Notes under the pieces: generated by a model
Told to the model about the DNA's origin: nothing
Seen by the model: only the letters and a program-made list of their open reading frames with translations
The model's database searches: none
Source of the DNA: Micromonospora chersina
GTDB lineage: Bacteria; Actinomycetota; Actinomycetes; Mycobacteriales; Micromonosporaceae
NCBI RefSeq assembly: GCF_900091475.1
Contig: NZ_FMIB01000002.1
Coordinates: forward strand, 6,324,001-6,388,000
Direction: 5' to 3'
DNA: 64,000 nucleotides
Shown: positions 1 to 64,000 of the stretch, in pieces
How the letters are laid out: each line of letters opens with the position of its first letter
Numbering within the stretch: position 1 is the stretch's first letter
Program-made: the position numbers and the translations under genes

Positions 1-1972
1 TCGCCCGCCAGGACATGCCGATGCCCGCCTCCACGCTCACCCGTGCCTTTACCCCGCGCGGCAGGACCGACTCCCGGTACGCCTCGTCCTGCGCGAAGAA
101 CCATTCCTGGCAGGGCATGGAGACGACCCGGGTGGGGGTGCCGTCGGCCTCCAGCCGCTCCCGGGCGGTGAGGCAGAGCTGCACCTCGGAGCCGGTGCCC
201 ACGATGATCACCTGGGGCTTGCCGCCGGACGCCTCGGCCAGCACGTAGCCGCCCTTCGCGGTGCCCTCGGCGCCGGCCAGTTCGGTGCGGTCGAGGGTCG
301 GCAGCGCCTGCCGGCTGAGCGCCAGCGCGGTGGGCCGGTCGGTGTGCTCCAGGGCCTGCCGCCAGGCCCAGGCGGTCTCGTTGGCGTCGGCCGGGCGGAC
401 CACGTCCAGGCCGGGGATGGCACGCAGCGCGGTCAGGTGCTCCACCGGCTGGTGGGTCGGGCCGTCCTCGCCGAGGCCGATCGAGTCGTGCGTCCAGACG
501 TAGACCACCGGGAGCTTCATCAGCGCGGCGAGCCGCACCGAGGGGCGCATGTAGTCGCTGAACACCAGGAACGTGCCGCCGTACGGGCGGGTGCCGCCGT
601 GCAGGGCGATGCCGTTGAGGATCGCGCCCATGGCGTGCTCGCGGATGCCGAAGTGCAGGGTGCGGCCGTACTCGTCGCCCGGGAAGTCCTTGGTGGCGTG
701 CTCGGCCGGGACGAAGGACGGCTCGCCCTTCATGGTGGTGTTGTTGCTCTCCGCGAGGTCGGCGGAGCCGCCCCACAGCTCGGGCAGCACCGGGGCGAGG
801 GCCTCCAGGACCTTGCCGGAGGCCGCCCGGGTGGCCACGCCCTTGGCGTCGGCCGGGAAGGTCGGCAGCGCGTCGGTCCAGCCCGTCGGCAGGGTGCGGG
901 TGGACATCCGGTCCCACAGCGCCTTGCGCTCCGGGTTGGCCTGCGCCCAGGCGTCGAACGTGGTGGTCCACGCGGCCTGCGCCTCGGCGCCCCGGTCCAT
1001 GACCTGGCGGGCGTGCTTGAGCACCTCGTCGTCGACCTCGAAGGTGCGCTCCGGGTCGAAGCCGAGGACCTGCTTGGTGGCCTTCACCTCGTCGGCGCCG
1101 AGCGCCGAGCCGTGGATCTTGCCGGTGTTCTGCTTGTTGGGGGCGGGCCAGCCGATGATGGTGCGCAGCGCGATGAAGGAGGGGCGGTCGGTCTCCGCCT
1201 TCGCGGCCAGCAGCGCCTCGTAGAGGGCTTCGACATCCTCGTGGTAGTCACCCTGGTCGGCGTCGCCGCGGCGCCAGTCGACCGTCTGGACGTGCCAGCC
1301 GTACGCCTCGTAGCGGGCGGCCACGTCCTCGCTCTTGGCGATCCGGGTGTCGTCCTCGATCGAGATCTCGTTGTCGTCGTAGATCAGGCAGAGGTTGCCG
1401 AGCTGCTGGTGGGCGGCGAGCGCGCTCGCCTCGTGGCTGATGCCCTCCTCGATGTCGCCGTCGGAGGCGATGCACCAGACGTCGTGGCGGAACGGGGAGT
1501 CGGCCCGGTCCGGCTCCGGGTCGAACAGGCCGCGCTCGCGGCGCGCCGCCATCGCCATGCCGACCGCGTTGCCGATGCCCTGGCCGAGCGGGCCCGTGGT
1601 GGTCTCCACGCCCGGGGTGTGGCCGTGCTCCGGGTGGCCCGGGGTGAGCGAGCCCCACTGGCGCAGCGCCTTGAGGTCGTCCAGGGCCAGCGGGTAGCCG
1701 GAGAGGAAGAGCTGGATGTAGAGGGTCAGGCTGGAGTGCCCGGCGGACAGCACGAACCGGTCCCGGCCGGGCCAGTTCGGGTCGGCCGGGTTGTGCCGCA
1801 TGACCCGGTTGAAGAGCAGGTACGCCGCCGGGGCGAGGCTCATGGCCGTGCCCGGGTGGCCGTTGCCGGATTTCTCCACGGCGTCCATGGCCAGCACGCG
1901 GACCGTGTCGACGGCCCTGCGGTCGAGGTCGGACCAGTTGAGAGCGGGAAGCTCGGGTCGGTTGGCAGCCAC
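1..1972 (-). CDS. tkt: Transketolase, 3' end cut by the window edge
   Basis: Thiamine-diphosphate enzyme of the non-oxidative pentose phosphate pathway that moves two-carbon ketol units between sugar phosphates in the cytoplasm. The reverse strand reads AANRPELPALNWSDLDRRAV at the N-terminus, then AMDAVEKSGNGHPGTAM and the cofactor loop SDGDIEEGISHEASALA. About 657 codons are visible of roughly 700 usual for actinobacterial transketolases, so only the C-terminal tail is missing. I chose the GTG at 1972 because GAGGAG lies about 9 nt upstream and the protein aligns from there. It is divergent from ctaB across about 265 bp, as I recall for mycobacteria. Family assignment is firm. Confidence 0.95.
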   Translation of the reverse strand, partial: MAANRPELPALNWSDLDRRAVDTVRVLAMDAVEKSGNGHPGTAMSLAPAAYLLFNRVMRHNPADPNWPGRDRFVLSAGHSSLTLYIQLFLSGYPLALDDLKALRQWGSLTPGHPEHGHTPGVETTTGPLGQGIGNAVGMAMAARRERGLFDPEPDRADSPFRHDVWCIASDGDIEEGISHEASALAAHQQLGNLCLIYDDNEISIEDDTRIAKSEDVAARYEAYGWHVQTVDWRRGDADQGDYHEDVEALYEALLAAKAETDRPSFIALRTIIGWPAPNKQNTGKIHGSALGADEVKATKQVLGFDPERTFEVDDEVLKHARQVMDRGAEAQAAWTTTFDAWAQANPERKALWDRMSTRTLPTGWTDALPTFPADAKGVATRAASGKVLEALAPVLPELWGGSADLAESNNTTMKGEPSFVPAEHATKDFPGDEYGRTLHFGIREHAMGAILNGIALHGGTRPYGGTFLVFSDYMRPSVRLAALMKLPVVYVWTHDSIGLGEDGPTHQPVEHLTALRAIPGLDVVRPADANETAWAWRQALEHTDRPTALALSRQALPTLDRTELAGAEGTAKGGYVLAEASGGKPQVIIVGTGSEVQLCLTARERLEADGTPTRVVSMPCQEWFFAQDEAYRESVLPRGVKARVSVEAGIGMSWRA

Positions 1973-2237
1973 GATGGTTGTGCTCCTCGGCAGATGGGCG
2001 GAACCCTCACTGATGACCCTATCGAGCGGCCCTAAACGTCCGCCCGGGGATCTCTGCATGCTCTTCTGTACGTGTCCGACCGGATCGGTCGTTCACCTCC
2101 GGATGTGACGGCCCGCACCGTTGCCGGGTCTCCGGGGCAGCCAAAACGACGACGCGTAGTGTGTGGGGCGGTGTGTGGACCCCGAGGGGTCCGGGCCGAC
2201 CCCGACCTCCCCTGCCGAAGCCGGAAGGTGGCAATCC

Positions 2238-3197
2238 GTGAGCATGATCACCGAGCGCCCCGTCAGCGACTCTGCCGGGCAGCCGCCGGTGCGCACGGTG
2301 ACGGAGGTGTCGGCGACCGCCCGGCGGGACGTGCGGGCCGTGGTGGCCGCGTACGTGGCGCTCACCAAGCCCCGGATCGTCGAACTGCTGCTGGTCACCA
2401 CCGTGCCGGCCATGATGCTGGCCGACGGCGGCCTGCCGTCGCTCTGGCTGGTGGCCGTGGTGCTGGTCGGCGGCTCGCTCGCCGCGGGCGCGGCCAGCGT
2501 GCTCAACTGCTACATCGACCGGGACATCGACCAGTTGATGCGGCGCACCAAGCGCCGGCCGCTGCCGGCGCACACCGTCTCGCCGCGCAGCGCGCTGGTC
2601 TTCGGCCTGGTCCTCGCCGTGATCTCGGTGGCGCTGATGGCGGTGACCACCAACTGGCTGGCGGCCGGGCTGACCCTCGCGGCGATCGCCTACTACGACC
2701 TGGTCTACACGCTCTGGCTGAAGCGCACCACGGCCGCCAACACCTTCTGGGGCGGCGCCTGCGGGGCCGCGCCGGTGCTGATCGGCTGGGCGGCGGTCAC
2801 GGGCTCCCTGGCCCCGGCCGCGTGGGGCCTGTTCGCGGTCGTCTTCTTCTGGCAGATGCCGCACTTCTACGCGCTGGCCATCAAGTACAAGGCCGACTAC
2901 GCCCGGGCCGGCATCCCGATGCTGCCGGTGGTGGCCTCGGTCCGCCGGGTCAACGCGGAGATCATCCTCTTCTCCTGGCTGACCCTGCTCTCGTCGCTGG
3001 CCGTGTGGCCGCTCGGGATGAGCCCGATCTACGGCGTCACCGCGCTGGTGGTCGGCGGCATCTTCGTCGTCGAGGCGCACAAGCTCTGCCGGCGGGCGGC
3101 GCGGGGTGAGGCGGTCAAGCCGATGCGGCTGTTCCACTGGTCCACCACCTACCTCACGATCCTCTTCGCGGCCGTCGCCCTCGACGCCCTGCTCTAG
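2238..3197 (+). CDS. ctaB: Protoheme IX farnesyltransferase (haem O synthase)
   Basis: UbiA-family membrane prenyltransferase that adds a farnesyl group to protohaem, giving haem O, the precursor of haem A for aa3-type cytochrome oxidase. The signature [21 protein letters not shown] region (about residues 90-110) supplies the Asp-rich diphosphate/Mg site, and [12 protein letters not shown] follows near residue 155. About eight hydrophobic segments are visible. The GTG at 2238 has GGAAGG about 9 nt upstream and gives 319 aa, normal for the family; ATG 2244 is an alternative. The next enzyme of the pathway, haem A synthase, is encoded at 6495-7448. Confidence 0.95.
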
Positions 3198-3229
3198 TGC
3201 GTGACCGGCACTGACCGGAGTGGATGCTT

Positions 3230-3263
3230 TCCCGCCTGTCCGGGATTTCATCAGAATTTTTTT
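3230..3263 (+). terminator. Weak hairpin followed by a T run after ctaB
   Basis: A TCCCG/CGGGA stem (3230-3245) is followed, after 11 nt, by seven consecutive T residues at 3257-3263, which is unusual in this GC-rich sequence. The stem is short and not adjacent to the T run, so the call is tentative. The rest of the 3198-3448 gap is AT-rich by local standards and holds the inverted repeat listed next. Confidence 0.3.
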
Positions 3264-3350
3264 CGGCCTGAGTCGGACCGGCTCAACCCGGACAGATTGT
3301 GACGATCTCCCCTGCCCGTTTTGGCCAGGCATAGGCGACATGTCCGGGCG

Positions 3351-3386
3351 AATTACCTGTGGTCTTCCTTAAACCTGTAGGTAATT
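3351..3386. promoter_or_regulatory. 8-bp inverted repeat upstream of a small gene
   Basis: AATTACCT at 3351-3358 is matched by its exact reverse complement AGGTAATT at 3379-3386, 20 nt apart. It sits about 60 bp before the start of the 110-aa protein in an AT-rich stretch. It could be an operator or an RNA hairpin; no known regulator was recognised. Confidence 0.4.
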
Positions 3387-3448
3387 GGCATCACATTCAG
3401 TTCATCGTTCTCGCACATCCGGGTGGATGTCTGCTTAGGCTTCGCGTC

Positions 3449-3781
3449 ATGGCAGATGGTTCCGATACGACGCTCACGGCTGACAAGACCTCCGAGCAGG
3501 CCCCCAACGGCCTGGTCGCGGGCATCAAGTCGTTCGCCGCCGGACACGGCGGGGCGAAGGCGGTCATCGAGTACGTCGGCAAGCGCGGTGCACGCATCGT
3601 CCTCGTGGGTTCCGACGGGGCGTGGGCCGACCAGTTCGCCGACGGCACCGACGTCGCGCGGCAGGCCTGCGCCACCGCGGGGGTCACCGTCGAGAACGCC
3701 TGGGAGCGTGAGCTGATGGACCAGATGCGTCCGAGCAACGACCTCTGGCGGTCGATGGCCCGGCGCACGATGGCCCGTTGA
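3449..3781 (+). CDS. Conserved small protein of unknown function (110 aa)
   Basis: The product starts MADGSDTTLTADKTSEQAPN and has a central segment VIEYVGKRGARIVLVGSDGA resembling a short alpha/beta unit, then a C-terminus rich in Arg and Met. No signal peptide or membrane segment is visible. The ATG at 3449 is preferred because the coding character begins there; no strong Shine-Dalgarno sequence is seen. The stop is followed within 7 nt by the ATP-grasp ORF, so the two may be cotranscribed. I do not recognise a named domain; similar small proteins are, to my memory, common in Micromonosporaceae. Confidence 0.6.
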   Translation: MADGSDTTLTADKTSEQAPNGLVAGIKSFAAGHGGAKAVIEYVGKRGARIVLVGSDGAWADQFADGTDVARQACATAGVTVENAWERELMDQMRPSNDLWRSMARRTMAR

Positions 3782-3787
3782 CATAAA

Positions 3788-4708
3788 TTGACCAACCACC
3801 ACCAGTCGACCCGGGGGGAACCCCGGGTCGCTCTCGTCACCTGCACGGCCCTGCCCGACCTCGACCCGGACGACCGGCTCGCGCTCGCCCCGCTCGCCGC
3901 CCGCGGCATCGCCGCCGAGGCGGTGGTCTGGGACGACCCGGCCGTCGACTGGGCCGGCTACGACCTGGTCGTGCTCCGCTCGCCCTGGGACTACGCGTTG
4001 CGCCGCGACGAGTTCGTCGCCTGGGCGCGCACCGTGCCGACCCTGGTCAACCCGGCCGACGTGGTCGCCTGGAACACCGACAAGCGCTACCTGGCCGAGC
4101 TGTCCGCGGCCGGCGTGCCCACGGTGCCGACCACCTGGGTCGAGCCGGGCGCGGACTGGCGCCCGCCCGCCGAGACCGGCGAGTACGTGATCAAGCCGGC
4201 GGTCAGCGTCGGCAGCCTGGACACCGGCCGGTACGACCTGGCCGACCCGGAGCACCGGGAACTGGCCGCGGCGCACGTCCGGCGGCTCTCCGCCGCCGGC
4301 CGGATCACCATGGTGCAGCCGTACCTCCGCGCGGTGGACACCGACGGAGAGACCGCGCTGCTCTTCCTGGCCGGGCCCGACGGCCTGGCGTTCAGCCACG
4401 CGATCTGCAAGGGGCCGATGCTGACCGGCCCGGACCAGGGCGTGGCCGAGCTCTACCGGGAGGAGCGGATCGACGCCCGCGCGGCCACCCCGGAGCAGCT
4501 CGACACGGCGGAGAAGACCCTGGCGGTCGTGCCCGGCGGCACCGACCGGCTGCTCTACGCCCGGGTGGACCTCATCCCCGGCCCGGACGGCGCGCCCGTC
4601 CTGGTCGAGCTGGAGCTGACCGAGCCGAGCCTGTTCGTCGGGTACGCCGACGGCGCCCCGGACCGGCTCGCCGAGGCGGTCGCCACCCACCTGGCCCGGC
4701 GGTCCTGA
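3788..4708 (+). CDS. ATP-grasp domain ligase, RimK/glutathione-synthetase-like
   Basis: ATP-grasp enzymes couple ATP hydrolysis to formation of a C-N or related bond through an acyl-phosphate. Visible landmarks are VVLRSPWDYALRRDEF near residue 60, NTDKRYLAELSAAGVPTVPT where the ATP-grasp fold begins, YVIKPAVSVGS (the ATP-binding lysine strand) and RVDLIPGPDGAPVLVELELTEPSLF, whose acidic residues would bind Mg. At 306 aa it is typical of uncharacterised actinobacterial members. The first in-frame start is TTG at 3788, without a clear ribosome site, so the true start may lie a few codons downstream. The substrate is unknown. Confidence 0.8.
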   Translation: MTNHHQSTRGEPRVALVTCTALPDLDPDDRLALAPLAARGIAAEAVVWDDPAVDWAGYDLVVLRSPWDYALRRDEFVAWARTVPTLVNPADVVAWNTDKRYLAELSAAGVPTVPTTWVEPGADWRPPAETGEYVIKPAVSVGSLDTGRYDLADPEHRELAAAHVRRLSAAGRITMVQPYLRAVDTDGETALLFLAGPDGLAFSHAICKGPMLTGPDQGVAELYREERIDARAATPEQLDTAEKTLAVVPGGTDRLLYARVDLIPGPDGAPVLVELELTEPSLFVGYADGAPDRLAEAVATHLARRS

Positions 4709-4748
4709 CCCGCGCTCCGGCCCGCGTCCGAGCGGGCCGGGGCCGGCG

Positions 4749-6416
4749 TCACTCCCCATCGTGGTGGTTGCGGTCCCAGCGGCCGCCGATCGGCGGGGTG
4801 TCCAGCCGGACGGCGGTCTCGTTCCCGGCGAAGTCGTTGTCCTCCACCCGGCACGAGACGCAACTGCCCGCGCCGGTCACCCAGAACCCGTAGGTCTGGG
4901 TGTGCTCGTCCCGGTGCCAGATCCGGTTTCCCCGGACCGTGGCCGAGTCGAACGGGGCGTTGACCGCGATCCCGGCGCGCTCCGGCGGCCCGGCCGGCAG
5001 CTCGTACGGGGTGCCGGGCGCCGGGGTGGCCTCGTTCCAGCCGGTGGCGCCGTCGGGCCGCACCTCGGCCAGCGACAGCTCGGTGCCGGTGTTGTCGGCC
5101 ACCACCGCGGTGCGCGAGTCGACGTGCACGACCTTGCCCCGGTGCCCGCCGGGCGGCCAGTCCGCCGACCCGTCGGTGACCCGGCGCGGGGCGTACCGCA
5201 CGGTCGCGCCGGAACCGCGGCATCCCGGGGCGGACCGTCGCCCGTTGTCCCGGATCCGGTTGCCGACCACGGCGGCGTCGACCATGGGGCGGTCGATCCG
5301 GATACCGTCCAGCGCGTTCTCCCAGATGTCGTTGCCCTCGATCACCACGTCCGCCGCCGGGCCCCGGTGCCCGTGGCCCAGGTCGTGCTCGTGGTAGCCG
5401 TAGCCGCCGTTGCGGCTGATCCGGTTGCCCCGGACCGCGTACGGGCCGGGGGTGTTGCCCATGCTGATCCCGTCGCCCACGTTCCGGTCGATCATGCAGT
5501 CGGTCAGCAGGCCGCCCCGCCCGGCGATCCCGGCCGTGCCGTTGGCCGAGACGTCGAAGCCCGCCTCCAGGTTGTTCGTGAGCGTGCAGGCCGAGACGAT
5601 CAGCCCGTCGGCACCCCAGTCGGAGATCCCGAACCGGTTGGCCTGGCTGTGGCACCCGACGATGCGGAAGCCGCGCGGCGGCGGCCAGTAGTCCTTCTGC
5701 AGTTCCAGGAAGATCCCGTTGGTGCCGTTGCCCAGGGTGGTGCAGTTGGCGATGGTGAGCCGCTCCACGTCGCCCCAGCCACCGATGCCGACGCCGATGC
5801 CCGCGCCGCCCATCTGCTCGCCGTTGTCCAGCCGGCCGCAGCCCACCACGACCACCCCGTCGATCAGGCTGTCCTGGAGGAAGTCGCAGCCCAGACCTGT
5901 CGCCCCGGTGTGGTGGATGTAGAGGTTGCGGAAGACGCCACGCACCACGTACTGGAGGCCGAGGCCCTTGGCGAGGTAGTTGTAGCTGGCCATGCCGACG
6001 CCGGAACCGTCGATCTCGAAGTCGGCGAAGGTGCAGTCGGCGATGTGCCGGTCCCGGTCCGCGCCGTGCTGCACGGTGGTCCAGTACGCCAGCGGGACGG
6101 GGTCATCCCGGTTGCCCTCGTTGCTGAGCAGGAACCGGGTCGCCGCCGAGCCCGCACCGATCAGCGACACGCCGCTGCGCCAGACGGTGCCGGCGTCCCG
6201 GATCGAGTAGATGCCGGGCGGGCAGTAGATCACCCGGGCCCGGCCGTCGGCGTCGTACCCCTCGCCCAGGCGGTCCACCAGGGCCGCCAGCGCGGGCTGG
6301 TCGTTGGTGACGCCGTCGCCGGTGAGCCCGAACTCGTGGGCGTCGCACCACAGCGGCGCGCCGGCCACCGGCGTGAGCCGCTGCGGGACGGTGGTGGCCA
6401 GGCCCTTGCGCGACAC
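4749..6416 (-). CDS. Right-handed parallel beta-helix protein (pectate-lyase-3-like)
   Basis: A 555-aa protein opening with the pectate lyase superfamily signature EFGLTGDGVTNDQPALAALV (residues about 29-48) and YCPPGIYSIRD. A long series of short Asn/Gly-rich coils follows (for example NCTTLGNGTNGIFLE, VIEGNDIWENALDGIRI) typical of a beta-helix that binds or cleaves polysaccharide. No signal peptide is visible, so secretion by a standard route is not supported. GTG 6416 has GAGGGGAG about 8 nt upstream. It is convergent with the ATP-grasp gene and lies about 80 bp downstream of ctaA on the same strand. Whether it is a lyase, hydrolase or structural protein cannot be told. Confidence 0.8.
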   Translation of the reverse strand: MSRKGLATTVPQRLTPVAGAPLWCDAHEFGLTGDGVTNDQPALAALVDRLGEGYDADGRARVIYCPPGIYSIRDAGTVWRSGVSLIGAGSAATRFLLSNEGNRDDPVPLAYWTTVQHGADRDRHIADCTFADFEIDGSGVGMASYNYLAKGLGLQYVVRGVFRNLYIHHTGATGLGCDFLQDSLIDGVVVVGCGRLDNGEQMGGAGIGVGIGGWGDVERLTIANCTTLGNGTNGIFLELQKDYWPPPRGFRIVGCHSQANRFGISDWGADGLIVSACTLTNNLEAGFDVSANGTAGIAGRGGLLTDCMIDRNVGDGISMGNTPGPYAVRGNRISRNGGYGYHEHDLGHGHRGPAADVVIEGNDIWENALDGIRIDRPMVDAAVVGNRIRDNGRRSAPGCRGSGATVRYAPRRVTDGSADWPPGGHRGKVVHVDSRTAVVADNTGTELSLAEVRPDGATGWNEATPAPGTPYELPAGPPERAGIAVNAPFDSATVRGNRIWHRDEHTQTYGFWVTGAGSCVSCRVEDNDFAGNETAVRLDTPPIGGRWDRNHHDGE

Positions 6417-6494
6417 CGGCGGCTCCCCTCGGGCGGACGGTCCGTGGCCCGGACCGCTTTCCCGCTGCCGGCGAGGGGTAACGCCGGGTGGTCC

Positions 6495-7448
6495 TCAGGC
6501 GGCCGCGGTGACCGGCTGGTCGGCCGGTCTGGTGGCGGTCGCCGGGGCCGGCGGGGCGGCCGGACGCCGCTCCCGGGTGGCCCAGAGCACGCCCAGGGTG
6601 GCCAGCAGCACCAGGCAGGAGCCGAGCATGTGCGCCGCGACCAGCACGGCGGGCAGGTGGGTGAAGTACTGCACGAAGCCGATCAGGCCCTGACCCAGTT
6701 CGACCGCGACCAGCACCCCGGCGGCCCGGGCGGCCCGGGCGGTGCCCACCGCGCGGAACGCGAACAGCAGCGCCACCGAGAGGCCGATGAGCAGGAACAC
6801 GCCGTCGGCGTGCACCTGGGAGATCGCCTCCGGGTCCAGGCCGTTGCGCGCCGCGCCCTGGTCGCCCGCGTGCGGCCCGCTGCCGGTCACCCAGGTGCCG
6901 ACCACCAGCACGGCCGCGCTGACCACGGTGGTGAGCAGAGCGAGGGTACGCAGCGGCGCCGGCACGGTCGGCTGGACCGGCCCGTCCGGCTCGGCGGTGC
7001 GCCGCCAGAGCGCGTACGCGGCGGCGATCACCCCCATCGAGGCGAGGAAGTGGAGCCCGACCACCCAGGGGTTGAGGTTGGTGAGCACCGTGATGCCGCC
7101 GATCACGGCCTGGGCGGGGATGCCGAACAGCACGCCGATCGCCAGGGGCAGGAGCCCGCGCGGGCGGGTCCGCTGCGCCAGCACGGCGAGCACCACGGCC
7201 AGTGCGATGATCCCCACCGCGAAGGTGAGCAGCCGGTTGCCGAACTCGATCGCCCCGTTGATGCCCATCTCCGGCGTGGCGATGTACGACTCGTCGGTGC
7301 ACCGGGGCCAGGTCGGGCAGCCGAGCCCGGATCGGGTGAGCCGGACACCCCCGCCGGTGACCACGATCGCCACGTTCGCGATGATCGAGGTGTACGCGAG
7401 GCGACGCAGCAGCGTGGGGGAGACCGGGAACCGGACGGAAGCCTTCAC
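6495..7448 (-). CDS. ctaA: Haem A synthase, COX15/CtaA family
   Basis: Membrane mono-oxygenase that oxidises the C8 methyl of haem O to a formyl group, making haem A for cytochrome c oxidase. The product shows about eight transmembrane helices, the external Cys pair loop SGLGCPTWPRCTDE, and conserved IEFGNRLLTF and VVGLHFLASM segments where family members keep haem ligands. GTG 7448 with AGGA about 9 nt upstream gives 317 aa; an in-frame GTG at 7466 would add six residues. It is divergent from sufR, with about 115 bp between starts, and supplies the step after CtaB. Confidence 0.92.
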   Translation of the reverse strand: MKASVRFPVSPTLLRRLAYTSIIANVAIVVTGGGVRLTRSGLGCPTWPRCTDESYIATPEMGINGAIEFGNRLLTFAVGIIALAVVLAVLAQRTRPRGLLPLAIGVLFGIPAQAVIGGITVLTNLNPWVVGLHFLASMGVIAAAYALWRRTAEPDGPVQPTVPAPLRTLALLTTVVSAAVLVVGTWVTGSGPHAGDQGAARNGLDPEAISQVHADGVFLLIGLSVALLFAFRAVGTARAARAAGVLVAVELGQGLIGFVQYFTHLPAVLVAAHMLGSCLVLLATLGVLWATRERRPAAPPAPATATRPADQPVTAAA

Positions 7449-7546
7449 GGAGCGAATCCTACGCACCGTAGTTGGTCCCGATCGGGTGACTCCGCGACAC
7501 CGGTGGTCGGGATCACCGGACCCCGGGTTTGCGGGCCTCCGGCGAA

Positions 7547-7565
7547 TTACGTAACGTTGGCGTTG
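7547..7565. promoter_or_regulatory. Palindromic operator candidate at the sufR start
   Basis: TTACGTAA (7547-7554) is a perfect palindrome, and TAAC-N6-GTTG (7552-7565) follows in overlap. The second is one base from CAAC-N6-GTTG, which I recall as the cyanobacterial SufR site. It abuts the GTG start of sufR, so it could serve autorepression of the suf operon and also face ctaA. This is inference from position and motif only. Confidence 0.4.
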
Positions 7566-8317
7566 TGAAAAACGCGGCGGCGCTCTCCGGGCACCAGCCG
7601 GCAGCCGTCCCGGCTGTCGGTGCTTCCGCGTCCACCGATCTCTCCACCCGCGACCGGGTCACCCAGCTGCTGCTGGAGCGGGGCGCGACCACCGCGGCCC
7701 AGCTCGGCTCGGCGCTCGGGCTCAGCCCGGCCGCGATCCGCCGGCACCTCGACGCGATGCTCGCCGACGGCGACGTGGAGGCCCGCGAGCAGGTCGTCCG
7801 GGGCAGCCGGGGCCGGGGCCGACCGGCCAAGGTCTTCCTGCTCACCGAGGCGGCCCGCGTCCGCTGCGGCACCCACCACTACGACAACATCGCCACGGCC
7901 GCCCTGCGCTGGATCGCCCGCACCGGCGGCTCGCGTGCCGTCGAGGCGTTCGCCGCGGAGCAGGTGACCGCGCTGGAGGAGCGCTGCCGCGCCGCCATGG
8001 AGGACGCCGGCACCGACCCGCTCGCCCGGGCGGAGGCGCTCGCCGGGGCGCTGACCGCCGAGGGCTACGCTGCCAACGCGTCCACGATCGCCTCCGGCGG
8101 CCAGCTGTGCCAGCACCACTGCCCGGTGGCGCACGTGGCCGCCGAGTTCCCCCAGCTGTGCGAGGCCGAGACCGCGGTGATCTCCCGTCTGGTCGGCACC
8201 CACGTGCAGCGCCTGGCCACCATCGCGCACGGCGACGGGGTGTGCACCACGCACATTCCCACCCAGCCGCGTGCCCAGTCCGGTAACACCGTCACCACTG
8301 TGAGGACAGATAGATGA
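7565..8317 (+). CDS. sufR: SufR, iron-sulfur-sensing repressor of the suf operon
   Basis: DNA-binding regulator with an N-terminal winged helix ([36 protein letters not shown]) and a C-terminal cysteine set, [21 protein letters not shown] and GVCTTH, that in SufR proteins holds an Fe-S cluster. Known SufR proteins repress suf when the cluster is present. GTG 7565 gives 250 aa and starts right at a palindrome, suggesting a near-leaderless transcript; an upstream in-frame start at 7529 exists but lies across the operator candidate. The gene overlaps sufB by 4 nt (ATGA), so it is the first gene of the operon. Confidence 0.92.
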
Positions 8318-9744
8318 CCGAGCAGATCGTCCAGCCCCTGACCCAGGAGGAGCAGCTCGCCGCCCTCGGTCGCTACGAGTACGGCTGGGCCGACCCCGAC
8401 GTCGCGGGGGCGTCCGCCCAGCGCGGCCTCAACGAGGCGGTGGTGCGGGACATCTCGGCCAAGAAGAACGAGCCGGCCTGGATGCTCGACCTGCGCCTGA
8501 AGGGCCTGCGGCTGTTCGACCGCAAGCCGATGCCGGCCTGGGGTGCGGACCTCACCGGGATCGACTTCGACAACATCAAGTACTTCGTGCGGTCCACCGA
8601 GAAGCAGGCCACCAGCTGGGAGGACCTGCCCGAGGACATCAAGAACACCTACGACCGGCTGGGCATCCCCGAGGCGGAGAAGCAGCGGCTGGTCGCCGGC
8701 GTCGCGGCGCAGTACGAGTCCGAGGTCGTGTACCACAAGATCCGTGAGGACCTCGAGGAGCAGGGTGTCATCTTCCTGGACACCGACACCGCGCTGCGCG
8801 AGCACGAGGACATCTTCAAGGAGTACTTCGGCACGGTGATCCCGGTCGGCGACAACAAGTTCGCCGCGCTGAACACCTCCGTCTGGTCCGGTGGCTCGTT
8901 CATCTACGTGCCGAAGGGCGTGCACGTGGAGATCCCGCTGCAGGCCTACTTCCGGATCAACACGGAGAACATGGGCCAGTTCGAGCGCACGCTGATCATC
9001 GTCGACGAGGGCGCGTACGTGCACTACGTCGAGGGCTGCACCGCGCCCCTCTACTCCTCGGACTCGTTGCACAGCGCGGTCGTGGAGATCATCGTCAAGA
9101 AGAACGCCCGGTGCCGCTACACGACCATCCAGAACTGGTCGAACAACGTGTACAACCTGGTGACCAAGCGCGCCGTCTGCCACGAGGGCGCGACCATGGA
9201 GTGGGTCGACGGCAACATCGGCTCCAAGGTGACCATGAAGTACCCGGCGGTCTACATGACCGGCGAGCACGCCAAGGGCGAGGTGCTCTCGGTGGCCATG
9301 GCCGGCGAGGGGCAGCACCAGGACGCGGGCGCCAAGATGGTGCACGCCGCGCCGCACACCTCCTCGACCATCGTGTCGAAGTCGATCGCCCGGGGCGGCG
9401 GCCGCACCTCCTACCGGGGCCTGGTGCAGGTGCTGGAGGGCTCGCACAGCAGCCGCAGCACGGTGAAGTGCGACGCGCTGCTCGTCGACACCATCTCCCG
9501 CTCCGACACCTACCCCTACGTCGACATCCGCGAGGACGACGTGTCGATGGGGCACGAGGCGACCGTCTCCAAGATCAGCGACGACCAGCTCTTCTACCTG
9601 ATGAGCCGGGGCCTGAGCGAGGACGAGGCCATGGCGATGATCGTGCGCGGCTTCATCGAGCCCATCGCCAAGGAGCTCCCGATGGAGTACGCCCTGGAGC
9701 TCAACCGCCTGATCGAGCTCCAGATGGAGGGCGCGGTCGGCTGA
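8314..9744 (+). CDS. sufB: Fe-S cluster scaffold subunit SufB
   Basis: Scaffold subunit of the SufBC2D complex on which Fe-S clusters are built from sulfide delivered by SufS/SufU. The 476-aa product is the normal inteinless length and carries [20 protein letters not shown], the conserved VEGCTAP motif (about residue 245) and the C-terminal RGL/ARGF pattern shared with SufD ([18 protein letters not shown]). Many mycobacterial SufB genes carry an intein; none is present here. It starts at ATG 8314 overlapping the sufR stop. All suf genes run in one direction as a single operon. Confidence 0.97.
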
Positions 9745-9801
9745 CGCCGACCGCCCCCCGGTCCACCTGACACCGTCGTCGCAGAACAGACCAAGGAAGA
9801 G

Positions 9802-10944
9802 ATGACTACCCAGGCTTCCGCGCCGCCCGCGACCAAGTCGCAGGCGCTCCGCTCGTACGACGTCGCCGACTTCCCGGCCCTCACGGGCCTGGAGGAGGAG
9901 TGGCGCTTCACCCCGCTCAAGCGCCTCCGTGGCCTCGTGGGTGGGGCGCAGGCCGCCACCGGCACGGTCCGCCACGAGCACGGCGACCTGCCCGAGGGCG
10001 TCACCGTCGGCCGGATCGGCAGGGACGACCCGCGGGTGGGCAGCGTGCTCACCCCGTTCGACCGGGTCAGCGCGCTGGCGTACGGCGGGGTCGACGAGGC
10101 GCTGCTGGTGCAGGTCGCCCGGGACGCCGTGGTCGAGACCCCGGTGAGCCTGCGGGTGGTCGGTCAGGGCGCGGACGCGCTCGCCCTCGGCCACACCTTC
10201 GTCGAGGTGGGCCGGTTCGCCGAGGTGACCCTGGTCCTGGAGCACGTCGGGTCCGCCACGCTTGCCGACAACGTCGAGGTGGCGGTCGCCGACGGCGCGA
10301 AGCTGACCCTGGTCACCGTCGCCGACTGGGCCGACGACGCCGTGCAGGCGCAGCACCTCAAGGTGAAGCTGGGCCGCGACGCCAAGGTGGTGCACGTCCA
10401 GGTGAGCCTCGGCGGCGACCTGGTCCGGCAGTACACCTCCGTGGAGTACACCCAGCGGGGCGGCGAGGCCGAGCTGTACGGCGTCTACTTCGCCGACTCC
10501 GGCCAGCACCTGGAGCACCGCCAGCTGGTCGACCACACCGTGCCGGACTGCCGCAGCTACGTCGGCTACCGGGGCGCCCTCCAGGGCGACAGCGCGCACA
10601 CCGTCTGGGTGGGTGACGTGCTGATCCGGGCCGAGGCGACCGGCACCGACACGTACGAGATCAACCGGAACCTGCTGCTCACCGACGGCGCCCGGGCGGA
10701 CTCGGTGCCGAACCTGGAGATCGAGACCGGCGAGATCGCCGGCGCCGGGCACGCGAGCGCGACCGGCCGCTTCGACGACGAGCAGCTCTTCTACCTGATG
10801 GCCCGGGGCATCCCGGAGGGCGAGGCCCGCCGCCTGGTGGTCCGCGGCTTCTTCGCCGAGCTGATCAACAAGATCCCGGTCGAGGAGCTGCGCGAGCGGC
10901 TCGGCGACGCGATCGAGGCCCGCCTCACCAAGGCCGGCGCCTGA
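9802..10944 (+). CDS. sufD: Fe-S cluster assembly subunit SufD
   Basis: SufB paralogue completing the SufBC2D scaffold. The 380-aa product has the beta-helix core (for example DNVEVAVADGAKLTLVTVAD) and the family C-terminus FDDEQLFYLMARGIPEGEARRLVVRGFF. ATG 9802 is preceded by GGAAGAG about 5-6 nt upstream. It follows sufB after 57 nt, and its stop overlaps the ATG of the Rieske-type gene (TGATG). Confidence 0.96.
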   Translation: MTTQASAPPATKSQALRSYDVADFPALTGLEEEWRFTPLKRLRGLVGGAQAATGTVRHEHGDLPEGVTVGRIGRDDPRVGSVLTPFDRVSALAYGGVDEALLVQVARDAVVETPVSLRVVGQGADALALGHTFVEVGRFAEVTLVLEHVGSATLADNVEVAVADGAKLTLVTVADWADDAVQAQHLKVKLGRDAKVVHVQVSLGGDLVRQYTSVEYTQRGGEAELYGVYFADSGQHLEHRQLVDHTVPDCRSYVGYRGALQGDSAHTVWVGDVLIRAEATGTDTYEINRNLLLTDGARADSVPNLEIETGEIAGAGHASATGRFDDEQLFYLMARGIPEGEARRLVVRGFFAELINKIPVEELRERLGDAIEARLTKAGA

Positions 10945-11270
10945 TGATCAAGATCTGCTCCACCGAGGACGTGCCGAAGGGCACCGCGATCAGCGCCGAC
11001 GTCGACGGCACGCAGATCGCCGTCGTGCACGGCGAGGACGACAACTTCTACGCCGTGTACGACGAGTGCTCGCACGCCGCGGTGGCCCTCTCCGAGGGCG
11101 AGGTCGACGGCTGCACGCTGGAATGCTGGCTGCACGGATCCCGTTTCGACCTACGGACCGGCGAGCCCACCGGGCTGCCCGCGACCGAACCCGTTCCCGT
11201 CTACCCCGTCGAAGTCCGCGACGGCGACATCTACGTCAGCCTGACGCCGAGCAATGGAGTGACCCGATAA
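10944..11270 (+). CDS. Rieske-type [2Fe-2S] ferredoxin within the suf operon
   Basis: A 108-aa small soluble protein with a complete Rieske ligand set: C-S-H in DECSHAAVALSE and C-W-L-H in LECWLHGSRFDLRTGEPTG, spaced as in dioxygenase ferredoxin components. Proteins like this sit between sufD and sufC in many actinobacteria. A role as an electron donor during Fe-S assembly is plausible but not shown by sequence. It overlaps both neighbours by one to three bases, so translation is coupled. Confidence 0.9.
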   Translation: MIKICSTEDVPKGTAISADVDGTQIAVVHGEDDNFYAVYDECSHAAVALSEGEVDGCTLECWLHGSRFDLRTGEPTGLPATEPVPVYPVEVRDGDIYVSLTPSNGVTR

Positions 11271-12043
11271 TGAGCACCCTGGAGATCCGCGACCTGAAGG
11301 TGTCGGTCAAGCTGCCCGAGGGTGAGCTCAAGCCGATCCTGGCCGGTGTCGACCTGACCGTGAAGTCGGGCGAGACCCACGCGATCATGGGCCCGAACGG
11401 CTCCGGCAAGTCGACCCTGGCGTACTCGATCGCCGGTCACCCCAAGTACGAGATCACCGGCGGCTCGGTGACCCTCGACGGCGAGGACGTGCTGGCCATG
11501 TCCGTCGACGAGCGGGCCCGCGCCGGCCTCTTCCTCGCCATGCAGTACCCGGTCGAGGTCCCCGGCGTCTCGGTGGCCAACTTCCTGCGCACCGCCAAGA
11601 CCGCCATCGACGGCGAGGCGCCGAAGCTGCGCACCTGGGCCGGCGAGCTGCGCGGCGCCATGGAGAAGCTCCAGATGGACCCGGCGTTCGCCCAGCGCAA
11701 CGTCAACGAGGGCTTCTCCGGCGGTGAGAAGAAGCGGCACGAGATCGTGCAGCTGGAGCTGCTCAAGCCGAAGATGGCCATCCTCGACGAGACCGACTCC
11801 GGCCTCGACGTGGACGCGCTGCGCGTGGTCAGCGAGGGCGTCAACCGGGTGCGCGGGACCGGCGACACCGGCCTGCTGCTGATCACCCACTACACGCGGA
11901 TCCTGCGCTACATCAAGCCCGACTTCGTGCACGTCTTCGTGGCCGGCCGGATCGTCGAGCAGGGCGGCCCGGAGCTGGCCGACAAGCTCGAGGAAGAGGG
12001 CTACGAGCGGTACGTCGCCGGGGCCGGTTCGGCGCGGGCCTGA
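11270..12043 (+). CDS. sufC: Fe-S assembly ATPase SufC
   Basis: Soluble ABC-type ATPase that powers the SufBCD scaffold. It shows Walker A GPNGSGKST (about residues 40-48), the SufC signature FSGGEKKRHEIVQLELLKP and Walker B MAILDETDSGLDVDALRVV, followed by the H-loop in LLLITHYTRIL. The length is 257 aa. ATG 11270 overlaps the preceding stop (TAATG). Confidence 0.97.
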   Translation: MSTLEIRDLKVSVKLPEGELKPILAGVDLTVKSGETHAIMGPNGSGKSTLAYSIAGHPKYEITGGSVTLDGEDVLAMSVDERARAGLFLAMQYPVEVPGVSVANFLRTAKTAIDGEAPKLRTWAGELRGAMEKLQMDPAFAQRNVNEGFSGGEKKRHEIVQLELLKPKMAILDETDSGLDVDALRVVSEGVNRVRGTGDTGLLLITHYTRILRYIKPDFVHVFVAGRIVEQGGPELADKLEEEGYERYVAGAGSARA

Positions 12044-12054
12044 GCGGGCACCCG

Positions 12055-13359
12055 ATGACCTCGATCGCGATCCCGTCGGGCATGCCGCAGTACGACGACG
12101 TGCCCCGCTTCGACGTGGCGCGGGTGCGTGCCGACTTCCCGATCCTGGACCGGGAGGTCAACGGGCACCCGCTGGTCTACCTCGACAGCGCCAACACCTC
12201 GCACAAGCCGCGGCAGGTGCTCGACGTGCTCGCCGAGCACTACGCGATGCACAACGCCAACGTGTCGCGCTCGGTGCACACGCTGGGCACCGAGGCGACC
12301 GAGGCGTACGAGGGGGCCCGGGCGAAGATCGCCGCCTTCATCAACGCGCCCAGCGCGGACGAGGTGGTGTTCACCAAGAACTCCACCGAGGCGATCAACC
12401 TGGTGGCGTACGCGTTCTCCAACGCCTCGCTGCGCCCGGACGCCGACCCGCGCTTCCGGATCGGGCCCGGTGACGAGATCGTCATCTCCGAGATGGAGCA
12501 CCACTCGAACATCGTCCCGTGGCAGCTCCTCGCCGAGCGCACGGGCGCGACCCTGCGCTGGTTCCCGGTCACCGACCACGGCCGGCTCGACGAGTCCGGG
12601 CTGGACGACCTGGTCACCGAGCGGACGAAGATCGTCTCGCTGGTGCACATGTCCAACATCCTGGGCACCGTCAACGCCACCGCGCGGATCACCCAGCGGG
12701 TCCGCGAGGTGGGCGCCCTGCTGCTGCTCGACTGCTCGCAGTCGGTGCCGCACCTGCCCATGGACGTGGTCGACTACGACGCCGACTTCATCGTCTTCAC
12801 CGGCCACAAGATGTGCGGCCCGACGGGCGTCGGCGTGCTCTGGGGCCGGGGCGAACTGCTCGCCGCGATGCCCCCGGTGCTCGGCGGCGGCTCGATGATC
12901 GAGACCGTGACGATGGCGCGCTCCACGTTCGCCGCGCCGCCGGCCCGGTTCGAGGCGGGCACCCCGCCGATCGCCGAGGCCGTGGCGCTCGGCGCGGCGG
13001 TCGACTACCTCACCGGGATCGGCATGCGGGCGATCCAGTGGCACGAGAAGGAGCTGACGGCGTACGCGCTGGACGCCCTCGCCACCGTGCCGGGCCTGCG
13101 GATCTTCGGCCCGAACGTGCCGGTCGGCCGGGGCGGCACCATCTCCTTCGCGCTCGGCGACGTGCACCCGCACGACGTCGGGCAGGTGCTCGACTCGCTC
13201 GGCGTGCAGGTCCGGGTGGGGCACCACTGCGCCAAGCCGGTGTGCACCCGGTTCGGCGTGCCGGCCATGACCCGGGCCTCGTTCTACCTGTACACCACGA
13301 CCGAGGAGATCGACGCGTTGGTGGCCGGTCTCGAGCAGGTGCGGAAGGTGTTCGACTGA
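12055..13359 (+). CDS. sufS: Cysteine desulfurase SufS
   Basis: PLP enzyme that takes sulfur from L-cysteine and passes it to SufU. K252 in FTGHKMCGPTG is the PLP lysine and C392 in GHHCAKPVCTRF is the persulfide cysteine, both in the group II (SufS) context. The length of 434 aa is typical, with a slightly extended N-terminus before FDVARVRADFPILDREVNG. It lies 11 nt after sufC and overlaps sufU by one base. Confidence 0.96.
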   Translation: MTSIAIPSGMPQYDDVPRFDVARVRADFPILDREVNGHPLVYLDSANTSHKPRQVLDVLAEHYAMHNANVSRSVHTLGTEATEAYEGARAKIAAFINAPSADEVVFTKNSTEAINLVAYAFSNASLRPDADPRFRIGPGDEIVISEMEHHSNIVPWQLLAERTGATLRWFPVTDHGRLDESGLDDLVTERTKIVSLVHMSNILGTVNATARITQRVREVGALLLLDCSQSVPHLPMDVVDYDADFIVFTGHKMCGPTGVGVLWGRGELLAAMPPVLGGGSMIETVTMARSTFAAPPARFEAGTPPIAEAVALGAAVDYLTGIGMRAIQWHEKELTAYALDALATVPGLRIFGPNVPVGRGGTISFALGDVHPHDVGQVLDSLGVQVRVGHHCAKPVCTRFGVPAMTRASFYLYTTTEEIDALVAGLEQVRKVFD

Positions 13360-13832
13360 TGCAGCTCGACCAGCTCTACCAGGAGATCATCCTGGACCAC
13401 TACAAGCACCCGCACGGCCGTGGCCTGCGGGACGCGACGGACCCGGCCGCCCGGGTCGGCGAGGCGCACCACGTCAACCCGACCTGCGGCGACGAGATCA
13501 CCGTGCGGGTGTCCACCGACGGCAAGGTGTTCACCGACATCTCGTACGACGGGATGGGCTGCTCGATCAGCCAGGCGTCGGCCAGCGTGCTGCACGAGCT
13601 GCTGCGCGGCCGGGCCGCCGACGACGCCGCCGTGGTGCACGAGGCGTTCGTCGAGTTGATGTCCGGGCGTGGCCAGGTCACGCCGGACGAGGACGTGCTC
13701 GGAGACGGGGTGGCGTTCGCGGGTGTCGCGCGCTACCCGGCCCGGGTGAAGTGCGCGCTGCTGTCGTGGATGGCGTTCAAGGACGCCGCGGCACGCGCCG
13801 GGGTGGGCGTGAGCCCGGAGGTGAAGGCATGA
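13359..13832 (+). CDS. sufU: Zinc-dependent sulfurtransferase SufU
   Basis: Accepts the persulfide from SufS and relays sulfur to the SufBCD scaffold. It has the three conserved cysteines at C43 (NPTCGDEI), C68 (GMGCSISQASAS) and C132 (ARVKCALLSW), and the long insert that separates SufU from IscU. The length is 157 aa. The start ATG 13359 overlaps the sufS stop, and its own stop overlaps the next start (ATGA). Confidence 0.95.
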   Translation: MQLDQLYQEIILDHYKHPHGRGLRDATDPAARVGEAHHVNPTCGDEITVRVSTDGKVFTDISYDGMGCSISQASASVLHELLRGRAADDAAVVHEAFVELMSGRGQVTPDEDVLGDGVAFAGVARYPARVKCALLSWMAFKDAAARAGVGVSPEVKA

Positions 13833-14194
13833 GCAGCGAAGAAACCGCCACCACGCCGGCGGCCGGCGGCAAGGCCGCGATCGGCGACATCGAGGAGGCG
13901 ATGAAGGACGTCGTCGACCCCGAGCTGGGCATCAACGTGGTCGACCTCGGCCTCGTCTACGGCGTCCACGTCGACGAGCAGAACGTCGCCACCCTGGACA
14001 TGACGCTGACCTCGGCGGCCTGCCCGCTCACCGACGTGATCGAGGACCAGGCCCGGCAGGCGCTGACCACCGGCCCGGGCGGCGGCCTGGTGAACGACAT
14101 CCGGATCAACTGGGTCTGGCTGCCGCCGTGGGGCCCCGACAAGATCACCGACGAGGGCCGGGACCAGCTCCGCTCCCTCGGCTTCAACGTCTGA
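13829..14194 (+). CDS. sufT: Metal-sulfur cluster assembly factor SufT (MIP18/DUF59)
   Basis: A 121-aa MIP18-family protein thought to help insert Fe-S clusters into client proteins. Landmarks are VVDPELGINVVDLGLVYGV and LTSAACPLTDVIEDQ, which holds the single conserved cysteine, then INWVWLPPWGPDKIT. It overlaps sufU by 4 nt and is the last gene before a strong terminator. Confidence 0.93.
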   Translation: MSSEETATTPAAGGKAAIGDIEEAMKDVVDPELGINVVDLGLVYGVHVDEQNVATLDMTLTSAACPLTDVIEDQARQALTTGPGGGLVNDIRINWVWLPPWGPDKITDEGRDQLRSLGFNV

Positions 14195-14210
14195 CCGTTC
14201 CCCGGTCCGA

Positions 14211-14247
14211 GTCGAGCGCGACACCCTCTACGGGTGTCGCGCTCGAC
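14211..14247. terminator. Strong hairpin ending the suf operon
   Basis: A perfect 16-bp stem, GTCGAGCGCGACACCC at 14211-14226 and its complement at 14232-14247, closes a 5-nt loop 17 nt after the sufT stop. There is no T run, as is common for actinobacterial terminators. Confidence 0.85.
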
Positions 14248-14416
14248 CCGTCTCTGGGGTGGGGACGTCCGGAAATCGGGTGGCGGGGTGGGGGAGGGGC
14301 GTGCAGGATGGGCGCGTGATCGAGGCGTACCCGAAGCAGGTTCCTGTCCGTGCGGCCACCGCCGCACGCCGACAGCGCACCCTGCCGCCGGCCGCCTCGA
14401 CCCGCCGCCCACCGTC

Positions 14417-15049
14417 GTGACCGGGGCGTTCCTCGCCGGTCTCGTGGCCGGCTACGGCGTCGCCGTCCCGGTCGGCGCGATCGCGATTCTCATCCTCGGG
14501 CTCAGCGCCCGCACCGGTTTCCGGGTCGGCGCGGCCGCGGCGCTCGCGGTGGCCACCGCCGACGGGCTCTACGCGGCGGTCGCCGCGCTCGGCGGCGCCG
14601 GCCTGGCCGGGATCATCGCGCCGGTCGCCGGCCCGCTGCGGGTGGTGGCCGCCCTGGTCCTGCTGGGGCTCGCCGGTCACGGGCTGTGGCGGACGTGGTC
14701 CGCCCGGCGGACCCGCGAGGTCGCGGAGGCGCCGGTCGGGCGGGGGCTGAACACGCCCGGGCGGGCGTACGCGGCGCTGCTCGGCCTCACCCTGCTGAAC
14801 CCGGCCACGGTGCTCTACTTCGCCGCGCTGGTGCTCGGCCGCCAGGACACCGCCGACCCGGACGGCGCGACAGCCGCGCTCTTCGTGGCCGGCGCGTTCC
14901 TGGCCTCGGCGAGCTGGCAACTGGTCGTCGCCGGTGGGGGCACCATGGTCGGCCGGGCCCTGGCCGGGCCGCGCGGCCGCCTGGTCACCGGCCTCGTCTC
15001 CAGCGCCCTGATCGCCGCCCTCGCCGTCGCCACCCTGCTGCCCGACTGA
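14417..15049 (+). CDS. LysE/RhtB-family exporter
   Basis: A 210-aa integral membrane protein with about six hydrophobic segments. The N-terminal pattern GYGVAVPVGAIAILILGLSAR matches LysE-type amino acid or metabolite exporters, as does LLGLTLLNPATVLYFAAL in the middle. GTG 14417 is chosen because upstream residues are charged and not conserved-looking; its ribosome site is weak. The substrate is unknown. It lies beyond the suf terminator and is probably an independent unit. Confidence 0.82.
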   Translation: MTGAFLAGLVAGYGVAVPVGAIAILILGLSARTGFRVGAAAALAVATADGLYAAVAALGGAGLAGIIAPVAGPLRVVAALVLLGLAGHGLWRTWSARRTREVAEAPVGRGLNTPGRAYAALLGLTLLNPATVLYFAALVLGRQDTADPDGATAALFVAGAFLASASWQLVVAGGGTMVGRALAGPRGRLVTGLVSSALIAALAVATLLPD

Positions 15050-15133
15050 GCCACGGCGCCGCCGGCCACGCTGGGGTCCGCCGGAGCGCCGCCCGGCGAC
15101 CCCGTCACGCCGGCCGTGTCGTACGGTCGGGCG

Positions 15134-15796
15134 GTGACCAGCCGACCCGCAGCCGGGGGCGGCCGGTGGGTCGAGGTCGACCCGGGCCGCGTCGCCCGCT
15201 GGGTCGAGGGCTTCGCCGACCGGCACGGCCCGCCCACCACGTCCGTGGAGGGGTACGGTCTGCTGCTCACCGCCCCGGACGGCGCCACCGCCCAGTTGCA
15301 CACCCCGCCGGGGGCCCCGGCCACCGCCGACGTGCCCGGGTTCGTGGCCGCGGCCGGCGCGCCCCGCCGGCTGGGCCTGCTGCTGGCCCGCAAGGGCGCC
15401 GTGGCGGTCGGCGTCGCCGACGGCCCCGACCTGGTCGTCTCCAAGGTGGACACCCGGTACGTGCAGGGGCGCACCGCCGCCGGCGGCTGGTCGCAGCAGC
15501 GCTTCGCCCGGCGGCGGGACAACCAGGCGAAGGCGGCGCTGGGGGATGCGGCCGAACTGGCCGTACGCCTGCTGTTGCCGGAGGCGTCCACCCTGACGGC
15601 CCTGGTGTGCGGCGGGGACCGGAAGGCGGTGGACACGGTGCTGGCCGACCGCCGGCTGGCCCCGCTCGCCGCCGTGCGCGCGGAACGGCTGCTCGACGTG
15701 CCCGAGCCCCGGCACGCGGTGCTGGTCGGCGCGGTGGCCGCGGCCCGCGCGGTGTGGATCCTGGTCCGCGACCCCGAACCCGACGGCGCCCGCTGA
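15134..15796 (+). CDS. VLRF1-type peptidyl-tRNA hydrolase (acVLRF1 family)
   Basis: Resembles the actinobacterial Vms1-like release factor 1 (VLRF1) family, which releases nascent chains from peptidyl-tRNA in ribosome rescue. The product starts RPAAGGGRWVEVDPGRVARW and holds RTAAGGWSQQRFARRRDNQA, where the GGxSQ loop supplies the catalytic glutamine. GTG 15134 gives 220 aa; an in-frame GTG at 15116 would add six residues. Assignment is by remembered family signatures, so moderately sure. Confidence 0.75.
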   Translation: MTSRPAAGGGRWVEVDPGRVARWVEGFADRHGPPTTSVEGYGLLLTAPDGATAQLHTPPGAPATADVPGFVAAAGAPRRLGLLLARKGAVAVGVADGPDLVVSKVDTRYVQGRTAAGGWSQQRFARRRDNQAKAALGDAAELAVRLLLPEASTLTALVCGGDRKAVDTVLADRRLAPLAAVRAERLLDVPEPRHAVLVGAVAAARAVWILVRDPEPDGAR

Positions 15797-15851
15797 CCTC
15801 ACCCCGGGTGTTCGGCGAGGCGACCAGCCTTGCCCCGGAGTCGTGCGCGGA

Positions 15852-16310
15852 TCAGCTTCCCGCCGACGCCAGCCAGGCCGGGTCGATGCGATCCAGGAAC
15901 TCGTCCTGATGGTCGGCAAGGCGGCCGGCGAGCGGCAGCGGGACGAAGCGGCAGGCGAAGCGCAGCCCGCCGTCCTCGCCGTCGCCTGCGACCCGGTGCG
16001 CCCAGTCGCCGGCCGTTCCGCCGGTCACCAGGAGCTGGACGTACGTGGTGCGCCGGGCCCGGCCAGTCACCGGATGCGGCCACTCGCTGACGCCCAGCTC
16101 GGCGACCGCCTCGACGCCGGTCAGCCCGGTCTCCTCGGCGACCTCGCGGACGGCCGCCCGGGCCGGGGTCTCGCCCGGTTCCATCCCGCCCGCCGGGACC
16201 TGGGTGCCCGCCTCGGGAAAGTCGACGTGGTCGAAGACGAGCAGCTCGGGGCCGTCCGGAGTGCGTCGGAGGACGTACGCGGCGACCCGGAGTCGGGGTG
16301 GGAGGGTCAT
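15852..16310 (-). CDS. Nudix hydrolase
   Basis: A 152-aa protein with a perfect Nudix box, GGMEPGETPARAAVREVAEE followed by TGL, at about residues 41-63. Such enzymes cleave nucleoside diphosphates linked to another group; the substrate cannot be predicted. ATG 16310 starts the conserved LRVAAYVLRRTPDGPELLVF strand. It is convergent with the VLRF1 gene and lies 101 bp downstream of the metallopeptidase on the same strand. Confidence 0.9.
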   Translation of the reverse strand: MTLPPRLRVAAYVLRRTPDGPELLVFDHVDFPEAGTQVPAGGMEPGETPARAAVREVAEETGLTGVEAVAELGVSEWPHPVTGRARRTTYVQLLVTGGTAGDWAHRVAGDGEDGGLRFACRFVPLPLAGRLADHQDEFLDRIDPAWLASAGS

Positions 16311-16411
16311 CCGGACATCGTGCCCCGGCCGGGCCCGCCGGTGTCCCCGGACACGGCGGGACCCCGGCGCCGGGGTGGTCGCCGGGGTCCGCGGGTGCGG
16401 TCGGTCGGGCG

Positions 16412-17326
16412 TTACAGGGTGCCGCCGAAGGTGTCGCAGGCCTTCGGGTCGCCCGTGGAGAAGCCCTTCGTGAACCACTGCTTGCGCTGCTCGGAGGTGC
16501 CGTGGGTGAACTCGTCCGGGTTCACCGGCCGGCCGGAGCGCTGCTGGATCGCGTCGTCGCCGATCTTCTCGGCGGTGTCGATCGCCTGCTGGATGTCCTG
16601 GTCGGTGATGCTCTTGAAGATCTTCTGGCCCTGCTCGTCGGAGGTGCCGGTGGCGTTCTTCGCCCAGGCGCCCGCGTAGCAGTCGGCCTGGAGTTCCAGC
16701 TTCACCGAGAGCGCGTTGGCGTTCTGGGGGTCGCGCTGCTGCTGGCGGCGCATCTGCGCCTCGGTGCCGAGCAGGTCCTGCACGTGGTGCCCGTACTCGT
16801 GGGCCAGCACGTACGGCTGGGCGAACTCGCCCTCGGCGCCGAGCTGGTCGGCCAGCAGCCGGTAGAAGGTGAGGTCGATGTAGACCAGGTCGTCCGCGGG
16901 GCAGTAGAACGGGCCCACACCGGAGTCGGCGGCGCCGCAGCCGGTGCTGACGTTCTGGCTGAAGAACACGGTCTTCGACGGCTTGTACTGCTCGCCGAAC
17001 ACCTCCGGCATCGCGGTCCGCCAGTACGCCTGGATCGAGTTGACGTAGAGGGTGTTGCGGCAGTCGAGCTGCTTCAGCGCGTCCTCCGCCGAGCACTTCT
17101 GCTCCAGCGAGGTGTTGTCGCCCTGCTCGGAGCCGCCGCCGTTGGTGGCCGCGTTCAGCCCGAAGCCGCCGCCCACCAGGGCGACCAGTACGGCGATGAT
17201 GAGACCCACGATCCCGCCCCGGCCGCCGCCGATCGGGATCGGTACGCCCATCCCGCCGCCTCCGCCGGACCCTCGCCGATCCTCCACCTGGCTGGTGTCG
17301 ACCCGCGCGTTCTCGTTCAGCTCCAT
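16412..17326 (-). CDS. ypfJ: Membrane-anchored neutral zinc metallopeptidase, YpfJ family
   Basis: A 304-aa protein with one N-terminal membrane helix (IVGLIIAVLVALVGGGFG), a Gly-rich linker before it, and the zinc motif HEYGHH in YVLAHEYGHHVQDLLG with a downstream ELQADCYAGAW glutamate. The C-terminus FSTGDPKACDTF is typical of this family of unknown substrate. ATG 17326 (MELNENARVDTSQVEDRRGS) has GGGG about 6 nt upstream and matches the family start as I remember it; GTG 17341 is also in frame. Confidence 0.92.
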   Translation of the reverse strand: MELNENARVDTSQVEDRRGSGGGGGMGVPIPIGGGRGGIVGLIIAVLVALVGGGFGLNAATNGGGSEQGDNTSLEQKCSAEDALKQLDCRNTLYVNSIQAYWRTAMPEVFGEQYKPSKTVFFSQNVSTGCGAADSGVGPFYCPADDLVYIDLTFYRLLADQLGAEGEFAQPYVLAHEYGHHVQDLLGTEAQMRRQQQRDPQNANALSVKLELQADCYAGAWAKNATGTSDEQGQKIFKSITDQDIQQAIDTAEKIGDDAIQQRSGRPVNPDEFTHGTSEQRKQWFTKGFSTGDPKACDTFGGTL

Positions 17327-17449
17327 GTTGACCCCGATCACCGAATAATCCGTATGTGGTGGTTGCGGTACCGGACCGGGTCCGGACGAGGTTTCCGGTA
17401 CCCGATGATCTTGCGCGGTAATCCGGCGGGGTGTGCGGGGGCCGCCCGG

Positions 17450-17548
17450 TACACTTGGCTCGTGCTGCGCTGCGAAGGCTGAACGGCCCCGCGCCGACGG
17501 GAAGTGATGACCCGCCGGCGCTTTCGCGTGCCCTGAGTCAGCCTTCGC
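17450..17548 (+). promoter_or_regulatory. Promoter and nested hairpin leader of the ABC-F gene
   Basis: A -10-like TACACT at 17450-17455 places the transcript start near 17462. In the leader, GCGAAGGCTGA (17472-17482) pairs perfectly with TCAGCCTTCGC (17538-17548), and inside this GCGCCG (17491-17496) pairs with CGGCGC (17516-17521), with GGG/CCC continuing the inner stem. The left outer arm coincides with the end of a seven-codon reading frame. This arrangement resembles ribosome-mediated attenuators of antibiotic-responsive ABC-F genes. No clear -35 was found. Confidence 0.55.
17462..17482 (+). CDS. Possible leaderless leader peptide MLRCEG
   Basis: GTG CTG CGC TGC GAA GGC TGA begins exactly where a transcript from the TACACT box would start (7 nt after the box), so it could be translated without a ribosome binding site. 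Its last codons and stop form the left arm of the 11-bp hairpin upstream of the ABC-F gene. Six residues are too few for any homology argument; the case rests on position alone. Confidence 0.4.
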   Translation: MLRCEG

Positions 17549-17574
17549 CGAACCCCGAGAGCGAGTACCTCGAA

Positions 17575-19182
<1,608 letters not shown>

Positions 19183-19188
19183 CCTCCG

Positions 19189-19785
19189 TCAGGGGAGCAG
19201 GCGGGGGAGGACGCCGGAGGTGGTCAGGATGATCGCGCCCAGGGCGATGAAGACGGTCGGCACCAGCCAGTGGCCGGCGCGGCCGACCAGGGCGACCACC
19301 CGGGGGTGGCCGCCCAGCGCGGCGGCGACCGCGCACCAGACGGCCACCAGGGCGGCGAAGACGAGCAGCCAGACCAGGCCGGCGGCCGGGTCGAGGGAGC
19401 GGAACACCGGCACGTAGACGGCGATGTTGTCGGCGCCGTTGGCCACCGTCACCCCGGCCACGCCGAGCAGGGTGCCGACCGCGGCCGGGGGCTCGTCGCC
19501 GTCGCCGTCGCGGGCCAGGAGGGCGCGGACGCCCAGCGCGATGGGCAGCAGCCCGAGCAGGCCGGTCCACGGGTCGGGCACCACGAGCAGCCCGGCGGCG
19601 ACCACCACCGCGACGCCGACCAGCGCGCCGATTCCCGCGTACTGACCGGCGACGATCTGCCAGGGGCGGGGCCGGCCGGTGCCGCGGGCCGCCACGAAGA
19701 ACACGGTGAGCACGACGATGTCGTCGATGTTGGTGGCGGCGAAGACCCCGGCGGCGGCGGCCGCCGTGGCGAGCAGGTCGATCAC
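19189..19785 (-). CDS. CadD-family cation/transport membrane protein
   Basis: A 198-aa hydrophobic protein with about five or six membrane helices and the CadD signature FAATNIDDIVVLTVFF near the N-terminus, with a second half-repeat GVTVANGADNIAVYVPVF. CadD proteins are linked to cadmium tolerance in staphylococci; the actinobacterial substrate is unknown. It is convergent with the ABC-F gene, with only 6 bp between stops. Confidence 0.8.
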   Translation of the reverse strand: MIDLLATAAAAAGVFAATNIDDIVVLTVFFVAARGTGRPRPWQIVAGQYAGIGALVGVAVVVAAGLLVVPDPWTGLLGLLPIALGVRALLARDGDGDEPPAAVGTLLGVAGVTVANGADNIAVYVPVFRSLDPAAGLVWLLVFAALVAVWCAVAAALGGHPRVVALVGRAGHWLVPTVFIALGAIILTTSGVLPRLLP

Positions 19786-19998
19786 GCGACGCAGCGTACG
19801 GGTCGGCCGGCCGGGCCGCCCCTCATGATCCAGCCGGACGGCGCCGGCTGACCGGTCAGAAGGATCACTCTATCGGGAAGCTGACATTGCATAGCGTGTC
19901 GGTTGGCGAATAGTTGATATCTGGCGCATGATCGTTCGAGGCGGTCTAATAGGTGGGACCGTATCCGAACCGCACAGTCTGGGACGTGAGGAATCAGC

Positions 19999-20226
19999 AT
20001 GGCAGCCACCGGCACAGCCACCAGCACTGAGAAGGGTCGCCGGATCGTCGGGGCCGAGCGCCAGACGCTCGCCAAGGACCTGGTAAAGCGGTACACCTCG
20101 GGTGAGAGCATCCGTGCGCTCGCGGCCTCGACCGGCCGTTCCTACGGGTTCATCCACCGGGTGCTCACCGAGTCCGGGGTGCAGCTGCGGCAGCGCGGCG
20201 GCGCCCGGCGCCGGAAGAAGGCGTGA
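19999..20226 (+). CDS. Small helix-turn-helix protein (Rv1473A-like)
   Basis: A 75-aa basic protein whose core ESIRALAASTGRSYGFIHRVL is a compact helix-turn-helix, followed by a positively charged tail (RQRGGARRRKKA). Such proteins are widespread in actinobacteria beside the ABC-F and acn region, and the function is not established to my knowledge. It precedes the enoyl-CoA hydratase by 46 bp on the same strand. The upstream 210 bp is AT-rich for this genome and probably carries its promoter. Confidence 0.8.
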   Translation: MAATGTATSTEKGRRIVGAERQTLAKDLVKRYTSGESIRALAASTGRSYGFIHRVLTESGVQLRQRGGARRRKKA

Positions 20227-20272
20227 CCCGCCCCCCAGCGTCGTCCATCAGCGCCGTGCTCCGGGTGGTCCG

Positions 20273-21040
20273 GTGACCGCCGAGACGACCGGAGTGCGAC
20301 TCGACTGCGACGGGCCGGTCGCGACGGTGACGTTGTGCCGGCCCGACGTGCTCAACGCCCAGACCCCGGCGATGTGGCGCGCGATGAGCGACTTCTCCCG
20401 GGATCTGCCCGGCGACGTCCGCGTCGTCGTGGTGCGCGGTGAGGGGCGGGCCTTCTCCGCCGGCCTCGACCTGTCGGTCGCCGGCTCGTCCGGCCCGGGC
20501 TCCTTCGCCGAGCTGTCCACCCTGCCCGAGCAGGAGTGCGCCGACCGGATCGCCGAATACCAGGGCGGCTTCACCTGGCTGCACCGGCCGGACGTGATCT
20601 CGATCGCCGCCGTGCAGGGTCACGCCATCGGCGCCGGCTTCCAACTCGCCCTCGCCTGCGACCTGCGGGTGCTCGCCGAGGACGCCAAGTTCTCCATGGC
20701 CGAGGTGACCCTCGGCCTGGTCCCCGACCTGGCCGGCACCAAGCGCCTCGCCGAACTGGTCGGCTACTCCCGGGCGCTGGAGATATGCGCCACCGGCCGG
20801 CGGATGGACGCCGCCGAGGCGGACCGGATCGGCCTGGCCACCCTGGTGGTGCCCGGCGCCGAGCTGGACGGCGCGGTGCGTGACCTGACCGCGGGCCTGC
20901 TCGCCAACAACCGGGACGCGATCGTGGAGATCAAGGCGCTCCTGGCCGGGGCCGGCGGGCGCACACACGCCGAGCAGCAGCGGGCCGAGCGGGAGGCGCA
21001 GACCCGGCGGATCCGCGACCTGGCCGGGCGGGGCGAATAG
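20273..21040 (+). CDS. Enoyl-CoA hydratase/isomerase family protein
   Basis: Crotonase-fold enzyme of 255 aa acting on acyl-CoA thioesters. The oxyanion-hole segments GEGRAFSAGLDLS and AAVQGHAIGAGFQLALACDLR and the following FSMAEVTLGLVPDLAGTKRL are clear. The second catalytic acid of typical hydratases is replaced (VPDLAG), as in many relatives, so reaction type is uncertain. GTG 20273 gives the family-like N-terminus TAETTGVRLDCDGPVATVTL. The position resembles mycobacterial echA12. Confidence 0.85.
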   Translation: MTAETTGVRLDCDGPVATVTLCRPDVLNAQTPAMWRAMSDFSRDLPGDVRVVVVRGEGRAFSAGLDLSVAGSSGPGSFAELSTLPEQECADRIAEYQGGFTWLHRPDVISIAAVQGHAIGAGFQLALACDLRVLAEDAKFSMAEVTLGLVPDLAGTKRLAELVGYSRALEICATGRRMDAAEADRIGLATLVVPGAELDGAVRDLTAGLLANNRDAIVEIKALLAGAGGRTHAEQQRAEREAQTRRIRDLAGRGE

Positions 21041-21142
21041 TAAGGACCGTTCGGGAAGATCCGGGTTACTCGCGAGGTTGTCGTAGTCGTCGGGAGAATT
21101 GACCCCGACGGTCCACGGCTGCCGACGACCCGGAGGTGACGA

Positions 21143-23138
21143 GTGTCCAACCCGATGGCCGGTGGCGGCATGGGCGGCTGGAGCATGCTCCGGTCGATGC
21201 GCAACCGCGACGAGATCTCCACCCACCAGCTCAAGCGCGGCACCGCCAAGCGGATCGTCGCGTTCGCCCAGCCCTACCGGCGGGACATCGTCGTCTTCCT
21301 GATCACCGTGGTGATCGCCGCGGTGATCGGGGTGGCCACCCCGCTGCTCGCCGGTGACGTGATCGACGCGATCGCCGGCGGCGGCCCCGACGCGGGCGCC
21401 ACGGTGGTCCGGCTCGCCCTGATCATCGCCGCGCTGGCCGTGGCCGACGCGCTCTTCTCGCTGGCCCAGCGGTGGTATTCGGCCCGCATCGGCGAGGGCA
21501 TCATCCTCGACCTGCGGACCCGGGTCTACGACCACGTCCAGCGGATGCCGCTGCAGTTCTTCACCCGGACCCAGACCGGCGCGCTGGTCAGCCGGCTCAA
21601 CAACGACGTGCTGGGCGCCCAGCGGGCGTTCACCTCGACGCTGTCCGGGGTGGTCAGCAACGTCATCCAGCTCGTGCTCACCGCCGGGGCGATGCTCATC
21701 CTGTCCTGGCAGATCACCGTGCTGGCGCTGGTGCTGCTGCCCATCTTCATCATCCCGGCCCGCCGCGTCGGTCGGCGGCTGGCCGAGATCACCCGCGAGT
21801 CGTACAACCTCGACGCCAAGATGAACGCCACGATGACCGAGCGGTTCGGCGTCGCGGGCGCCCTGCTCGTCAAGCTCTTCGGCTCGCCCGAGGTGGAGGC
21901 GGCCCGGTTCGCCGGCCGGGCCGAGCGGGTCCGCGACATCGGCATCCAGTCCGCCATGTACTCGCGCACGTTCTTCGTGGCCATGCTGCTGGTCGCCTCC
22001 CTCGCCCAGGCGCTCACCTACGGGCTCGGCGGCTGGCTCGCCGTCACCGGCGCGGTGAGCGCCGGCACCGTGGTCAAGCTGGCGCTGCTGCTCACCCGCC
22101 TCTACGGCCCGCTCACCGCGCTGTCCAACGTCCGGGTCGACGTGATGAGCGCGCTGGTCTCCTTCGACCGGGTCTTCGAGGTGCTCGACCTGCGTCCGGG
22201 CATCGAGGAGAAGCCCGACGCCGTGCCGGTGCCCCGGGGCAACGGCCGGGTCGAGTTCCGCGACGTGCGGTTCCGCTACCCGAGCGCCGCCGAGGTCTCG
22301 CTGGCCTCCCTGGAGGAGGTCGCCGCCCTCGACCGCACGGTCAACGAGCCGGTGCTCAAGGGCGTCTCGTTCGCCGTCGAGCCGGGCCAGATGGTGGCCC
22401 TGGTGGGTCCCTCCGGCGCCGGCAAGTCGACGCTCTCCATGCTGATCTCCCGGATCTACGACGTGAGCGACGGCCAGGTGCTGGTCGGCGGCGTCGACGT
22501 CCGCGACGCCACGCTCGCCTCGCTGCGCGACGAGATCGGCGTGGTCACGCAGGACTCCCACCTGTTCCACGAGACCATCCGGGGAGAACCTCCGCTACGC
22601 CAAGCCGGACGCCACCGACGACGAGATCTGGGCCGCGCTGGCCGGCGCGCAGGTCGCCGACCTGGTCCGCGCCCTGCCCGACGGGCTGGACACCACGGTG
22701 GGCGAGCGCGGCTACCGCTTCTCCGGCGGCGAGAAGCAGCGCATCGCCATCGCCCGGCTGCTGCTCAAGGCGCCGTCGATCGTGATCCTCGACGAGGCCA
22801 CGGCGCACCTCGACTCGGAGAGCGAGGCGGCGGTGCAGCGGGCGCTGTCGGTGGCGCTGACCGGGCGTACTGCGCTGGTGATCGCGCACCGGCTCTCCAC
22901 GGTCCGCGACGCCGACCAGATCCTCGTCCTCGACGAGGGGCGGATCGTCGAGCGCGGCCGGCACGACGAGCTGGTCGCCGTGGGCGGCCTCTACGCCGAG
23001 CTCTACCGCACCCAGTTCGCGGTCACCGACTCGCCCGCCCCGTACGCGGACCAGGAGCAGCCGGAGCCGGTGGTCACCACGGTGCCGGTCGGCACCTACG
23101 TGGCCCAGGAGGCGCTGCCCCCGGCCGCCGCCAACTAG
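21143..23138 (+). pseudogene. ABC exporter (fused permease-ATPase) with a +1 frameshift
   Basis: Six-helix ABC permease domain (residues about 45-330) fused to an ATPase: Walker A VGPSGAGKSTLSMLIS and the Q-loop GVVTQDSHLFHETIR are in the first frame. The product then needs a shift: ATC CGG GGA GAA reads out of frame, while dropping one G of GGGG (22581-22584) gives IRENLRYAKPDATDDEIW and continues through FSGGEKQRIAIARLLL, ILDEATAHLD and IAHRLSTV to the stop at 23138. The repaired protein would be 664 aa, a usual length. GTG 21143 has GGAGGTGA upstream. Either a true frameshift or a homopolymer sequencing error; the rest shows no decay, which favours an error or a very recent change. Confidence 0.85.
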
Positions 23139-23146
23139 GGCGGACG

Positions 23147-23806
23147 TCAGGCGAGGACCGTCGCCGAGCGCCCGTCGTCGACCGTGTACGCGCCCGCGGC
23201 GATCGCGCCGAGGTTCGTGGGGCGGAGGGTCAGCGAGACGATGCCGCCGGGCAGCACACGCGAGTTCTCGTCGGCGCCGGCGAACGTCGCGGGCGTCGAT
23301 CCGTCCGGGAACAGGCGCTTCCCCGTGCCGACGACGACCGGGAACTGGAGCAGCCGGTAGACGTCCACGAGTCCCGCCCGGTGCAGCGCCTGCACGAGCT
23401 TCCAGCTCCCGTGCACCTGGAGTTCCCGGCCGGGAAGCTCCTTGAGGCGGCGTACCTCCTCGGCCGGGTCACCGCGGAGGACTGTCGTCGGCTTCCAGTC
23501 GGCTTCCTCGTCGGTGAGCGTGGAGCTGACGACGTACTTCGGCAGCGTGTTGAGCCTGCCGGCGATCAGGTCGTCAGGCTCGGTGACCTTCGGCCAGTAC
23601 CCGCCGAGCAGGCCGAAGCTGGTGCGGCCGAAGAGGAACGCGTCGGCCGCACGGAACCAGCCCTCGACCACCTCGTTGGTGTGCGGCGAGGCGTGCGGAA
23701 CGAGCCACCCGCCGCGGTCGAAGCCGCCGGAGCGGTCTTCGTCGGGGGCTCCGGGTCCTTGCATGACGCCGTCGAGACTGACGAAGGTGTTGACGCTGAG
23801 CAGCAC
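23147..23806 (-). CDS. Dihydrofolate reductase family protein (RibD C-terminal-like)
   Basis: A 219-aa protein with the RibD C-terminal/DHFR fold: SVNTFVSLDGVMQGPGAPDE at the start, AFLFGRTSFGLLGGYWP and VHGSWKLVQALHRAGLVD. These are NADPH-dependent reductases of mostly unknown substrates. The GTG at 23806 has AGGGGAG about 7 nt upstream. It lies 56 bp after the AraC-type regulator gene on the same strand, so the two likely form a transcriptional unit. Confidence 0.87.
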   Translation of the reverse strand: MLLSVNTFVSLDGVMQGPGAPDEDRSGGFDRGGWLVPHASPHTNEVVEGWFRAADAFLFGRTSFGLLGGYWPKVTEPDDLIAGRLNTLPKYVVSSTLTDEEADWKPTTVLRGDPAEEVRRLKELPGRELQVHGSWKLVQALHRAGLVDVYRLLQFPVVVGTGKRLFPDGSTPATFAGADENSRVLPGGIVSLTLRPTNLGAIAAGAYTVDDGRSATVLA

Positions 23807-23862
23807 GGTTCTCCCCTGAACTCGGGTCGCGGAGCCGGCCGGGTTCGGCTGGCAGACGGACG

Positions 23863-24591
23863 CTAGCTGCCGGGCCCGGGGTGGGTCTTGTACAGGAACG
23901 ACGTCGCGGCAAGGTGGCCCGCCCGCAGCTCACGTGCCGTGTGCCCGACGTAGCGGCGCAGCGCGTGCGCGAGATGGGCCTGGTCGAAGTACCCCAACGT
24001 CTCGACGGCCGCGCGCCAGTCGAGGCCGTCGCGCAGCATCGTCGCCGCGGCGTTCGCGCGGTCGATCTGCCGCACGGCGGTCTGCGACAGGCCGGTGACC
24101 GCTCGGTGGCGACGCTGCCGGGTTCGCTCGGTCGGGCCGGCCCCGGGACGCCCGGCCACCCGCTCCTCGTCCCCGAGACGCGACCGCACCAGCAGACCCG
24201 CGTGCTGCAGCCGCCGGACGAAGTGCTCGACGTTGTCGAACGTCGGCGCTTCCCAGTCCTCGCCGCCGATGACGATCCGGCCCGATTCGGTCACGGGGAA
24301 CGGCACGTACCCGTCGACGATCGAGGCCGCGGGATGCGGCCGGAGAACCGCGCCGAATGCGAACCGGACCCCGAGGAACTCGGTGCCCGGCGGGACCGGT
24401 GCCGTGGTCGCCCTGGTCTCCGGCCCGCGCAGCCCGGCGAGCAGGCGACCCCGCGTCCGCGAGAGGATCAGATGCCAGCAGGTGCGCGCCGCGGACGTCA
24501 TCGTCTCCTCCGCGTCGGAGCGGGTGCGCCACACGCGGTCGACGAGGCTCACGTCGATCTCGGTGTCGCGATGCTCGAAACGCAGGGCCAT
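23863..24591 (-). CDS. AraC-family transcriptional regulator
   Basis: A 242-aa regulator whose C-terminal half carries the AraC double helix-turn-helix (TGLSQTAVRQIDRANAAATM, LGYFDQAHLAHALRRYVGHT). The N-terminal half (residues 1-110) looks like a sensor domain (PPGTEFLGVRFAFGAVLRPH). ATG 24591 is preferred over 24609 because GGAGAAGG lies just upstream. Its target is probably the DHFR-like gene behind it. Confidence 0.85.
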   Translation of the reverse strand: MALRFEHRDTEIDVSLVDRVWRTRSDAEETMTSAARTCWHLILSRTRGRLLAGLRGPETRATTAPVPPGTEFLGVRFAFGAVLRPHPAASIVDGYVPFPVTESGRIVIGGEDWEAPTFDNVEHFVRRLQHAGLLVRSRLGDEERVAGRPGAGPTERTRQRRHRAVTGLSQTAVRQIDRANAAATMLRDGLDWRAAVETLGYFDQAHLAHALRRYVGHTARELRAGHLAATSFLYKTHPGPGS

Positions 24592-24700
24592 GACCTTCTC
24601 CGCCTCCAACCTGCCGAGGTTCCCTCCCGAGGCTAGCGAGGTCGATGACCAGGACCGAAACGTCCCGCACGCGCGAGGGCAGGACCAACCCCGCGGCCGG

Positions 24701-25408
24701 CTAACCGGCGACCGCGGCGCGCAGCTCGCCGAAGGCCGCGCCGAGCGTCTCCGGGGTGAAGTGGGCGTTCAGCCCGCTCGGGTTGGGCAGCACCCAGAGC
24801 CGGGCCGCCGCGAGCGGTTCCGGCTGCGGACCGAAGCCCGCCTTCGGCCGGGCGAACCCGATCCGGTACGCGGTCACCCCCACCACCGCCACCCAGCGCG
24901 GCCGGTAGCGCGCCACCTTGGCGGTCAGCTCCCGCGCGCCCTCGACCAGTTCCGCGGCGGTCAGCTCGTCGGCGCGGGCGCTGGCCCGGGCCACCATGTT
25001 GGTGATGCCCAGCCCGAGCCCGGGCAGCTCGTCCTGCTCGCTGGGGTGCAGCTGGCGCGGGGTGAAGCCGCCCCGGTGCAGCGCCGGCCAGAACCGGTTG
25101 CCGGGGCGGGCGAAGTGCCAGCCGGTGGCCGCCGACCACAGGCCCGGGTTGATCCCGACGAACAGCACGTCCAGCCCGGGGGCGATCACGTCCGGCAGCA
25201 GCTTGTCGGCCGCCGCGGCGAGCTGCTCCTTCGTCGGCCGGGGATACCGCCGCCCGGCCGCCGCGCCCGGCCCGGCCGCGCCGCGCCGCGTCGAATCCGG
25301 CCGAGCCGCCTCGGGCCGCGCGGCGGCCGGCCGAGCCGCCTCGGGTCGCGCGGCGGCCGGCCCAGCGGCCTCGGGCCGGGCGTCCCCGGGCCGGCGTCGT
25401 CCCGTCAC
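24701..25408 (-). CDS. mug: Mug-type G/U mismatch-specific DNA glycosylase
   Basis: Uracil-DNA glycosylase superfamily enzyme removing mispaired uracil or related bases. The catalytic motif VLFVGINPGLWSAATGWHFA and the second motif LWVLPNPSGLNAHF are clear. GTG 25408 gives 235 aa, 11 nt after the SDR stop. The first 60 residues are low-complexity, with repeats of RPEAA/RPAAA encoded by a 30-bp tandem DNA repeat, so the true start may be further in, just before RRYPRPTKEQLAAAADKLLP. Confidence 0.85.
   Translation of the reverse strand: MTGRRRPGDARPEAAGPAAARPEAARPAAARPEAARPDSTRRGAAGPGAAAGRRYPRPTKEQLAAAADKLLPDVIAPGLDVLFVGINPGLWSAATGWHFARPGNRFWPALHRGGFTPRQLHPSEQDELPGLGLGITNMVARASARADELTAAELVEGARELTAKVARYRPRWVAVVGVTAYRIGFARPKAGFGPQPEPLAAARLWVLPNPSGLNAHFTPETLGAAFGELRAAVAG
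25301..25382. repeat. 30-bp tandem repeat inside mug
   Basis: Units at 25301-25330 and 25331-25360 differ at one base, and a third partial unit runs to about 25382. The repeat encodes the Ala/Pro/Arg/Glu-rich N-terminal segment of the glycosylase and is likely length-variable between strains. Confidence 0.7.
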
Positions 25409-25418
25409 CGGCTCGCCG

Positions 25419-26180
25419 TCACAGGCCGCGCAGCGCGCCGCCGTCGACCGGCACGGTGATCCCGGTGACGTAGCCGGCGGCGGGGGAGAGCAGGAAGGCG
25501 GCCACCCGGCCGAACTCGGCGGGGTCACCGATCCGGCCCAGCGGGATCGACGCCTCGGCCTCGGCCCGGGCCCGCTCCGGGTCGCCGGCCGCGGCCAGGA
25601 GCTCCCGGTTCCGGGCGGTCATGATCCGCCCGGGCAGGAGGCTGACCACCCGTACGCCGCGTGGGCCGTACTCGTCGGCCAGGTCCTTGGCCACGCCGGC
25701 CAGGCCGGGACGCAGGCCGTTGGAGATGCCGAGCCCGGGCAGGGGGCCGCGGACCGAGGTGGAGAGCACCAGCCCGATGGCGCCGCCGTCGGTGAGCGCG
25801 GCGGCCACCGTGCGCGCGGTGCGGACGCTGCCCAGGAAGACCGTCTCGAACGACTCCCGCCACTGCTCGTCGGTGATCTGGGCGGCGGTGCCCCGGGGCG
25901 GGCCGCCCACCGAGATCAGCGCCCCGTCGAGCCGGCCGAACCGCTCGCGCGCCGCCGCGACCAGGCGCTCCGGGGTGCCCGGGTCGGTGAGGTCGGCGGT
26001 CAGCCCGACCGCCCGCTCCGGCCCGCCGAGCGCCTCGACGGCGGCGGCCACCCGCTCGGGGGCGCGGGACGAGATCACCACCCGGGCGCCGTCGGCCACG
26101 AGCTGCTCGGCGGTGGCGAAGCCGAGGCCGTCCGAGGCGCCGGTCAGCACGTACACCCGGTCGGCGAGTCCCAGATCCAT
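25419..26180 (-). CDS. SDR-family oxidoreductase lacking the usual YxxxK
   Basis: Rossmann-fold protein of 253 aa with the nucleotide motif TGASDGLG (residues about 13-20), the acidic DLTDPGTPE strand, and C-terminal GRIGDPAEFGRVAAFLLSPA typical of FabG-like enzymes. Where these enzymes carry YxxxK the sequence reads GISNGLRPGLAGVAKDLADE, so the catalytic tyrosine and lysine are absent. A subgroup of SDRs shows this and may be non-catalytic or use other residues. It lies 42 bp after the DUF692 operon on the same strand. Confidence 0.87.
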   Translation of the reverse strand: MDLGLADRVYVLTGASDGLGFATAEQLVADGARVVISSRAPERVAAAVEALGGPERAVGLTADLTDPGTPERLVAAARERFGRLDGALISVGGPPRGTAAQITDEQWRESFETVFLGSVRTARTVAAALTDGGAIGLVLSTSVRGPLPGLGISNGLRPGLAGVAKDLADEYGPRGVRVVSLLPGRIMTARNRELLAAAGDPERARAEAEASIPLGRIGDPAEFGRVAAFLLSPAAGYVTGITVPVDGGALRGL

Positions 26181-26222
26181 GAGGCCGATCCTGCCGTACC
26201 CCGGGTGGGCCTGCCACCGCTC

Positions 26223-26777
26223 TCAGCGCGGCGCGGGCCGGAGCAGGCGTACCCGGCCGGCGAGCTGGGCCGCGACGGCGCCGCCGGCCCGGGCGACGGC
26301 CGGCAGTCGGCGCGGGCGGGGGGCGGTGCGGCCGTCGTAGCGGCTCGCCGCCTCGCGGACGGCCAGCTCCTCCGCGCCCAGCGGTGGCAGCGTGCCCCGG
26401 TCGCGCAGCTCCCGGGCCAGGTCCCAACCGTCGCGCAGGGAGCCGTTGGTGGGCCGGCCGGCCGCCCAGCCGGCGAAGGTGGCCGCCCAGGCGTCGCCGA
26501 GGCCGGCGGCGAGCAGCGGCCAGTGCCGGGCCACGTCGCCGGCCCGCTTGCGCAGCAGCGCCCGCCGGGCCGCCTCGACCGGCGCGGGGGCGAACCCGCC
26601 CGGCAGCGGACCACCGGCCACCAGCGCCGCGACCAGTTCCGCCTGCCGCGCGGCCAGGTCGCCACCGGCCACCGGTCCGCCGGGCGCCCGGAGGCGGCTC
26701 CCGCCCGGCGCGGCCAGCTCCCCGCCGCTCACCGGGCCGCCGGGAGCGCCCGGCGGGGTCAGGTCCCCGCCGCTCAC
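26223..26777 (-). CDS. Partner-like protein of the DUF692 enzyme, unknown
   Basis: A 184-aa soluble protein without a named domain that I can assign. The segment LLRKRAGDVARHWPLLAAGL, then WAATFAGWAAGRPTNGSLRDG and WDLARELRDRGTLPPLGAEE, recalls the helical N-terminal domain of DUF2063-type partners of DUF692 enzymes, but the likeness is only in layout. The first 50 residues are Gly/Pro-rich. The GTG at 26777 overlaps the DUF692 stop by 4 nt, so it is translationally coupled and probably works with that enzyme. Confidence 0.7.
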   Translation of the reverse strand: MSGGDLTPPGAPGGPVSGGELAAPGGSRLRAPGGPVAGGDLAARQAELVAALVAGGPLPGGFAPAPVEAARRALLRKRAGDVARHWPLLAAGLGDAWAATFAGWAAGRPTNGSLRDGWDLARELRDRGTLPPLGAEELAVREAASRYDGRTAPRPRRLPAVARAGGAVAAQLAGRVRLLRPAPR

Positions 26778-27598
26778 GTGACCACCGGGTACCCGGAGGC
26801 GGCGGCCAGGGCGTCCAGCTCGCCGCGCAGCTCGGCGGCGGGCGGGTAGTGGCCGTCGCGTTCCAGCAGCAGCGCCGGGGGCCGGCGGCGGCCGCACAGC
26901 TCGCCGACCAGGTCGAGCACCTCGGCGGGGACCGGATCGGTGTGCGTGTCGTGGTAGAAGCCGCAGTGCTCGGCGCCGCCGGCCACGTGCACGTAGGCGA
27001 TCCGGTCCAGCGGCAGCCGGTCCAGCAGGGCGGCCGGGTCGCCGCCCCGGTTGCGGGCGTTGGCGTGCACGTTGGCGACGTCGAGCAGCAGCAGCGCCCC
27101 GGTGGCGTCGAGGATCTCGGTGAGGAAGTCGGCCTCGTCCAGCTCGTCGTCGGGCCAGTCGAAGAGGGCGGCGATCGGCTCCAGGGCCAGCGGCACCGGC
27201 AGCTCCGCCTGCGCCCGCCGGACGTTGGCCACCACGGCGGCCACGGCCTCGCGGCTGCGCGGCAGCGGCAGCAGGTGGCCGGCCTCCAGGCCGCCGGCCC
27301 GGACGAACGCGATGTGCTCGCTGACCAGCGGCGCGTCCAGCGCCGCGGCCACACCGGCCAGGTGCGCCACCCGGGCCGGTTCCACCGGTTCCGCGCCGCC
27401 GAGGGAGAGCTTCACGCCGTGGGGTACGACGGTGACGCCGCGCCCGCGCAGCTCGGCCAGGCCGTCGGGGAGCGGCCCGGCCGGGGCGACCGTCTCCGCG
27501 ACCACCTCGACGAAGCGGAGCCCGGGCAGGGCGGCCACGAAGCCGGCGATCTCCGGCCGCCACCCGATGCCCACGCCGGACGGGCCGGCGGTCGTCAT
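26774..27598 (-). CDS. DUF692 (MNIO-family) iron enzyme
   Basis: A 274-aa TIM-barrel protein of the family that includes MbnB, TglH and BufB, which use a multinuclear iron site to modify cysteine or other residues of peptide substrates. Likely metal ligands are visible in order: PHGVKLSLGG, LVSEHIAFV, LALEPIAALF, LLLDVANVHANARN, IAYVHVAGGAEHCGFYHDTH and LLLERDGHY. ATG 27598 overlaps the stop of the upstream membrane protein (ATGA), and its own stop overlaps the next gene, so all three are coupled. The substrate is inferred to be the Cys-rich tail of the upstream protein. Confidence 0.88.
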   Translation of the reverse strand: MTTAGPSGVGIGWRPEIAGFVAALPGLRFVEVVAETVAPAGPLPDGLAELRGRGVTVVPHGVKLSLGGAEPVEPARVAHLAGVAAALDAPLVSEHIAFVRAGGLEAGHLLPLPRSREAVAAVVANVRRAQAELPVPLALEPIAALFDWPDDELDEADFLTEILDATGALLLLDVANVHANARNRGGDPAALLDRLPLDRIAYVHVAGGAEHCGFYHDTHTDPVPAEVLDLVGELCGRRRPPALLLERDGHYPPAAELRGELDALAAASGYPVVT

Positions 27599-28512
27599 CC
27601 GCCGCACCCGCCGCCCCCGCAGCCGCCACCGCCACCGCAGGAGCTGCCCCCGCCGCAGGAGCTGCCGCCCCCGCAGGAGCTGCCGCCTCCGCCCGAGCTG
27701 CCCGAGCTGCCGCTCGCCCCCATGGCCTGGCGCTGGATCTCGGCCTGCTCGGCGAAGCCCGGGTCCATGCTCCACAGGGTGGCGGTGCCGAACAGCGCGA
27801 CGCCCATGGCCGCGTCGGACGGGCCGTAGGTGGCGTACGCCGGTGCGGCGGAGGGGCGCAGCCAGGTGTGCTGGCGGCGCAGCTCGCGCAGCGCCTGGTT
27901 GGCCGCCCGGGTGCGCCACGGCACCCGGTTGAGCAGCAGGAACGCGATGAAGAGCGGCACCATGGTGAGCAGGAGCCAGCCGGCGGGCCGGCCGTTGGAG
28001 ATGCCGACGAAGGCCCGGACGAAGCCGAGCGCCAGCAGTGCCCCGACCAGCAGCGATCCGCGGCGCAGCGACGCCCGCCGCTCCTTGTCCAGCGCCAGGC
28101 CCCGCCGCACCAGACCGTCGCGCAGCTCGTCGAGCGCGCGCCGGACCCACTCGTCCCGGCTCAGCTCCCGGGAGCGCAGGCCCCGGCTCGCCGCGTGGTG
28201 GATCGCCTGGTCCAGGGGGGTGACCCCGGCCGGCAGCGGGCCGCCGGTGGTGAGCCGCCGGTCGGGACGTACGCCGACCGCGCCGGCGCGGCGCAGCCCG
28301 CCGAGCGCGGTCCAGACGGCGAGCTGCTCGCCCCCGTTGAGGTACGCGGCCTGCTGCGGCCCGAGCGGCCCGGCGCTCTGCACGGGGGTGCCGGCCAGCG
28401 CCCGCCGGCGGTACACCAAGGCGCCGGCGACCAGTACGACGGCCGCCACGAGGTACCAGCGGAGGAAGACGGGGCCGGGGATGCCCCAGGTGTCGCCCGC
28501 GAGGACTGTCAT
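27595..28512 (-). CDS. TIGR04222-type membrane protein with a Gly/Ser/Cys tail
   Basis: A 305-aa protein with membrane helices at about residues 19-35 (YLVAAVVLVAGALVY) and 155-200 (LLVGALLALGFV, LLLTMVPLFIAFLLL), a conserved cytosolic segment (AAYLNGGEQLAVWTALGGLR) and a final 40-residue tail of SSCGGG repeats with five cysteines. I recall this as TIGR04222, often found beside DUF692 genes. ATG 28512 has AGGAGC about 8 nt upstream. The tail looks like a built-in modification substrate rather than a structural domain. Confidence 0.82.
   Translation of the reverse strand: MTVLAGDTWGIPGPVFLRWYLVAAVVLVAGALVYRRRALAGTPVQSAGPLGPQQAAYLNGGEQLAVWTALGGLRRAGAVGVRPDRRLTTGGPLPAGVTPLDQAIHHAASRGLRSRELSRDEWVRRALDELRDGLVRRGLALDKERRASLRRGSLLVGALLALGFVRAFVGISNGRPAGWLLLTMVPLFIAFLLLNRVPWRTRAANQALRELRRQHTWLRPSAAPAYATYGPSDAAMGVALFGTATLWSMDPGFAEQAEIQRQAMGASGSSGSSGGGGSSCGGGSSCGGGSSCGGGGGCGGGGCGG
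27600..27690. repeat. Short tandem repeat encoding the SSCGGG tail
   Basis: The motif GCAGGAGCTGCC recurs at about 18-bp steps (three close copies between about 27637 and 27685), followed by a run of Gly/Cys codons to the gene end. Read on the minus strand it encodes repeated Ser-Ser-Cys-Gly-Gly-Gly. Such repeats can change copy number by slippage. Confidence 0.7.
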
Positions 28513-28613
28513 GCTCTGCTCCTGTCGCGAGGGGGTCGCGGCTCATTGTGGAGCAGGTGCGCCAGCGCTGATCTTCCCGGCGGGTCGAGTTACCGGACCG
28601 AGACCCGGGCCGG

Positions 28614-29186
28614 TCAGTGCCGGCGAACGGCCTCCTCGACCAGGTCGAGCACCCGGCCCAGGTCACCGGCGGGACGGCCCATCGCCAGGTGCAGCACGAG
28701 CCCGTCGTACGCCAGCTCCAGGAACTGGGCGAGCACGTCGATCGGCACGTCGTCGCGGAGCACTCCGGCCTCCCGCTGGCGCAGCAGGCGTTCCCGGGTG
28801 GCCTCGGCGATCGCGGCCGAGCGTTCCGCCCAGCGCTTGGCGAACGCCGGGTCGGTGCGCAGCCGCCGGGAGACCTCGAGCTGGCTGCCGAGCCAGCCGG
28901 TGGTGTCCGGGGAGATGGCCCGGGCCAGCAGGTCCCGCATGACCTGGACCAGGCCGTTGCGGGCCACGGTCTCCACCATGACGGCGGCGTCGTCCTCGGC
29001 CACGGCGAGGAAGAGCGAGTCCTTGTCGCGGAAGTGGTGGAAGATCGCGCCCCGGGACAGCCCGGTGGCCTCCTCCAGCCGGCGGACGGTGGCACCCTCG
29101 TAGCCGTGCCGGGCGAAACACGCCCGTGCGGCGCCGAGGATCTCCTGTCGGCGCGCGTCGAGCTGGTCCTGGCTTACTCTGGGCAC
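28614..29186 (-). CDS. acnR: AcnR-like TetR-family repressor
   Basis: A 190-aa TetR regulator. The N-terminal HTH RRQEILGAARACFARHGYEG, then ATVRRLEEATGLSRGAIFHHFRDKDSLFLA, and the C-terminal GRVLDLVEEAVRR match, from memory, corynebacterial AcnR, the repressor of aconitase. GTG 29186 is followed by PRVSQDQLDARR. Aconitase itself is at 46984-49824, unlinked, unlike the adjacent arrangement in corynebacteria and mycobacteria. A near-palindrome at 29221-29237 just upstream suggests autoregulation. Confidence 0.85.
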   Translation of the reverse strand: MPRVSQDQLDARRQEILGAARACFARHGYEGATVRRLEEATGLSRGAIFHHFRDKDSLFLAVAEDDAAVMVETVARNGLVQVMRDLLARAISPDTTGWLGSQLEVSRRLRTDPAFAKRWAERSAAIAEATRERLLRQREAGVLRDDVPIDVLAQFLELAYDGLVLHLAMGRPAGDLGRVLDLVEEAVRRH

Positions 29187-29220
29187 GTCACGATCGTTCC
29201 AGGTGGACCCGGCCGATGCA

Positions 29221-29237
29221 AACCGTACGTACGGCTT
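29221..29237. promoter_or_regulatory. Putative AcnR operator upstream of acnR
   Basis: AACCGTACGTACGGCTT contains the perfect 12-bp palindrome CCGTACGTACGG. The same 17-bp string with two changes occurs upstream of the aconitase gene (49929-49945). The published AcnR site, as I recall it, is also built around GTAC half-sites. Confidence 0.6.
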
Positions 29238-29291
29238 GAGATGCGGTTTCGCATGATCCGCCCAGTCCGGCCCGCCGGTTACCATCCTCCC

Positions 29292-30146
29292 GTGACCCAG
29301 GCCGTGCCCCTCCCCACCCGCCCGCTGACCGTGGCCACCGTGCAGGCCGAGCCCGTCCCCGGTGACGTCGCCGGCAACGCCGCCACCGCCGCCCGCCTCG
29401 TCGGCCGGGCCGCCGGCGCCCGGGTCGTGGTGCTGCCCGAGCTGTTCCTGCCCGCGTACCACCCGCCGGTCCTCGGCGCGGACCCGGCCGGCACCGACGT
29501 GGCCGCCGGCGCCGACGGCCGGGTCGACGACCCGCGGCTGGACCCGCTGCGCGCGGCCGCCCGCGACGGCGCGACGAGCGTGGTGATCGGCGCGGCCGTC
29601 CGCCACCCCGACCGCCGGCGCACCATCTCCTCGCTCGTGGTCGACCCGACCGGCGCGGTCACCGTCGGCTACGACAAGCAGCAGCTCTGGAGCGGCGAGC
29701 GCGAGTTGTTCGTCCCCGGCCGGCGGGGCGCCACCCTGCTGGTCGACGACTGGCGGTTCGGCCTCGGCATCTGCTACGACGGCTGCTTCCCGGAACACGG
29801 CCGGGCCGCCGCCGACGACGGCGCGCACGGCTACCTCTGCCCGAGCGGCTACCTGGCCGGCTCCGAGCACCGCCGCGACCTCTACTACGCGGCGCGCGCC
29901 CTGGACAACACCATGTACGTGGTCTTCGCCAACTCCGTCGACGGCGCCGACCCGTGGCGGTTCAACGGCGGGGCGGCGGTCTACGAGCCGGAGGGCCGGG
30001 CGCTGGTCCGGGGCGCGGACACCGGCGAGGACGTGCTGGTGGCGACCCTCGACCCGGCGGCCCTGGGCGCCACCCGGGCGGCGCACACCATGCTCACCGA
30101 CCGCCTGCCCCACCAGGGGCCCGCCCGGGCGACGCTCGTCGGCTGA
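29292..30146 (+). CDS. Carbon-nitrogen hydrolase (nitrilase superfamily)
   Basis: A 284-aa amidohydrolase with the catalytic triad in family context: Glu in VVVLPELFLPAY, Lys in VGYDKQQLWSGE, and Cys in FGLGICYDGCFPE. It is likely an amidase or N-carbamoyl-type hydrolase acting on a small amide; the substrate is not predictable. GTG 29292 begins the conserved LTVATVQAEPVPGDVAGN. It is divergent from acnR across about 105 bp. Confidence 0.9.
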   Translation: MTQAVPLPTRPLTVATVQAEPVPGDVAGNAATAARLVGRAAGARVVVLPELFLPAYHPPVLGADPAGTDVAAGADGRVDDPRLDPLRAAARDGATSVVIGAAVRHPDRRRTISSLVVDPTGAVTVGYDKQQLWSGERELFVPGRRGATLLVDDWRFGLGICYDGCFPEHGRAAADDGAHGYLCPSGYLAGSEHRRDLYYAARALDNTMYVVFANSVDGADPWRFNGGAAVYEPEGRALVRGADTGEDVLVATLDPAALGATRAAHTMLTDRLPHQGPARATLVG

Positions 30147-30202
30147 GGGCCCGGTGCATTGGGCCCTGTCGGTGGCGCACCCTGGTCCCGTAGGGTTCCC
30201 GA

Positions 30203-30847
30203 GTGCCGTTGCTCCTGCTCGATCTGGACAACACCCTGCTCGACCGAGAGGGGCCGTTCCGCGCCTGGGGTGAGCGGTTCCTGGACAGCATCGGCGCCCC
30301 GCCCACCGACATCGACTGGTTGCTCTCCGTCGACGCCGACGGCCTCACCGACAGGTGGGACGTCGCGGACGCCGTCCGGGACCGGTACGGGCTGCGCATC
30401 CCCTCCATCGACCTCGTCGAGGAGCTGCACGACGGCGTGGTGGCGTTCACCCGGCTGGACCCGCTGGTGGCCTGCGCACTGCGGATCGCGGACGACGCCG
30501 GCTGGGTGCCGGTGGTGGTCACCAACGGCACGTCCCGCCAGCAGGACGCCAAGATCCGCCAGACCGGGCTGGACCGGTACGTCGCGGACTGGGTGATCTC
30601 CGAGGAGGCGGGGGTCAGCAAGCCCAACCCGCGGATCTTCGCGCTGGCCGCCCAGCGGGCCCGGATGCCCCTGCGCGGCGCCTGGGTGATCGGCGACAGC
30701 CCGGAGGCGGACATCGGCGGGGCGACCGCCGTCGGGCTGCCCAGCGTCTGGCTGCACCGCGGCCGCCGCTGGTCGGACACGCGGTTCGCGCCCACCCGCA
30801 CCGCGGACGGGCTGATCGCCGCGGTGGCCGCCGTCCTGGCGGGCTGA
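30203..30847 (+). CDS. HAD-superfamily phosphatase
   Basis: A 214-aa hydrolase with all four HAD motifs: DLDNTLLDREG with the nucleophile Asp, VVVTNGTSRQQ, the lysine in GVSKPNPRIF and GDSPEADIGGA. A cap domain lies between motifs I and II, as in phosphoglycolate phosphatase-like members. GTG 30203 starts right at motif I. It sits 56 bp downstream of the nitrilase gene and may be cotranscribed. Confidence 0.9.
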   Translation: MPLLLLDLDNTLLDREGPFRAWGERFLDSIGAPPTDIDWLLSVDADGLTDRWDVADAVRDRYGLRIPSIDLVEELHDGVVAFTRLDPLVACALRIADDAGWVPVVVTNGTSRQQDAKIRQTGLDRYVADWVISEEAGVSKPNPRIFALAAQRARMPLRGAWVIGDSPEADIGGATAVGLPSVWLHRGRRWSDTRFAPTRTADGLIAAVAAVLAG

Positions 30848-30943
30848 GCGGTAATTCGGTTGACCCGTCCGGGGCCGCCCGTGACCATGGTGCGGCGCGA
30901 GGGCGCAGCCGGGCGGGTCCCGGTCGAGGAGAGGAGGTCGGTC

Positions 30944-31090
30944 ATGGCCGTCTTTGCAGGGTCGTACCACCTGCCTCCACCAGCCTCGATCGAAGGACCG
31001 ATCCACCCGTGCGCGATCACGACTTCCCGGCGCCGCAGCGCCGTGGCCGCGGCAAGAGCCGCTTCGACGACGACGAACCCCACTTCCTGA
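30944..31090 (+). CDS. Small upstream ORF overlapping the RIO kinase start
   Basis: A 48-codon frame beginning MAVFAGSYHLPPPASIEG has the best ribosome site of the area (GGAGAGGAGG about 6 nt before ATG 30944) and overlaps the first 82 bp of the kinase gene in another frame. The second half is Ala/Arg/Thr-rich, which looks like a shadow of the kinase frame. It may be a translated leader that couples to the kinase or chance. Confidence 0.35.
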   Translation: MAVFAGSYHLPPPASIEGPIHPCAITTSRRRSAVAAARAASTTTNPTS

Positions 31091-31938
31091 AGCGGGGCCG
31101 GCCCACCGAGCCGGCTCTCGCCGACCCCGATGCCGAGCCGGACGGGGAGGACCACTGGTCCTCCTGGGACCAGGCCGTGCACGGGCCTGAACCCCACCCG
31201 GACTGGCTGGTCACCGAGCTGGCCGCGAAGGACACCGAGCTGGGTGTGCTGAAGACCGGCAAGGAGGCGGACGTCCACCTGGTCCGCCGGGCCGTGCCGG
31301 ACACCGGCCGCGGCTGCCTGCTGGCCGCCAAGCGGTACCGGGATCCCCAGCACCGCCTCTTCCACCGCGACGCCGGCTACCTGGAGGGGCGCCGCGTGCG
31401 CCGGTCCCGGGAGATGCGGGCGATGACCGGCCGGACCTCGTTCGGCCGGCAGATGATCGCCGGGCAGTGGGCGGCGGCCGAGTTCGCCGCGCTCGCCCGG
31501 CTCTGGGAGATCGGGGCCGCCTCCGGGCGGATCGCCGTGCCCTACCCGGTGCAGCTGCTCGGCACCGAGTTGATGCTGGAGTTCGTGGGGGACGCCGAGG
31601 CGGGCGAGGCCGCGCCCCGGCTGGCCCAGCTCCGGCCCGAGGGCGCCGACCTGCGCGATCTCTGGGAACAGCTGGTCGACGCCCTGGTGGTGCTGGCCCG
31701 CGCCGGGTACGCCCACGGCGACCTGTCGCCGTACAACCTGCTGGTCCACGCCGGGCGGCTGGTCATGATCGACCTGCCGCAGGTGGTCGACGTGGTGGCC
31801 AACCCGCAGGGCGGCGAGTTCCTGGCCCGGGACGTCCGGGTGGTCGGCACCTGGTTCACCGCCCGCGGCCTGCCCGCCGCGGACACCGACCCGGAGGCGC
31901 TGACCGAGATGCTGCTGCGGGAGGCGGGCCTCCGCTGA
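31009..31938 (+). CDS. RIO-type serine protein kinase
   Basis: A 309-aa atypical kinase. It has the ATP-binding region GVLKTGKEADVHLVRRAVPD, the lysine strand CLLAAKRYRDPQHRLFHRDA, the catalytic loop GYAHGDLSPYNLLVH (Asp and Asn in place) and the metal-binding LVMIDLPQVVDVVANPQ. Bacterial RIO kinases are common in actinobacteria with unknown targets. GTG 31009 opens RDHDFPAPQRRGRGKSRFDD, a basic N-terminal tail; GAAGGA lies about 11 nt upstream. Confidence 0.9.
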   Translation: MRDHDFPAPQRRGRGKSRFDDDEPHFLKRGRPTEPALADPDAEPDGEDHWSSWDQAVHGPEPHPDWLVTELAAKDTELGVLKTGKEADVHLVRRAVPDTGRGCLLAAKRYRDPQHRLFHRDAGYLEGRRVRRSREMRAMTGRTSFGRQMIAGQWAAAEFAALARLWEIGAASGRIAVPYPVQLLGTELMLEFVGDAEAGEAAPRLAQLRPEGADLRDLWEQLVDALVVLARAGYAHGDLSPYNLLVHAGRLVMIDLPQVVDVVANPQGGEFLARDVRVVGTWFTARGLPAADTDPEALTEMLLREAGLR

Positions 31939-32007
31939 GCGCGCCGCGTCCCGGGCGGGTGGCCACCCGCCCGGGACGCCGGCACGGCGGTGGACCGCCG
32001 GCCCCGG

Positions 32008-32256
32008 TCACTGGAGGTAGCGCTCGACCTCGGTCACCGGGCGCTGGCCCTGGGCGTCCGGGTCGCCGTGCGCCTGGCGGGCCGCCCGGCGTCGGCGGAG
32101 CAGGTCCCAGCACTGGTCGAGGGACTCCTCCAGGGCCCGTAGCCGCTCCTTGGCCTCGTCGTCGGTGCCGGCCTCGTGCTCCTGCGCGGCCGCGCGCAGC
32201 CGGTGCTCCTCGTCGACGAGTTCGGAGATCCGGCTCAGGATGGTCTTGTCGTCCAT
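32008..32256 (-). CDS. DUF2630 family small protein
   Basis: An 82-aa highly charged, helical protein starting MDDKTILSRISELVDEEHRL and containing LRALEESLDQCWDLLRRRRA, the DUF2630 pattern. No function is known to me. It is convergent with the RIO kinase gene. Confidence 0.85.
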   Translation of the reverse strand: MDDKTILSRISELVDEEHRLRAAAQEHEAGTDDEAKERLRALEESLDQCWDLLRRRRAARQAHGDPDAQGQRPVTEVERYLQ

Positions 32257-32507
32257 GACCCGAAGCTTGGCACAGCGGACGCCGTCGCGCCGTCGTTCCG
32301 CCCCGAGGCCGGGTGCGAGTCGGCGCGTGCCCGGGGCCGCGCCCTCCGGCGCCGCCCGGCCGGTCACCCGCCGGACCCTCGGGTCCGCTGTGGATCGAAC
32401 CCGGCCGGCTCCGGACCGGTCGTCCATCCCCACAGGAGCGTCTCCGTCGGCGCTGTCGACCTCCTCCGGGCGAGGTGACCACCGGCCGCCGGTCGTCCAC
32501 CCGGCGA

Positions 32508-32513
32508 TACAAT
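32508..32513 (+). promoter_or_regulatory. -10-like box before the AraC regulator
   Basis: TACAAT at 32508-32513 is close to the consensus -10 and stands out in GC-rich sequence; a transcript would start near 32520, 38 nt before the short ORF. No convincing -35 is seen. The remainder of the 301-bp gap (32257-32557) shows nothing else I can name. Confidence 0.45.
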
Positions 32514-32557
32514 TCCGGAGCCGTGAGTCCGCCTCACGTGTCTGGAGGGTGAACGGC

Positions 32558-32668
32558 ATGCTGCTGTCCTGTGTGTGGCGTCGGTCCGGTCGCCCGGCGA
32601 CCCGGCGGGCGCTCGATGTCCGGGACGCGCGCCGCACCATGCCGTGCGCGCCGACGATCGGCTGCTGA
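32558..32668 (+). CDS. Short ORF (36 aa) ahead of the AraC regulator
   Basis: ATG 32558 has GGAGGG about 7 nt upstream, a strong ribosome site. The peptide begins MLLSCVWRRSGRPATRR, is rich in Arg and contains three Cys, and stops 3 nt before the GTG of the regulator. Such Arg/Cys-rich short peptides occur as leader peptides in actinobacteria. Translational coupling to the regulator is likely; a function of its own is unknown. Confidence 0.5.
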   Translation: MLLSCVWRRSGRPATRRALDVRDARRTMPCAPTIGC

Positions 32669-32671
32669 GCG

Positions 32672-33655
32672 GTGCTGCCGGTCCAGTTCTTCGACACCCG
32701 GGTGCTGCCACCGGCGGACCGGTACGACCTGTGGCTGGAGATCGTCGCGAGTTCGGCGCCCGCGCTCATCTCCAGCCCGCACGTGGCCCGGTTCGACGCT
32801 CACGCGCGCTCGATCGAACTCGGCGGCCTTCGCGTCACCGACTTCACGTATCCCCCGCTGACCATGACGCGGACGCCCAAGCTCATCCGCCAGGTCGATC
32901 CGGAGATGTATCAGCTGGCGCTGACCCGCCTCGGCAACGGCACGGTGAGCCAGCAGCGCCAGGACGCGCTGGTACGCCCCAGCGAGTTCACCCTCCTGGA
33001 CAATTCGCGCCCGTTCGTGGCCCGCCACGACGCCCCGCCCGGTGAGCTGCTCAACACCGTGACGGTGAACATCCCGCACGCGGCGCTGCCCGTGCCACCC
33101 GCCAAGGTGGCCGCCCTGCTGGGCACGAGCATGTGCGGCTCGACCGGGGTGGGCGGGCTCCTGGCGCCGTTCCTCCGTCGGATCGCCGCCCACCCGGAGC
33201 AGTTCACCGACGCCGACGCGAGCCAACTCGGCAGCATCACCGTCGACCTCGTGTCGGCGATGCTGCTGCAGCAGATCGGTGCGGAGAGTGCCCTGCCGCC
33301 CGAGACGCGGCACCATGCGCTCCGGCGCCGCGTCGACACGTACATCGCCGACAACCTGCACGATCCGGCACTCGGCCCGCGAAGTATCGCCGCCGCGCAC
33401 CACATCTCGCTGCGTACCCTTCACCGCCTGTTCGCCGGCGAGGACGCGACAGTGGCGGAGCTGGTCCGGCGACGCCGGTTGGAGCGGTGCCGGGGCGACC
33501 TGGCCGACCCTCGGATGCGGGCCCGTCCGGTCCAGGCGATCGGGGCGCGGTGGGGATTCCCGGACAAGGCCCACTTCAGCCGGCTGTTCCGGGCGGCGTA
33601 CGGCCTGTCGCCGCAGGCGTACCGCGAGCAGAACGGCGACCGACCGTCGCCCTGA
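32672..33655 (+). CDS. AraC-family regulator next to the terpene genes
   Basis: A 327-aa regulator with an N-terminal AraC-binding-like ligand domain (residues about 1-190, with LGGLRVTDFTYPPLTMTRTP) and a C-terminal AraC HTH (PRSIAAAHHISLRTLHRLFA, RWGFPDKAHFSRLFRAAYGL, SPQAYRE). It lies 169 bp upstream of the P450 on the same strand and is the best candidate for a pathway-specific switch. GTG 32672 follows the short ORF stop by 3 nt. Confidence 0.88.
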   Translation: MLPVQFFDTRVLPPADRYDLWLEIVASSAPALISSPHVARFDAHARSIELGGLRVTDFTYPPLTMTRTPKLIRQVDPEMYQLALTRLGNGTVSQQRQDALVRPSEFTLLDNSRPFVARHDAPPGELLNTVTVNIPHAALPVPPAKVAALLGTSMCGSTGVGGLLAPFLRRIAAHPEQFTDADASQLGSITVDLVSAMLLQQIGAESALPPETRHHALRRRVDTYIADNLHDPALGPRSIAAAHHISLRTLHRLFAGEDATVAELVRRRRLERCRGDLADPRMRARPVQAIGARWGFPDKAHFSRLFRAAYGLSPQAYREQNGDRPSP

Positions 33656-33824
33656 CCAACCGATCGGTCCGTCCCACCACAGAGGAGCGTGACCCCGGTG
33701 GGGTGACGAAGTCGATCTGGAGTTGCTTCTCAACACGTGGAATGATCACGCCGGCGACTGTTGCCGAGCCCTCTTGAGCGCTGCGGCGCGCAGTTCGGTG
33801 TGCACGACGATCGAGGAGGCGCTC

Positions 33825-35192
33825 ATGGCCGAGGTGAGTCCCGGCCGGGCCCGGCAGGTGCCCCTTCGCCACGCGCTGCCGCGTCTGGCCCGTGACCCCC
33901 TGGGCGCTCTGGTGCACTACGCGAACGAGGGCGACGGCGAGATCGTGCAGCTGAACCTCGGCACGTTCCGGCCGTACCTGGTCACCCACCCGGAGCACCT
34001 GCAGCAGATCCTCCGCGACCGCGTCACCTACATCCGCGACGGCAACAGCATGCTCTGGCGGTCCGTGCGACGAGCGGTGGGCGACGCGATCCTCGTCACC
34101 GAGGGAGCGCAGTGGGAGTCCAGCCGCGACACCCTGCAGCCGCTGTTCACCGCCAAGCGTGCCGAGACGCTTGTCGACCGGATGGCGGTGGCGATCGCCG
34201 AGGCCGTGGACGCGCTCGACGCGCCGGCCCGGGCCGGGGAGGCCGTCGACGCGATGACGCTGATGTCGCAGATCGTGTGCCAGGCCACCACCCGGGTGCT
34301 CTTCGGCCGGAAGATTCCGCTCGCCGACGCGCTGCAGATCTACGCGCACCTGGGCACGATCACCCGGACGATGGTCCCGAGGCTGCTCGCCCCGGGCATG
34401 CCCTACTGGGTCCCGCTGCCGGGCGACCGCGCGTTCCGGGCCGCCGTGCAGGGCATCGGCGCGCTGGTCCTGCCGATCATCCGCAAGGAGCGCGCCAACC
34501 CGGGCGACGGTGACGACATCATCGCGACGCTGTGCCGCCCGAGGGCCGACGGGTCGCAGGCCAGCGAGGAGTCGGTCCGCAGCGACCTGGTCGCCATGTT
34601 CTCCACGGCCACCGAGACCACGATCGGCGTCCTGTCCTGGCTGTTCCCGGTCCTGGAGAAGCATCCCGACGTGGCCGAACGGCTCTACGCCGAGGTCGAC
34701 GGGGTCGTCGGCGTACGCGGGACGGTGCAGCGCACGCACATCCCGCAGCTGCGCTACACCCGGATGGTCCTGGACGAGATGCTGCGGCTCTGGCCCGCCG
34801 GCTGGACCATCCCGCGCACCGCGGTGGGGGAGCAGGTGCTGGGCGGTGTCCGGATCGAGTCCGGGGCGACCATTCTGGTCAGTCCCTTCGCGACGCAGCG
34901 GATGGGGGCGTTCTGGGAGCGTCCCGAGGTCTTCGACCCGCAACGGTTCGCCCCGGACAAGCCGAAGCGCCAGTACCGCTACAGCTACTTCCCGTTCGGG
35001 GGTGGCCCGCACCAGTGCATCGGCCAATACCTGTTCCTGCTCGAAGCGCCCATCATCATGGCCACGTTGCTGAGCCGGTTCCGCTTCCGGCTGGGCCAGC
35101 CGGCCGACCTCACGCCACGGATCGGCGCGTCGCTGCGGCCCCGGTCGAGCACGCTCACGCTGCTGCGCCGCGACAGCGTCCCGGCCTCGTGA
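33825..35192 (+). CDS. Cytochrome P450 of the terpene cassette
   Basis: A 455-aa P450 with the heme loop FPFGGGPHQCIGQYLFLLEA (Cys about 398), the K-helix ExxR in MVLDEMLRLWP and the I-helix oxygen motif MFSTATETTIGVLSW, in which the usual Gly is Ala/Thr-like. Likely hydroxylates the hydrocarbon made by the two following genes. ATG 33825 has GAGGAGG about 6 nt upstream. A GTGA overlap couples it to the terpene synthase. No dedicated ferredoxin gene is next to it. Confidence 0.92.
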   Translation: MAEVSPGRARQVPLRHALPRLARDPLGALVHYANEGDGEIVQLNLGTFRPYLVTHPEHLQQILRDRVTYIRDGNSMLWRSVRRAVGDAILVTEGAQWESSRDTLQPLFTAKRAETLVDRMAVAIAEAVDALDAPARAGEAVDAMTLMSQIVCQATTRVLFGRKIPLADALQIYAHLGTITRTMVPRLLAPGMPYWVPLPGDRAFRAAVQGIGALVLPIIRKERANPGDGDDIIATLCRPRADGSQASEESVRSDLVAMFSTATETTIGVLSWLFPVLEKHPDVAERLYAEVDGVVGVRGTVQRTHIPQLRYTRMVLDEMLRLWPAGWTIPRTAVGEQVLGGVRIESGATILVSPFATQRMGAFWERPEVFDPQRFAPDKPKRQYRYSYFPFGGGPHQCIGQYLFLLEAPIIMATLLSRFRFRLGQPADLTPRIGASLRPRSSTLTLLRRDSVPAS

Positions 35193-36094
35193 CACCCACC
35201 TCCCACGTCCGGTTCGGCGCAGGTGACCAGCTCGCCGTCGTGGAGCAGGCACGGATCTGCGCGTTGGCCGTCGCCGTCGAACGCGACCTGCACACGGTGG
35301 TGGCCGACCACCGGGACCTGTTCGCCGGCCGGCCCTTCGACCCGGCGCTCGTCAGCGGCATCGCGATGTCCGTGGCCTTCACCGCGCCGGAATACACCGC
35401 CGAGCAGCTCCGCGTGACGGCTCGTACCGTGCTGTGGGTGTTCGCGGCCGACTGGCAGATCGACTATCTGGCCCGGACAGCGGACGACGTGCGGGAGGTG
35501 ACCGCCGCGTGCCTGGCGGCCGCCGACGCCGGTCCGTCGTCCGCGCGGCATCCGCTGGCCCGACTGCTGGGCGGCATCCGTGACGAGCTGTCCGCCGCCC
35601 CGGCGTTCGCCGTCGTGGAACCGGTGTGGCGGGACGAGGTCGGGCGCATGTTCGCGGCGATGTCGCGGGAGTGGCGGTGGAAGACGACGCGCGGCACCGG
35701 GCCGACCGGCCCCACGCTCGACGACTACCTGGACATCGCCGACAACACGGCGGCCGTGCTGGTCAGCGTGACGCACTGGGCCGCCGTCGGCGACCAGGAC
35801 TGCCTGGACCACCTCGACGCGCTGCGGGTCACCGCCCGTGCGACGCAACGGGCGATCCGGCTGATCAACGACCTGGCCACCTACCGGCGCGATCTCCAGT
35901 GGGGCGACCTGAACGCGCTGATGCTCGCTGGTGCCACCGATGTCACGGCCCGACTCACCAGGATCGTCGAGGAGAGCCGCGAGCTGCTGCGGCCCCTGGA
36001 GCGGTCCTGCCCCCGGCAGGCCGCGTTCCTGAGCCGCCAGATCGCGTTCACCAGCGGGTTCTACCGGGTGTCGGACTTCTGGGGCAGCCTGTGA
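35189..36094 (+). CDS. Class I terpene synthase
   Basis: A 301-aa all-alpha protein of the bacterial class I terpene synthase fold. Metal motif 1 reads D88-W-Q-I-D92 in WVFAADWQIDYLARTADD, a DxxxD variant of DDxxD, and the NSE triad is N227, T231, D235 in RLINDLATYRRDLQWGD. Pairing with the class II cyclase suggests it ionises a bicyclic diphosphate (C20). It overlaps the genes on both sides by 4 nt. Confidence 0.82.
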   Translation: MTPTSHVRFGAGDQLAVVEQARICALAVAVERDLHTVVADHRDLFAGRPFDPALVSGIAMSVAFTAPEYTAEQLRVTARTVLWVFAADWQIDYLARTADDVREVTAACLAAADAGPSSARHPLARLLGGIRDELSAAPAFAVVEPVWRDEVGRMFAAMSREWRWKTTRGTGPTGPTLDDYLDIADNTAAVLVSVTHWAAVGDQDCLDHLDALRVTARATQRAIRLINDLATYRRDLQWGDLNALMLAGATDVTARLTRIVEESRELLRPLERSCPRQAAFLSRQIAFTSGFYRVSDFWGSL

Positions 36095-37704
36095 GCAGCG
36101 AGTTGGCCGCTCTCGCCGACGCCGTCGACATCGACGCCGCGGCGCGCGACCTGATCAGCGGCCTGGGTGAGCGGCCGTGGGGTCAGGTCGGCCCCTCGGT
36201 GTACGAGACGGCGCGGCTCGTCTCGCTGGCTCCGTGGCTCGCGGGGCACGCCGAACGCGTCGCGTTCCTGCTGCGCAGCCAGCGTGCGGACGGCGGGTGG
36301 GGCCCGCCGGACGGCTACGCGCTGGTCCCCACCCTGAGCGCGACCGAGGCGCTGCTCGCCGTCGTCCGGGCGGGTGGCTCCGGGGCGGCACCGGCCGCGG
36401 CGGCCGCCGGCGGCCTCCGCGCGCTCACCGGCTGGCTGCCGGCGGCGGATCTGCTGGTGCCGGACACGCCGGGAGTGGACGTCATCGTGCCGTCGCTGGT
36501 CGGGGCGATCAACGACCACCTGGCGGACACGGACGCCACGGCAGCGCCCGCGCTCGCCTCCTGGCGGGGGGTACGGCTCGACCTGCCGGCGGGCCTGACC
36601 GACGAGCGTCTCGTGCGCGTACGGCACGCCCTGGCCGCCGGGCGGGAACTGCCGGCCAAGCTGCTGCACTTCCTCGAGGCGTTGGGCCCGGGCGCCCGCC
36701 GCGCGGCGGGCATCCGCCCGGTCCTCCCCGGCACGGTGGGCGCGTCACCCGCGGCGACGGTCGCCTGGCTCGGTGGTCCACCGGCGGCCGGCGACCCCGC
36801 TGGGGCCCACCTGGAGAACGTGGCGCGTGGCGGACCCGTGCCCTGCCCGCTTCCGATCACCGTCTTCGAGCAGGCGTGGGTGGTGAGCGAACTGACCCGC
36901 GCGGGCGTGCGGTTCGTGGCGCCGGCCGCGATCCTGGAGTCCCTGACCGCCGCGCTCGGCCCGGTCGGCACTCCCACCGGGCCCGGTCTTCCCGCCGACG
37001 CCGACACGACAGCGGTGGCCCTGTACGCGCTCGGGACGCTCGGCCGGCCGGCGGACCCGCGAGGGCTGTGGACGTACGAGACGGCCGACGGCTTCTGTAC
37101 GTGGCCGGGGGAGGACGGCTTCTCGGTCACCACCAACGCGCACGTCCTGGACGCCTTCGGCCACCACGTGCGCAGCACCCGGGCCGCCCCGCGCTACGTG
37201 GCGACGGTGGAGCGGCTCACAGCCGTCCTGCGGGAGCACCAACAACCCGACGGGCAGTGGCGCGACCGGTGGCACGCCTCGCCGTACTACGCCACCGCGA
37301 GCTGCGTGCGGGCCCTGCAAGACCACGGTCGGGGGACGTCGGCGGCCGGGGCGGTGGCGAAGGCCGTCGACTGGGTCCTGGACACCCAGCGACCCGACGG
37401 ATCGTGGGGACGGTGGGACGGCACCGTCGAGGAGACGGCGTACGCGCTGCACACCCTCCTGGCCGCGCACCCGGACCCGCGGATCGACGCGGCGGTCCGG
37501 CGCGGCCACGCGTACCTGCGGAGCGCGGTCGGTCGCCGCCCCGACCCGCCCCTCTGGTACGGCAAGGAGCTCTACCACCCGGCGGCGGTCGTCCGCGCCG
37601 CGGTGATCGCCGCGTTCCGTCTCGCGCGGCACCGGCAGGACCGGGCGACGGCGGAAGGTGGAGCGATCATGCCAATACCCCCGCAACGGGCCGGGAAGCC
37701 GTGA
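36091..37704 (+). CDS. Class II diterpene cyclase (prenyl diphosphate cyclase)
   Basis: A 537-aa alpha-barrel protein related to ent-copalyl/halimadienyl diphosphate synthases and squalene cyclases. The acid motif is D303-A-D305-T306-T307, a DxDT form of the class II DxDD signature. QW-like repeats DGGWGPPDGYALVPTLSATE and RPDGSWGRWDGTVEETAYAL flank the two domains. It would protonate geranylgeranyl diphosphate to a cyclic diphosphate, which the class I enzyme then processes. No GGPP synthase is in the window, so the precursor must come from elsewhere. The last codons after GGAIMPIPPQ look non-conserved. Confidence 0.88.
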   Translation: MSSELAALADAVDIDAAARDLISGLGERPWGQVGPSVYETARLVSLAPWLAGHAERVAFLLRSQRADGGWGPPDGYALVPTLSATEALLAVVRAGGSGAAPAAAAAGGLRALTGWLPAADLLVPDTPGVDVIVPSLVGAINDHLADTDATAAPALASWRGVRLDLPAGLTDERLVRVRHALAAGRELPAKLLHFLEALGPGARRAAGIRPVLPGTVGASPAATVAWLGGPPAAGDPAGAHLENVARGGPVPCPLPITVFEQAWVVSELTRAGVRFVAPAAILESLTAALGPVGTPTGPGLPADADTTAVALYALGTLGRPADPRGLWTYETADGFCTWPGEDGFSVTTNAHVLDAFGHHVRSTRAAPRYVATVERLTAVLREHQQPDGQWRDRWHASPYYATASCVRALQDHGRGTSAAGAVAKAVDWVLDTQRPDGSWGRWDGTVEETAYALHTLLAAHPDPRIDAAVRRGHAYLRSAVGRRPDPPLWYGKELYHPAAVVRAAVIAAFRLARHRQDRATAEGGAIMPIPPQRAGKP

Positions 37705-37714
37705 TCAGGGCCGC

Positions 37715-37743
37715 TTGAGGGACGTCTCGGACGCTGCTAGCGT
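37715..37743 (+). promoter_or_regulatory. Predicted promoter of the conservon
   Basis: TTGAGG at 37715-37720 and TAGCGT at 37738-37743 are 17 bp apart, matching the actinobacterial housekeeping pattern. It lies in the 136-bp gap before cvnA, so the signalling operon may have its own promoter as well as readthrough from the terpene genes. Confidence 0.5.
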
Positions 37744-37840
37744 GCCCCGCAGTCGCGTGACCCACACCCGCCATACCCACCGACCACAATTCGCCCGCCG
37801 CGCAAGGCCGATGCCGCCACAGCTGACTGGGGACCGTGTA

Positions 37841-40312
37841 ATGCGTTCTCGCACCAATGTGCGTACCAAGGTCGTCGCGATGCTGGCGTCGCTGACCGCC
37901 CTGTGGGCGTTCGCGGCGTGGGTGACCCTCCGCGACGGTCTGAACCTCCTGTGGGCCAACACGCTGAACAGCACGGTCTACGAGCCGAGCGCCCCGCTGC
38001 TGACGGCGCTGCAGCAGGAGCGCCGACTGACCCTGGCCTACCTGGGCGGGCCGGGGGACAGTGCCGAGGTACGGACGGCGCTCGACACGCAACGCCGGGA
38101 GACCGAGCAGCTCGCGGCGACGTTCAAGGAGTCCTCGCAGAGCTGGCAGGCCGGGTTCGCCGGCAGCGACAAGTTGAGCCAACGACTCGACACGACCTAC
38201 GCCACGTTGGACGGTCTCCGCGCCACCCGGGAATCGGTGGACGCTCGTACGACCGACCGGACCAGCGCCGGGCGCGAGTTCGGCAACGCGATCGACGCCA
38301 TCTTCGACATCTACGCCGCCACGGCGAGTCTCGACGACAAGGAACTCGCCGGCTACGCGGCGGCGCTCATCCAGCTCAACCGGATGTCCGAGCTGATCTC
38401 CCAGGAGGACGCCCTGATGAGCGGCGTCCTCGCCAGCGGTCGCATCACCGAAGCCGAGCGGGCGGAGTTCACACGGCTGGTCGGCGCCCAGCGGTTCGCC
38501 GGGACGGACGCCTCGGGAAAGCTGTCGTCCGACGACCGTGGCCGCTACGACCGGCTGCTCGCCGGCGACGCCTTCACCCGCCTCCGGGCCGTCGAGGACC
38601 AGGTGGTCGCCCGCGCCGACGGTTCCACAAGGGTTCCGGTGGCCGCGGGGCAGTGGCGCGGCGCGGTGGACGGCGCCCGGTCGGAACTGCGGGACGTGGT
38701 CGACGCCGGTGGCGACGGGATCGTCAGCGGTGCCACCAGGGTGGCCGTCCTGGTCATCATCCGGCTGCTCCTGGCGGCGGGCCTGGGCACCGTGGCGGTT
38801 GTCGCGTCGATCGTCCTGGCGGTCACCACCGCCCGCGCGTTGGTGCGTGAGCTGGAGCGGCTGCGGAAGGCGGCCCACGAGCTCGCCGACGAGCGACTGC
38901 CCGGCGTGGTGCGGCGTCTCGGCCGTGGCGAGACCGTCGACGTCGCGACCGAGGCGCCACCGCTGGCCTTCGGCAGCGACGAGATCGGACAGGTCGGTGA
39001 CGCCTTCAACCGCGTCCAGGAGACCGCCATCCGCACTGCCGTCGAGCAGGCCGAGCTGCGGCGCAACGTCCGCGAGGTCTTCCTCAGCCTGGCCCGGCGC
39101 ACCCAGGCGCTGGTGCACCGCCAGCTCACCCTGCTCGACGCCATGGAACGCCGGGAGCACGACGCCGAGGAGCTGGAGGACCTGTTCCGCGTCGACCACC
39201 TGGCCACCCGGATGCGGCGCAACGCGGAGAACCTGATCGTCCTGTCCGGCTCGACGCCGGGCCGGGCCTGGCGGCGCAACGTGCCGATGGTCGACGTGGT
39301 GCGCGGCGCGGTCGCGGAGGTCGAGGACTACACCCGGGTGACCGTGCGGCCGCTCGGCCCGGTCTCGCTGACCGGCCGGGCCGTCGGCGACGTCATCCAC
39401 CTGCTGGCCGAGCTGATCGAGAACGGCCTCTCCTTCTCGCCGCCGCACACCACTGTCGAGGTCCGCGGCCAGATGGTGGCCAACGGCTTCGCCATCGAGA
39501 TCGAGGACCGCGGTCTCGGCATGGGCGCCGAGGAGTTGGCCGCCGCGAACCGGCGCATCGTGGACCGGTCCGAGCTGAACCTGGCCAACGCCGCCCGGCT
39601 CGGCCTCTTCGTGGTCAGCCGGCTCACCGAGCGGCACGGCGTGAAGGTCCAGCTCAAGGAATCGGCGTACGGCGGGACGACGGCGGTGGTGCTGATCCCG
39701 CTGGAACTGGTCACCCAGGACGGGCCGGACCCGAGCACCTCCGGCGGCTTCCCGGTCGGCACCGGGCAGCCCGCCCCGGCCACGCCCGCCCCCTCCCCAT
39801 CGGAGGGCGCGGCGGTCCAGCCCGCCGGTGACCGGTCGGCCGCCCCGGTGGCGCTGGCCGAAGGCACCGGCGCGGTGGAGGCCGTCGAGGACGGCGCGGA
39901 CGAGCCCGCCCCGGCGCCGGAGGGCGAACCGGCCGAGCCCCGGCGCACCCCGTCGGGGCTGCCCGCGCGTACCCGGAAGAGGCAGCCGGCGCCGGGGGAG
40001 GCCGCCGTGGGGCTGACGGTCGACGCCGCGCCCGCCGACGCGCGGCCGGCCGACGACGCGGCGCCGGCGCGGACCGACGGCGGTCTGCCGGTCCGGGTCC
40101 GTCAGGCGAGCCTGGCACCGGAACTGCGGCACGACACGTCCACTCCGGACGACGACGGGGAGGACGACGCGGTGCGCCCGCCGGAGCAGGTGCGCCGCAT
40201 GATGAGCTCCTACCAGAGCGGCACCCGACGCGGCCGGACCGACGCGGCCCGGCTGCTCGGCGGGGCGCACGAGGCCGGCACGCCGGACACCGGCGACGGT
40301 CAGGCGACCTAG
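37841..40312 (+). CDS. Conservon sensor ATPase CvnA (nitrate/nitrite-sensor-like)
   Basis: An 823-aa membrane protein. It has helix 1 (VVAMLASLTALWAFAAWVTL), an extracytoplasmic NIT-like domain (residues about 35-300), helix 2 (LAAGLGTVAVVASIVLAVTT), a HAMP segment, a coiled region EVFLSLARRTQALVHRQLTL and a histidine-kinase-type ATPase domain (LLAELIENGLSFSPPHTTVE, DRGLGMGAEELAAANRR). A 190-residue Pro/Ala/Glu-rich tail ends it. No canonical phospho-acceptor His motif is clear, as in other CvnA proteins. ATG 37841 is chosen by the start of the basic MRSRTNVRTK segment. Confidence 0.88.
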   Translation: MRSRTNVRTKVVAMLASLTALWAFAAWVTLRDGLNLLWANTLNSTVYEPSAPLLTALQQERRLTLAYLGGPGDSAEVRTALDTQRRETEQLAATFKESSQSWQAGFAGSDKLSQRLDTTYATLDGLRATRESVDARTTDRTSAGREFGNAIDAIFDIYAATASLDDKELAGYAAALIQLNRMSELISQEDALMSGVLASGRITEAERAEFTRLVGAQRFAGTDASGKLSSDDRGRYDRLLAGDAFTRLRAVEDQVVARADGSTRVPVAAGQWRGAVDGARSELRDVVDAGGDGIVSGATRVAVLVIIRLLLAAGLGTVAVVASIVLAVTTARALVRELERLRKAAHELADERLPGVVRRLGRGETVDVATEAPPLAFGSDEIGQVGDAFNRVQETAIRTAVEQAELRRNVREVFLSLARRTQALVHRQLTLLDAMERREHDAEELEDLFRVDHLATRMRRNAENLIVLSGSTPGRAWRRNVPMVDVVRGAVAEVEDYTRVTVRPLGPVSLTGRAVGDVIHLLAELIENGLSFSPPHTTVEVRGQMVANGFAIEIEDRGLGMGAEELAAANRRIVDRSELNLANAARLGLFVVSRLTERHGVKVQLKESAYGGTTAVVLIPLELVTQDGPDPSTSGGFPVGTGQPAPATPAPSPSEGAAVQPAGDRSAAPVALAEGTGAVEAVEDGADEPAPAPEGEPAEPRRTPSGLPARTRKRQPAPGEAAVGLTVDAAPADARPADDAAPARTDGGLPVRVRQASLAPELRHDTSTPDDDGEDDAVRPPEQVRRMMSSYQSGTRRGRTDAARLLGGAHEAGTPDTGDGQAT

Positions 40313-40375
40313 GGACCGCCGATCCGCGGTCCCGGACGAGCACGGCACACCAGCCGGGGGAGAAGAGGACGACGA

Positions 40376-40801
40376 GTGGCGCAGAAGACGGCTTCGAGCG
40401 CGGACCTGACGTGGTTGCTGGACGACCTGGTCGGCCGGGTCAAGCAGGCGGAACACGCCGTGGCGCTCTCCACCGACGGACTGCTGATGGCCTCGTCGCG
40501 CGGGTTGAGCCGGGACGACGGCGAGCACCTGGCGGCGATGGCGGCGGGCATCCAGAGCCTGGCGCGGGGCGCCGGTAAGCGGTTCGGCGGTGGTCAGGTG
40601 CAGCAGACCATCATCGAGATGCAGTCGTCGTTCCTGTTCGTGACCGCGGCCGGCCGCAACGCCTGCCTGGCCGTGCTGGCGTCCGAGGACGCCGACGTCG
40701 GCCTGATCGCCTACGAGATGGCCATGCTGGTCACCCGGGTCGGCCGGTTCGTCGCCTCACCGACACGGGAACAGCCCCTCGGCGAGAATCCGGCGCGATG
40801 A
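40376..40801 (+). CDS. Conservon roadblock/LC7 protein CvnB
   Basis: A 141-aa roadblock-fold protein (VALSTDGLLMASSRGLSRDD, AYEMAMLVTRVGRFV) that in conservons acts with the small GTPase, like a GAP or adaptor. GTG 40376 (AQKTASSADLTWLLDDLVGR) follows cvnA by 63 bp, and its stop overlaps cvnC (ATGA). Confidence 0.92.
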   Translation: MAQKTASSADLTWLLDDLVGRVKQAEHAVALSTDGLLMASSRGLSRDDGEHLAAMAAGIQSLARGAGKRFGGGQVQQTIIEMQSSFLFVTAAGRNACLAVLASEDADVGLIAYEMAMLVTRVGRFVASPTREQPLGENPAR

Positions 40802-41187
40802 GTGGCCCGGGGGAGTCCGCGGAGCACGAGTGGGTGGACGACCACGCCGGTCCGGTGGTGCGCCCCTACGCGGTGACCGGCGGCCGGGCCCGCCCGGTGA
40901 CCGGCACGTTCGACCTGATCTCCCTGGTCACGGCGACCCGGGCCGAGGTGGGGTCGGAGTCCGGGCTCGGCCCGGAGCACGTGGCGATCGTCGGCCTCTG
41001 CCAGCGGATCCAGTCCGTGGCCGAGATCGCCGCCCATCTCGACCTGCCGGTGGGCACCGTACGGGTCCTCCTGGGTGACCTGGCGGCCCGCAGCCTGGTG
41101 CAGGTCCGTGAGCCGCGCGCTACCCCCGCCGGCCTTCCCGACGACAGTGTTTTCGAGGCGGTTATCAATGGACTACGGGCGCTCTGA
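40798..41187 (+). CDS. Conservon DUF742 protein CvnC
   Basis: A 129-aa protein of the DUF742 family with VVRPYAVTGGRARPV at the N-terminus and a winged-helix-like C-terminal part (IVGLCQRIQSVAEIAAHLDL, PVGTVRVLLGDLAARSLVQV). It overlaps cvnB by 4 nt and cvnD by 20 nt. Its exact role in the complex is unknown. Confidence 0.92.
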   Translation: MSGPGESAEHEWVDDHAGPVVRPYAVTGGRARPVTGTFDLISLVTATRAEVGSESGLGPEHVAIVGLCQRIQSVAEIAAHLDLPVGTVRVLLGDLAARSLVQVREPRATPAGLPDDSVFEAVINGLRAL

Positions 41188-41776
41188 GCGGCCGGCGGGA
41201 GCGGCGCCGCTGCCCACCGCGATCAAGATCCTGATCGCCGGCGGTTTCGGCGTCGGCAAGACCACCCTGGTCGGCGCGGTCAGCGAGACCAAACCGCTGC
41301 GGACGGAGGAGGTGCTGACCGAGACCGGGATCGGCATCGACGACCTGTCCGGGGTGGAGGAGAAGACGACCACCACCGTGGCCATGGACTTCGGCCGGAT
41401 CACCCTCAGCGACGACCTCGTGCTCTACCTGTTCGGCACCCCCGGGCAGGACCGGTTCTGGTTCGTCTGGGACGAGTTGGCGCTGGGCGCGATCGGGGCG
41501 GTGGTGCTGGCCGACACGCGGCGGCTGGCCGACTGCTTCCCCTCGATCGACTACTTCGAGGGGCGGGGCACGCCCTTCGTGGTGGCGGTGAACTGCTTCG
41601 AGGGCGCCAAGCAGTACCGGCTGGACGAGGTGCAGGGAGCGCTCGACCTGGACCCGGAGGTGCCGGTGGTGCTCTGTGACGCGCGGAAGCGGGAGTCGGT
41701 CAAGGAAGTGCTGATCACGCTGCTGGAGTACGCCATGAAGCTGCGCGAGGAGCGCCGGCGCGCCGTCACCGACTGA
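41168..41776 (+). CDS. Conservon small GTPase CvnD
   Basis: A 202-aa Ras-like GTPase. The P-loop is GGFGVGKTTLVGAVSET, switch II is FGTPGQDRFWFVWDELALGA and VVAVNCFEGAKQ stands in for NKxD, with CDARKRESVKEVL as the last base-binding segment. Together with CvnA-C it is thought to form a GPCR-like membrane complex. ATG 41168 lies inside cvnC. Confidence 0.92.
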   Translation: MDYGRSERPAGAAPLPTAIKILIAGGFGVGKTTLVGAVSETKPLRTEEVLTETGIGIDDLSGVEEKTTTTVAMDFGRITLSDDLVLYLFGTPGQDRFWFVWDELALGAIGAVVLADTRRLADCFPSIDYFEGRGTPFVVAVNCFEGAKQYRLDEVQGALDLDPEVPVVLCDARKRESVKEVLITLLEYAMKLREERRRAVTD

Positions 41777-41791
41777 CGTCACAGGAGTGCG

Positions 41792-41832
41792 GCGGGAGCT
41801 GTCTGATTCGCTTGCGGATCGACAGCTCCCGC
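41792..41832. terminator. Long hairpin after the conservon
   Basis: GCGGGAGCTGTC (41792-41803) pairs perfectly with GACAGCTCCCGC (41821-41832), and the intervening GATTCGC/GCGGATC continues the stem after one bulged base, with a TT loop. It lies 15 nt after the cvnD stop. Confidence 0.85.
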
Positions 41833-41926
41833 AGTCGTTCCGGGCGACTGCCCGACGCCTGACTGATGTCGATCACATCCTGAAGGAAGGCATGAACCCC
41901 TCCACTTTCAAGGTATACCGCAAGGG

Positions 41927-41945
41927 GGGTCTTGCGGCAAGACCC
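41927..41945. promoter_or_regulatory. Rifamycin-associated element (RAE)-like palindrome
   Basis: GGGTCTTGCGGCAAGACCC is a perfect 19-bp inverted repeat around a central G. It matches, from memory, the RAE (GGGGCTTGCGGCAAGGCCC) found upstream of rifamycin-inactivating genes and helR in actinomycetes. A -10-like TATACC lies at 41913-41918. It is 62 bp before the predicted GTG of the helicase-like gene. Confidence 0.8.
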
Positions 41946-42006
41946 GGTTCGTGACGCAGAATCGCTGGCCGAGGCCAGTGCCCGCGCACATCGGGGGAGT
42001 CGCGAC

Positions 42007-44187
42007 GTGCGACTTCAGATCGGATTTGATGAATTGAATTCTCAGACCACCAGCGCGTTCGACCTTCCCGACCACCTGTCCGCCAAGGCCGACCCGACCC
42101 TGATCGCCGGCGACGAGCAGCACTTCGCGGCCATCGCGGAAACCCTGGAGCAGTTGCGCGCCGACCTGTCCGACCGCCTCGACGCCGAGCGCCGGGCGCC
42201 GGGCGGCATCGGCCGCCGGGCGTCGGACCGGGACATGGAGATCCGCCGACTGACCGGTCGCCTGCGCGCCCTGCGCCGCTTCGGCGTGGACCTGTGCCTC
42301 GGGCGCATGGTCGGTGCCGACAACCCCGAGCCCGTGTACGTCGGCCGGCACGGCCTCACCGACAGCGAGGGTCGCCGGCTGCTGGTCGACTGGCGTTCCC
42401 CCGCGGCCGAGCCGTTCTTCGGCGCGACCCACGCCAATCCCATGGGTCTGGCCAGCCGACGCCGGTACCGCTGGACCCGCGGCCGCGTCATCGACTACTG
42501 GGACGAGGTGTTCACCCCGGACGGCCTGGAGGGGCACGCCGCGCTCGACGACCAGTCCGCCTTCATCGCCAGCCTGGGCGGCAGCCGGTCGCACCGGATG
42601 CGGGACGTGCTCGGCACCATCCAGGCCGACCAGGACGCCATCATCCGGGCCGGCTCCCGTGGCGCTCTCGTGGTCGACGGCGGCCCGGGCACCGGCAAGA
42701 CCGTCGTCGCCCTGCACCGCACCGCGTACCTGCTCTACTCCGACCCGCGCCTCGGTCACCGCCAGGGCGGTGTGCTGTTCGTCGGCCCGCACCAGCCCTA
42801 CCTGGCCTACGTCGCCGACGTCCTGCCCAGCCTCGGCGAGGAGGAGGTGCAGACCTGCACCCTGCGGGATCTCGTCCCCGAGGGCGCCGCGGCGGGCGTC
42901 GAGACGGACCCGGAGGTGGCGCGCCTGAAGTCGTCCGCGGACCTGGTGGGGGCCATCGAGGCGGCCGTCCGGTTCTACGAGGAGCCGCCGGCCGAGGGGA
43001 TGACCGTCACGGCCGGCGACACCGACATCCGGCTGAGCGCCGACGACTGGGCCGAGGCGTTCGCGGCACCCGGACCCGGCACCCCGCACAACGAGGCGCG
43101 CGACGAGATCTGGGCGGAACTGGTCACGATCCTGCTGGAGCGGTACGACGGCGACGAGCCCGAGGACCTGGTCCGCCGGTCGCTGGAGCAGAACCGGGAA
43201 CTGCGGACGACCCTGCACCGCGCCTGGCCGCTGCTCGAAGCGACCGACGTGGTCGCGGACCTGTGGTCGGTCCCCGCGTACCTGCGCCGGTGCGCTCCCT
43301 GGCTCGGCCCCGACGAGATCCGGACGCTCCAGCGCGACGACCCGCGGGCCTGGACCGTGGCCGACCTGCCGCTGCTGGACGCGGCACGGCAGCGGCTCGG
43401 CGACCCGGAGACGTCACGGCGCAACCGCCGGCACGACGCCATCGTCGCCGCCGAACGGGCGCGGATGGCCACGGTCGTCGACGACCTCATCGCGGCCGAC
43501 GTCTACGACGACGGTGAGGGCCTGCTGACCATGCTGCGCCAGCAGGACCTGCGGGACGTCCTGGTCGACGAGGCCGCACTGCCCAGCGCCGACCCGGACC
43601 AGCTCGCGGGCCCGTTCGCGCACATCGTCGTGGACGAGGCCCAGGAACTGACCGACGCGGAGTGGCAGATGCTGCTGCTCCGCTGCCCGTCCCGGAGCTT
43701 CACCATCGTCGGTGACCGCGCCCAGGCCCGGCACGGCTTCACGGAGTCGTGGCGGGAACGGCTGGAGCGGATCGGGCTCGACCGGATCGACCTGGCCTCC
43801 CTGACCGTCAACTACCGGACGCCGAAGGAGGTCATGGCGGAAGCCGAGCCGGTCATCCGGGCCGTGCTCCCGGACGCCAACGTGCCGACGTCCATCCGCG
43901 GCGGCGGCGTCCCCGTCGTACACGGGTCGGCCTCCGAACTGGGTTCGATCCTCGACACCTGGCTCGCCGCGCACGCCGAGGGGACGGCCTGTGTCATCGG
44001 TGACAGCACGTTCCCGGCGACGTCCCGGGTCCGGTCGCTGACCCCGGAACTGGCCAAGGGTCTCGAATTCGACCTGGTCGTCCTCGTCGACCCGGAGGCG
44101 TTCGGCACCGGCATCGAGGGCGCGGTCGACCGCTACGTCGCCATGACCCGCGCGACCCGGCAGCTCGTCATCCTCACGAGCGCCTGA
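42007..44187 (+). CDS. helR: HelR-type RNA polymerase-associated helicase-like ATPase
   Basis: A 726-aa UvrD/Rep-fold ATPase of the HelD/HelR group, which binds RNA polymerase, displaces bound rifamycins and recycles stalled enzyme. An N-terminal coiled arm (residues about 30-85) precedes the ATPase core, with Walker A VVDGGPGTGKTVVALHRTA (about 225), Walker B AHIVVDEAQELTDAEW, IVGDRAQARHGF and C-terminal AKGLEFDLVVLVDPEAFG plus AMTRATRQLVI. GTG 42007 is chosen because GGGGAG lies about 8 nt upstream and conserved RLQIGFDELNSQ begins there. The RAE palindrome upstream supports rifamycin-responsive control. Confidence 0.87.
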   Translation: MRLQIGFDELNSQTTSAFDLPDHLSAKADPTLIAGDEQHFAAIAETLEQLRADLSDRLDAERRAPGGIGRRASDRDMEIRRLTGRLRALRRFGVDLCLGRMVGADNPEPVYVGRHGLTDSEGRRLLVDWRSPAAEPFFGATHANPMGLASRRRYRWTRGRVIDYWDEVFTPDGLEGHAALDDQSAFIASLGGSRSHRMRDVLGTIQADQDAIIRAGSRGALVVDGGPGTGKTVVALHRTAYLLYSDPRLGHRQGGVLFVGPHQPYLAYVADVLPSLGEEEVQTCTLRDLVPEGAAAGVETDPEVARLKSSADLVGAIEAAVRFYEEPPAEGMTVTAGDTDIRLSADDWAEAFAAPGPGTPHNEARDEIWAELVTILLERYDGDEPEDLVRRSLEQNRELRTTLHRAWPLLEATDVVADLWSVPAYLRRCAPWLGPDEIRTLQRDDPRAWTVADLPLLDAARQRLGDPETSRRNRRHDAIVAAERARMATVVDDLIAADVYDDGEGLLTMLRQQDLRDVLVDEAALPSADPDQLAGPFAHIVVDEAQELTDAEWQMLLLRCPSRSFTIVGDRAQARHGFTESWRERLERIGLDRIDLASLTVNYRTPKEVMAEAEPVIRAVLPDANVPTSIRGGGVPVVHGSASELGSILDTWLAAHAEGTACVIGDSTFPATSRVRSLTPELAKGLEFDLVVLVDPEAFGTGIEGAVDRYVAMTRATRQLVILTSA

Positions 44188-44218
44188 CGGCGCGGCCGTC
44201 CGATCGGGAGAGACGCGG

Positions 44219-44244
44219 GGCCCCCGGGCATCCTGCCGGGGGCC
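44219..44244. terminator. Hairpin after helR
   Basis: GGCCCCCGG (44219-44227) pairs with CCGGGGGCC (44236-44244) around an 8-nt loop, 31 nt after the helR stop. Confidence 0.75.
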
Positions 44245-44316
44245 TCCGGGATCTGGGTCAACCGCCCGCGCCGCCGACCGGCCCCGGCGGCGACCCCACA
44301 CTGCCATGATGAGGCG

Positions 44317-44721
44317 ATGTCCACGGAATCGCGGCACCTGAGCGTGCACATCGACCGGCCGGTCGCCGAGGTCTACGCATTCGTCTCCGACCCCCGCAAC
44401 CTGCCCCGCTGGGCGCCCGGCCTCGGCAGCTCGGTGGTGCGCGAGGACGGCGAGTGGTTCGTCGAGACACCCGAGGGCCGGGCGCGCGTCACCTTCGCCC
44501 CGCGCAACGAGTACGGCGTGCTCGACCACGAGGTGGTGACGCCGTCCGGCCAGACGGTGTACGTGCCGCTGCGGGTCATCGCGGACGGCGACGGCTGCGA
44601 GGTGGTCTTCACGGTGCGCCGCGCGCCGGGGATGACCGACGCCGAGTTCGACCGGGACGCCGGGCTCGTGAGTGCGGACCTCGCCCTCCTCAGAAAGGTG
44701 CTGGAAACCTCGTCCACCTGA
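44317..44721 (+). CDS. SRPBCC-fold (polyketide cyclase-like) protein
   Basis: A 134-aa START/Bet v 1-like protein. HLSVHIDRPVAEVYAFVSDP and LPRWAPGLGSSVVREDGEWF mark the typical first strand and pocket, and the C-terminal helix is DAGLVSADLALLRKVLE. Such proteins bind small hydrophobic ligands or act as cyclases; the ligand is unknown. Confidence 0.82.
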   Translation: MSTESRHLSVHIDRPVAEVYAFVSDPRNLPRWAPGLGSSVVREDGEWFVETPEGRARVTFAPRNEYGVLDHEVVTPSGQTVYVPLRVIADGDGCEVVFTVRRAPGMTDAEFDRDAGLVSADLALLRKVLETSST

Positions 44722-44756
44722 GGGGGCCGCTGGTCCGGACGCGCCAGCACCCGTCG

Positions 44757-45254
44757 TCAGGTGTCCCACACCGCCTCCGGCTCGGACCGGCCGTGCTCCG
44801 GATACGGGCGAGGCGTCCGGAGTTGGCGAAGCGCCAGAACGGCGACGACGATCGAGAGCACGTACAGCACGAACGGAAAGCCCACGAGGACCACCAGCGG
44901 CGGGTCCCAGGCCGACGTCTCCGCCTGCACCAGCAGCACGCCACAGGCGGCGGCGCTGACCGCGTTGACCGCGACGTAGAACCGAGCCAGCCCCCGCCCC
45001 AGCCGGTACGCCCAGCCGCGGTCGCGGCGGATCCCCACGCAGGCGACCCCCGTCGCGATGGCGCACAGGAACGACGCGACGATGTCGCCGTACCAGATCG
45101 GCGTGTCGACGTTGGCGTCGCTGATGAGCATGTGGGCGGGCCCGAGGAGCGGCGCGACGATCAACAGTGTGAGCAGCCACAGGCCGCCGCGAAGCAGCAC
45201 CGATCCGATCAGACCGGTCAGCAACCAGGCGCCGGCCCACATGTTGTTGAACAT
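44757..45254 (-). CDS. Small membrane protein of unknown function
   Basis: A 165-aa protein with four likely membrane helices (GLWLLTLLIVAPLLGPAHML, IVASFLCAIATGVACVGI, FYVAVNAVSAAACGVLLV, VLVGFPFVLYVLSIVVAVLA). I do not recognise a family. ATG 45254 is used; the in-frame TTG at 45260 is possible. The start codon lies inside a perfect palindrome (45247-45260). It is convergent with the SRPBCC gene. Confidence 0.65.
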   Translation of the reverse strand: MFNNMWAGAWLLTGLIGSVLLRGGLWLLTLLIVAPLLGPAHMLISDANVDTPIWYGDIVASFLCAIATGVACVGIRRDRGWAYRLGRGLARFYVAVNAVSAAACGVLLVQAETSAWDPPLVVLVGFPFVLYVLSIVVAVLALRQLRTPRPYPEHGRSEPEAVWDT

Positions 45255-45260
45255 GTTCAA
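45247..45260. promoter_or_regulatory. Perfect 14-bp palindrome at a start codon
   Basis: TTGAACATGTTCAA is fully self-complementary and overlaps the start of the small membrane-protein gene. It is AT-rich in a GC-rich context and could be an operator. Confidence 0.4.
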
Positions 45261-45393
45261 ATTGTGCCCCGCCCGGGGCCGGTTTGTCAGGCCCGAGCGC
45301 CCAGGATCGCGCCCGGATCTCGCCGGCTTCGCTTCCGCCGCCCGCCCTGCCCGAATGGCCCCAGAAGCGGGCTGTCCACACCGGAGACACGCC

Positions 45394-45424
45394 GAAGGCC
45401 CCCGGCGCGTCGCCGAGGGCCTTC
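45394..45424. terminator. Hairpin after the DUF397 gene
   Basis: GAAGGCCCCCGGCG and CGCCGAGGGCCTTC pair with one mismatch around a CGT loop. It lies 12 bp beyond the DUF397 stop on the minus strand. The rest of the 45261-45435 gap has no gene. Confidence 0.7.
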
Positions 45425-45435
45425 AGGGGTACGGG

Positions 45436-45624
45436 TCAGCCGCGCTTGGCCATCCTCACGAAGCGCGTCCAAGCGGCCGGGTCGAAGGTGAGCACCGGGC
45501 CGGCCGGGTCCTTCGAGTCACGTACGGCGACGACGCCCGCGAGGTTGTCCGCGACCTCGACGCAGTTGCCGCCGTTGCCGCCGCTCCTGGTGCTCTTGCG
45601 CCACCGGGCGCCGATCAGGTCCAT
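45436..45624 (-). CDS. DUF397 domain protein
   Basis: A 62-aa protein with the DUF397 pattern RWRKSTRSGGNGGNCVEVAD, VVAVRDSKDPAGPVLTFDPA and WTRFV. DUF397 proteins are nearly always encoded next to XRE/DUF5753 regulators, as here, and may be their small partners. It overlaps the upstream regulator ORF by 10 nt. Confidence 0.9.
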   Translation of the reverse strand: MDLIGARWRKSTRSGGNGGNCVEVADNLAGVVAVRDSKDPAGPVLTFDPAAWTRFVRMAKRG

Positions 45625-46381
45625 GCTGTAGCCGCTTCTTTCAGGAGGTCCAGGGACCGCCCGCGGGGAAGAGCCTCGCCCCGGATGCGTTCCCACCGGC
45701 GCTCCAGCGTAGCAATCTCCGAAGCCTGGTCGATGATCTGCGCTCGCGCCTGGCTGTCGACGTGTGCCACCCGGGAACCGTCTCGGAGTTCCGCGAGGGT
45801 GAAGGGCCCGTCCAGCCCGGGATACGTCGACGTGTCGCGCGGCACGACGTGGAACTGGACGCTGGGCAGGTCGGCGCAGGCCACCAGATGAGACAGTTGC
45901 GCGGCCATGAGCTGCCGATCGCCGGCGGCCGGACGGCGGAGGACCTGCTCGTCGACCACCGCGACGAACAGCGGCCCTCGCTCCCGGGTCAGGATCGCCT
46001 GCCGGTCCAGCCGCGCCCCGACCAGGTCGGCGACCTCGGCCGGCGTGAAGGGCTGGCCAATGAACGTGGCGCGGGCATACGCCTCGGTCTGGAGCAGCCC
46101 CGGCACCCACGCCAGTTCGAACGAGCGCAGCGCGACCGCCTCGCGTTCGATGTCGACCCACGGCCGGAACCACACGGGCTCGCGGCGCCTGACCACGTCC
46201 GGTCAGAGTGCGTCGACAGGCCGGCCGAGCATGTTTGCGACGGTGGCGCGGTGCCGGCTCTGCGGGATGTGCCCGGGGTTTGCCCACCGGGCGACGGTCT
46301 TCGGATGCACGCCGAGGTGACCCGCCAGGCTTTCGGCCGTGTGGCCCGCCTCGGCCAGCGCGGCAACGAAGGCATGGTTCA
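45615..46381 (-). pseudogene. XRE/DUF5753 regulator split by an in-frame TGA
   Basis: Residues from ATG 46381 form an HTH (LAGHLGVHPKTVARWANPGH), and after GRPVDAL comes TGA at 46205-46203. The same frame continues PDVVRRREPVWFRPWVDIER and the full DUF5753 ligand domain (ELAWVPGLLQTEAYARATFI, DEQVLRRPAAGDRQLMAAQL) to 45615. Relatives read Leu-Trp-Pro at this junction, so TGG to TGA fits a single-base nonsense change. Translation could restart at GTG 46196, 7 nt downstream, giving a 193-aa DUF5753 protein without its HTH. DNA-binding regulation is probably lost or split in two polypeptides. Confidence 0.8.
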
Positions 46382-46386
46382 TCCCT

Positions 46387-46401
46387 GTTCCTTTCAGGAA
46401 C
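46387..46401. promoter_or_regulatory. Inverted repeat before the XRE regulator
   Basis: GTTCCT-TTC-AGGAAC is a perfect palindrome with a 3-nt centre, lying 5 bp before the ATG and covering its ribosome site AGGAAC. The position fits autorepression by the HTH protein. Confidence 0.45.
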
Positions 46402-46496
46402 AAAACAACCGTCCGAAGGAGATTAGACAACGCTGTGTGATTGTCCGGCAACCCTCGGAAAGCTGCTGTGCAGGACGACGCCGAGGAGGGATGACG

Positions 46497-46928
46497 ATGC
46501 CCGAGGAGAAGCCGAAGCCGGCAGCGGAGCCGAAGAAGGACCGGCCGCCGGCCCGCCCGGTCGTGCCGGGACCGATCGGGCCGCTCGTTCCTCCGTACCG
46601 TGGGCCCGGCCGGGTGACGAACGTCGTGCCCGCGACGCGCTGGCGAGCCCGGTGCGGCCCGCGCGTCGCGCACACCGCCCGGGGCCCGTCCTGGACGTGC
46701 GACGCCTGCGGTCGGGACTGGCCCTGCCCGGCGCTGCGCGCGACCCCGACGGACGCGGCCCGGCGCGCGACCCTGATCCCCGAGTACTCCCGGATCACCC
46801 GCCAGGCGATCCGCGACCTCCGCGGTCGGCCCGAGGGGCCGGACCCGGTGGCCATCGTGCGGCGCTTCCTCTGGTTCCTGCCGCTCACCGACGAGGAGGC
46901 CCGCGCGGTCGCCCTGAGGCTGCGGTAA
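46497..46928 (+). CDS. Zinc-ribbon-like small protein, divergent from the XRE gene
   Basis: A 143-aa protein with a Pro/Lys-rich N-terminus (MPEEKPKPAAEPKKDRPPAR) and four cysteines in ARCGPRVAHTARGP and SWTCDACGRDWPCP, which suggests a zinc ribbon. The C-terminal part (VAIVRRFLWFLPLTDEEARA) is helical. ATG 46497 is preferred over 46491 because GAGGAGGG is 7 nt before it. I recall such genes as common partners of XRE/DUF397 loci, function unknown. Confidence 0.7.
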   Translation: MPEEKPKPAAEPKKDRPPARPVVPGPIGPLVPPYRGPGRVTNVVPATRWRARCGPRVAHTARGPSWTCDACGRDWPCPALRATPTDAARRATLIPEYSRITRQAIRDLRGRPEGPDPVAIVRRFLWFLPLTDEEARAVALRLR

Positions 46929-46933
46929 ACGCC

Positions 46934-46970
46934 GGAGGGCCCCTCCCGCGCTCGCGGTAAGGGGCCCTCC
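46934..46970. terminator. Bidirectional hairpin between converging genes
   Basis: GGAGGGCCCCT (46934-46944) pairs with AGGGGCCCTCC (46960-46970), 14 bp before the aconitase stop and just after the small protein stop, so it can serve both strands. Confidence 0.8.
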
Positions 46971-46983
46971 GTCGGGTACGACG

Positions 46984-49824
<2,841 letters not shown>

Positions 49825-49928
49825 GTCGTACTCCTTCACACCAGCGACCTGAGTAGTCCTGAGCAGTTTGTCGCACCGGCCCGGGCGCCGCCGTGGTTAG
49901 GCAACACTTACCCGCGCCGTCTCAACAA

Positions 49929-49945
49929 AACCGTACGTCCGTCTT
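49929..49945. promoter_or_regulatory. Putative AcnR operator upstream of acn
   Basis: AACCGTACGTCCGTCTT shares 15 of 17 bases with the motif before acnR. It is about 105 bp upstream of the aconitase start and 49 bp before the divergent VOC gene. Confidence 0.6.
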
Positions 49946-49993
49946 GCTATTCGCGCAACCTCGTGCCAGGGTTCGGGACGAGGAGGTGCCACC

Positions 49994-50350
49994 ATGATCC
50001 ATCACGTCCTGCTCGCCTGCCCGCGCGGCTCCGAGGAAACCTCCCGGGCGTTCTACGCCGGCCTGCTCGGCCTGGTCGAGAAGCCCAAACCGCCGGCCCT
50101 CGCCGCCCGCGGTGGTTGCTGGTTCAGCGGGTACGGCGCCGAACTGCACCTCGGCGTCGAGGACGACTTCCGCCCCGCCCGCAAGGCGCACCCCGCCCTG
50201 CTCCGCCCCGACCTGGACCGGCTCGCCGCCCGACTCGACGCCGCCGGGCACCCCGTGACCTGGGGCGACGACGAGATTCCCGGCATGCGCCGGTTCCACA
50301 CGTACGACCCGCACGGCAACCGCCTGGAGTTCCTCGCCCCCGTGGACTGA
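49994..50350 (+). CDS. VOC (glyoxalase/bleomycin-resistance fold) protein
   Basis: A 118-aa single-domain VOC protein beginning MIHHVLLACPRGSEETSRAF and ending TYDPHGNRLEFLAPVD, with the typical terminal Glu metal ligand. ATG 49994 has GAGGAGG about 7 nt upstream. Substrate unknown; members are dioxygenases, isomerases or drug-binding proteins. Confidence 0.85.
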   Translation: MIHHVLLACPRGSEETSRAFYAGLLGLVEKPKPPALAARGGCWFSGYGAELHLGVEDDFRPARKAHPALLRPDLDRLAARLDAAGHPVTWGDDEIPGMRRFHTYDPHGNRLEFLAPVD

Positions 50351-50373
50351 GCCTGCGCGGGTAGGGTTCGGGG

Positions 50374-51030
50374 GTGGTCGACGTGCAGCACTGGCTCTCC
50401 GCGCTGCCCCCGGGCGTGCTCTACCTGATCGTCGCCGGGGTCATCGGCGTGGAGAGCATGGGCATCCCGCTCCCCGGCGAGATCGTGCTGGTCAGCTCCG
50501 CCCTGCTCGCCGCCACCGGGGTGGTCGAGCCCGAGTGGGTGGCCACCGCGGCCGCCGCCGGCGCGATCATCGGCGACTCCGTCGGCTACGCCGTCGGCCG
50601 GCGCGGCGGGCGGCCGCTGCTCCAACGGCTGGGCCGGCGCTTCCCCAAGCACCTCGGCCCGGCGCAACTCGCCCGCGCCGAACAGAGCTTCGCCCGGCAC
50701 GGAGTCTGGGCGGTCTTCTTCGGGCGGTTCGTCGCCCTGCTCCGCATCCTCGCCGGCCCCCTCGCCGGGGCGCTGCACGTGCCGTACCGCCGGTTCCTGG
50801 TCGCCAACGCGGCCGGCGGCCTGGTCTGGGCCTTCGGCACCACCTACCTGCTCTTCTCCGTGGGCCGCGCGGCCGAGCACTGGCTCAAGGACATCTCCTG
50901 GGCCGGGCTGGCCCTCGCGGTCCTCGCCGGCCTGGCCAGCACCTGGTGGCTGCGCCGGCGCGCCCGGCACTTGGAGTCGGCCGACGTGGCCGACGAGGCC
51001 GCCGAGCGCGTGCCGGCCGGCGACCGCTAG
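50374..51030 (+). CDS. DedA-family membrane protein
   Basis: A 218-aa protein of the DedA/SNARE-associated family with four or five membrane helices. The motifs ESMGIPLPGEIVLVSSALLA, GAIIGDSVGYAVGRRGG and FFGRFVALLRILAGPLAGAL (the F-GR-lipid motif) are clear. These proteins move undecaprenyl phosphate or other lipids across the membrane. It follows the VOC gene by 23 bp. Confidence 0.9.
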   Translation: MVDVQHWLSALPPGVLYLIVAGVIGVESMGIPLPGEIVLVSSALLAATGVVEPEWVATAAAAGAIIGDSVGYAVGRRGGRPLLQRLGRRFPKHLGPAQLARAEQSFARHGVWAVFFGRFVALLRILAGPLAGALHVPYRRFLVANAAGGLVWAFGTTYLLFSVGRAAEHWLKDISWAGLALAVLAGLASTWWLRRRARHLESADVADEAAERVPAGDR

Positions 51031-51037
51031 ACCGGGA

Positions 51038-51080
51038 CGCCGAAAGGGCCCGACCCCCGTGGGGGTCGGGCCCTTTGGCG
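51038..51080. terminator. Strong bidirectional hairpin
   Basis: CGCCGAAAGGGCCCGACCCC pairs with GGGGTCGGGCCCTTTGGCG (one bulge) between the converging DedA and C39-like genes. The TTT/AAA edges give short T tracts on both strands. Confidence 0.9.
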
Positions 51081-51108
51081 TGTTGCTCGGATCGTGTTGC
51101 TCGGATCG

Positions 51109-51756
51109 TCAGGAAGCGGAGTAGCCGCGGGTGGCGATCCAGTCGGCGAGGTTGTCCACGCTGATCCGGTAGGAGGCGGTGTTGGGGTTGGCGCTGTCGG
51201 CGATGGTCACGGTGTGGCCGTCGTTCTGGTAGCCGACGACGCTGATGTAGTGGCCGCCTTCGAAGGAGTGGGTGTTGCCGTCGGTGTCGGTGGCGGTGCC
51301 GGCGATGTTGGCGACCACGGCGCGGCCGTCGTCGACGGTGCGCACGATGTCGGCGCGCAGGGTGTCGGTCTGCTTGTCGTCGGCCTTGCCGTCGCGGATC
51401 TCCACCGACCGGTAGTGCTTGCCGGTCTCCTTGTTCAGCACGGGGGTGATGTCGTTGATGCTGTTGGTGCCGTTCTCGGTGGTGCCCATCTCCTTGGCCA
51501 TGGCGTCCACGTCGATGTTCTTGCCCAGCACGGACAGGGCGTTACGCGTGGCGGCCGGACCGCAGTAGTAGAAGTTGGGCTGGGCCTCGTAGCGGACGTC
51601 CAGCTCCCGCTCGCCGTGACCCTTACGGTCAGCGACGACCTTGGTGTTGTCGGCGGGGGCGGCGTGCGCGGCGATCGCGGGGCCGGCGATCCCACCGGCG
51701 GTGGCGGCGATACCGGCAGCGGTCAGAACGGTGTTCCGCAGCATGGTGGTGCGCAT
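51109..51756 (-). CDS. Secreted C39-like cysteine peptidase
   Basis: A 215-aa protein with a signal peptide (TVLTAAGIAATAGGIAGPAI then AAHAAP cleavage) and a C39/papain-like domain: catalytic Cys in QPNFYYCGPAATRNAL, His in FEGGHYISVVGYQND and Asp in VTIADSANPNTASY. It lacks a transporter fusion, so it is a stand-alone secreted protease or peptidase-like protein. ATG 51756 opens the signal peptide. An unusual repeat array lies upstream. Confidence 0.87.
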   Translation of the reverse strand: MRTTMLRNTVLTAAGIAATAGGIAGPAIAAHAAPADNTKVVADRKGHGERELDVRYEAQPNFYYCGPAATRNALSVLGKNIDVDAMAKEMGTTENGTNSINDITPVLNKETGKHYRSVEIRDGKADDKQTDTLRADIVRTVDDGRAVVANIAGTATDTDGNTHSFEGGHYISVVGYQNDGHTVTIADSANPNTASYRISVDNLADWIATRGYSAS

Positions 51757-51882
51757 GATGAGATCAACGCCTTCCGTTCGGGGGTTCAGCAGCACGCACG
51801 GGGGGATGCGGTGCCGCTGTGAAACGGGGGGAAAGTCTGTGGGGTGCCCGGCGATCACAGGGGTGACCTGCTCGGGCGGTCC

Positions 51883-52120
51883 GGGGGTGTAACCATCGGC
51901 GGCGGGGAAGTGATTCCCTCACACCTGATCCGATGTCCCGGGGGATGTAACGACCGGCGGCCCGGAGTCATTCCCTGCGGCGGGCCGGTACGGCGGACCG
52001 GTGGTGCACGGTCCAGGGATGTAACGACCGGGGCCGGCAGGTCATTCCCACGGCCAGCCCGGCACCGAGGTGCGGGTGGTGCGGTGGGTGTAACGACCGG
52101 TGGGGGCCGATCATTTCCGG
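51883..52120. repeat. Four direct repeats with internal dyad symmetry
   Basis: TGTAAC occurs at 51888, 51946, 52020 and 52089, each followed 22-23 bp later by TGATTCCC, TCATTCCC, TCATTCCC and TCATTTCC. Units 2-4 share TGTAACGACCGG. Each unit pairs roughly GGGATGTAAC with GTCATTCCC, so it can be read as an imperfect inverted repeat. A weaker fifth copy, TGTACAACGACC, lies near 52162. It sits upstream of the C39-like gene. Confidence 0.75.
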
Positions 52121-52374
52121 CCGGCGGGCCTCGCACGGGGCGGGGTCCTGCGCGGTCTGCCATGTACAACGACCCCACCCCCGCCACGATTCCGCCGTGG
52201 CGGTGACGCCGACCACCCACCGGAACCGGACGTCGGGGGCGGGTCCGCCGCGGCGACCGGGGTTGACGTCGACCGCCCTGCAATGGCGCCGACCCCCTGC
52301 GGAACGGACATCGCGTCCGAATTTGTCACCGCAAACCGGACAGGCACCCCAGGCGACGCAGCCTGACGGCGTGA

Positions 52375-52419
52375 ATCTTGGACAGTTACCGCTTACAGCG
52401 AACGGCAACTGTCCAAGAT
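52375..52419. repeat. Long palindrome 1
   Basis: ATCTTGGACAGTT (52375-52387) pairs perfectly with AACTGTCCAAGAT (52407-52419); the CCG/CGG inside extends the stem. It could be a transcription terminator or a dispersed palindromic element. Confidence 0.8.
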
Positions 52420-52665
52420 CCGCCCAGGCTGAGCGGGCGGGCAGCGGCGAACCGGGCAGGTCGACAGCCGCCAGGCACCGCCCGACCGGAATCGCCCGAC
52501 CGGAACCGCCCGACCGTCACCGCCCCACACGCCACCGCCCGACACGCCACCGCCTTACAGCCACCGCCGGACAGCTGCCCCGCCCCCGCCCGCCACGCCC
52601 CCGCCCGACGTCACCGCCAGACACGCCGCCGCCGGACAGCCGCCCCCGCCACCGCCAGCCGCGTC

Positions 52666-52719
52666 GATCAAGAAGTTTGCGTCGCGCTCCAGCCGAATCC
52701 CGACGCAAACCTCTTGATC
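52666..52719. repeat. Long palindrome 2
   Basis: GATCAAGAAGTTTGCGTCG (52666-52684) pairs with its complement at 52701-52719 with one mismatch, around a 16-nt loop. I recall similar palindromes scattered in Micromonospora genomes, but cannot verify. Confidence 0.8.
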
Positions 52720-52884
52720 AACGCTAGTGGGGGGCGATCACACCGGCTTGGGACTCAACCGGCGTGGGTCGATCGAATCCGCCGAGCCTCGACTGAGGCG
52801 CCATGGGGATGGGCAACGGTCGCTCGGTTGGGCATAACGGGCATCTCGCCGAGGTGGAAACGCCGGCGCTCGGACGGGCGTGGT

Positions 52885-52939
52885 GGGTGGAACGTTATGG
52901 AGGTTTCCGGTGTGCGGAGACCTCCATGGCGTTCCACCC
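52885..52939. repeat. Long palindrome 3
   Basis: GGGTGGAACGTTATGGAGGT (52885-52904) pairs with the sequence at 52920-52939 with two mismatches. It ends 48 bp before the ArsC-like gene and may act on it. Confidence 0.75.
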
Positions 52940-52987
52940 GTGGGTGGGGTGACCGGTCTCGTCGGGTTCCACAGTGGGGGTGCCACC

Positions 52988-53365
52988 ATGTCGGGCATGG
53001 AGATCTGGCACAACCCGTCCTGCTCGAAGTGCGCCACGGCCCGGGCCTCCCTGGACGAGGCGCGGGTGCCCTACCGGCTGCGGGCGTACCTGGCGGAGCC
53101 GCCGAGCGCGGAGGAGTTGACCGAGGTGCTGCGCCGGCTGGACGCGCGGGCGTGGGACATCTGCCGCACCGGCGAGCCCGCCGCGACCGAGCTGGGCATG
53201 GCGGACTGGCCGCGCGACGACGCCACGGAGCCGCGCTGGGTCGCCGCGATGGTCGCGCACCCCGAGCTGATCCAGCGCCCCATCCTGCTGCTCGACGACG
53301 GCAGCGCGCTGGTCGGGCGTACCCCCGAGGCCCTGGACGAAGCGGTGCGCCGCACGGACCGGTAG
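52988..53365 (+). CDS. ArsC/Spx-like thioredoxin-fold protein
   Basis: A 125-aa protein of the arsenate reductase (glutaredoxin-type) family. It begins MEIWHNPSCSKCATARASLD, with a CxxC in place of the single active Cys of classical ArsC, then VLRRLDARAWDICRTGEPAA and LIQRPILLLDDGSALVGRTP. It may reduce arsenate or act as a redox regulator. ATG 52988 is used; the in-frame ATG at 52997 is possible. Confidence 0.85.
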   Translation: MSGMEIWHNPSCSKCATARASLDEARVPYRLRAYLAEPPSAEELTEVLRRLDARAWDICRTGEPAATELGMADWPRDDATEPRWVAAMVAHPELIQRPILLLDDGSALVGRTPEALDEAVRRTDR

Positions 53366-53378
53366 GCCCTCGGTCGGC

Positions 53379-53558
53379 TCAGGAGGGCCGGTCGCCGGCC
53401 TTCGCGTGCCGCTCGCGCAACCGGTCCCGGATCTCCTCCGGGGTGTACGCCCGGCGCCGCCGTTCCGCCCGCGCCACGACCACGCCGGTCGCCGCCACGC
53501 CGGCGAGGCCGGCCAGGCCGAGCAGCTTCCACCACCGCATCCGTTGCCGCTTCGGCAT
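53379..53558 (-). CDS. Small single-pass membrane protein
   Basis: A 59-aa protein with a basic N-terminus (MPKRQRMRWWK), one helix (LLGLAGLAGVAATGVVVA) and a charged tail (RAYTPEEIRDRLRERHAKA). Family unknown. It is convergent with the ArsC-like gene and its start is 13 bp from the divergent YiiX-like gene. Confidence 0.65.
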   Translation of the reverse strand: MPKRQRMRWWKLLGLAGLAGVAATGVVVARAERRRRAYTPEEIRDRLRERHAKAGDRPS

Positions 53559-53571
53559 AGGGTGATCCTCC

Positions 53572-54234
53572 ATGAGCATCAGCCTGGACGAGGCGGTGGA
53601 GCTGACCCGCACCGGAGACCTGTGGGTGTTCCGTGGGCGCAGCGTGCCGGACCGCGCCATCCAGCTCACTACCAACAGCCCAGTCAACCACGTCGGCATG
53701 GCAGTGGTGCTCGACGACATGCCGCCGCTGATGTGGCACGCCGAGCTGGGCCGCTCGCTGCCGGACATGTGGACCGGCACCCACCAGCGCGGCGTGCAGT
53801 TGCACGACCTGCGGGACGCGGTCTGCGTCTGGGCCAACCGGTACGGCCAGCGGGCCTGGCTCCGCCAGCTCGAACCGCCGGCGGACACCGCGATGGAGGA
53901 GGCGGTGCTGCGGACCGTGGCGCGTCTCGACGGCACCCCGTTCCCGTCCACGGCGCAGCTCGCCTGGCGCTGGGCGCGCGGGCGCGTGCCGAACCTGCGC
54001 CGGGGCCGACCCTCCATCGCCGACGGTGGCGGTGTGCCGGTCCGGGACCGGGCGCTGGAGACCGCGTACTGCGCGGAGGTGGTGGCCGTGACCTACGAGG
54101 CCATGGGGTTGCTGCCCGCCGGCCGGCGGCCCAACTGGTACGACCCGGGCCGGTTCTGGAGCGGCGACGACCTCGACCTCACCGGCGGCGCCCAGCTCGG
54201 TGCGGAGATCGAGGTACGCATCCCGCCCCGCTGA
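53572..54234 (+). CDS. YiiX/YaeF-type permuted papain-fold protein
   Basis: A 220-aa protein with the permuted NlpC/P60 order: the His strand SPVNHVGMAVVLDD comes first (about residue 40) and the Cys helix AYCAEVVAVTYEAMGLLP last (about 165). It starts SISLDEAVELTRTGDLWVFR, typical of C92-type proteins. Likely an amidase or acyl-transferase acting on lipid or peptide amides; no signal peptide is seen. Confidence 0.8.
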   Translation: MSISLDEAVELTRTGDLWVFRGRSVPDRAIQLTTNSPVNHVGMAVVLDDMPPLMWHAELGRSLPDMWTGTHQRGVQLHDLRDAVCVWANRYGQRAWLRQLEPPADTAMEEAVLRTVARLDGTPFPSTAQLAWRWARGRVPNLRRGRPSIADGGGVPVRDRALETAYCAEVVAVTYEAMGLLPAGRRPNWYDPGRFWSGDDLDLTGGAQLGAEIEVRIPPR

Positions 54235-54262
54235 CCAGGTTTGCCGGAGCCGCCGTCCGGTA

Positions 54263-54664
54263 ATGGAAAGCGGCGTGACGGCTTCCACGGACCTCGACAC
54301 GCTCACCGACTTCTTCGACCGGTACGGCGTGGCGCTGACCACCGCCGACGTGCCCGCCATCGCCGGCTGCTACGCGCTGCCGGGGCTGGTGGTCGCCGAC
54401 ACGTACAGTTTCTCGTTCACCTCGCCGGCGGCCGTGGCGCTCAGCTTCGTCGGCGCGGCCCCCGACTACCAGGAGCGGGAGCTGGTCGCGGCCAACGCGC
54501 AGATCGAGGACGTGCAGGTGGTCTCCGCGCTGCTCACCGAGGTGGCGGTGCGCTGGGAGTTCCTGGACAGCCAGGGCCGGGCGGTGCCCGGCGAGCGTTA
54601 CCGCTACCTGCTGCGGGCCACCGAGGACGGCCCGGCCATCTGCACCGTCATCCGCACCGCCTGA
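54263..54664 (+). CDS. NTF2-like (SnoaL-fold) small protein
   Basis: A 133-aa protein with the cone-shaped NTF2 fold pattern: LTDFFDRYGVALTTADVPAI, YALPGLVVADTYSFSFTSPA and RYRYLLRATEDGPAICTVIR. The role is unknown. ATG 54263 is used; GTG 54275 has GGAAAG just upstream and is equally possible. Confidence 0.75.
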   Translation: MESGVTASTDLDTLTDFFDRYGVALTTADVPAIAGCYALPGLVVADTYSFSFTSPAAVALSFVGAAPDYQERELVAANAQIEDVQVVSALLTEVAVRWEFLDSQGRAVPGERYRYLLRATEDGPAICTVIRTA

Positions 54665-54684
54665 CCGGCCCGGCTGCCGGCGGC

Positions 54685-55875
54685 TCAGCGGACCAGGGCC
54701 TGCCGTTCCCGCTGCCGGGGCAGCGCGTCGACCAGCGCCCCGGTCGCCACGTCGGCCACGAAGGCGTCGATGGTCTCCCGGGTGACGCCGGGCATGCAGA
54801 TCAGGTGGCTGCGGCCGGCGCTGCTGGCCAGCACCCACTTCGCGGTCACGGCCGGGGACGGGGTGGGGAAGACCACGGTGAAGGCGTGCTCGTGCCGCCA
54901 CGCCGGCCAGCCCACCTCGTTGAGCCGCTCCACCGCGTACGCGGCCAGCTCGCGGGCCCGCTCGGCGCGCTCCCGCAGGCCGTCGTGGCCGAGGCTGCGG
55001 ATCGCGTACCAGAGCAGCAGCGCCGGGTGGCCGCTGCGGGAGCCGCTGATCGTGGTGTCCACCGTGCCGGTGTAGTTGGGGGACTGGGCGAGCTGCTGCT
55101 GGAGGGTGCGGCGGGTCAGCACCACCCCGCACGGCACCGGCGTGCCGAGGAACTTGTAGCCGGAGATGGAGATGCTGTCCACGGTGGCGTCGAGCCGTAG
55201 CGTGGTCCGCCCGTCGGCCAGCGCCAGCGGGACCCCGGCCAGAGCGCCGTCGACGTGCAGGTGGTGGCGGACCGGCGTGCGGGCGAGCAGGCGCCGGATC
55301 CGCGGCACGTCGTCGGCGGCCTCGGTCATCGTGGTGCCGCAGGTGGCCACCACGATGGCCGGCCGGTCCCGGTGCCGGTCGACCATCCGGGCCAGGTCGT
55401 CGTAGTCCATCTCGCCGCGCTCGTCGGTGCGGACCACCACCGAGTCCAGGCCGAGGATGTCGACGCACTTGGGCAGCGAGTAGTGGGCGTCGGCGGAGTG
55501 GTAGAGCAGCGCCCTGGGGAACCGGGCCCGGGCCAGGTAGAGCGCGTAGAGGTTGCCCTCGGTGCCGCCCGAGGTGAGGTAGCCCCAGCGGTCGTCGACA
55601 GGCGCCTGGAACAGGTCGGCGAACCAGTCCAGCACCTCCCGCTCGTAGCGCTTCGTGTGGTTGGCGCCGGCCGGATCGGTCCACGGGTCACCGATGTTGT
55701 TCAGCAACGAGCCGAACAACGGCGCCAGCGGGCTGTAGTCGATGTCGGTGGCGACGGGGAAACCCACGTGCGTCTCCCGGCCGGCCACCGCGGCCGAACG
55801 GACCGCCGCGAGTTCGGCGAGGAGTTCCTCGGGACGGGTGACGGAACCGTCACGGCCTGGGTCGGCTGACAACAC
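54685..55875 (-). CDS. hdc: PLP-dependent histidine decarboxylase
   Basis: A 396-aa group II decarboxylase resembling Gram-negative pyridoxal histidine decarboxylases. Histidine would be converted to histamine and CO2. The PLP lysine lies in SISISGYKFLGTPVPCGVVL, and HLHVDGALAGVPLALADG gives the Asp for the pyridine nitrogen; YLTSGGTEGNLYALYLARAR binds phosphate. No transporter is adjacent, although an APC permease is encoded 1.9 kb to the right. The 277-bp region upstream (55876-56152) has no gene. Confidence 0.82.
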   Translation of the reverse strand: MLSADPGRDGSVTRPEELLAELAAVRSAAVAGRETHVGFPVATDIDYSPLAPLFGSLLNNIGDPWTDPAGANHTKRYEREVLDWFADLFQAPVDDRWGYLTSGGTEGNLYALYLARARFPRALLYHSADAHYSLPKCVDILGLDSVVVRTDERGEMDYDDLARMVDRHRDRPAIVVATCGTTMTEAADDVPRIRRLLARTPVRHHLHVDGALAGVPLALADGRTTLRLDATVDSISISGYKFLGTPVPCGVVLTRRTLQQQLAQSPNYTGTVDTTISGSRSGHPALLLWYAIRSLGHDGLRERAERARELAAYAVERLNEVGWPAWRHEHAFTVVFPTPSPAVTAKWVLASSAGRSHLICMPGVTRETIDAFVADVATGALVDALPRQRERQALVR

Positions 55876-55949
55876 GGCGCTCCCTCGTCGTCACGGTGCA
55901 CAGCGCACAGAGTGGACCATGAGTCACGGAGAGCGGGCAAGCGTTACGA

Positions 55950-55964
55950 AATTGGCCACCAATT
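55950..55964. promoter_or_regulatory. AATTGG-CCA-CCAATT palindrome
   Basis: A perfect 6-bp inverted repeat with a 3-nt centre in the AT-rich gap between the divergent hdc and PGYGAP-protein genes. It is a plausible operator for either. Confidence 0.4.
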
Positions 55965-56152
55965 GTCCATAATCGACGTACTGATCGGGCGATATCCGCT
56001 GGTCATCCGGCCTGTGGCACCGCCGCCCGGCGACACCGACTGAGCGCGCAGTCAGCTTTGAGCACCCCAGAGAGTGCTCGCGGACAGTTGATAACGCGTG
56101 CACTCAGTGAAATCATCGGCCGGGCGAATTCCCGCTAGCCAGGAGCTGCCAC

Positions 56153-57742
56153 GTGTCGCATGAACACCGGTCGCCGCTGCCGCGTCCGTCCTATGAGGAC
56201 CCGCGCGACGGCGCCCCCGACCGGCCGGCGTACCCGCCGGCGCCGCCGGTCCGGCCGCCCGCCCGGTGGGGGAGCCACCGGCTCTCCGGTGGCGTGCCGG
56301 CCCCGGGCGGGCCCGGCCACGGCGTCCCGGCGAGCCCGGCCCCCGGCGCTCCCGCCGCACCGGCGCACGGCCACGGCGTCCCGGGCGGCGCCGGTGGCTT
56401 CGGTGCTCCGCCCGCTCCCGGCTACCCCGACCCGGTCGGCGGCGGGTTCGGCCCGACGCACGGCACCCCGGCGGCGCCCGGCGGCTTCGGTGCCGCGGCG
56501 GCACCTGGTGGCTTCGGTGCCGCGGCGGCACCGGGTGGCTTCGGCGCCCTGGCGGCACCGGGTGGCCCGGCGGCGCCCGCTGGTTTCGGCGGCCCGGCCT
56601 CCGCACCCCCGTTCGCCCCGCCGGAGCCCCCGGGCCCCGGCACCGCCTCCCGCTGGTCCGGGCTGGGCACCGCGACGCCGGGCTACGGGGCCCCTGCGGC
56701 GCCGGCCTACGAGGCACCCGCGACGCCGGGCTACGGGGCCCCTGCGGCGCCCGGCTACGGGGCCCCTGCGGCGCAGGGCTACGAGGCCCCCGCGGCGCCG
56801 GCCTACGGGGCCCCTCCGGCGCCGGGCTACGGCGCCCCCACCTCGGCACGCCCGGGAACGCCGGGCAGCTACGGCGCACCTGACACCCCCGGCTACGGCG
56901 CCCCGGACAGCCCCGGCTACGGCGTGTCGGGTACCCCCGGCTACGGCGCACGGGACACCCCCGGCTACGGCGCCGCCGGGCCGGCTCCGGCGAGCTGGTC
57001 GGGGGCCGACGCGTCCGAGGCGAGCGCCGACGGGTACTCGAACCAGGCCGTCTACCACCAGATCCGGCAGGCCGTGGTGCACCGGGTGCAGTACGCGAAC
57101 GCGCTGCACGCCTCGCACTACTGGGACCTGCGCCGGACCAAGCCGGTCGGGCCGCACGCCCTGGTGTTCCTCTACGCCTGCCTGGACCCCCGGTTCGCCG
57201 ACCCGCGCCGGCCCTACTACGAGATCAAGGCGGCCTCCCGCCTGTTCCGCGACGGCAGCGAGGTGCAGGACCTGCCGGCGCTGCTCGCCGAGCTGTGCGA
57301 GATCGCCGAGGGCTACCTGGCGGACGGCGGGATCTTCGACCCGGTGGCCCAGATGACCCAGGCCGGCGAGCCGATGCCGGCCGAAGCGCGCTACGTCGGG
57401 GTCTCCGTGTCGACCCTGCTCGGCACCGGCGACGAGACCGGCGACGCGCCGCCCGGCGCCGGCGGGATGGGCATCCCCGGTCGCAACCTGGTGGTCATGT
57501 CCGACGACAACCTGCTGGTGGTCGAGCGCCCGGCACGGGCGCACGAGCAGGTCGTGGTGCACTCCACCTGCCCGCACTACAGCGGCGGGGGCGTGGAGTA
57601 CCGCAGCTGGCTCCCGCTCAGCCCGGAGCACCAGGTCCACCCGGCCTGGCGCTGGTTGCAGCACCTCAACCAGCTGGTGATGACCGGGCAGGAGCGCAAG
57701 GCCGCGATGGCGGGCACGGTCGCCGGCCGGCGCCGGCGCTGA
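56153..57742 (+). CDS. PGYGAP-repeat protein with a conserved C-terminal domain
   Basis: A 529-aa protein. Residues about 1-290 are low-complexity, with repeats of APGGFGAA and then PGYGAPA/PAYEAPA, rich in Pro, Gly, Ala and Tyr. The C-terminal 240 residues (YHQIRQAVVHRVQYANALHA, ALVFLYACLDPRFADPRRPY) form a compact domain I cannot name. No signal peptide or membrane helix is seen. GTG 56153 has AGGAGC about 8 nt upstream. The repeat part looks like a disordered, possibly phase-separating or surface-type linker. Confidence 0.7.
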   Translation: MSHEHRSPLPRPSYEDPRDGAPDRPAYPPAPPVRPPARWGSHRLSGGVPAPGGPGHGVPASPAPGAPAAPAHGHGVPGGAGGFGAPPAPGYPDPVGGGFGPTHGTPAAPGGFGAAAAPGGFGAAAAPGGFGALAAPGGPAAPAGFGGPASAPPFAPPEPPGPGTASRWSGLGTATPGYGAPAAPAYEAPATPGYGAPAAPGYGAPAAQGYEAPAAPAYGAPPAPGYGAPTSARPGTPGSYGAPDTPGYGAPDSPGYGVSGTPGYGARDTPGYGAAGPAPASWSGADASEASADGYSNQAVYHQIRQAVVHRVQYANALHASHYWDLRRTKPVGPHALVFLYACLDPRFADPRRPYYEIKAASRLFRDGSEVQDLPALLAELCEIAEGYLADGGIFDPVAQMTQAGEPMPAEARYVGVSVSTLLGTGDETGDAPPGAGGMGIPGRNLVVMSDDNLLVVERPARAHEQVVVHSTCPHYSGGGVEYRSWLPLSPEHQVHPAWRWLQHLNQLVMTGQERKAAMAGTVAGRRRR

Positions 57743-57749
57743 ACAGGCC

Positions 57750-57783
57750 GACGCCCGCCCCCGGCTGTTCGGGGGCGGGCGTC
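57750..57783. terminator. Bidirectional hairpin between converging genes
   Basis: GACGCCCGCCCCCG (57750-57763) pairs perfectly with CGGGGGCGGGCGTC (57770-57783) around a 6-nt loop, 7 bp after the repeat-protein stop. Confidence 0.85.
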
Positions 57784-57798
57784 GCGGGTCCGGGCCGC

Positions 57799-59259
57799 CT
57801 ACAGGGAGCGGCCGACCAGGTCCTGCTCGATGACCGCGAGCGGGCGCGGCTGGCCCTGCCCGACGTTCTCCAGCACCTCGGGGCGGGTGGCCCGGATGAC
57901 CGCCGCCCAGACCAGCCCCACCGCCGCGGCGGCCGCCACCGCGCCGGGGACCAGCCACTTCGTGGTGGACTCCGGTGGCGCGCCGAGCACGGCGGAGAGG
58001 TTGACAAGCGTGGTGAGCAGGGCCGCGCCGACCAGCGCCGCACCGATGGCCGGCGCGACCGCGCGCTGCCACGTGCTCTCGTCGCCACCGCCGCCCCGGC
58101 GGAAGAAGGCGATCGCGGCGATCGAGGTGACCGCCATCATGAGCAGCACCGCGATGGCGGCGACGCCGGAGAGCCAGCTGAACATGATGGCGACCGGGTC
58201 GGCGCCGGTGAGCGCGAAGACCAGGATGACCGGCAGGGCGATCGCGGACTGGAGCACCGAGCCGGCCACGGGCGCGCCACCCCGGCCGACCCGCTCGAAC
58301 ACCGCCGGCAGCACCCGCTCCCGGCCGAGGCTGAAGGCGTACCGGGCGATCGAGTTGTGGAAGCTGATCATCGCGGCGAAGACGCTTGTCACCACCAGGA
58401 TGGTGGCGACGCTGCCGAGCACGGGACTGGCGTTCGCCTCCAGGATCGAGAACGGCAGCCCGGCGTTCGGGTCGCGGGACCTGTCGACGACCTGGTCCGG
58501 GCCCACGGCCACGGCCATGGCCCAGGCGGCGAGCGCGTAGAGGACGCCCAGCAGGATCAGCGCGGAGTAGGCCGCCCGGGACACGGCCTGCGGCGACCGG
58601 GACTCCTCGGAGTAGACGGCGGCCGACTCGTAGCCCACGAACGAGGCCGCGCAGAAGGCGACCACGCCGCCGATGCCGGGGACCAGCAGGTTGCCGGGGT
58701 CCAGGGGCGCGAAGCTCACCGCACCGCCGGCCGGGTGGGTGAACGAGGTGAGCACGAAGAGCAGGATGACCGTGACCTCGACGGCCAGCACCGCGCCGAG
58801 CAGGCCGACGCTGATCCGCGCCTTCAGCACGCCGACCAGGGCGACCCCGGCCCAGGCGAGCAGCGCCCAGGCCCACCAGGCCCCGCCGAGGCTGCCGGCG
58901 ACGACGGCGCCGAGCAGCCCGTACAGGCAGATCTGGATGGCGTTGTAGCCGAGCAGCACGACCGGCGCGGCCACCACGCCCCAGAACCGCCCGAAGCCGG
59001 CCGCCAGTGCCGCGTAGAAGACGCCGGCGCTGGAGACGTAGCGGGCCATGGCCAGGTAGCCGACGGAGAAGAAGAACAGGGCGGCGGCGATCACGAGGAA
59101 GCCGAGCGGGGTGCCGGTGACGCCGGTCGAGGCGTACGTGGCGACGATCGCGCCGGCGAGCACGGCCATCGGGGAGGAGGCGGTGGCGCTGAACACCAAC
59201 AGGGCGCCGGTGCCGAGGGACTTGCGGATGAGCCCGGTTGGCGCGCTGGCAATCTGCAT
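57799..59259 (-). CDS. APC-family amino acid permease
   Basis: A 486-aa transporter with 12 likely membrane helices and APC landmarks GALLVFSATASSPMAVLAGA, FVGYESAAVYSEESRSPQ and FHNSIARYAFSLGRERVLP. The substrate is unknown; with hdc nearby, histidine or histamine exchange is only a guess. ATG 59259 opens MQIASAPTGLIRKSLGTGAL. Confidence 0.85.
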   Translation of the reverse strand: MQIASAPTGLIRKSLGTGALLVFSATASSPMAVLAGAIVATYASTGVTGTPLGFLVIAAALFFFSVGYLAMARYVSSAGVFYAALAAGFGRFWGVVAAPVVLLGYNAIQICLYGLLGAVVAGSLGGAWWAWALLAWAGVALVGVLKARISVGLLGAVLAVEVTVILLFVLTSFTHPAGGAVSFAPLDPGNLLVPGIGGVVAFCAASFVGYESAAVYSEESRSPQAVSRAAYSALILLGVLYALAAWAMAVAVGPDQVVDRSRDPNAGLPFSILEANASPVLGSVATILVVTSVFAAMISFHNSIARYAFSLGRERVLPAVFERVGRGGAPVAGSVLQSAIALPVILVFALTGADPVAIMFSWLSGVAAIAVLLMMAVTSIAAIAFFRRGGGGDESTWQRAVAPAIGAALVGAALLTTLVNLSAVLGAPPESTTKWLVPGAVAAAAAVGLVWAAVIRATRPEVLENVGQGQPRPLAVIEQDLVGRSL

Positions 59260-59599
59260 GGAGCTGCTCCGAGTGGGGGAGGGAGGGGTTGTCGGGGCGG
59301 GTATCCGTCGGGGCGGCTCTCCATGATGGACAGTGCGGGCGGATGTGCGCGTCCTTGCCCGGATCTGAGCCATTTAGGAGCTCCGATAGCTGAGCCCGGA
59401 CAGCGTAGCCGACGACGCGGTGCGACGTGTCGGGTGCACGTCGTGTCCGTGGGTCGGCCGGCGGGGCCCGATCCGCCGCGCATGATCGTCCGTTCCGCGT
59501 GTCGCGGATGCCCGGACGGTCGGATCCGCCCCCGTGCGCTGCGGGACGCGACGCACCATGACTACGCTGGCGCGTCGGGTACCACGAGGGGGGCATGTG
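59260..59599. other. 340-bp intergenic region
   Basis: Divergent spacer between the permease and the first CBM-like gene. I see no gene, repeat or clear promoter in it. Confidence 0.5.
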
Positions 59600-60271
59600 A
59601 TGAGCGGCGAGCCAGCCGAGCCGGCCGAGGCGCCGGCGGCGCCTCGGGTGCTCGCATCGGTGCCGTGGATCGTGGTGCTGCTCGGCGTCGGCCTGATCGC
59701 CGGCCTGCTGGTGATCGCCCTGCTGTCCCTGCGCGGGGAAGAACGCCAGCCGGTGCCGGCGCCCGCCCCGCCGATGTACCTGCCGACCCTCGGCGTGGAC
59801 GTCCCCACCACCGCGCCCCCGACGGGCGGCGCCACCGGCACGCCCACCGGGTCGGCGACACCGTCGCCCAGCGCGACCGCCTCGCCCTCGGCCGACGCGT
59901 CCCGGTCGGCGACGCCGAGGCCCAGCACCTCGACGCGGGCGGTCGCCCGGGGTGCGGTGACCGCGCGGTACGAGGCCACCGCGAGTGACCGCGACGGGTT
60001 CGAGGCCCGGCTGACCGTGGTCAACGGCTCGGGCGGCGGTCAGAGCTGGGAGGTGCACCTGCTCTTCACCGGCAACGTGAAGTCCATCGAGGCGTCGTCC
60101 ACCTCCGGGGTGTCGGTCAGCACCCAGGGCAGCGGGGTGTTCGTGCTGCGCGGCACCGGGCCGCTGCCGGCCGGGCAGACGGCCACGGTGCGGATGCGGT
60201 TCGACCGCACGGGCGCCGGTGACGAGCCGGGCCAGTGCACTGTCAACGGCGCGGACTGTGTGATCGGCTGA
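59600..60271 (+). CDS. Membrane-anchored CBM2-like protein, copy 1
   Basis: A 223-aa protein with a membrane helix (residues about 22-45, WIVVLLGVGLIAGLLVIALL), a Ser/Thr/Pro linker and a C-terminal domain like a family 2 carbohydrate-binding module (ARLTVVNGSGGGQSWEVHLL, then GQCTVNGADCVIG with the paired cysteines). The domain would face outside the cell. No exposed Trp triad is clear, so binding to polysaccharide is uncertain. ATG 59600 has GAGGGGGG upstream. Confidence 0.75.
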   Translation: MSGEPAEPAEAPAAPRVLASVPWIVVLLGVGLIAGLLVIALLSLRGEERQPVPAPAPPMYLPTLGVDVPTTAPPTGGATGTPTGSATPSPSATASPSADASRSATPRPSTSTRAVARGAVTARYEATASDRDGFEARLTVVNGSGGGQSWEVHLLFTGNVKSIEASSTSGVSVSTQGSGVFVLRGTGPLPAGQTATVRMRFDRTGAGDEPGQCTVNGADCVIG

Positions 60272-60356
60272 GGCGGCAACCGGCCGCGGGTCCACCGAGC
60301 GGGCGACGCTCGCGATCGTTACCCTCGCCCGAAGGGGGGACCGACAGGGGAGGGGC

Positions 60357-61049
60357 ATGTCCGGCACACGACGCGTACGCCCGTCACCCGGCGCCGCCAT
60401 CGCCTCCTCGCCCTGGATCATCGTCTCCATCGGCGTGATCGTCATGGTGGTCCTGCTGGTCGTGGCGCTCGGTTCGGTGCGCGGGCGGCGGACGTTCGCC
60501 GAGGCCCCGCCGCCGGCCCCGACGATGTCGCTGCCCGAGTTGCCGGCCACCACCCCCGCCGCCTCCACCACCCCCGGCCAGGTCGCCCGGCCGCCCACGT
60601 CCGCCGCCGGGCCGGTGGTCCCCGGGCTCTCCCCCCGGTCGACCGTGCTGTCCGCCCGGCCCACGCCGAGCCCGTCGGCCGGCACCGGCACGGCCCGCCC
60701 CGGCGGCCCGCCCGCGCCCGCGCCGCCCGCCCCGCCGGTGACCGGCCGGTACGGGGTGGTGAGCAGCTTCGACGGCGGCTTCATAGGTGAGGTGCGGCTG
60801 GTCAACACCGCCGGCACGGCGCGCGGCTGGACGGTGCGGCTGACCTTCCCGCGCGGCCGTTTCGTGACCGCCTGGGTGAGCGGCGCCGAGCAGGGCAGCG
60901 GCGACTTCACCGACGGCGTCTTCACCTACCGCAGCGGAGTGGCCCTGGCGCCCGGGGCGTCGGTGGCGCTCCAGTTCCACTTCGAGCAGACGGGTACGAC
61001 CCAGCCCACGAGCTGCGCGGTCGACGGCGCCGCCTGCTCCGGGCTCTGA
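60357..61049 (+). CDS. Membrane-anchored CBM2-like protein, copy 2
   Basis: A 230-aa tandem paralogue of copy 1 with the same plan: membrane helix (SSPWIIVSIGVIVMVVLLVV), Pro/Ser/Thr linker and CBM2-like domain (GGFIGEVRLVNTAGTARGWT, LAPGASVALQFHFEQTG, SCAVDGAACSGL). ATG 60357 has GGGGAGGGG about 5 nt upstream. Both copies lie just before the secreted pullulanase-type enzyme, which may be chance. Confidence 0.75.
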   Translation: MSGTRRVRPSPGAAIASSPWIIVSIGVIVMVVLLVVALGSVRGRRTFAEAPPPAPTMSLPELPATTPAASTTPGQVARPPTSAAGPVVPGLSPRSTVLSARPTPSPSAGTGTARPGGPPAPAPPAPPVTGRYGVVSSFDGGFIGEVRLVNTAGTARGWTVRLTFPRGRFVTAWVSGAEQGSGDFTDGVFTYRSGVALAPGASVALQFHFEQTGTTQPTSCAVDGAACSGL

Positions 61050-61100
61050 TCCCCGACCTCCCGGCGGCACCCTCGGTGACGGCACGCGCTGCCGTGTTTC

Positions 61101-61145
61101 GCAAGACGACTGCTTTGTTGCGACTTCGTTTGCAAGGTATTGCAG
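61101..61145. promoter_or_regulatory. Repeated GCAAG/TTGCA elements before the amylolytic gene
   Basis: GCAAG at 61101, TTTGCAAGG at 61129 and TTGCAG at 61140 form a cluster of TTGCA-type half-sites 60-100 bp before the enzyme start. Similar direct repeats control amylase genes of streptomycetes (MalR-type LacI regulators), as I remember; here it is only a likeness. Confidence 0.4.
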
Positions 61146-61201
61146 AATGTTTCGGCGGGAGCTAGCGTGCGGGCGAATCAGCGACCAGAGAAAGGCCGTC
61201 G

Positions 61202-64000
61202 ATGAAACCCCCGCCGATATCCCGCAAGGCCCTGGCCGCCCTGGCCACCTCCCTCGTGCTCACCCTCGTCGGCGTGCCGGTGGCCCTCCACCAGGTGGGC
61301 GCCGACGGCAGCGACCGCCCCGCCACCCCCGACGTGCTGGCCGCCGCGGGCGCGCCGCAGTGGAGCCGGGAGCCGTCCGCCGAGACGCTGCTCAAGGCCG
61401 GCAGCAACAGCGCGAAGGCCGAGCAGTTCTACTTCGTCCTGCCGGACCGCTTCGCCAACGGCGACAAGCGCAACGACACCGGCGGGCTGGCCGGCGACCG
61501 GCTCAGCACCGGCCTCGACCCCGCGGACAAGGGCTTCTACCACGGCGGTGACCTCAAGGGGGTCATCGACAAGATGGACTACATCGAGGGCCTGGGCACC
61601 ACGGCCATCTGGCTCGCCCCGATCTTCAAGAACCGGCCCGTGCAGGGCACCGGCGCGGACGTCTCCGCCGGCTACCACGGCTACTGGATCACCGACTTCA
61701 CCCAGGTCGACCCGCACTTCGGCACCAACGCCGAGCTGAAGAAGCTGGTCGGCCTCGCACACCAGCGGGGCATCAAGGTTTACCTGGACATCATCGTCAA
61801 CCACACCGCGGACGTCATCCGCTACGCCGAGGACAGGTACGGCTACGTCGACAAGAAGACGTCGCCGTACACCGACGCGCAGGGGCGGGCCTTCGAGGAC
61901 CGCAACTACGCCGACGGCACCCGGGCGTTCCCCCAGGTGAACAAGGAGTCGTTCCCGTACACCCCGACCTTCGCCACCGCGGCCGACGCGAAGGTCAAGG
62001 TGCCCGCGTGGCTGAACGACCCGACCATGTACCACAACCGGGGCGACTCCACCTTCGCCGGTGAGAACAGCGAGTACGGCGACTTCTTCGGCCTCGACGA
62101 CCTGTGGACCGAGCGTCCCGAGGTGGTCCGCGGCATGACCGACATCTACGCGCAGTGGATCGGCAAGGCCGGCGTCGACGGCTTCCGCCTCGACACGGTC
62201 AAGCACGCCAACCTGGACTTCTGGCCGCAGTTCACCCGCGGCATCGACGCCGCCGCGGCCAAGGCCGGCAAGCCGGACTTCTTCATGTTCGGCGAGGTCT
62301 ACAGCGCCGACCAGGAGATCGAGTCGACCTACGTGCGGCAGGGCGGCCTGCCGGCCACCCTCGACTTCTCCTTCCAGGAGGCCGCGCGGAGCTACACCGC
62401 CGCCGACGGCTCGGCCAAGGCGCTCGCGGACCTGTACGCCAAGGACGACCTCTACGCCGCGCGGGACACCGACGCCAACCGGCTGACCACCTTCCTCGGC
62501 AACCACGACATGGGCCGGATCGGCTCCTTCATCGCGGCCGCCGGCGGGGACGACGCCAGCCAGCTCCGCCGCGACCAGCTCGCCCACCAGCTCATGTTCC
62601 TCACCCGTGGCCAGCCGGTCGTCTACTCCGGTGACGAGCAGGGTTTCACCGGGCCCGGCGGGGACAAGGACGCCCGGCAGGACATGTTCGCCAGCAGGAC
62701 GGCGGACTACCTCGACGACGACCTCATCGGCACCACCCGCACCCACGCCAGCGACCAGTACGACACCACCCACCCGCTCTACCGGACCATCGCCGAGCTG
62801 GGCGAGCTGCGGCAGGCCCACCCCGCGCTGCGGGACGGCATCCAGGTCACCCGGTACGCGGCCGACGGTCCCGGGGTGTTCGCCTTCTCCCGCGTCCTGC
62901 CGAAGGACCGCACCGAGTACGTCGTCGCGGTGAACAACGCCGCGACCGCGCAGACTGTCACCGTGGACACGTGGTCGGCGGGCGCCACCTTCACCGGTGT
63001 GTACGGCGGCGCGGCCACCGCGAGCGCCGGCGCCGACGGCAAGCTGGGCGTGACCGTGCCGGCCATGTCGGCCGTCGTGCTCAAGGCCGACCAGGCGATC
63101 CCGCAGGCCGGCGCGGCACCGACGATCACTCTCACCGAGCCGGGCGACGCCCCGGTCGCCACCAAGGCCGCCGTCACCGCCCAGGTCACCGGCGACCCCC
63201 TCGCGACCGTCACCTTCGCCGCCCGGGTCCCCGGCGGCAAGTGGACGCTGCTGGGCAGCGCACACCGGGCGCCGTACACCGTCCACCACGACCTGACCGG
63301 CCTGGCCGGCGGGACGACTGTCGAGTACAAGGCGGTGGTCCGCGACGGCAAGGGCCGCGTGGCCGCCGCCCGCACCACAGGCGTGGTCGGCACCCCGGCG
63401 CAGAGCGCGTCGCGGGACTGGGCGGTCGTGCACTACCAGCGACCCGCCGGCGGGTACGACGACTGGGGCCTCTACACCTGGGGCGACATCGACCCGGCCT
63501 ACCAGACGGAGTGGCCCAAGGGGCAGCCGTTCGCGGGTGAGGACTCCTACGGCCGGTTCGCCTGGGTCAAGCTGAAGCCGGGCGCCAAGTCGGTCGGGTT
63601 CCTCGTGGTCGACAAGGACGGGAACAAGGACGCCGCGAACGACCGCACCATCGATGTGACGCAGACCGGCGAGGTCTGGGTCAAGCAGGGCGACGGCACC
63701 CTCTACCCGACCCGGCAGGCCGCCACCGGCGAGCCCGACCCGCCGGTCGACCAGAGCACCGCGGTCATCCACTGGCGCAAGGCGGACGGGAACTACGACG
63801 GCTGGGGCCTGCACCTCTGGGACGGCGCCGCCAACCCGACCGACTGGGGCAACCCGCTGAAGCCGGAGAAGATCGACGCGTACGGCGCGGTGTTCCGGGT
63901 GCCCCTGGTCGCCGGCGCCACCGGGCTGAACTACATCGTGCACAAGGGCGACGAGAAGGACCAGCCCGACGACCAGCGGCTGGACTTCGCCACCGCCGGG
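61202..64000 (+). CDS. Secreted pullulanase-type GH13 glycosidase, 3' end cut
   Basis: At least 933 aa. A signal peptide (ALAALATSLVLTLVGVPVAL) precedes a GH13 catalytic domain: DIIVNHTAD, VDGFRLDTVKHANL with the nucleophile Asp, MFGEVYS with the acid Glu, and FLGNHDMGRIG. An all-beta C-domain and an Ig-like part (TITLTEPGDAPVATKAAVTA) follow. Then come two CBM41-like modules: DWAVVHYQRPAGGYDDWGLY and AVIHWRKADGNYDGWGLHLW. The enzyme should debranch or hydrolyse alpha-glucans outside the cell. GAAAGG lies 7 nt before ATG 61202. The gene runs off the window. Confidence 0.9.
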   Translation, partial: MKPPPISRKALAALATSLVLTLVGVPVALHQVGADGSDRPATPDVLAAAGAPQWSREPSAETLLKAGSNSAKAEQFYFVLPDRFANGDKRNDTGGLAGDRLSTGLDPADKGFYHGGDLKGVIDKMDYIEGLGTTAIWLAPIFKNRPVQGTGADVSAGYHGYWITDFTQVDPHFGTNAELKKLVGLAHQRGIKVYLDIIVNHTADVIRYAEDRYGYVDKKTSPYTDAQGRAFEDRNYADGTRAFPQVNKESFPYTPTFATAADAKVKVPAWLNDPTMYHNRGDSTFAGENSEYGDFFGLDDLWTERPEVVRGMTDIYAQWIGKAGVDGFRLDTVKHANLDFWPQFTRGIDAAAAKAGKPDFFMFGEVYSADQEIESTYVRQGGLPATLDFSFQEAARSYTAADGSAKALADLYAKDDLYAARDTDANRLTTFLGNHDMGRIGSFIAAAGGDDASQLRRDQLAHQLMFLTRGQPVVYSGDEQGFTGPGGDKDARQDMFASRTADYLDDDLIGTTRTHASDQYDTTHPLYRTIAELGELRQAHPALRDGIQVTRYAADGPGVFAFSRVLPKDRTEYVVAVNNAATAQTVTVDTWSAGATFTGVYGGAATASAGADGKLGVTVPAMSAVVLKADQAIPQAGAAPTITLTEPGDAPVATKAAVTAQVTGDPLATVTFAARVPGGKWTLLGSAHRAPYTVHHDLTGLAGGTTVEYKAVVRDGKGRVAAARTTGVVGTPAQSASRDWAVVHYQRPAGGYDDWGLYTWGDIDPAYQTEWPKGQPFAGEDSYGRFAWVKLKPGAKSVGFLVVDKDGNKDAANDRTIDVTQTGEVWVKQGDGTLYPTRQAATGEPDPPVDQSTAVIHWRKADGNYDGWGLHLWDGAANPTDWGNPLKPEKIDAYGAVFRVPLVAGATGLNYIVHKGDEKDQPDDQRLDFATAG

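Follow-up and report, generated by a model that had tools for sequence, protein, structure and literature searches.

A three-gene operon of Micromonospora chersina predicted to make a membrane-anchored, MNIO-modified cysteine tail

We conclude, largely from sequence comparison, that a three-gene operon of Micromonospora chersina probably makes a membrane-anchored, RiPP-like product, in which Cys residues in the tail of a TIGR04222 membrane protein would be modified by a DUF692/MNIO enzyme and its partner, the chemistry being predicted. Observed in the sequences are the operon with its tail, conserved residues at the active site, an apparent resemblance in fold between the partner and known MNIO partners, the distribution of tail and MNIO across genomes, and an asymmetry of charge around the membrane helices. 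In the mechanism that we propose, the MNIO and its small DUF2063-like partner would act in the cytoplasm, since both lack export signals, and would oxidatively modify the Cys of the Gly/Ser-rich C-terminal tail, giving a Cys-derived group of the bufferin/methanobactin sort. The modified tail would stay joined to its membrane anchor, in this protein more likely hanging into the cytoplasm, and may bind a metal, for instance copper, at the membrane. The idea of the tail as an MNIO substrate is not new, having already been printed as a prediction (Antoine et al., 2025, PMC12452194): according to that source, TIGR04222 proteins account for 40% of the more than 1,000 Cys proteins that lack a signal and whose genes precede an MNIO gene; the authors propose subsets of them as substrates of the MNIO, name PME-type 2 partners and give Micromonospora examples (TIGR04222 protein WP_179806563, 300 aa; partner WP_091237309, 158 aa). 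The initial annotation knew of no characterised example of a modified membrane-anchored tail, and our literature searches on TIGR04222, MNIO or DUF692 with related terms likewise met no characterised TIGR04222-MNIO case among the papers listed.

The operon occupies positions 26223-28512 of the window (the whole 64,000-nucleotide stretch analysed) as three minus-strand genes overlapping by 4 nt each, at 27595-27598 and 26774-26777 (Table 1). The initial annotation had described these overlaps, the Cys-rich tail and the DUF692 enzyme; all were confirmed and its coordinates were exact. The membrane protein matches NCBIfam TIGR04222 over the entire profile (positions 1-229 of 229; E = 3.1e-58, 197.1 bits against a curated cut-off of 43), and the nearest named relatives of both this protein and the partner are from Micromonospora. 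A second TIGR04222 gene, 5.5 Mb away in the same genome, has no Cys tail.

Table 1. Features of the operon, in positions of the window.
Feature	Position	Strand	Remarks
TIGR04222 domain membrane protein, putative MNIO substrate	27595..28512	-	305 aa
TM helix 1, residues 15-33	28414..28470	-	hydrophobicity and AF2 model
TM helix 2, residues 153-171	28000..28056	-	hydrophobicity and AF2 model
TM helix 3, residues 176-194	27931..27987	-	hydrophobicity and AF2 model
Gly/Ser/Cys tail, residues 265-305, five Cys, C-terminus -CGG	27598..27720	-	low pLDDT in model
DUF692/MNIO enzyme (PF05114)	26774..27598	-	274 aa
MNIO partner, SCO6045-like C-terminal domain (PF26136 tag in homologues), PME-type 2 of PMC12452194	26223..26777	-	184 aa, GTG start

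The enzyme is a clear member of Pfam PF05114 (E = 3.4e-76, 256 bits against a cut-off of 25). Nine of its residues (H60, H95, E140, D173, N176, H204, D217, H219 and E246) align with identical residues in TglH (8hci) and are invariant among 81 aligned MNIO sequences, its own included. These active-site columns are taken as the metal ligands, which the initial annotation had reported to be in place. Its best NCBIfam match is MNIO_BufB (NF050167), at 172.3 bits below the equivalog cut-off of 310, and it reaches 22.6 bits with MbnB (TIGR04159), far under the curated cut-off of 325. A Pfam scan of the partner gave no match, and thus none to DUF2063; this, together with its adjacency to an MNIO gene, places it in PME-type 2, and its homologues carry the PF26136 tag. 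In the predicted structure its fold appears nearest to those of TglI and MbnC. Over its first ~45 residues (window 26643-26777) the partner repeats one motif three times, imperfectly (SGGDL.., SGGEL.., AGGDL..), and a length of ~148 aa is common among its Micromonospora homologues, so that the true start may lie downstream of the GTG used here.

The tail of the membrane protein carries its five Cys at C280, C286, C292, C298 and C303, and pLDDT in the AF2 model falls below 50 at residues 267-282 and 284-303. One could see in such a tail functionless low-complexity drift, its Cys codons having arisen by slippage in GC-rich repeats. It is indeed a simple repeat, and low-complexity C-terminal tails also occur in DUF2207 proteins, whose C-terminal domain (PF20990) aligns with the TIGR04222 profile along 171 columns, the helix pair among them (E = 3.8e-11, probability 97); 18 of 19 such tails have no Cys and the remaining one has a single Cys. 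We nevertheless regard drift as very improbable. The C-terminal -CGG is retained in 110 of the 120 best TIGR04222 matches, those with a source name being from Micromonospora or Salinispora, so the tail is beyond chance; a few homologues keep the final Cys alone, e.g. P0213 (Micromonospora) and P0228 (Salinispora). Cys tails were moreover found under 13 family codes, of which f44 lies outside the class, and the Gly codons of the window tail are mixed (GGC 15, GGG 5, GGA 2, GGT 2). Of the 358 tail Cys in 68 Cys-tailed proteins of our first sample, 356 have G, S or A as the next residue, a restriction that is only partly informative because these residues make up most of the tail. In methanobactins and bufferins the Cys likewise stand next to Gly or Ser.

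If the tail is an MNIO substrate, as the initial annotation proposed, the two should co-occur, and we counted them in two samples of a common family (TIGR04222 genes occur in at least 110 of 393 sampled class genomes and at least 193 of 397 order genomes). The first, class-level sample comprised 139 TIGR04222 genes from 111 genomes (G329 included; G013 and sub-cut-off matches left out), and the second, order-level sample 63 genes from 57 genomes outside genus g1, among the matches listed, leaving out family f81 and the TIGR04222 genes of G1047 and G1063, where MNIO was searched. The profile search scored at most seven first-look candidates per genome, and genes, Cys-tailed ones included, may be missed. 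A gene counted as Cys-tailed when the last 80 residues of its product contained three or more Cys in small-residue context, and an MNIO as adjacent when it lay within 1.3 kb on the same strand. In the class sample, 58 Cys-tailed genes had an adjacent MNIO and 12 had none, against 8 and 61 of the other genes; with Gly/Ser-rich tails only, the figures were 55 of 60 Cys-tailed genes and 0 of 10 others. Counted by genome, the class sample had an MNIO for 68 of its 70 Cys-tailed genes and the order sample for 57 of 57 (among the matches listed), i.e. 125 of 127 overall. The two misses are G514, a wrong frame extension, and G449, in which an MNIO-like ORF (E = 4e-5) is cut off by the end of the contig. 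Strict adjacency in the order sample was not significant (40, 17, 3 and 3 genes; p = 0.37), in part because of operons with extra intervening genes and in part because of MNIOs on other contigs.

The converse pattern, in which the Cys are missing where the enzyme is, bears on a second explanation, namely that the MNIO acts on some other substrate and that the tail is an unmodified thiol-rich tail, binding metal or serving redox, which shares its regulation. Bar G514 and G449, no Cys tails were found where MNIO is absent, and there the scaffold and Gly-rich tails free of Cys remain, which argues against this explanation, as does the restricted Cys context described above. G990, the sole order-sample genome with no MNIO match, has no Cys tail, nor does G648 of the same genus. 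At L271 of G900 the MNIO gene is broken up across three frames, and a single Cys is left in the tail of the adjoining TIGR04222 protein. In G853, of the same genus, the MNIO match is intact and the tail has four Cys. Separately, the Cys tail at L174 (G423) runs into a partner-like remnant with no MNIO adjacent, and this looks like a decayed locus.

In order to account for relatedness, the counts were placed on domain trees of 128 and 191 rows, which left out 11 of 139 and 11 of 202 rows (G514 and ten short domains, including the Cys-tailed G449, G459 and G442). Tail state changes 11 times on the smaller tree and 16 times on the larger. The 191-row set, where G449 is absent owing to its short domain and G900 was scored as lacking a working MNIO, contains 123 rows with Cys tail and MNIO, none with Cys tail and no MNIO, 42 with MNIO and no tail, and 26 with neither. 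Among its pairs differing in genomic MNIO, 3.3 of 7 went the same way and 0 against; for pairs differing in MNIO adjacency these values were 5.2 and 0 of 14; for pairs differing in tail they were 2.0 and 0 of 11 with genomic MNIO, and 4.5 and 0.3 of 11 with adjacency. In the 128-row set the values for tail and adjacency were 0.7 and 0.3 of 3. None of these independent-pair contrasts was significant at the median on either tree, because relatedness leaves too few independent changes. The co-variation suggested by the initial annotation as a check mostly holds in the raw counts, but does not reach significance once relatedness is counted.

Nor is the pairing universal, although the Cys tail tracks MNIO in most lineages sampled. 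The initial annotation had held that its proposal would fall if homologues next to DUF692 lacked the tail Cys; such homologues occur in G513, where an MNIO match lies 165 bp from a TIGR04222 domain with a Cys-free tail, and across a large clade of Streptomyces. Of 36 class-sample Streptomyces genomes (genus g8) with TIGR04222, 17 have a Cys-tailed gene, and none was found in the other 19, 18 of which have an MNIO. These tail-less Streptomyces, and also L206 and L209, encode an MNIO-partner fusion near a TIGR04222 protein ending, for example, in ...LRAAFAHREPHHHAFHRHD, and the available flanks of the fusion's 80 nearest named relatives (L333-L412 included) contained no Cys-tailed ORF. Six other Streptomyces (G323, G319, G582, G671, G606 and G705) have tandem Cys-tailed and tail-less TIGR04222 copies. 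Since the active-site columns are invariant in aligned MNIOs, some of them from the tail-less clade, the enzyme there probably still has a substrate. This persistence of MNIO and partner with no Cys tail nearby favours a substrate other than the tail, and some MNIOs do modify Asp, Asn or Phe (PMC12452194); given the presence pattern, we consider that explanation unlikely for the window's operon, and retain the tail as the probable substrate. At L206 there is also a PTH2-domain gene upstream, as in the adjamnio-II group of PMC12452194.

The membrane side on which the tail lies would decide between a surface chelator and an inner-face buffer. The initial annotation spoke of a surface tail, and PMC12452194 assigns TIGR04222 tails to the periplasm; the modified tail would then be carried across by a fourth helix, to bind metal at the surface. 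Three hydrophobic helices are clear in the window protein (Table 1); the AF2 model places them at residues 13-40, 143-172 and 178-195. Among Cys-tailed proteins with three clear helices, the only rows entering these votes, K/R density points to an inside tail for 62 of 63 first-sample proteins (63 of 64 rows, with the window's protein entered twice) and for 57 of 57 in the second sample, 119 of 120 in total. All first-sample rows, tail-less ones included, gave 98 of 111 tail-in and 13 tail-out, and when only the loop between helices 2 and 3 was counted as outer, 85 were tail-in against 26 tail-out. Charges around the three clear helices therefore do not support a surface tail, but a possible fourth helix could still allow it: on a crude, home-made insertion scale, 57 of 122 Cys-tailed proteins, counted directly, have a segment before the tail that could be a helix, if a weak one, which lowers the odds of the cytoplasmic reading. 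Helix counting gave four helices for 37 of 126 and fewer than three for 25. Calls of the fourth segment are frequent in f3 (32 of 44), f2 (11 of 11) and f123 (6 of 6), as against 0 of 17 in Streptomyces, 0 of 15 in f94, 3 of 16 in f93 and 2 of 8 in the window's own family. The segment of the window protein scores +3.7, the first-sample median being +4.6, against -0.2 to +1.3 for TM1-3, and forms a broken helix in the AF2 model. Export of the modified tail is a possible reading, though a doubtful one. From the charges, a cytoplasmic tail is somewhat more likely for the window protein; for the family as a whole either side is possible, charges pointing inside and the possible fourth helix allowing outside.

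A similar tail also occurs on other anchors. In genus g291 (G462, G621, G597, G524 and G469) the Cys-tailed TIGR04222 gene lies either on a different contig from the nearest MNIO or at a distance of 640 kb to megabases, and in the last four an MNIO is followed by small proteins composed of one helix, an Arg-rich stretch and a Gly/His/Cys tail. G597 has two of them, of 60 and 90 aa, neither of which matched the TIGR04222 profile. In these four species the proteins are Arg-rich right after the helix and have no K/R before it from the likely start, predicting a tail inside and speaking against a surface tail. In L261 (genus g391), two further TIGR04222-matching ORFs with Cys tails follow the first one. 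These single-helix proteins and additional ORFs suggest that what stays constant may be less the scaffold than the Gly/Cys tail, a reading drawn from few loci. We would extend it, as a speculation more likely wrong than right, to a class of membrane-retained MNIO products in which interchangeable anchors (TIGR04222, sometimes several per operon, or single-helix proteins of ~60-100 aa) hold a Gly/Cys tail in the cytoplasm, where an MNIO-partner pair would convert it into a membrane-tethered metal buffer or relay at the inner face. Single-helix proteins of ~60-100 aa with Gly/His/Cys tails were seen directly 3' of the MNIO gene at L198:4816-5403, L199, L200 and L202, and several Cys-tailed membrane-protein ORFs, some with tails of almost pure Ser-Cys, near one MNIO at L261, L262, L266 and L272 (genus g391).

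To our knowledge, all characterised MNIO products are peptides; a modified tail on an intact membrane protein, if true, would extend MNIO chemistry from peptides to proteins. The nearest published counterparts are the TIGR04222-MNIO-PME-type 2 clusters of PMC12452194, whose gene set and logic are identical to those of the window. That source reports C-proximal Cys to be absent from over a quarter of TIGR04222 proteins and 490 of 1,372 TIGR04222 genomes to be without MNIO. It differs from our analysis in placing the tail in the periplasm, whereas charges in our samples point inside, and in predicting PME-type 2 in at least 10% of TIGR04222 clusters, whereas 104 of 107 MNIOs in our analysis have a partner next downstream or fused; its main text does not mention DUF2207, for which we found the profile match given above. 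The bufferin system (BufA with the MNIO BufB and BufC) likewise combines a Cys-containing substrate with an MNIO and a DUF2063-type partner, but bufferin precursors bear Sec signal peptides (PMC12452194), whereas the window's putative substrate is a polytopic membrane protein, its partner is short and its MNIO falls under the BufB cut-off. TglHI and MbnBC also pair an MNIO with a partner, and the window's partner model appears to resemble TglI and MbnC; they differ in that the window's substrate candidate is a membrane protein and its MNIO scores far under the MbnB cut-off. The precursors of TglHI and MbnBC are peptides.
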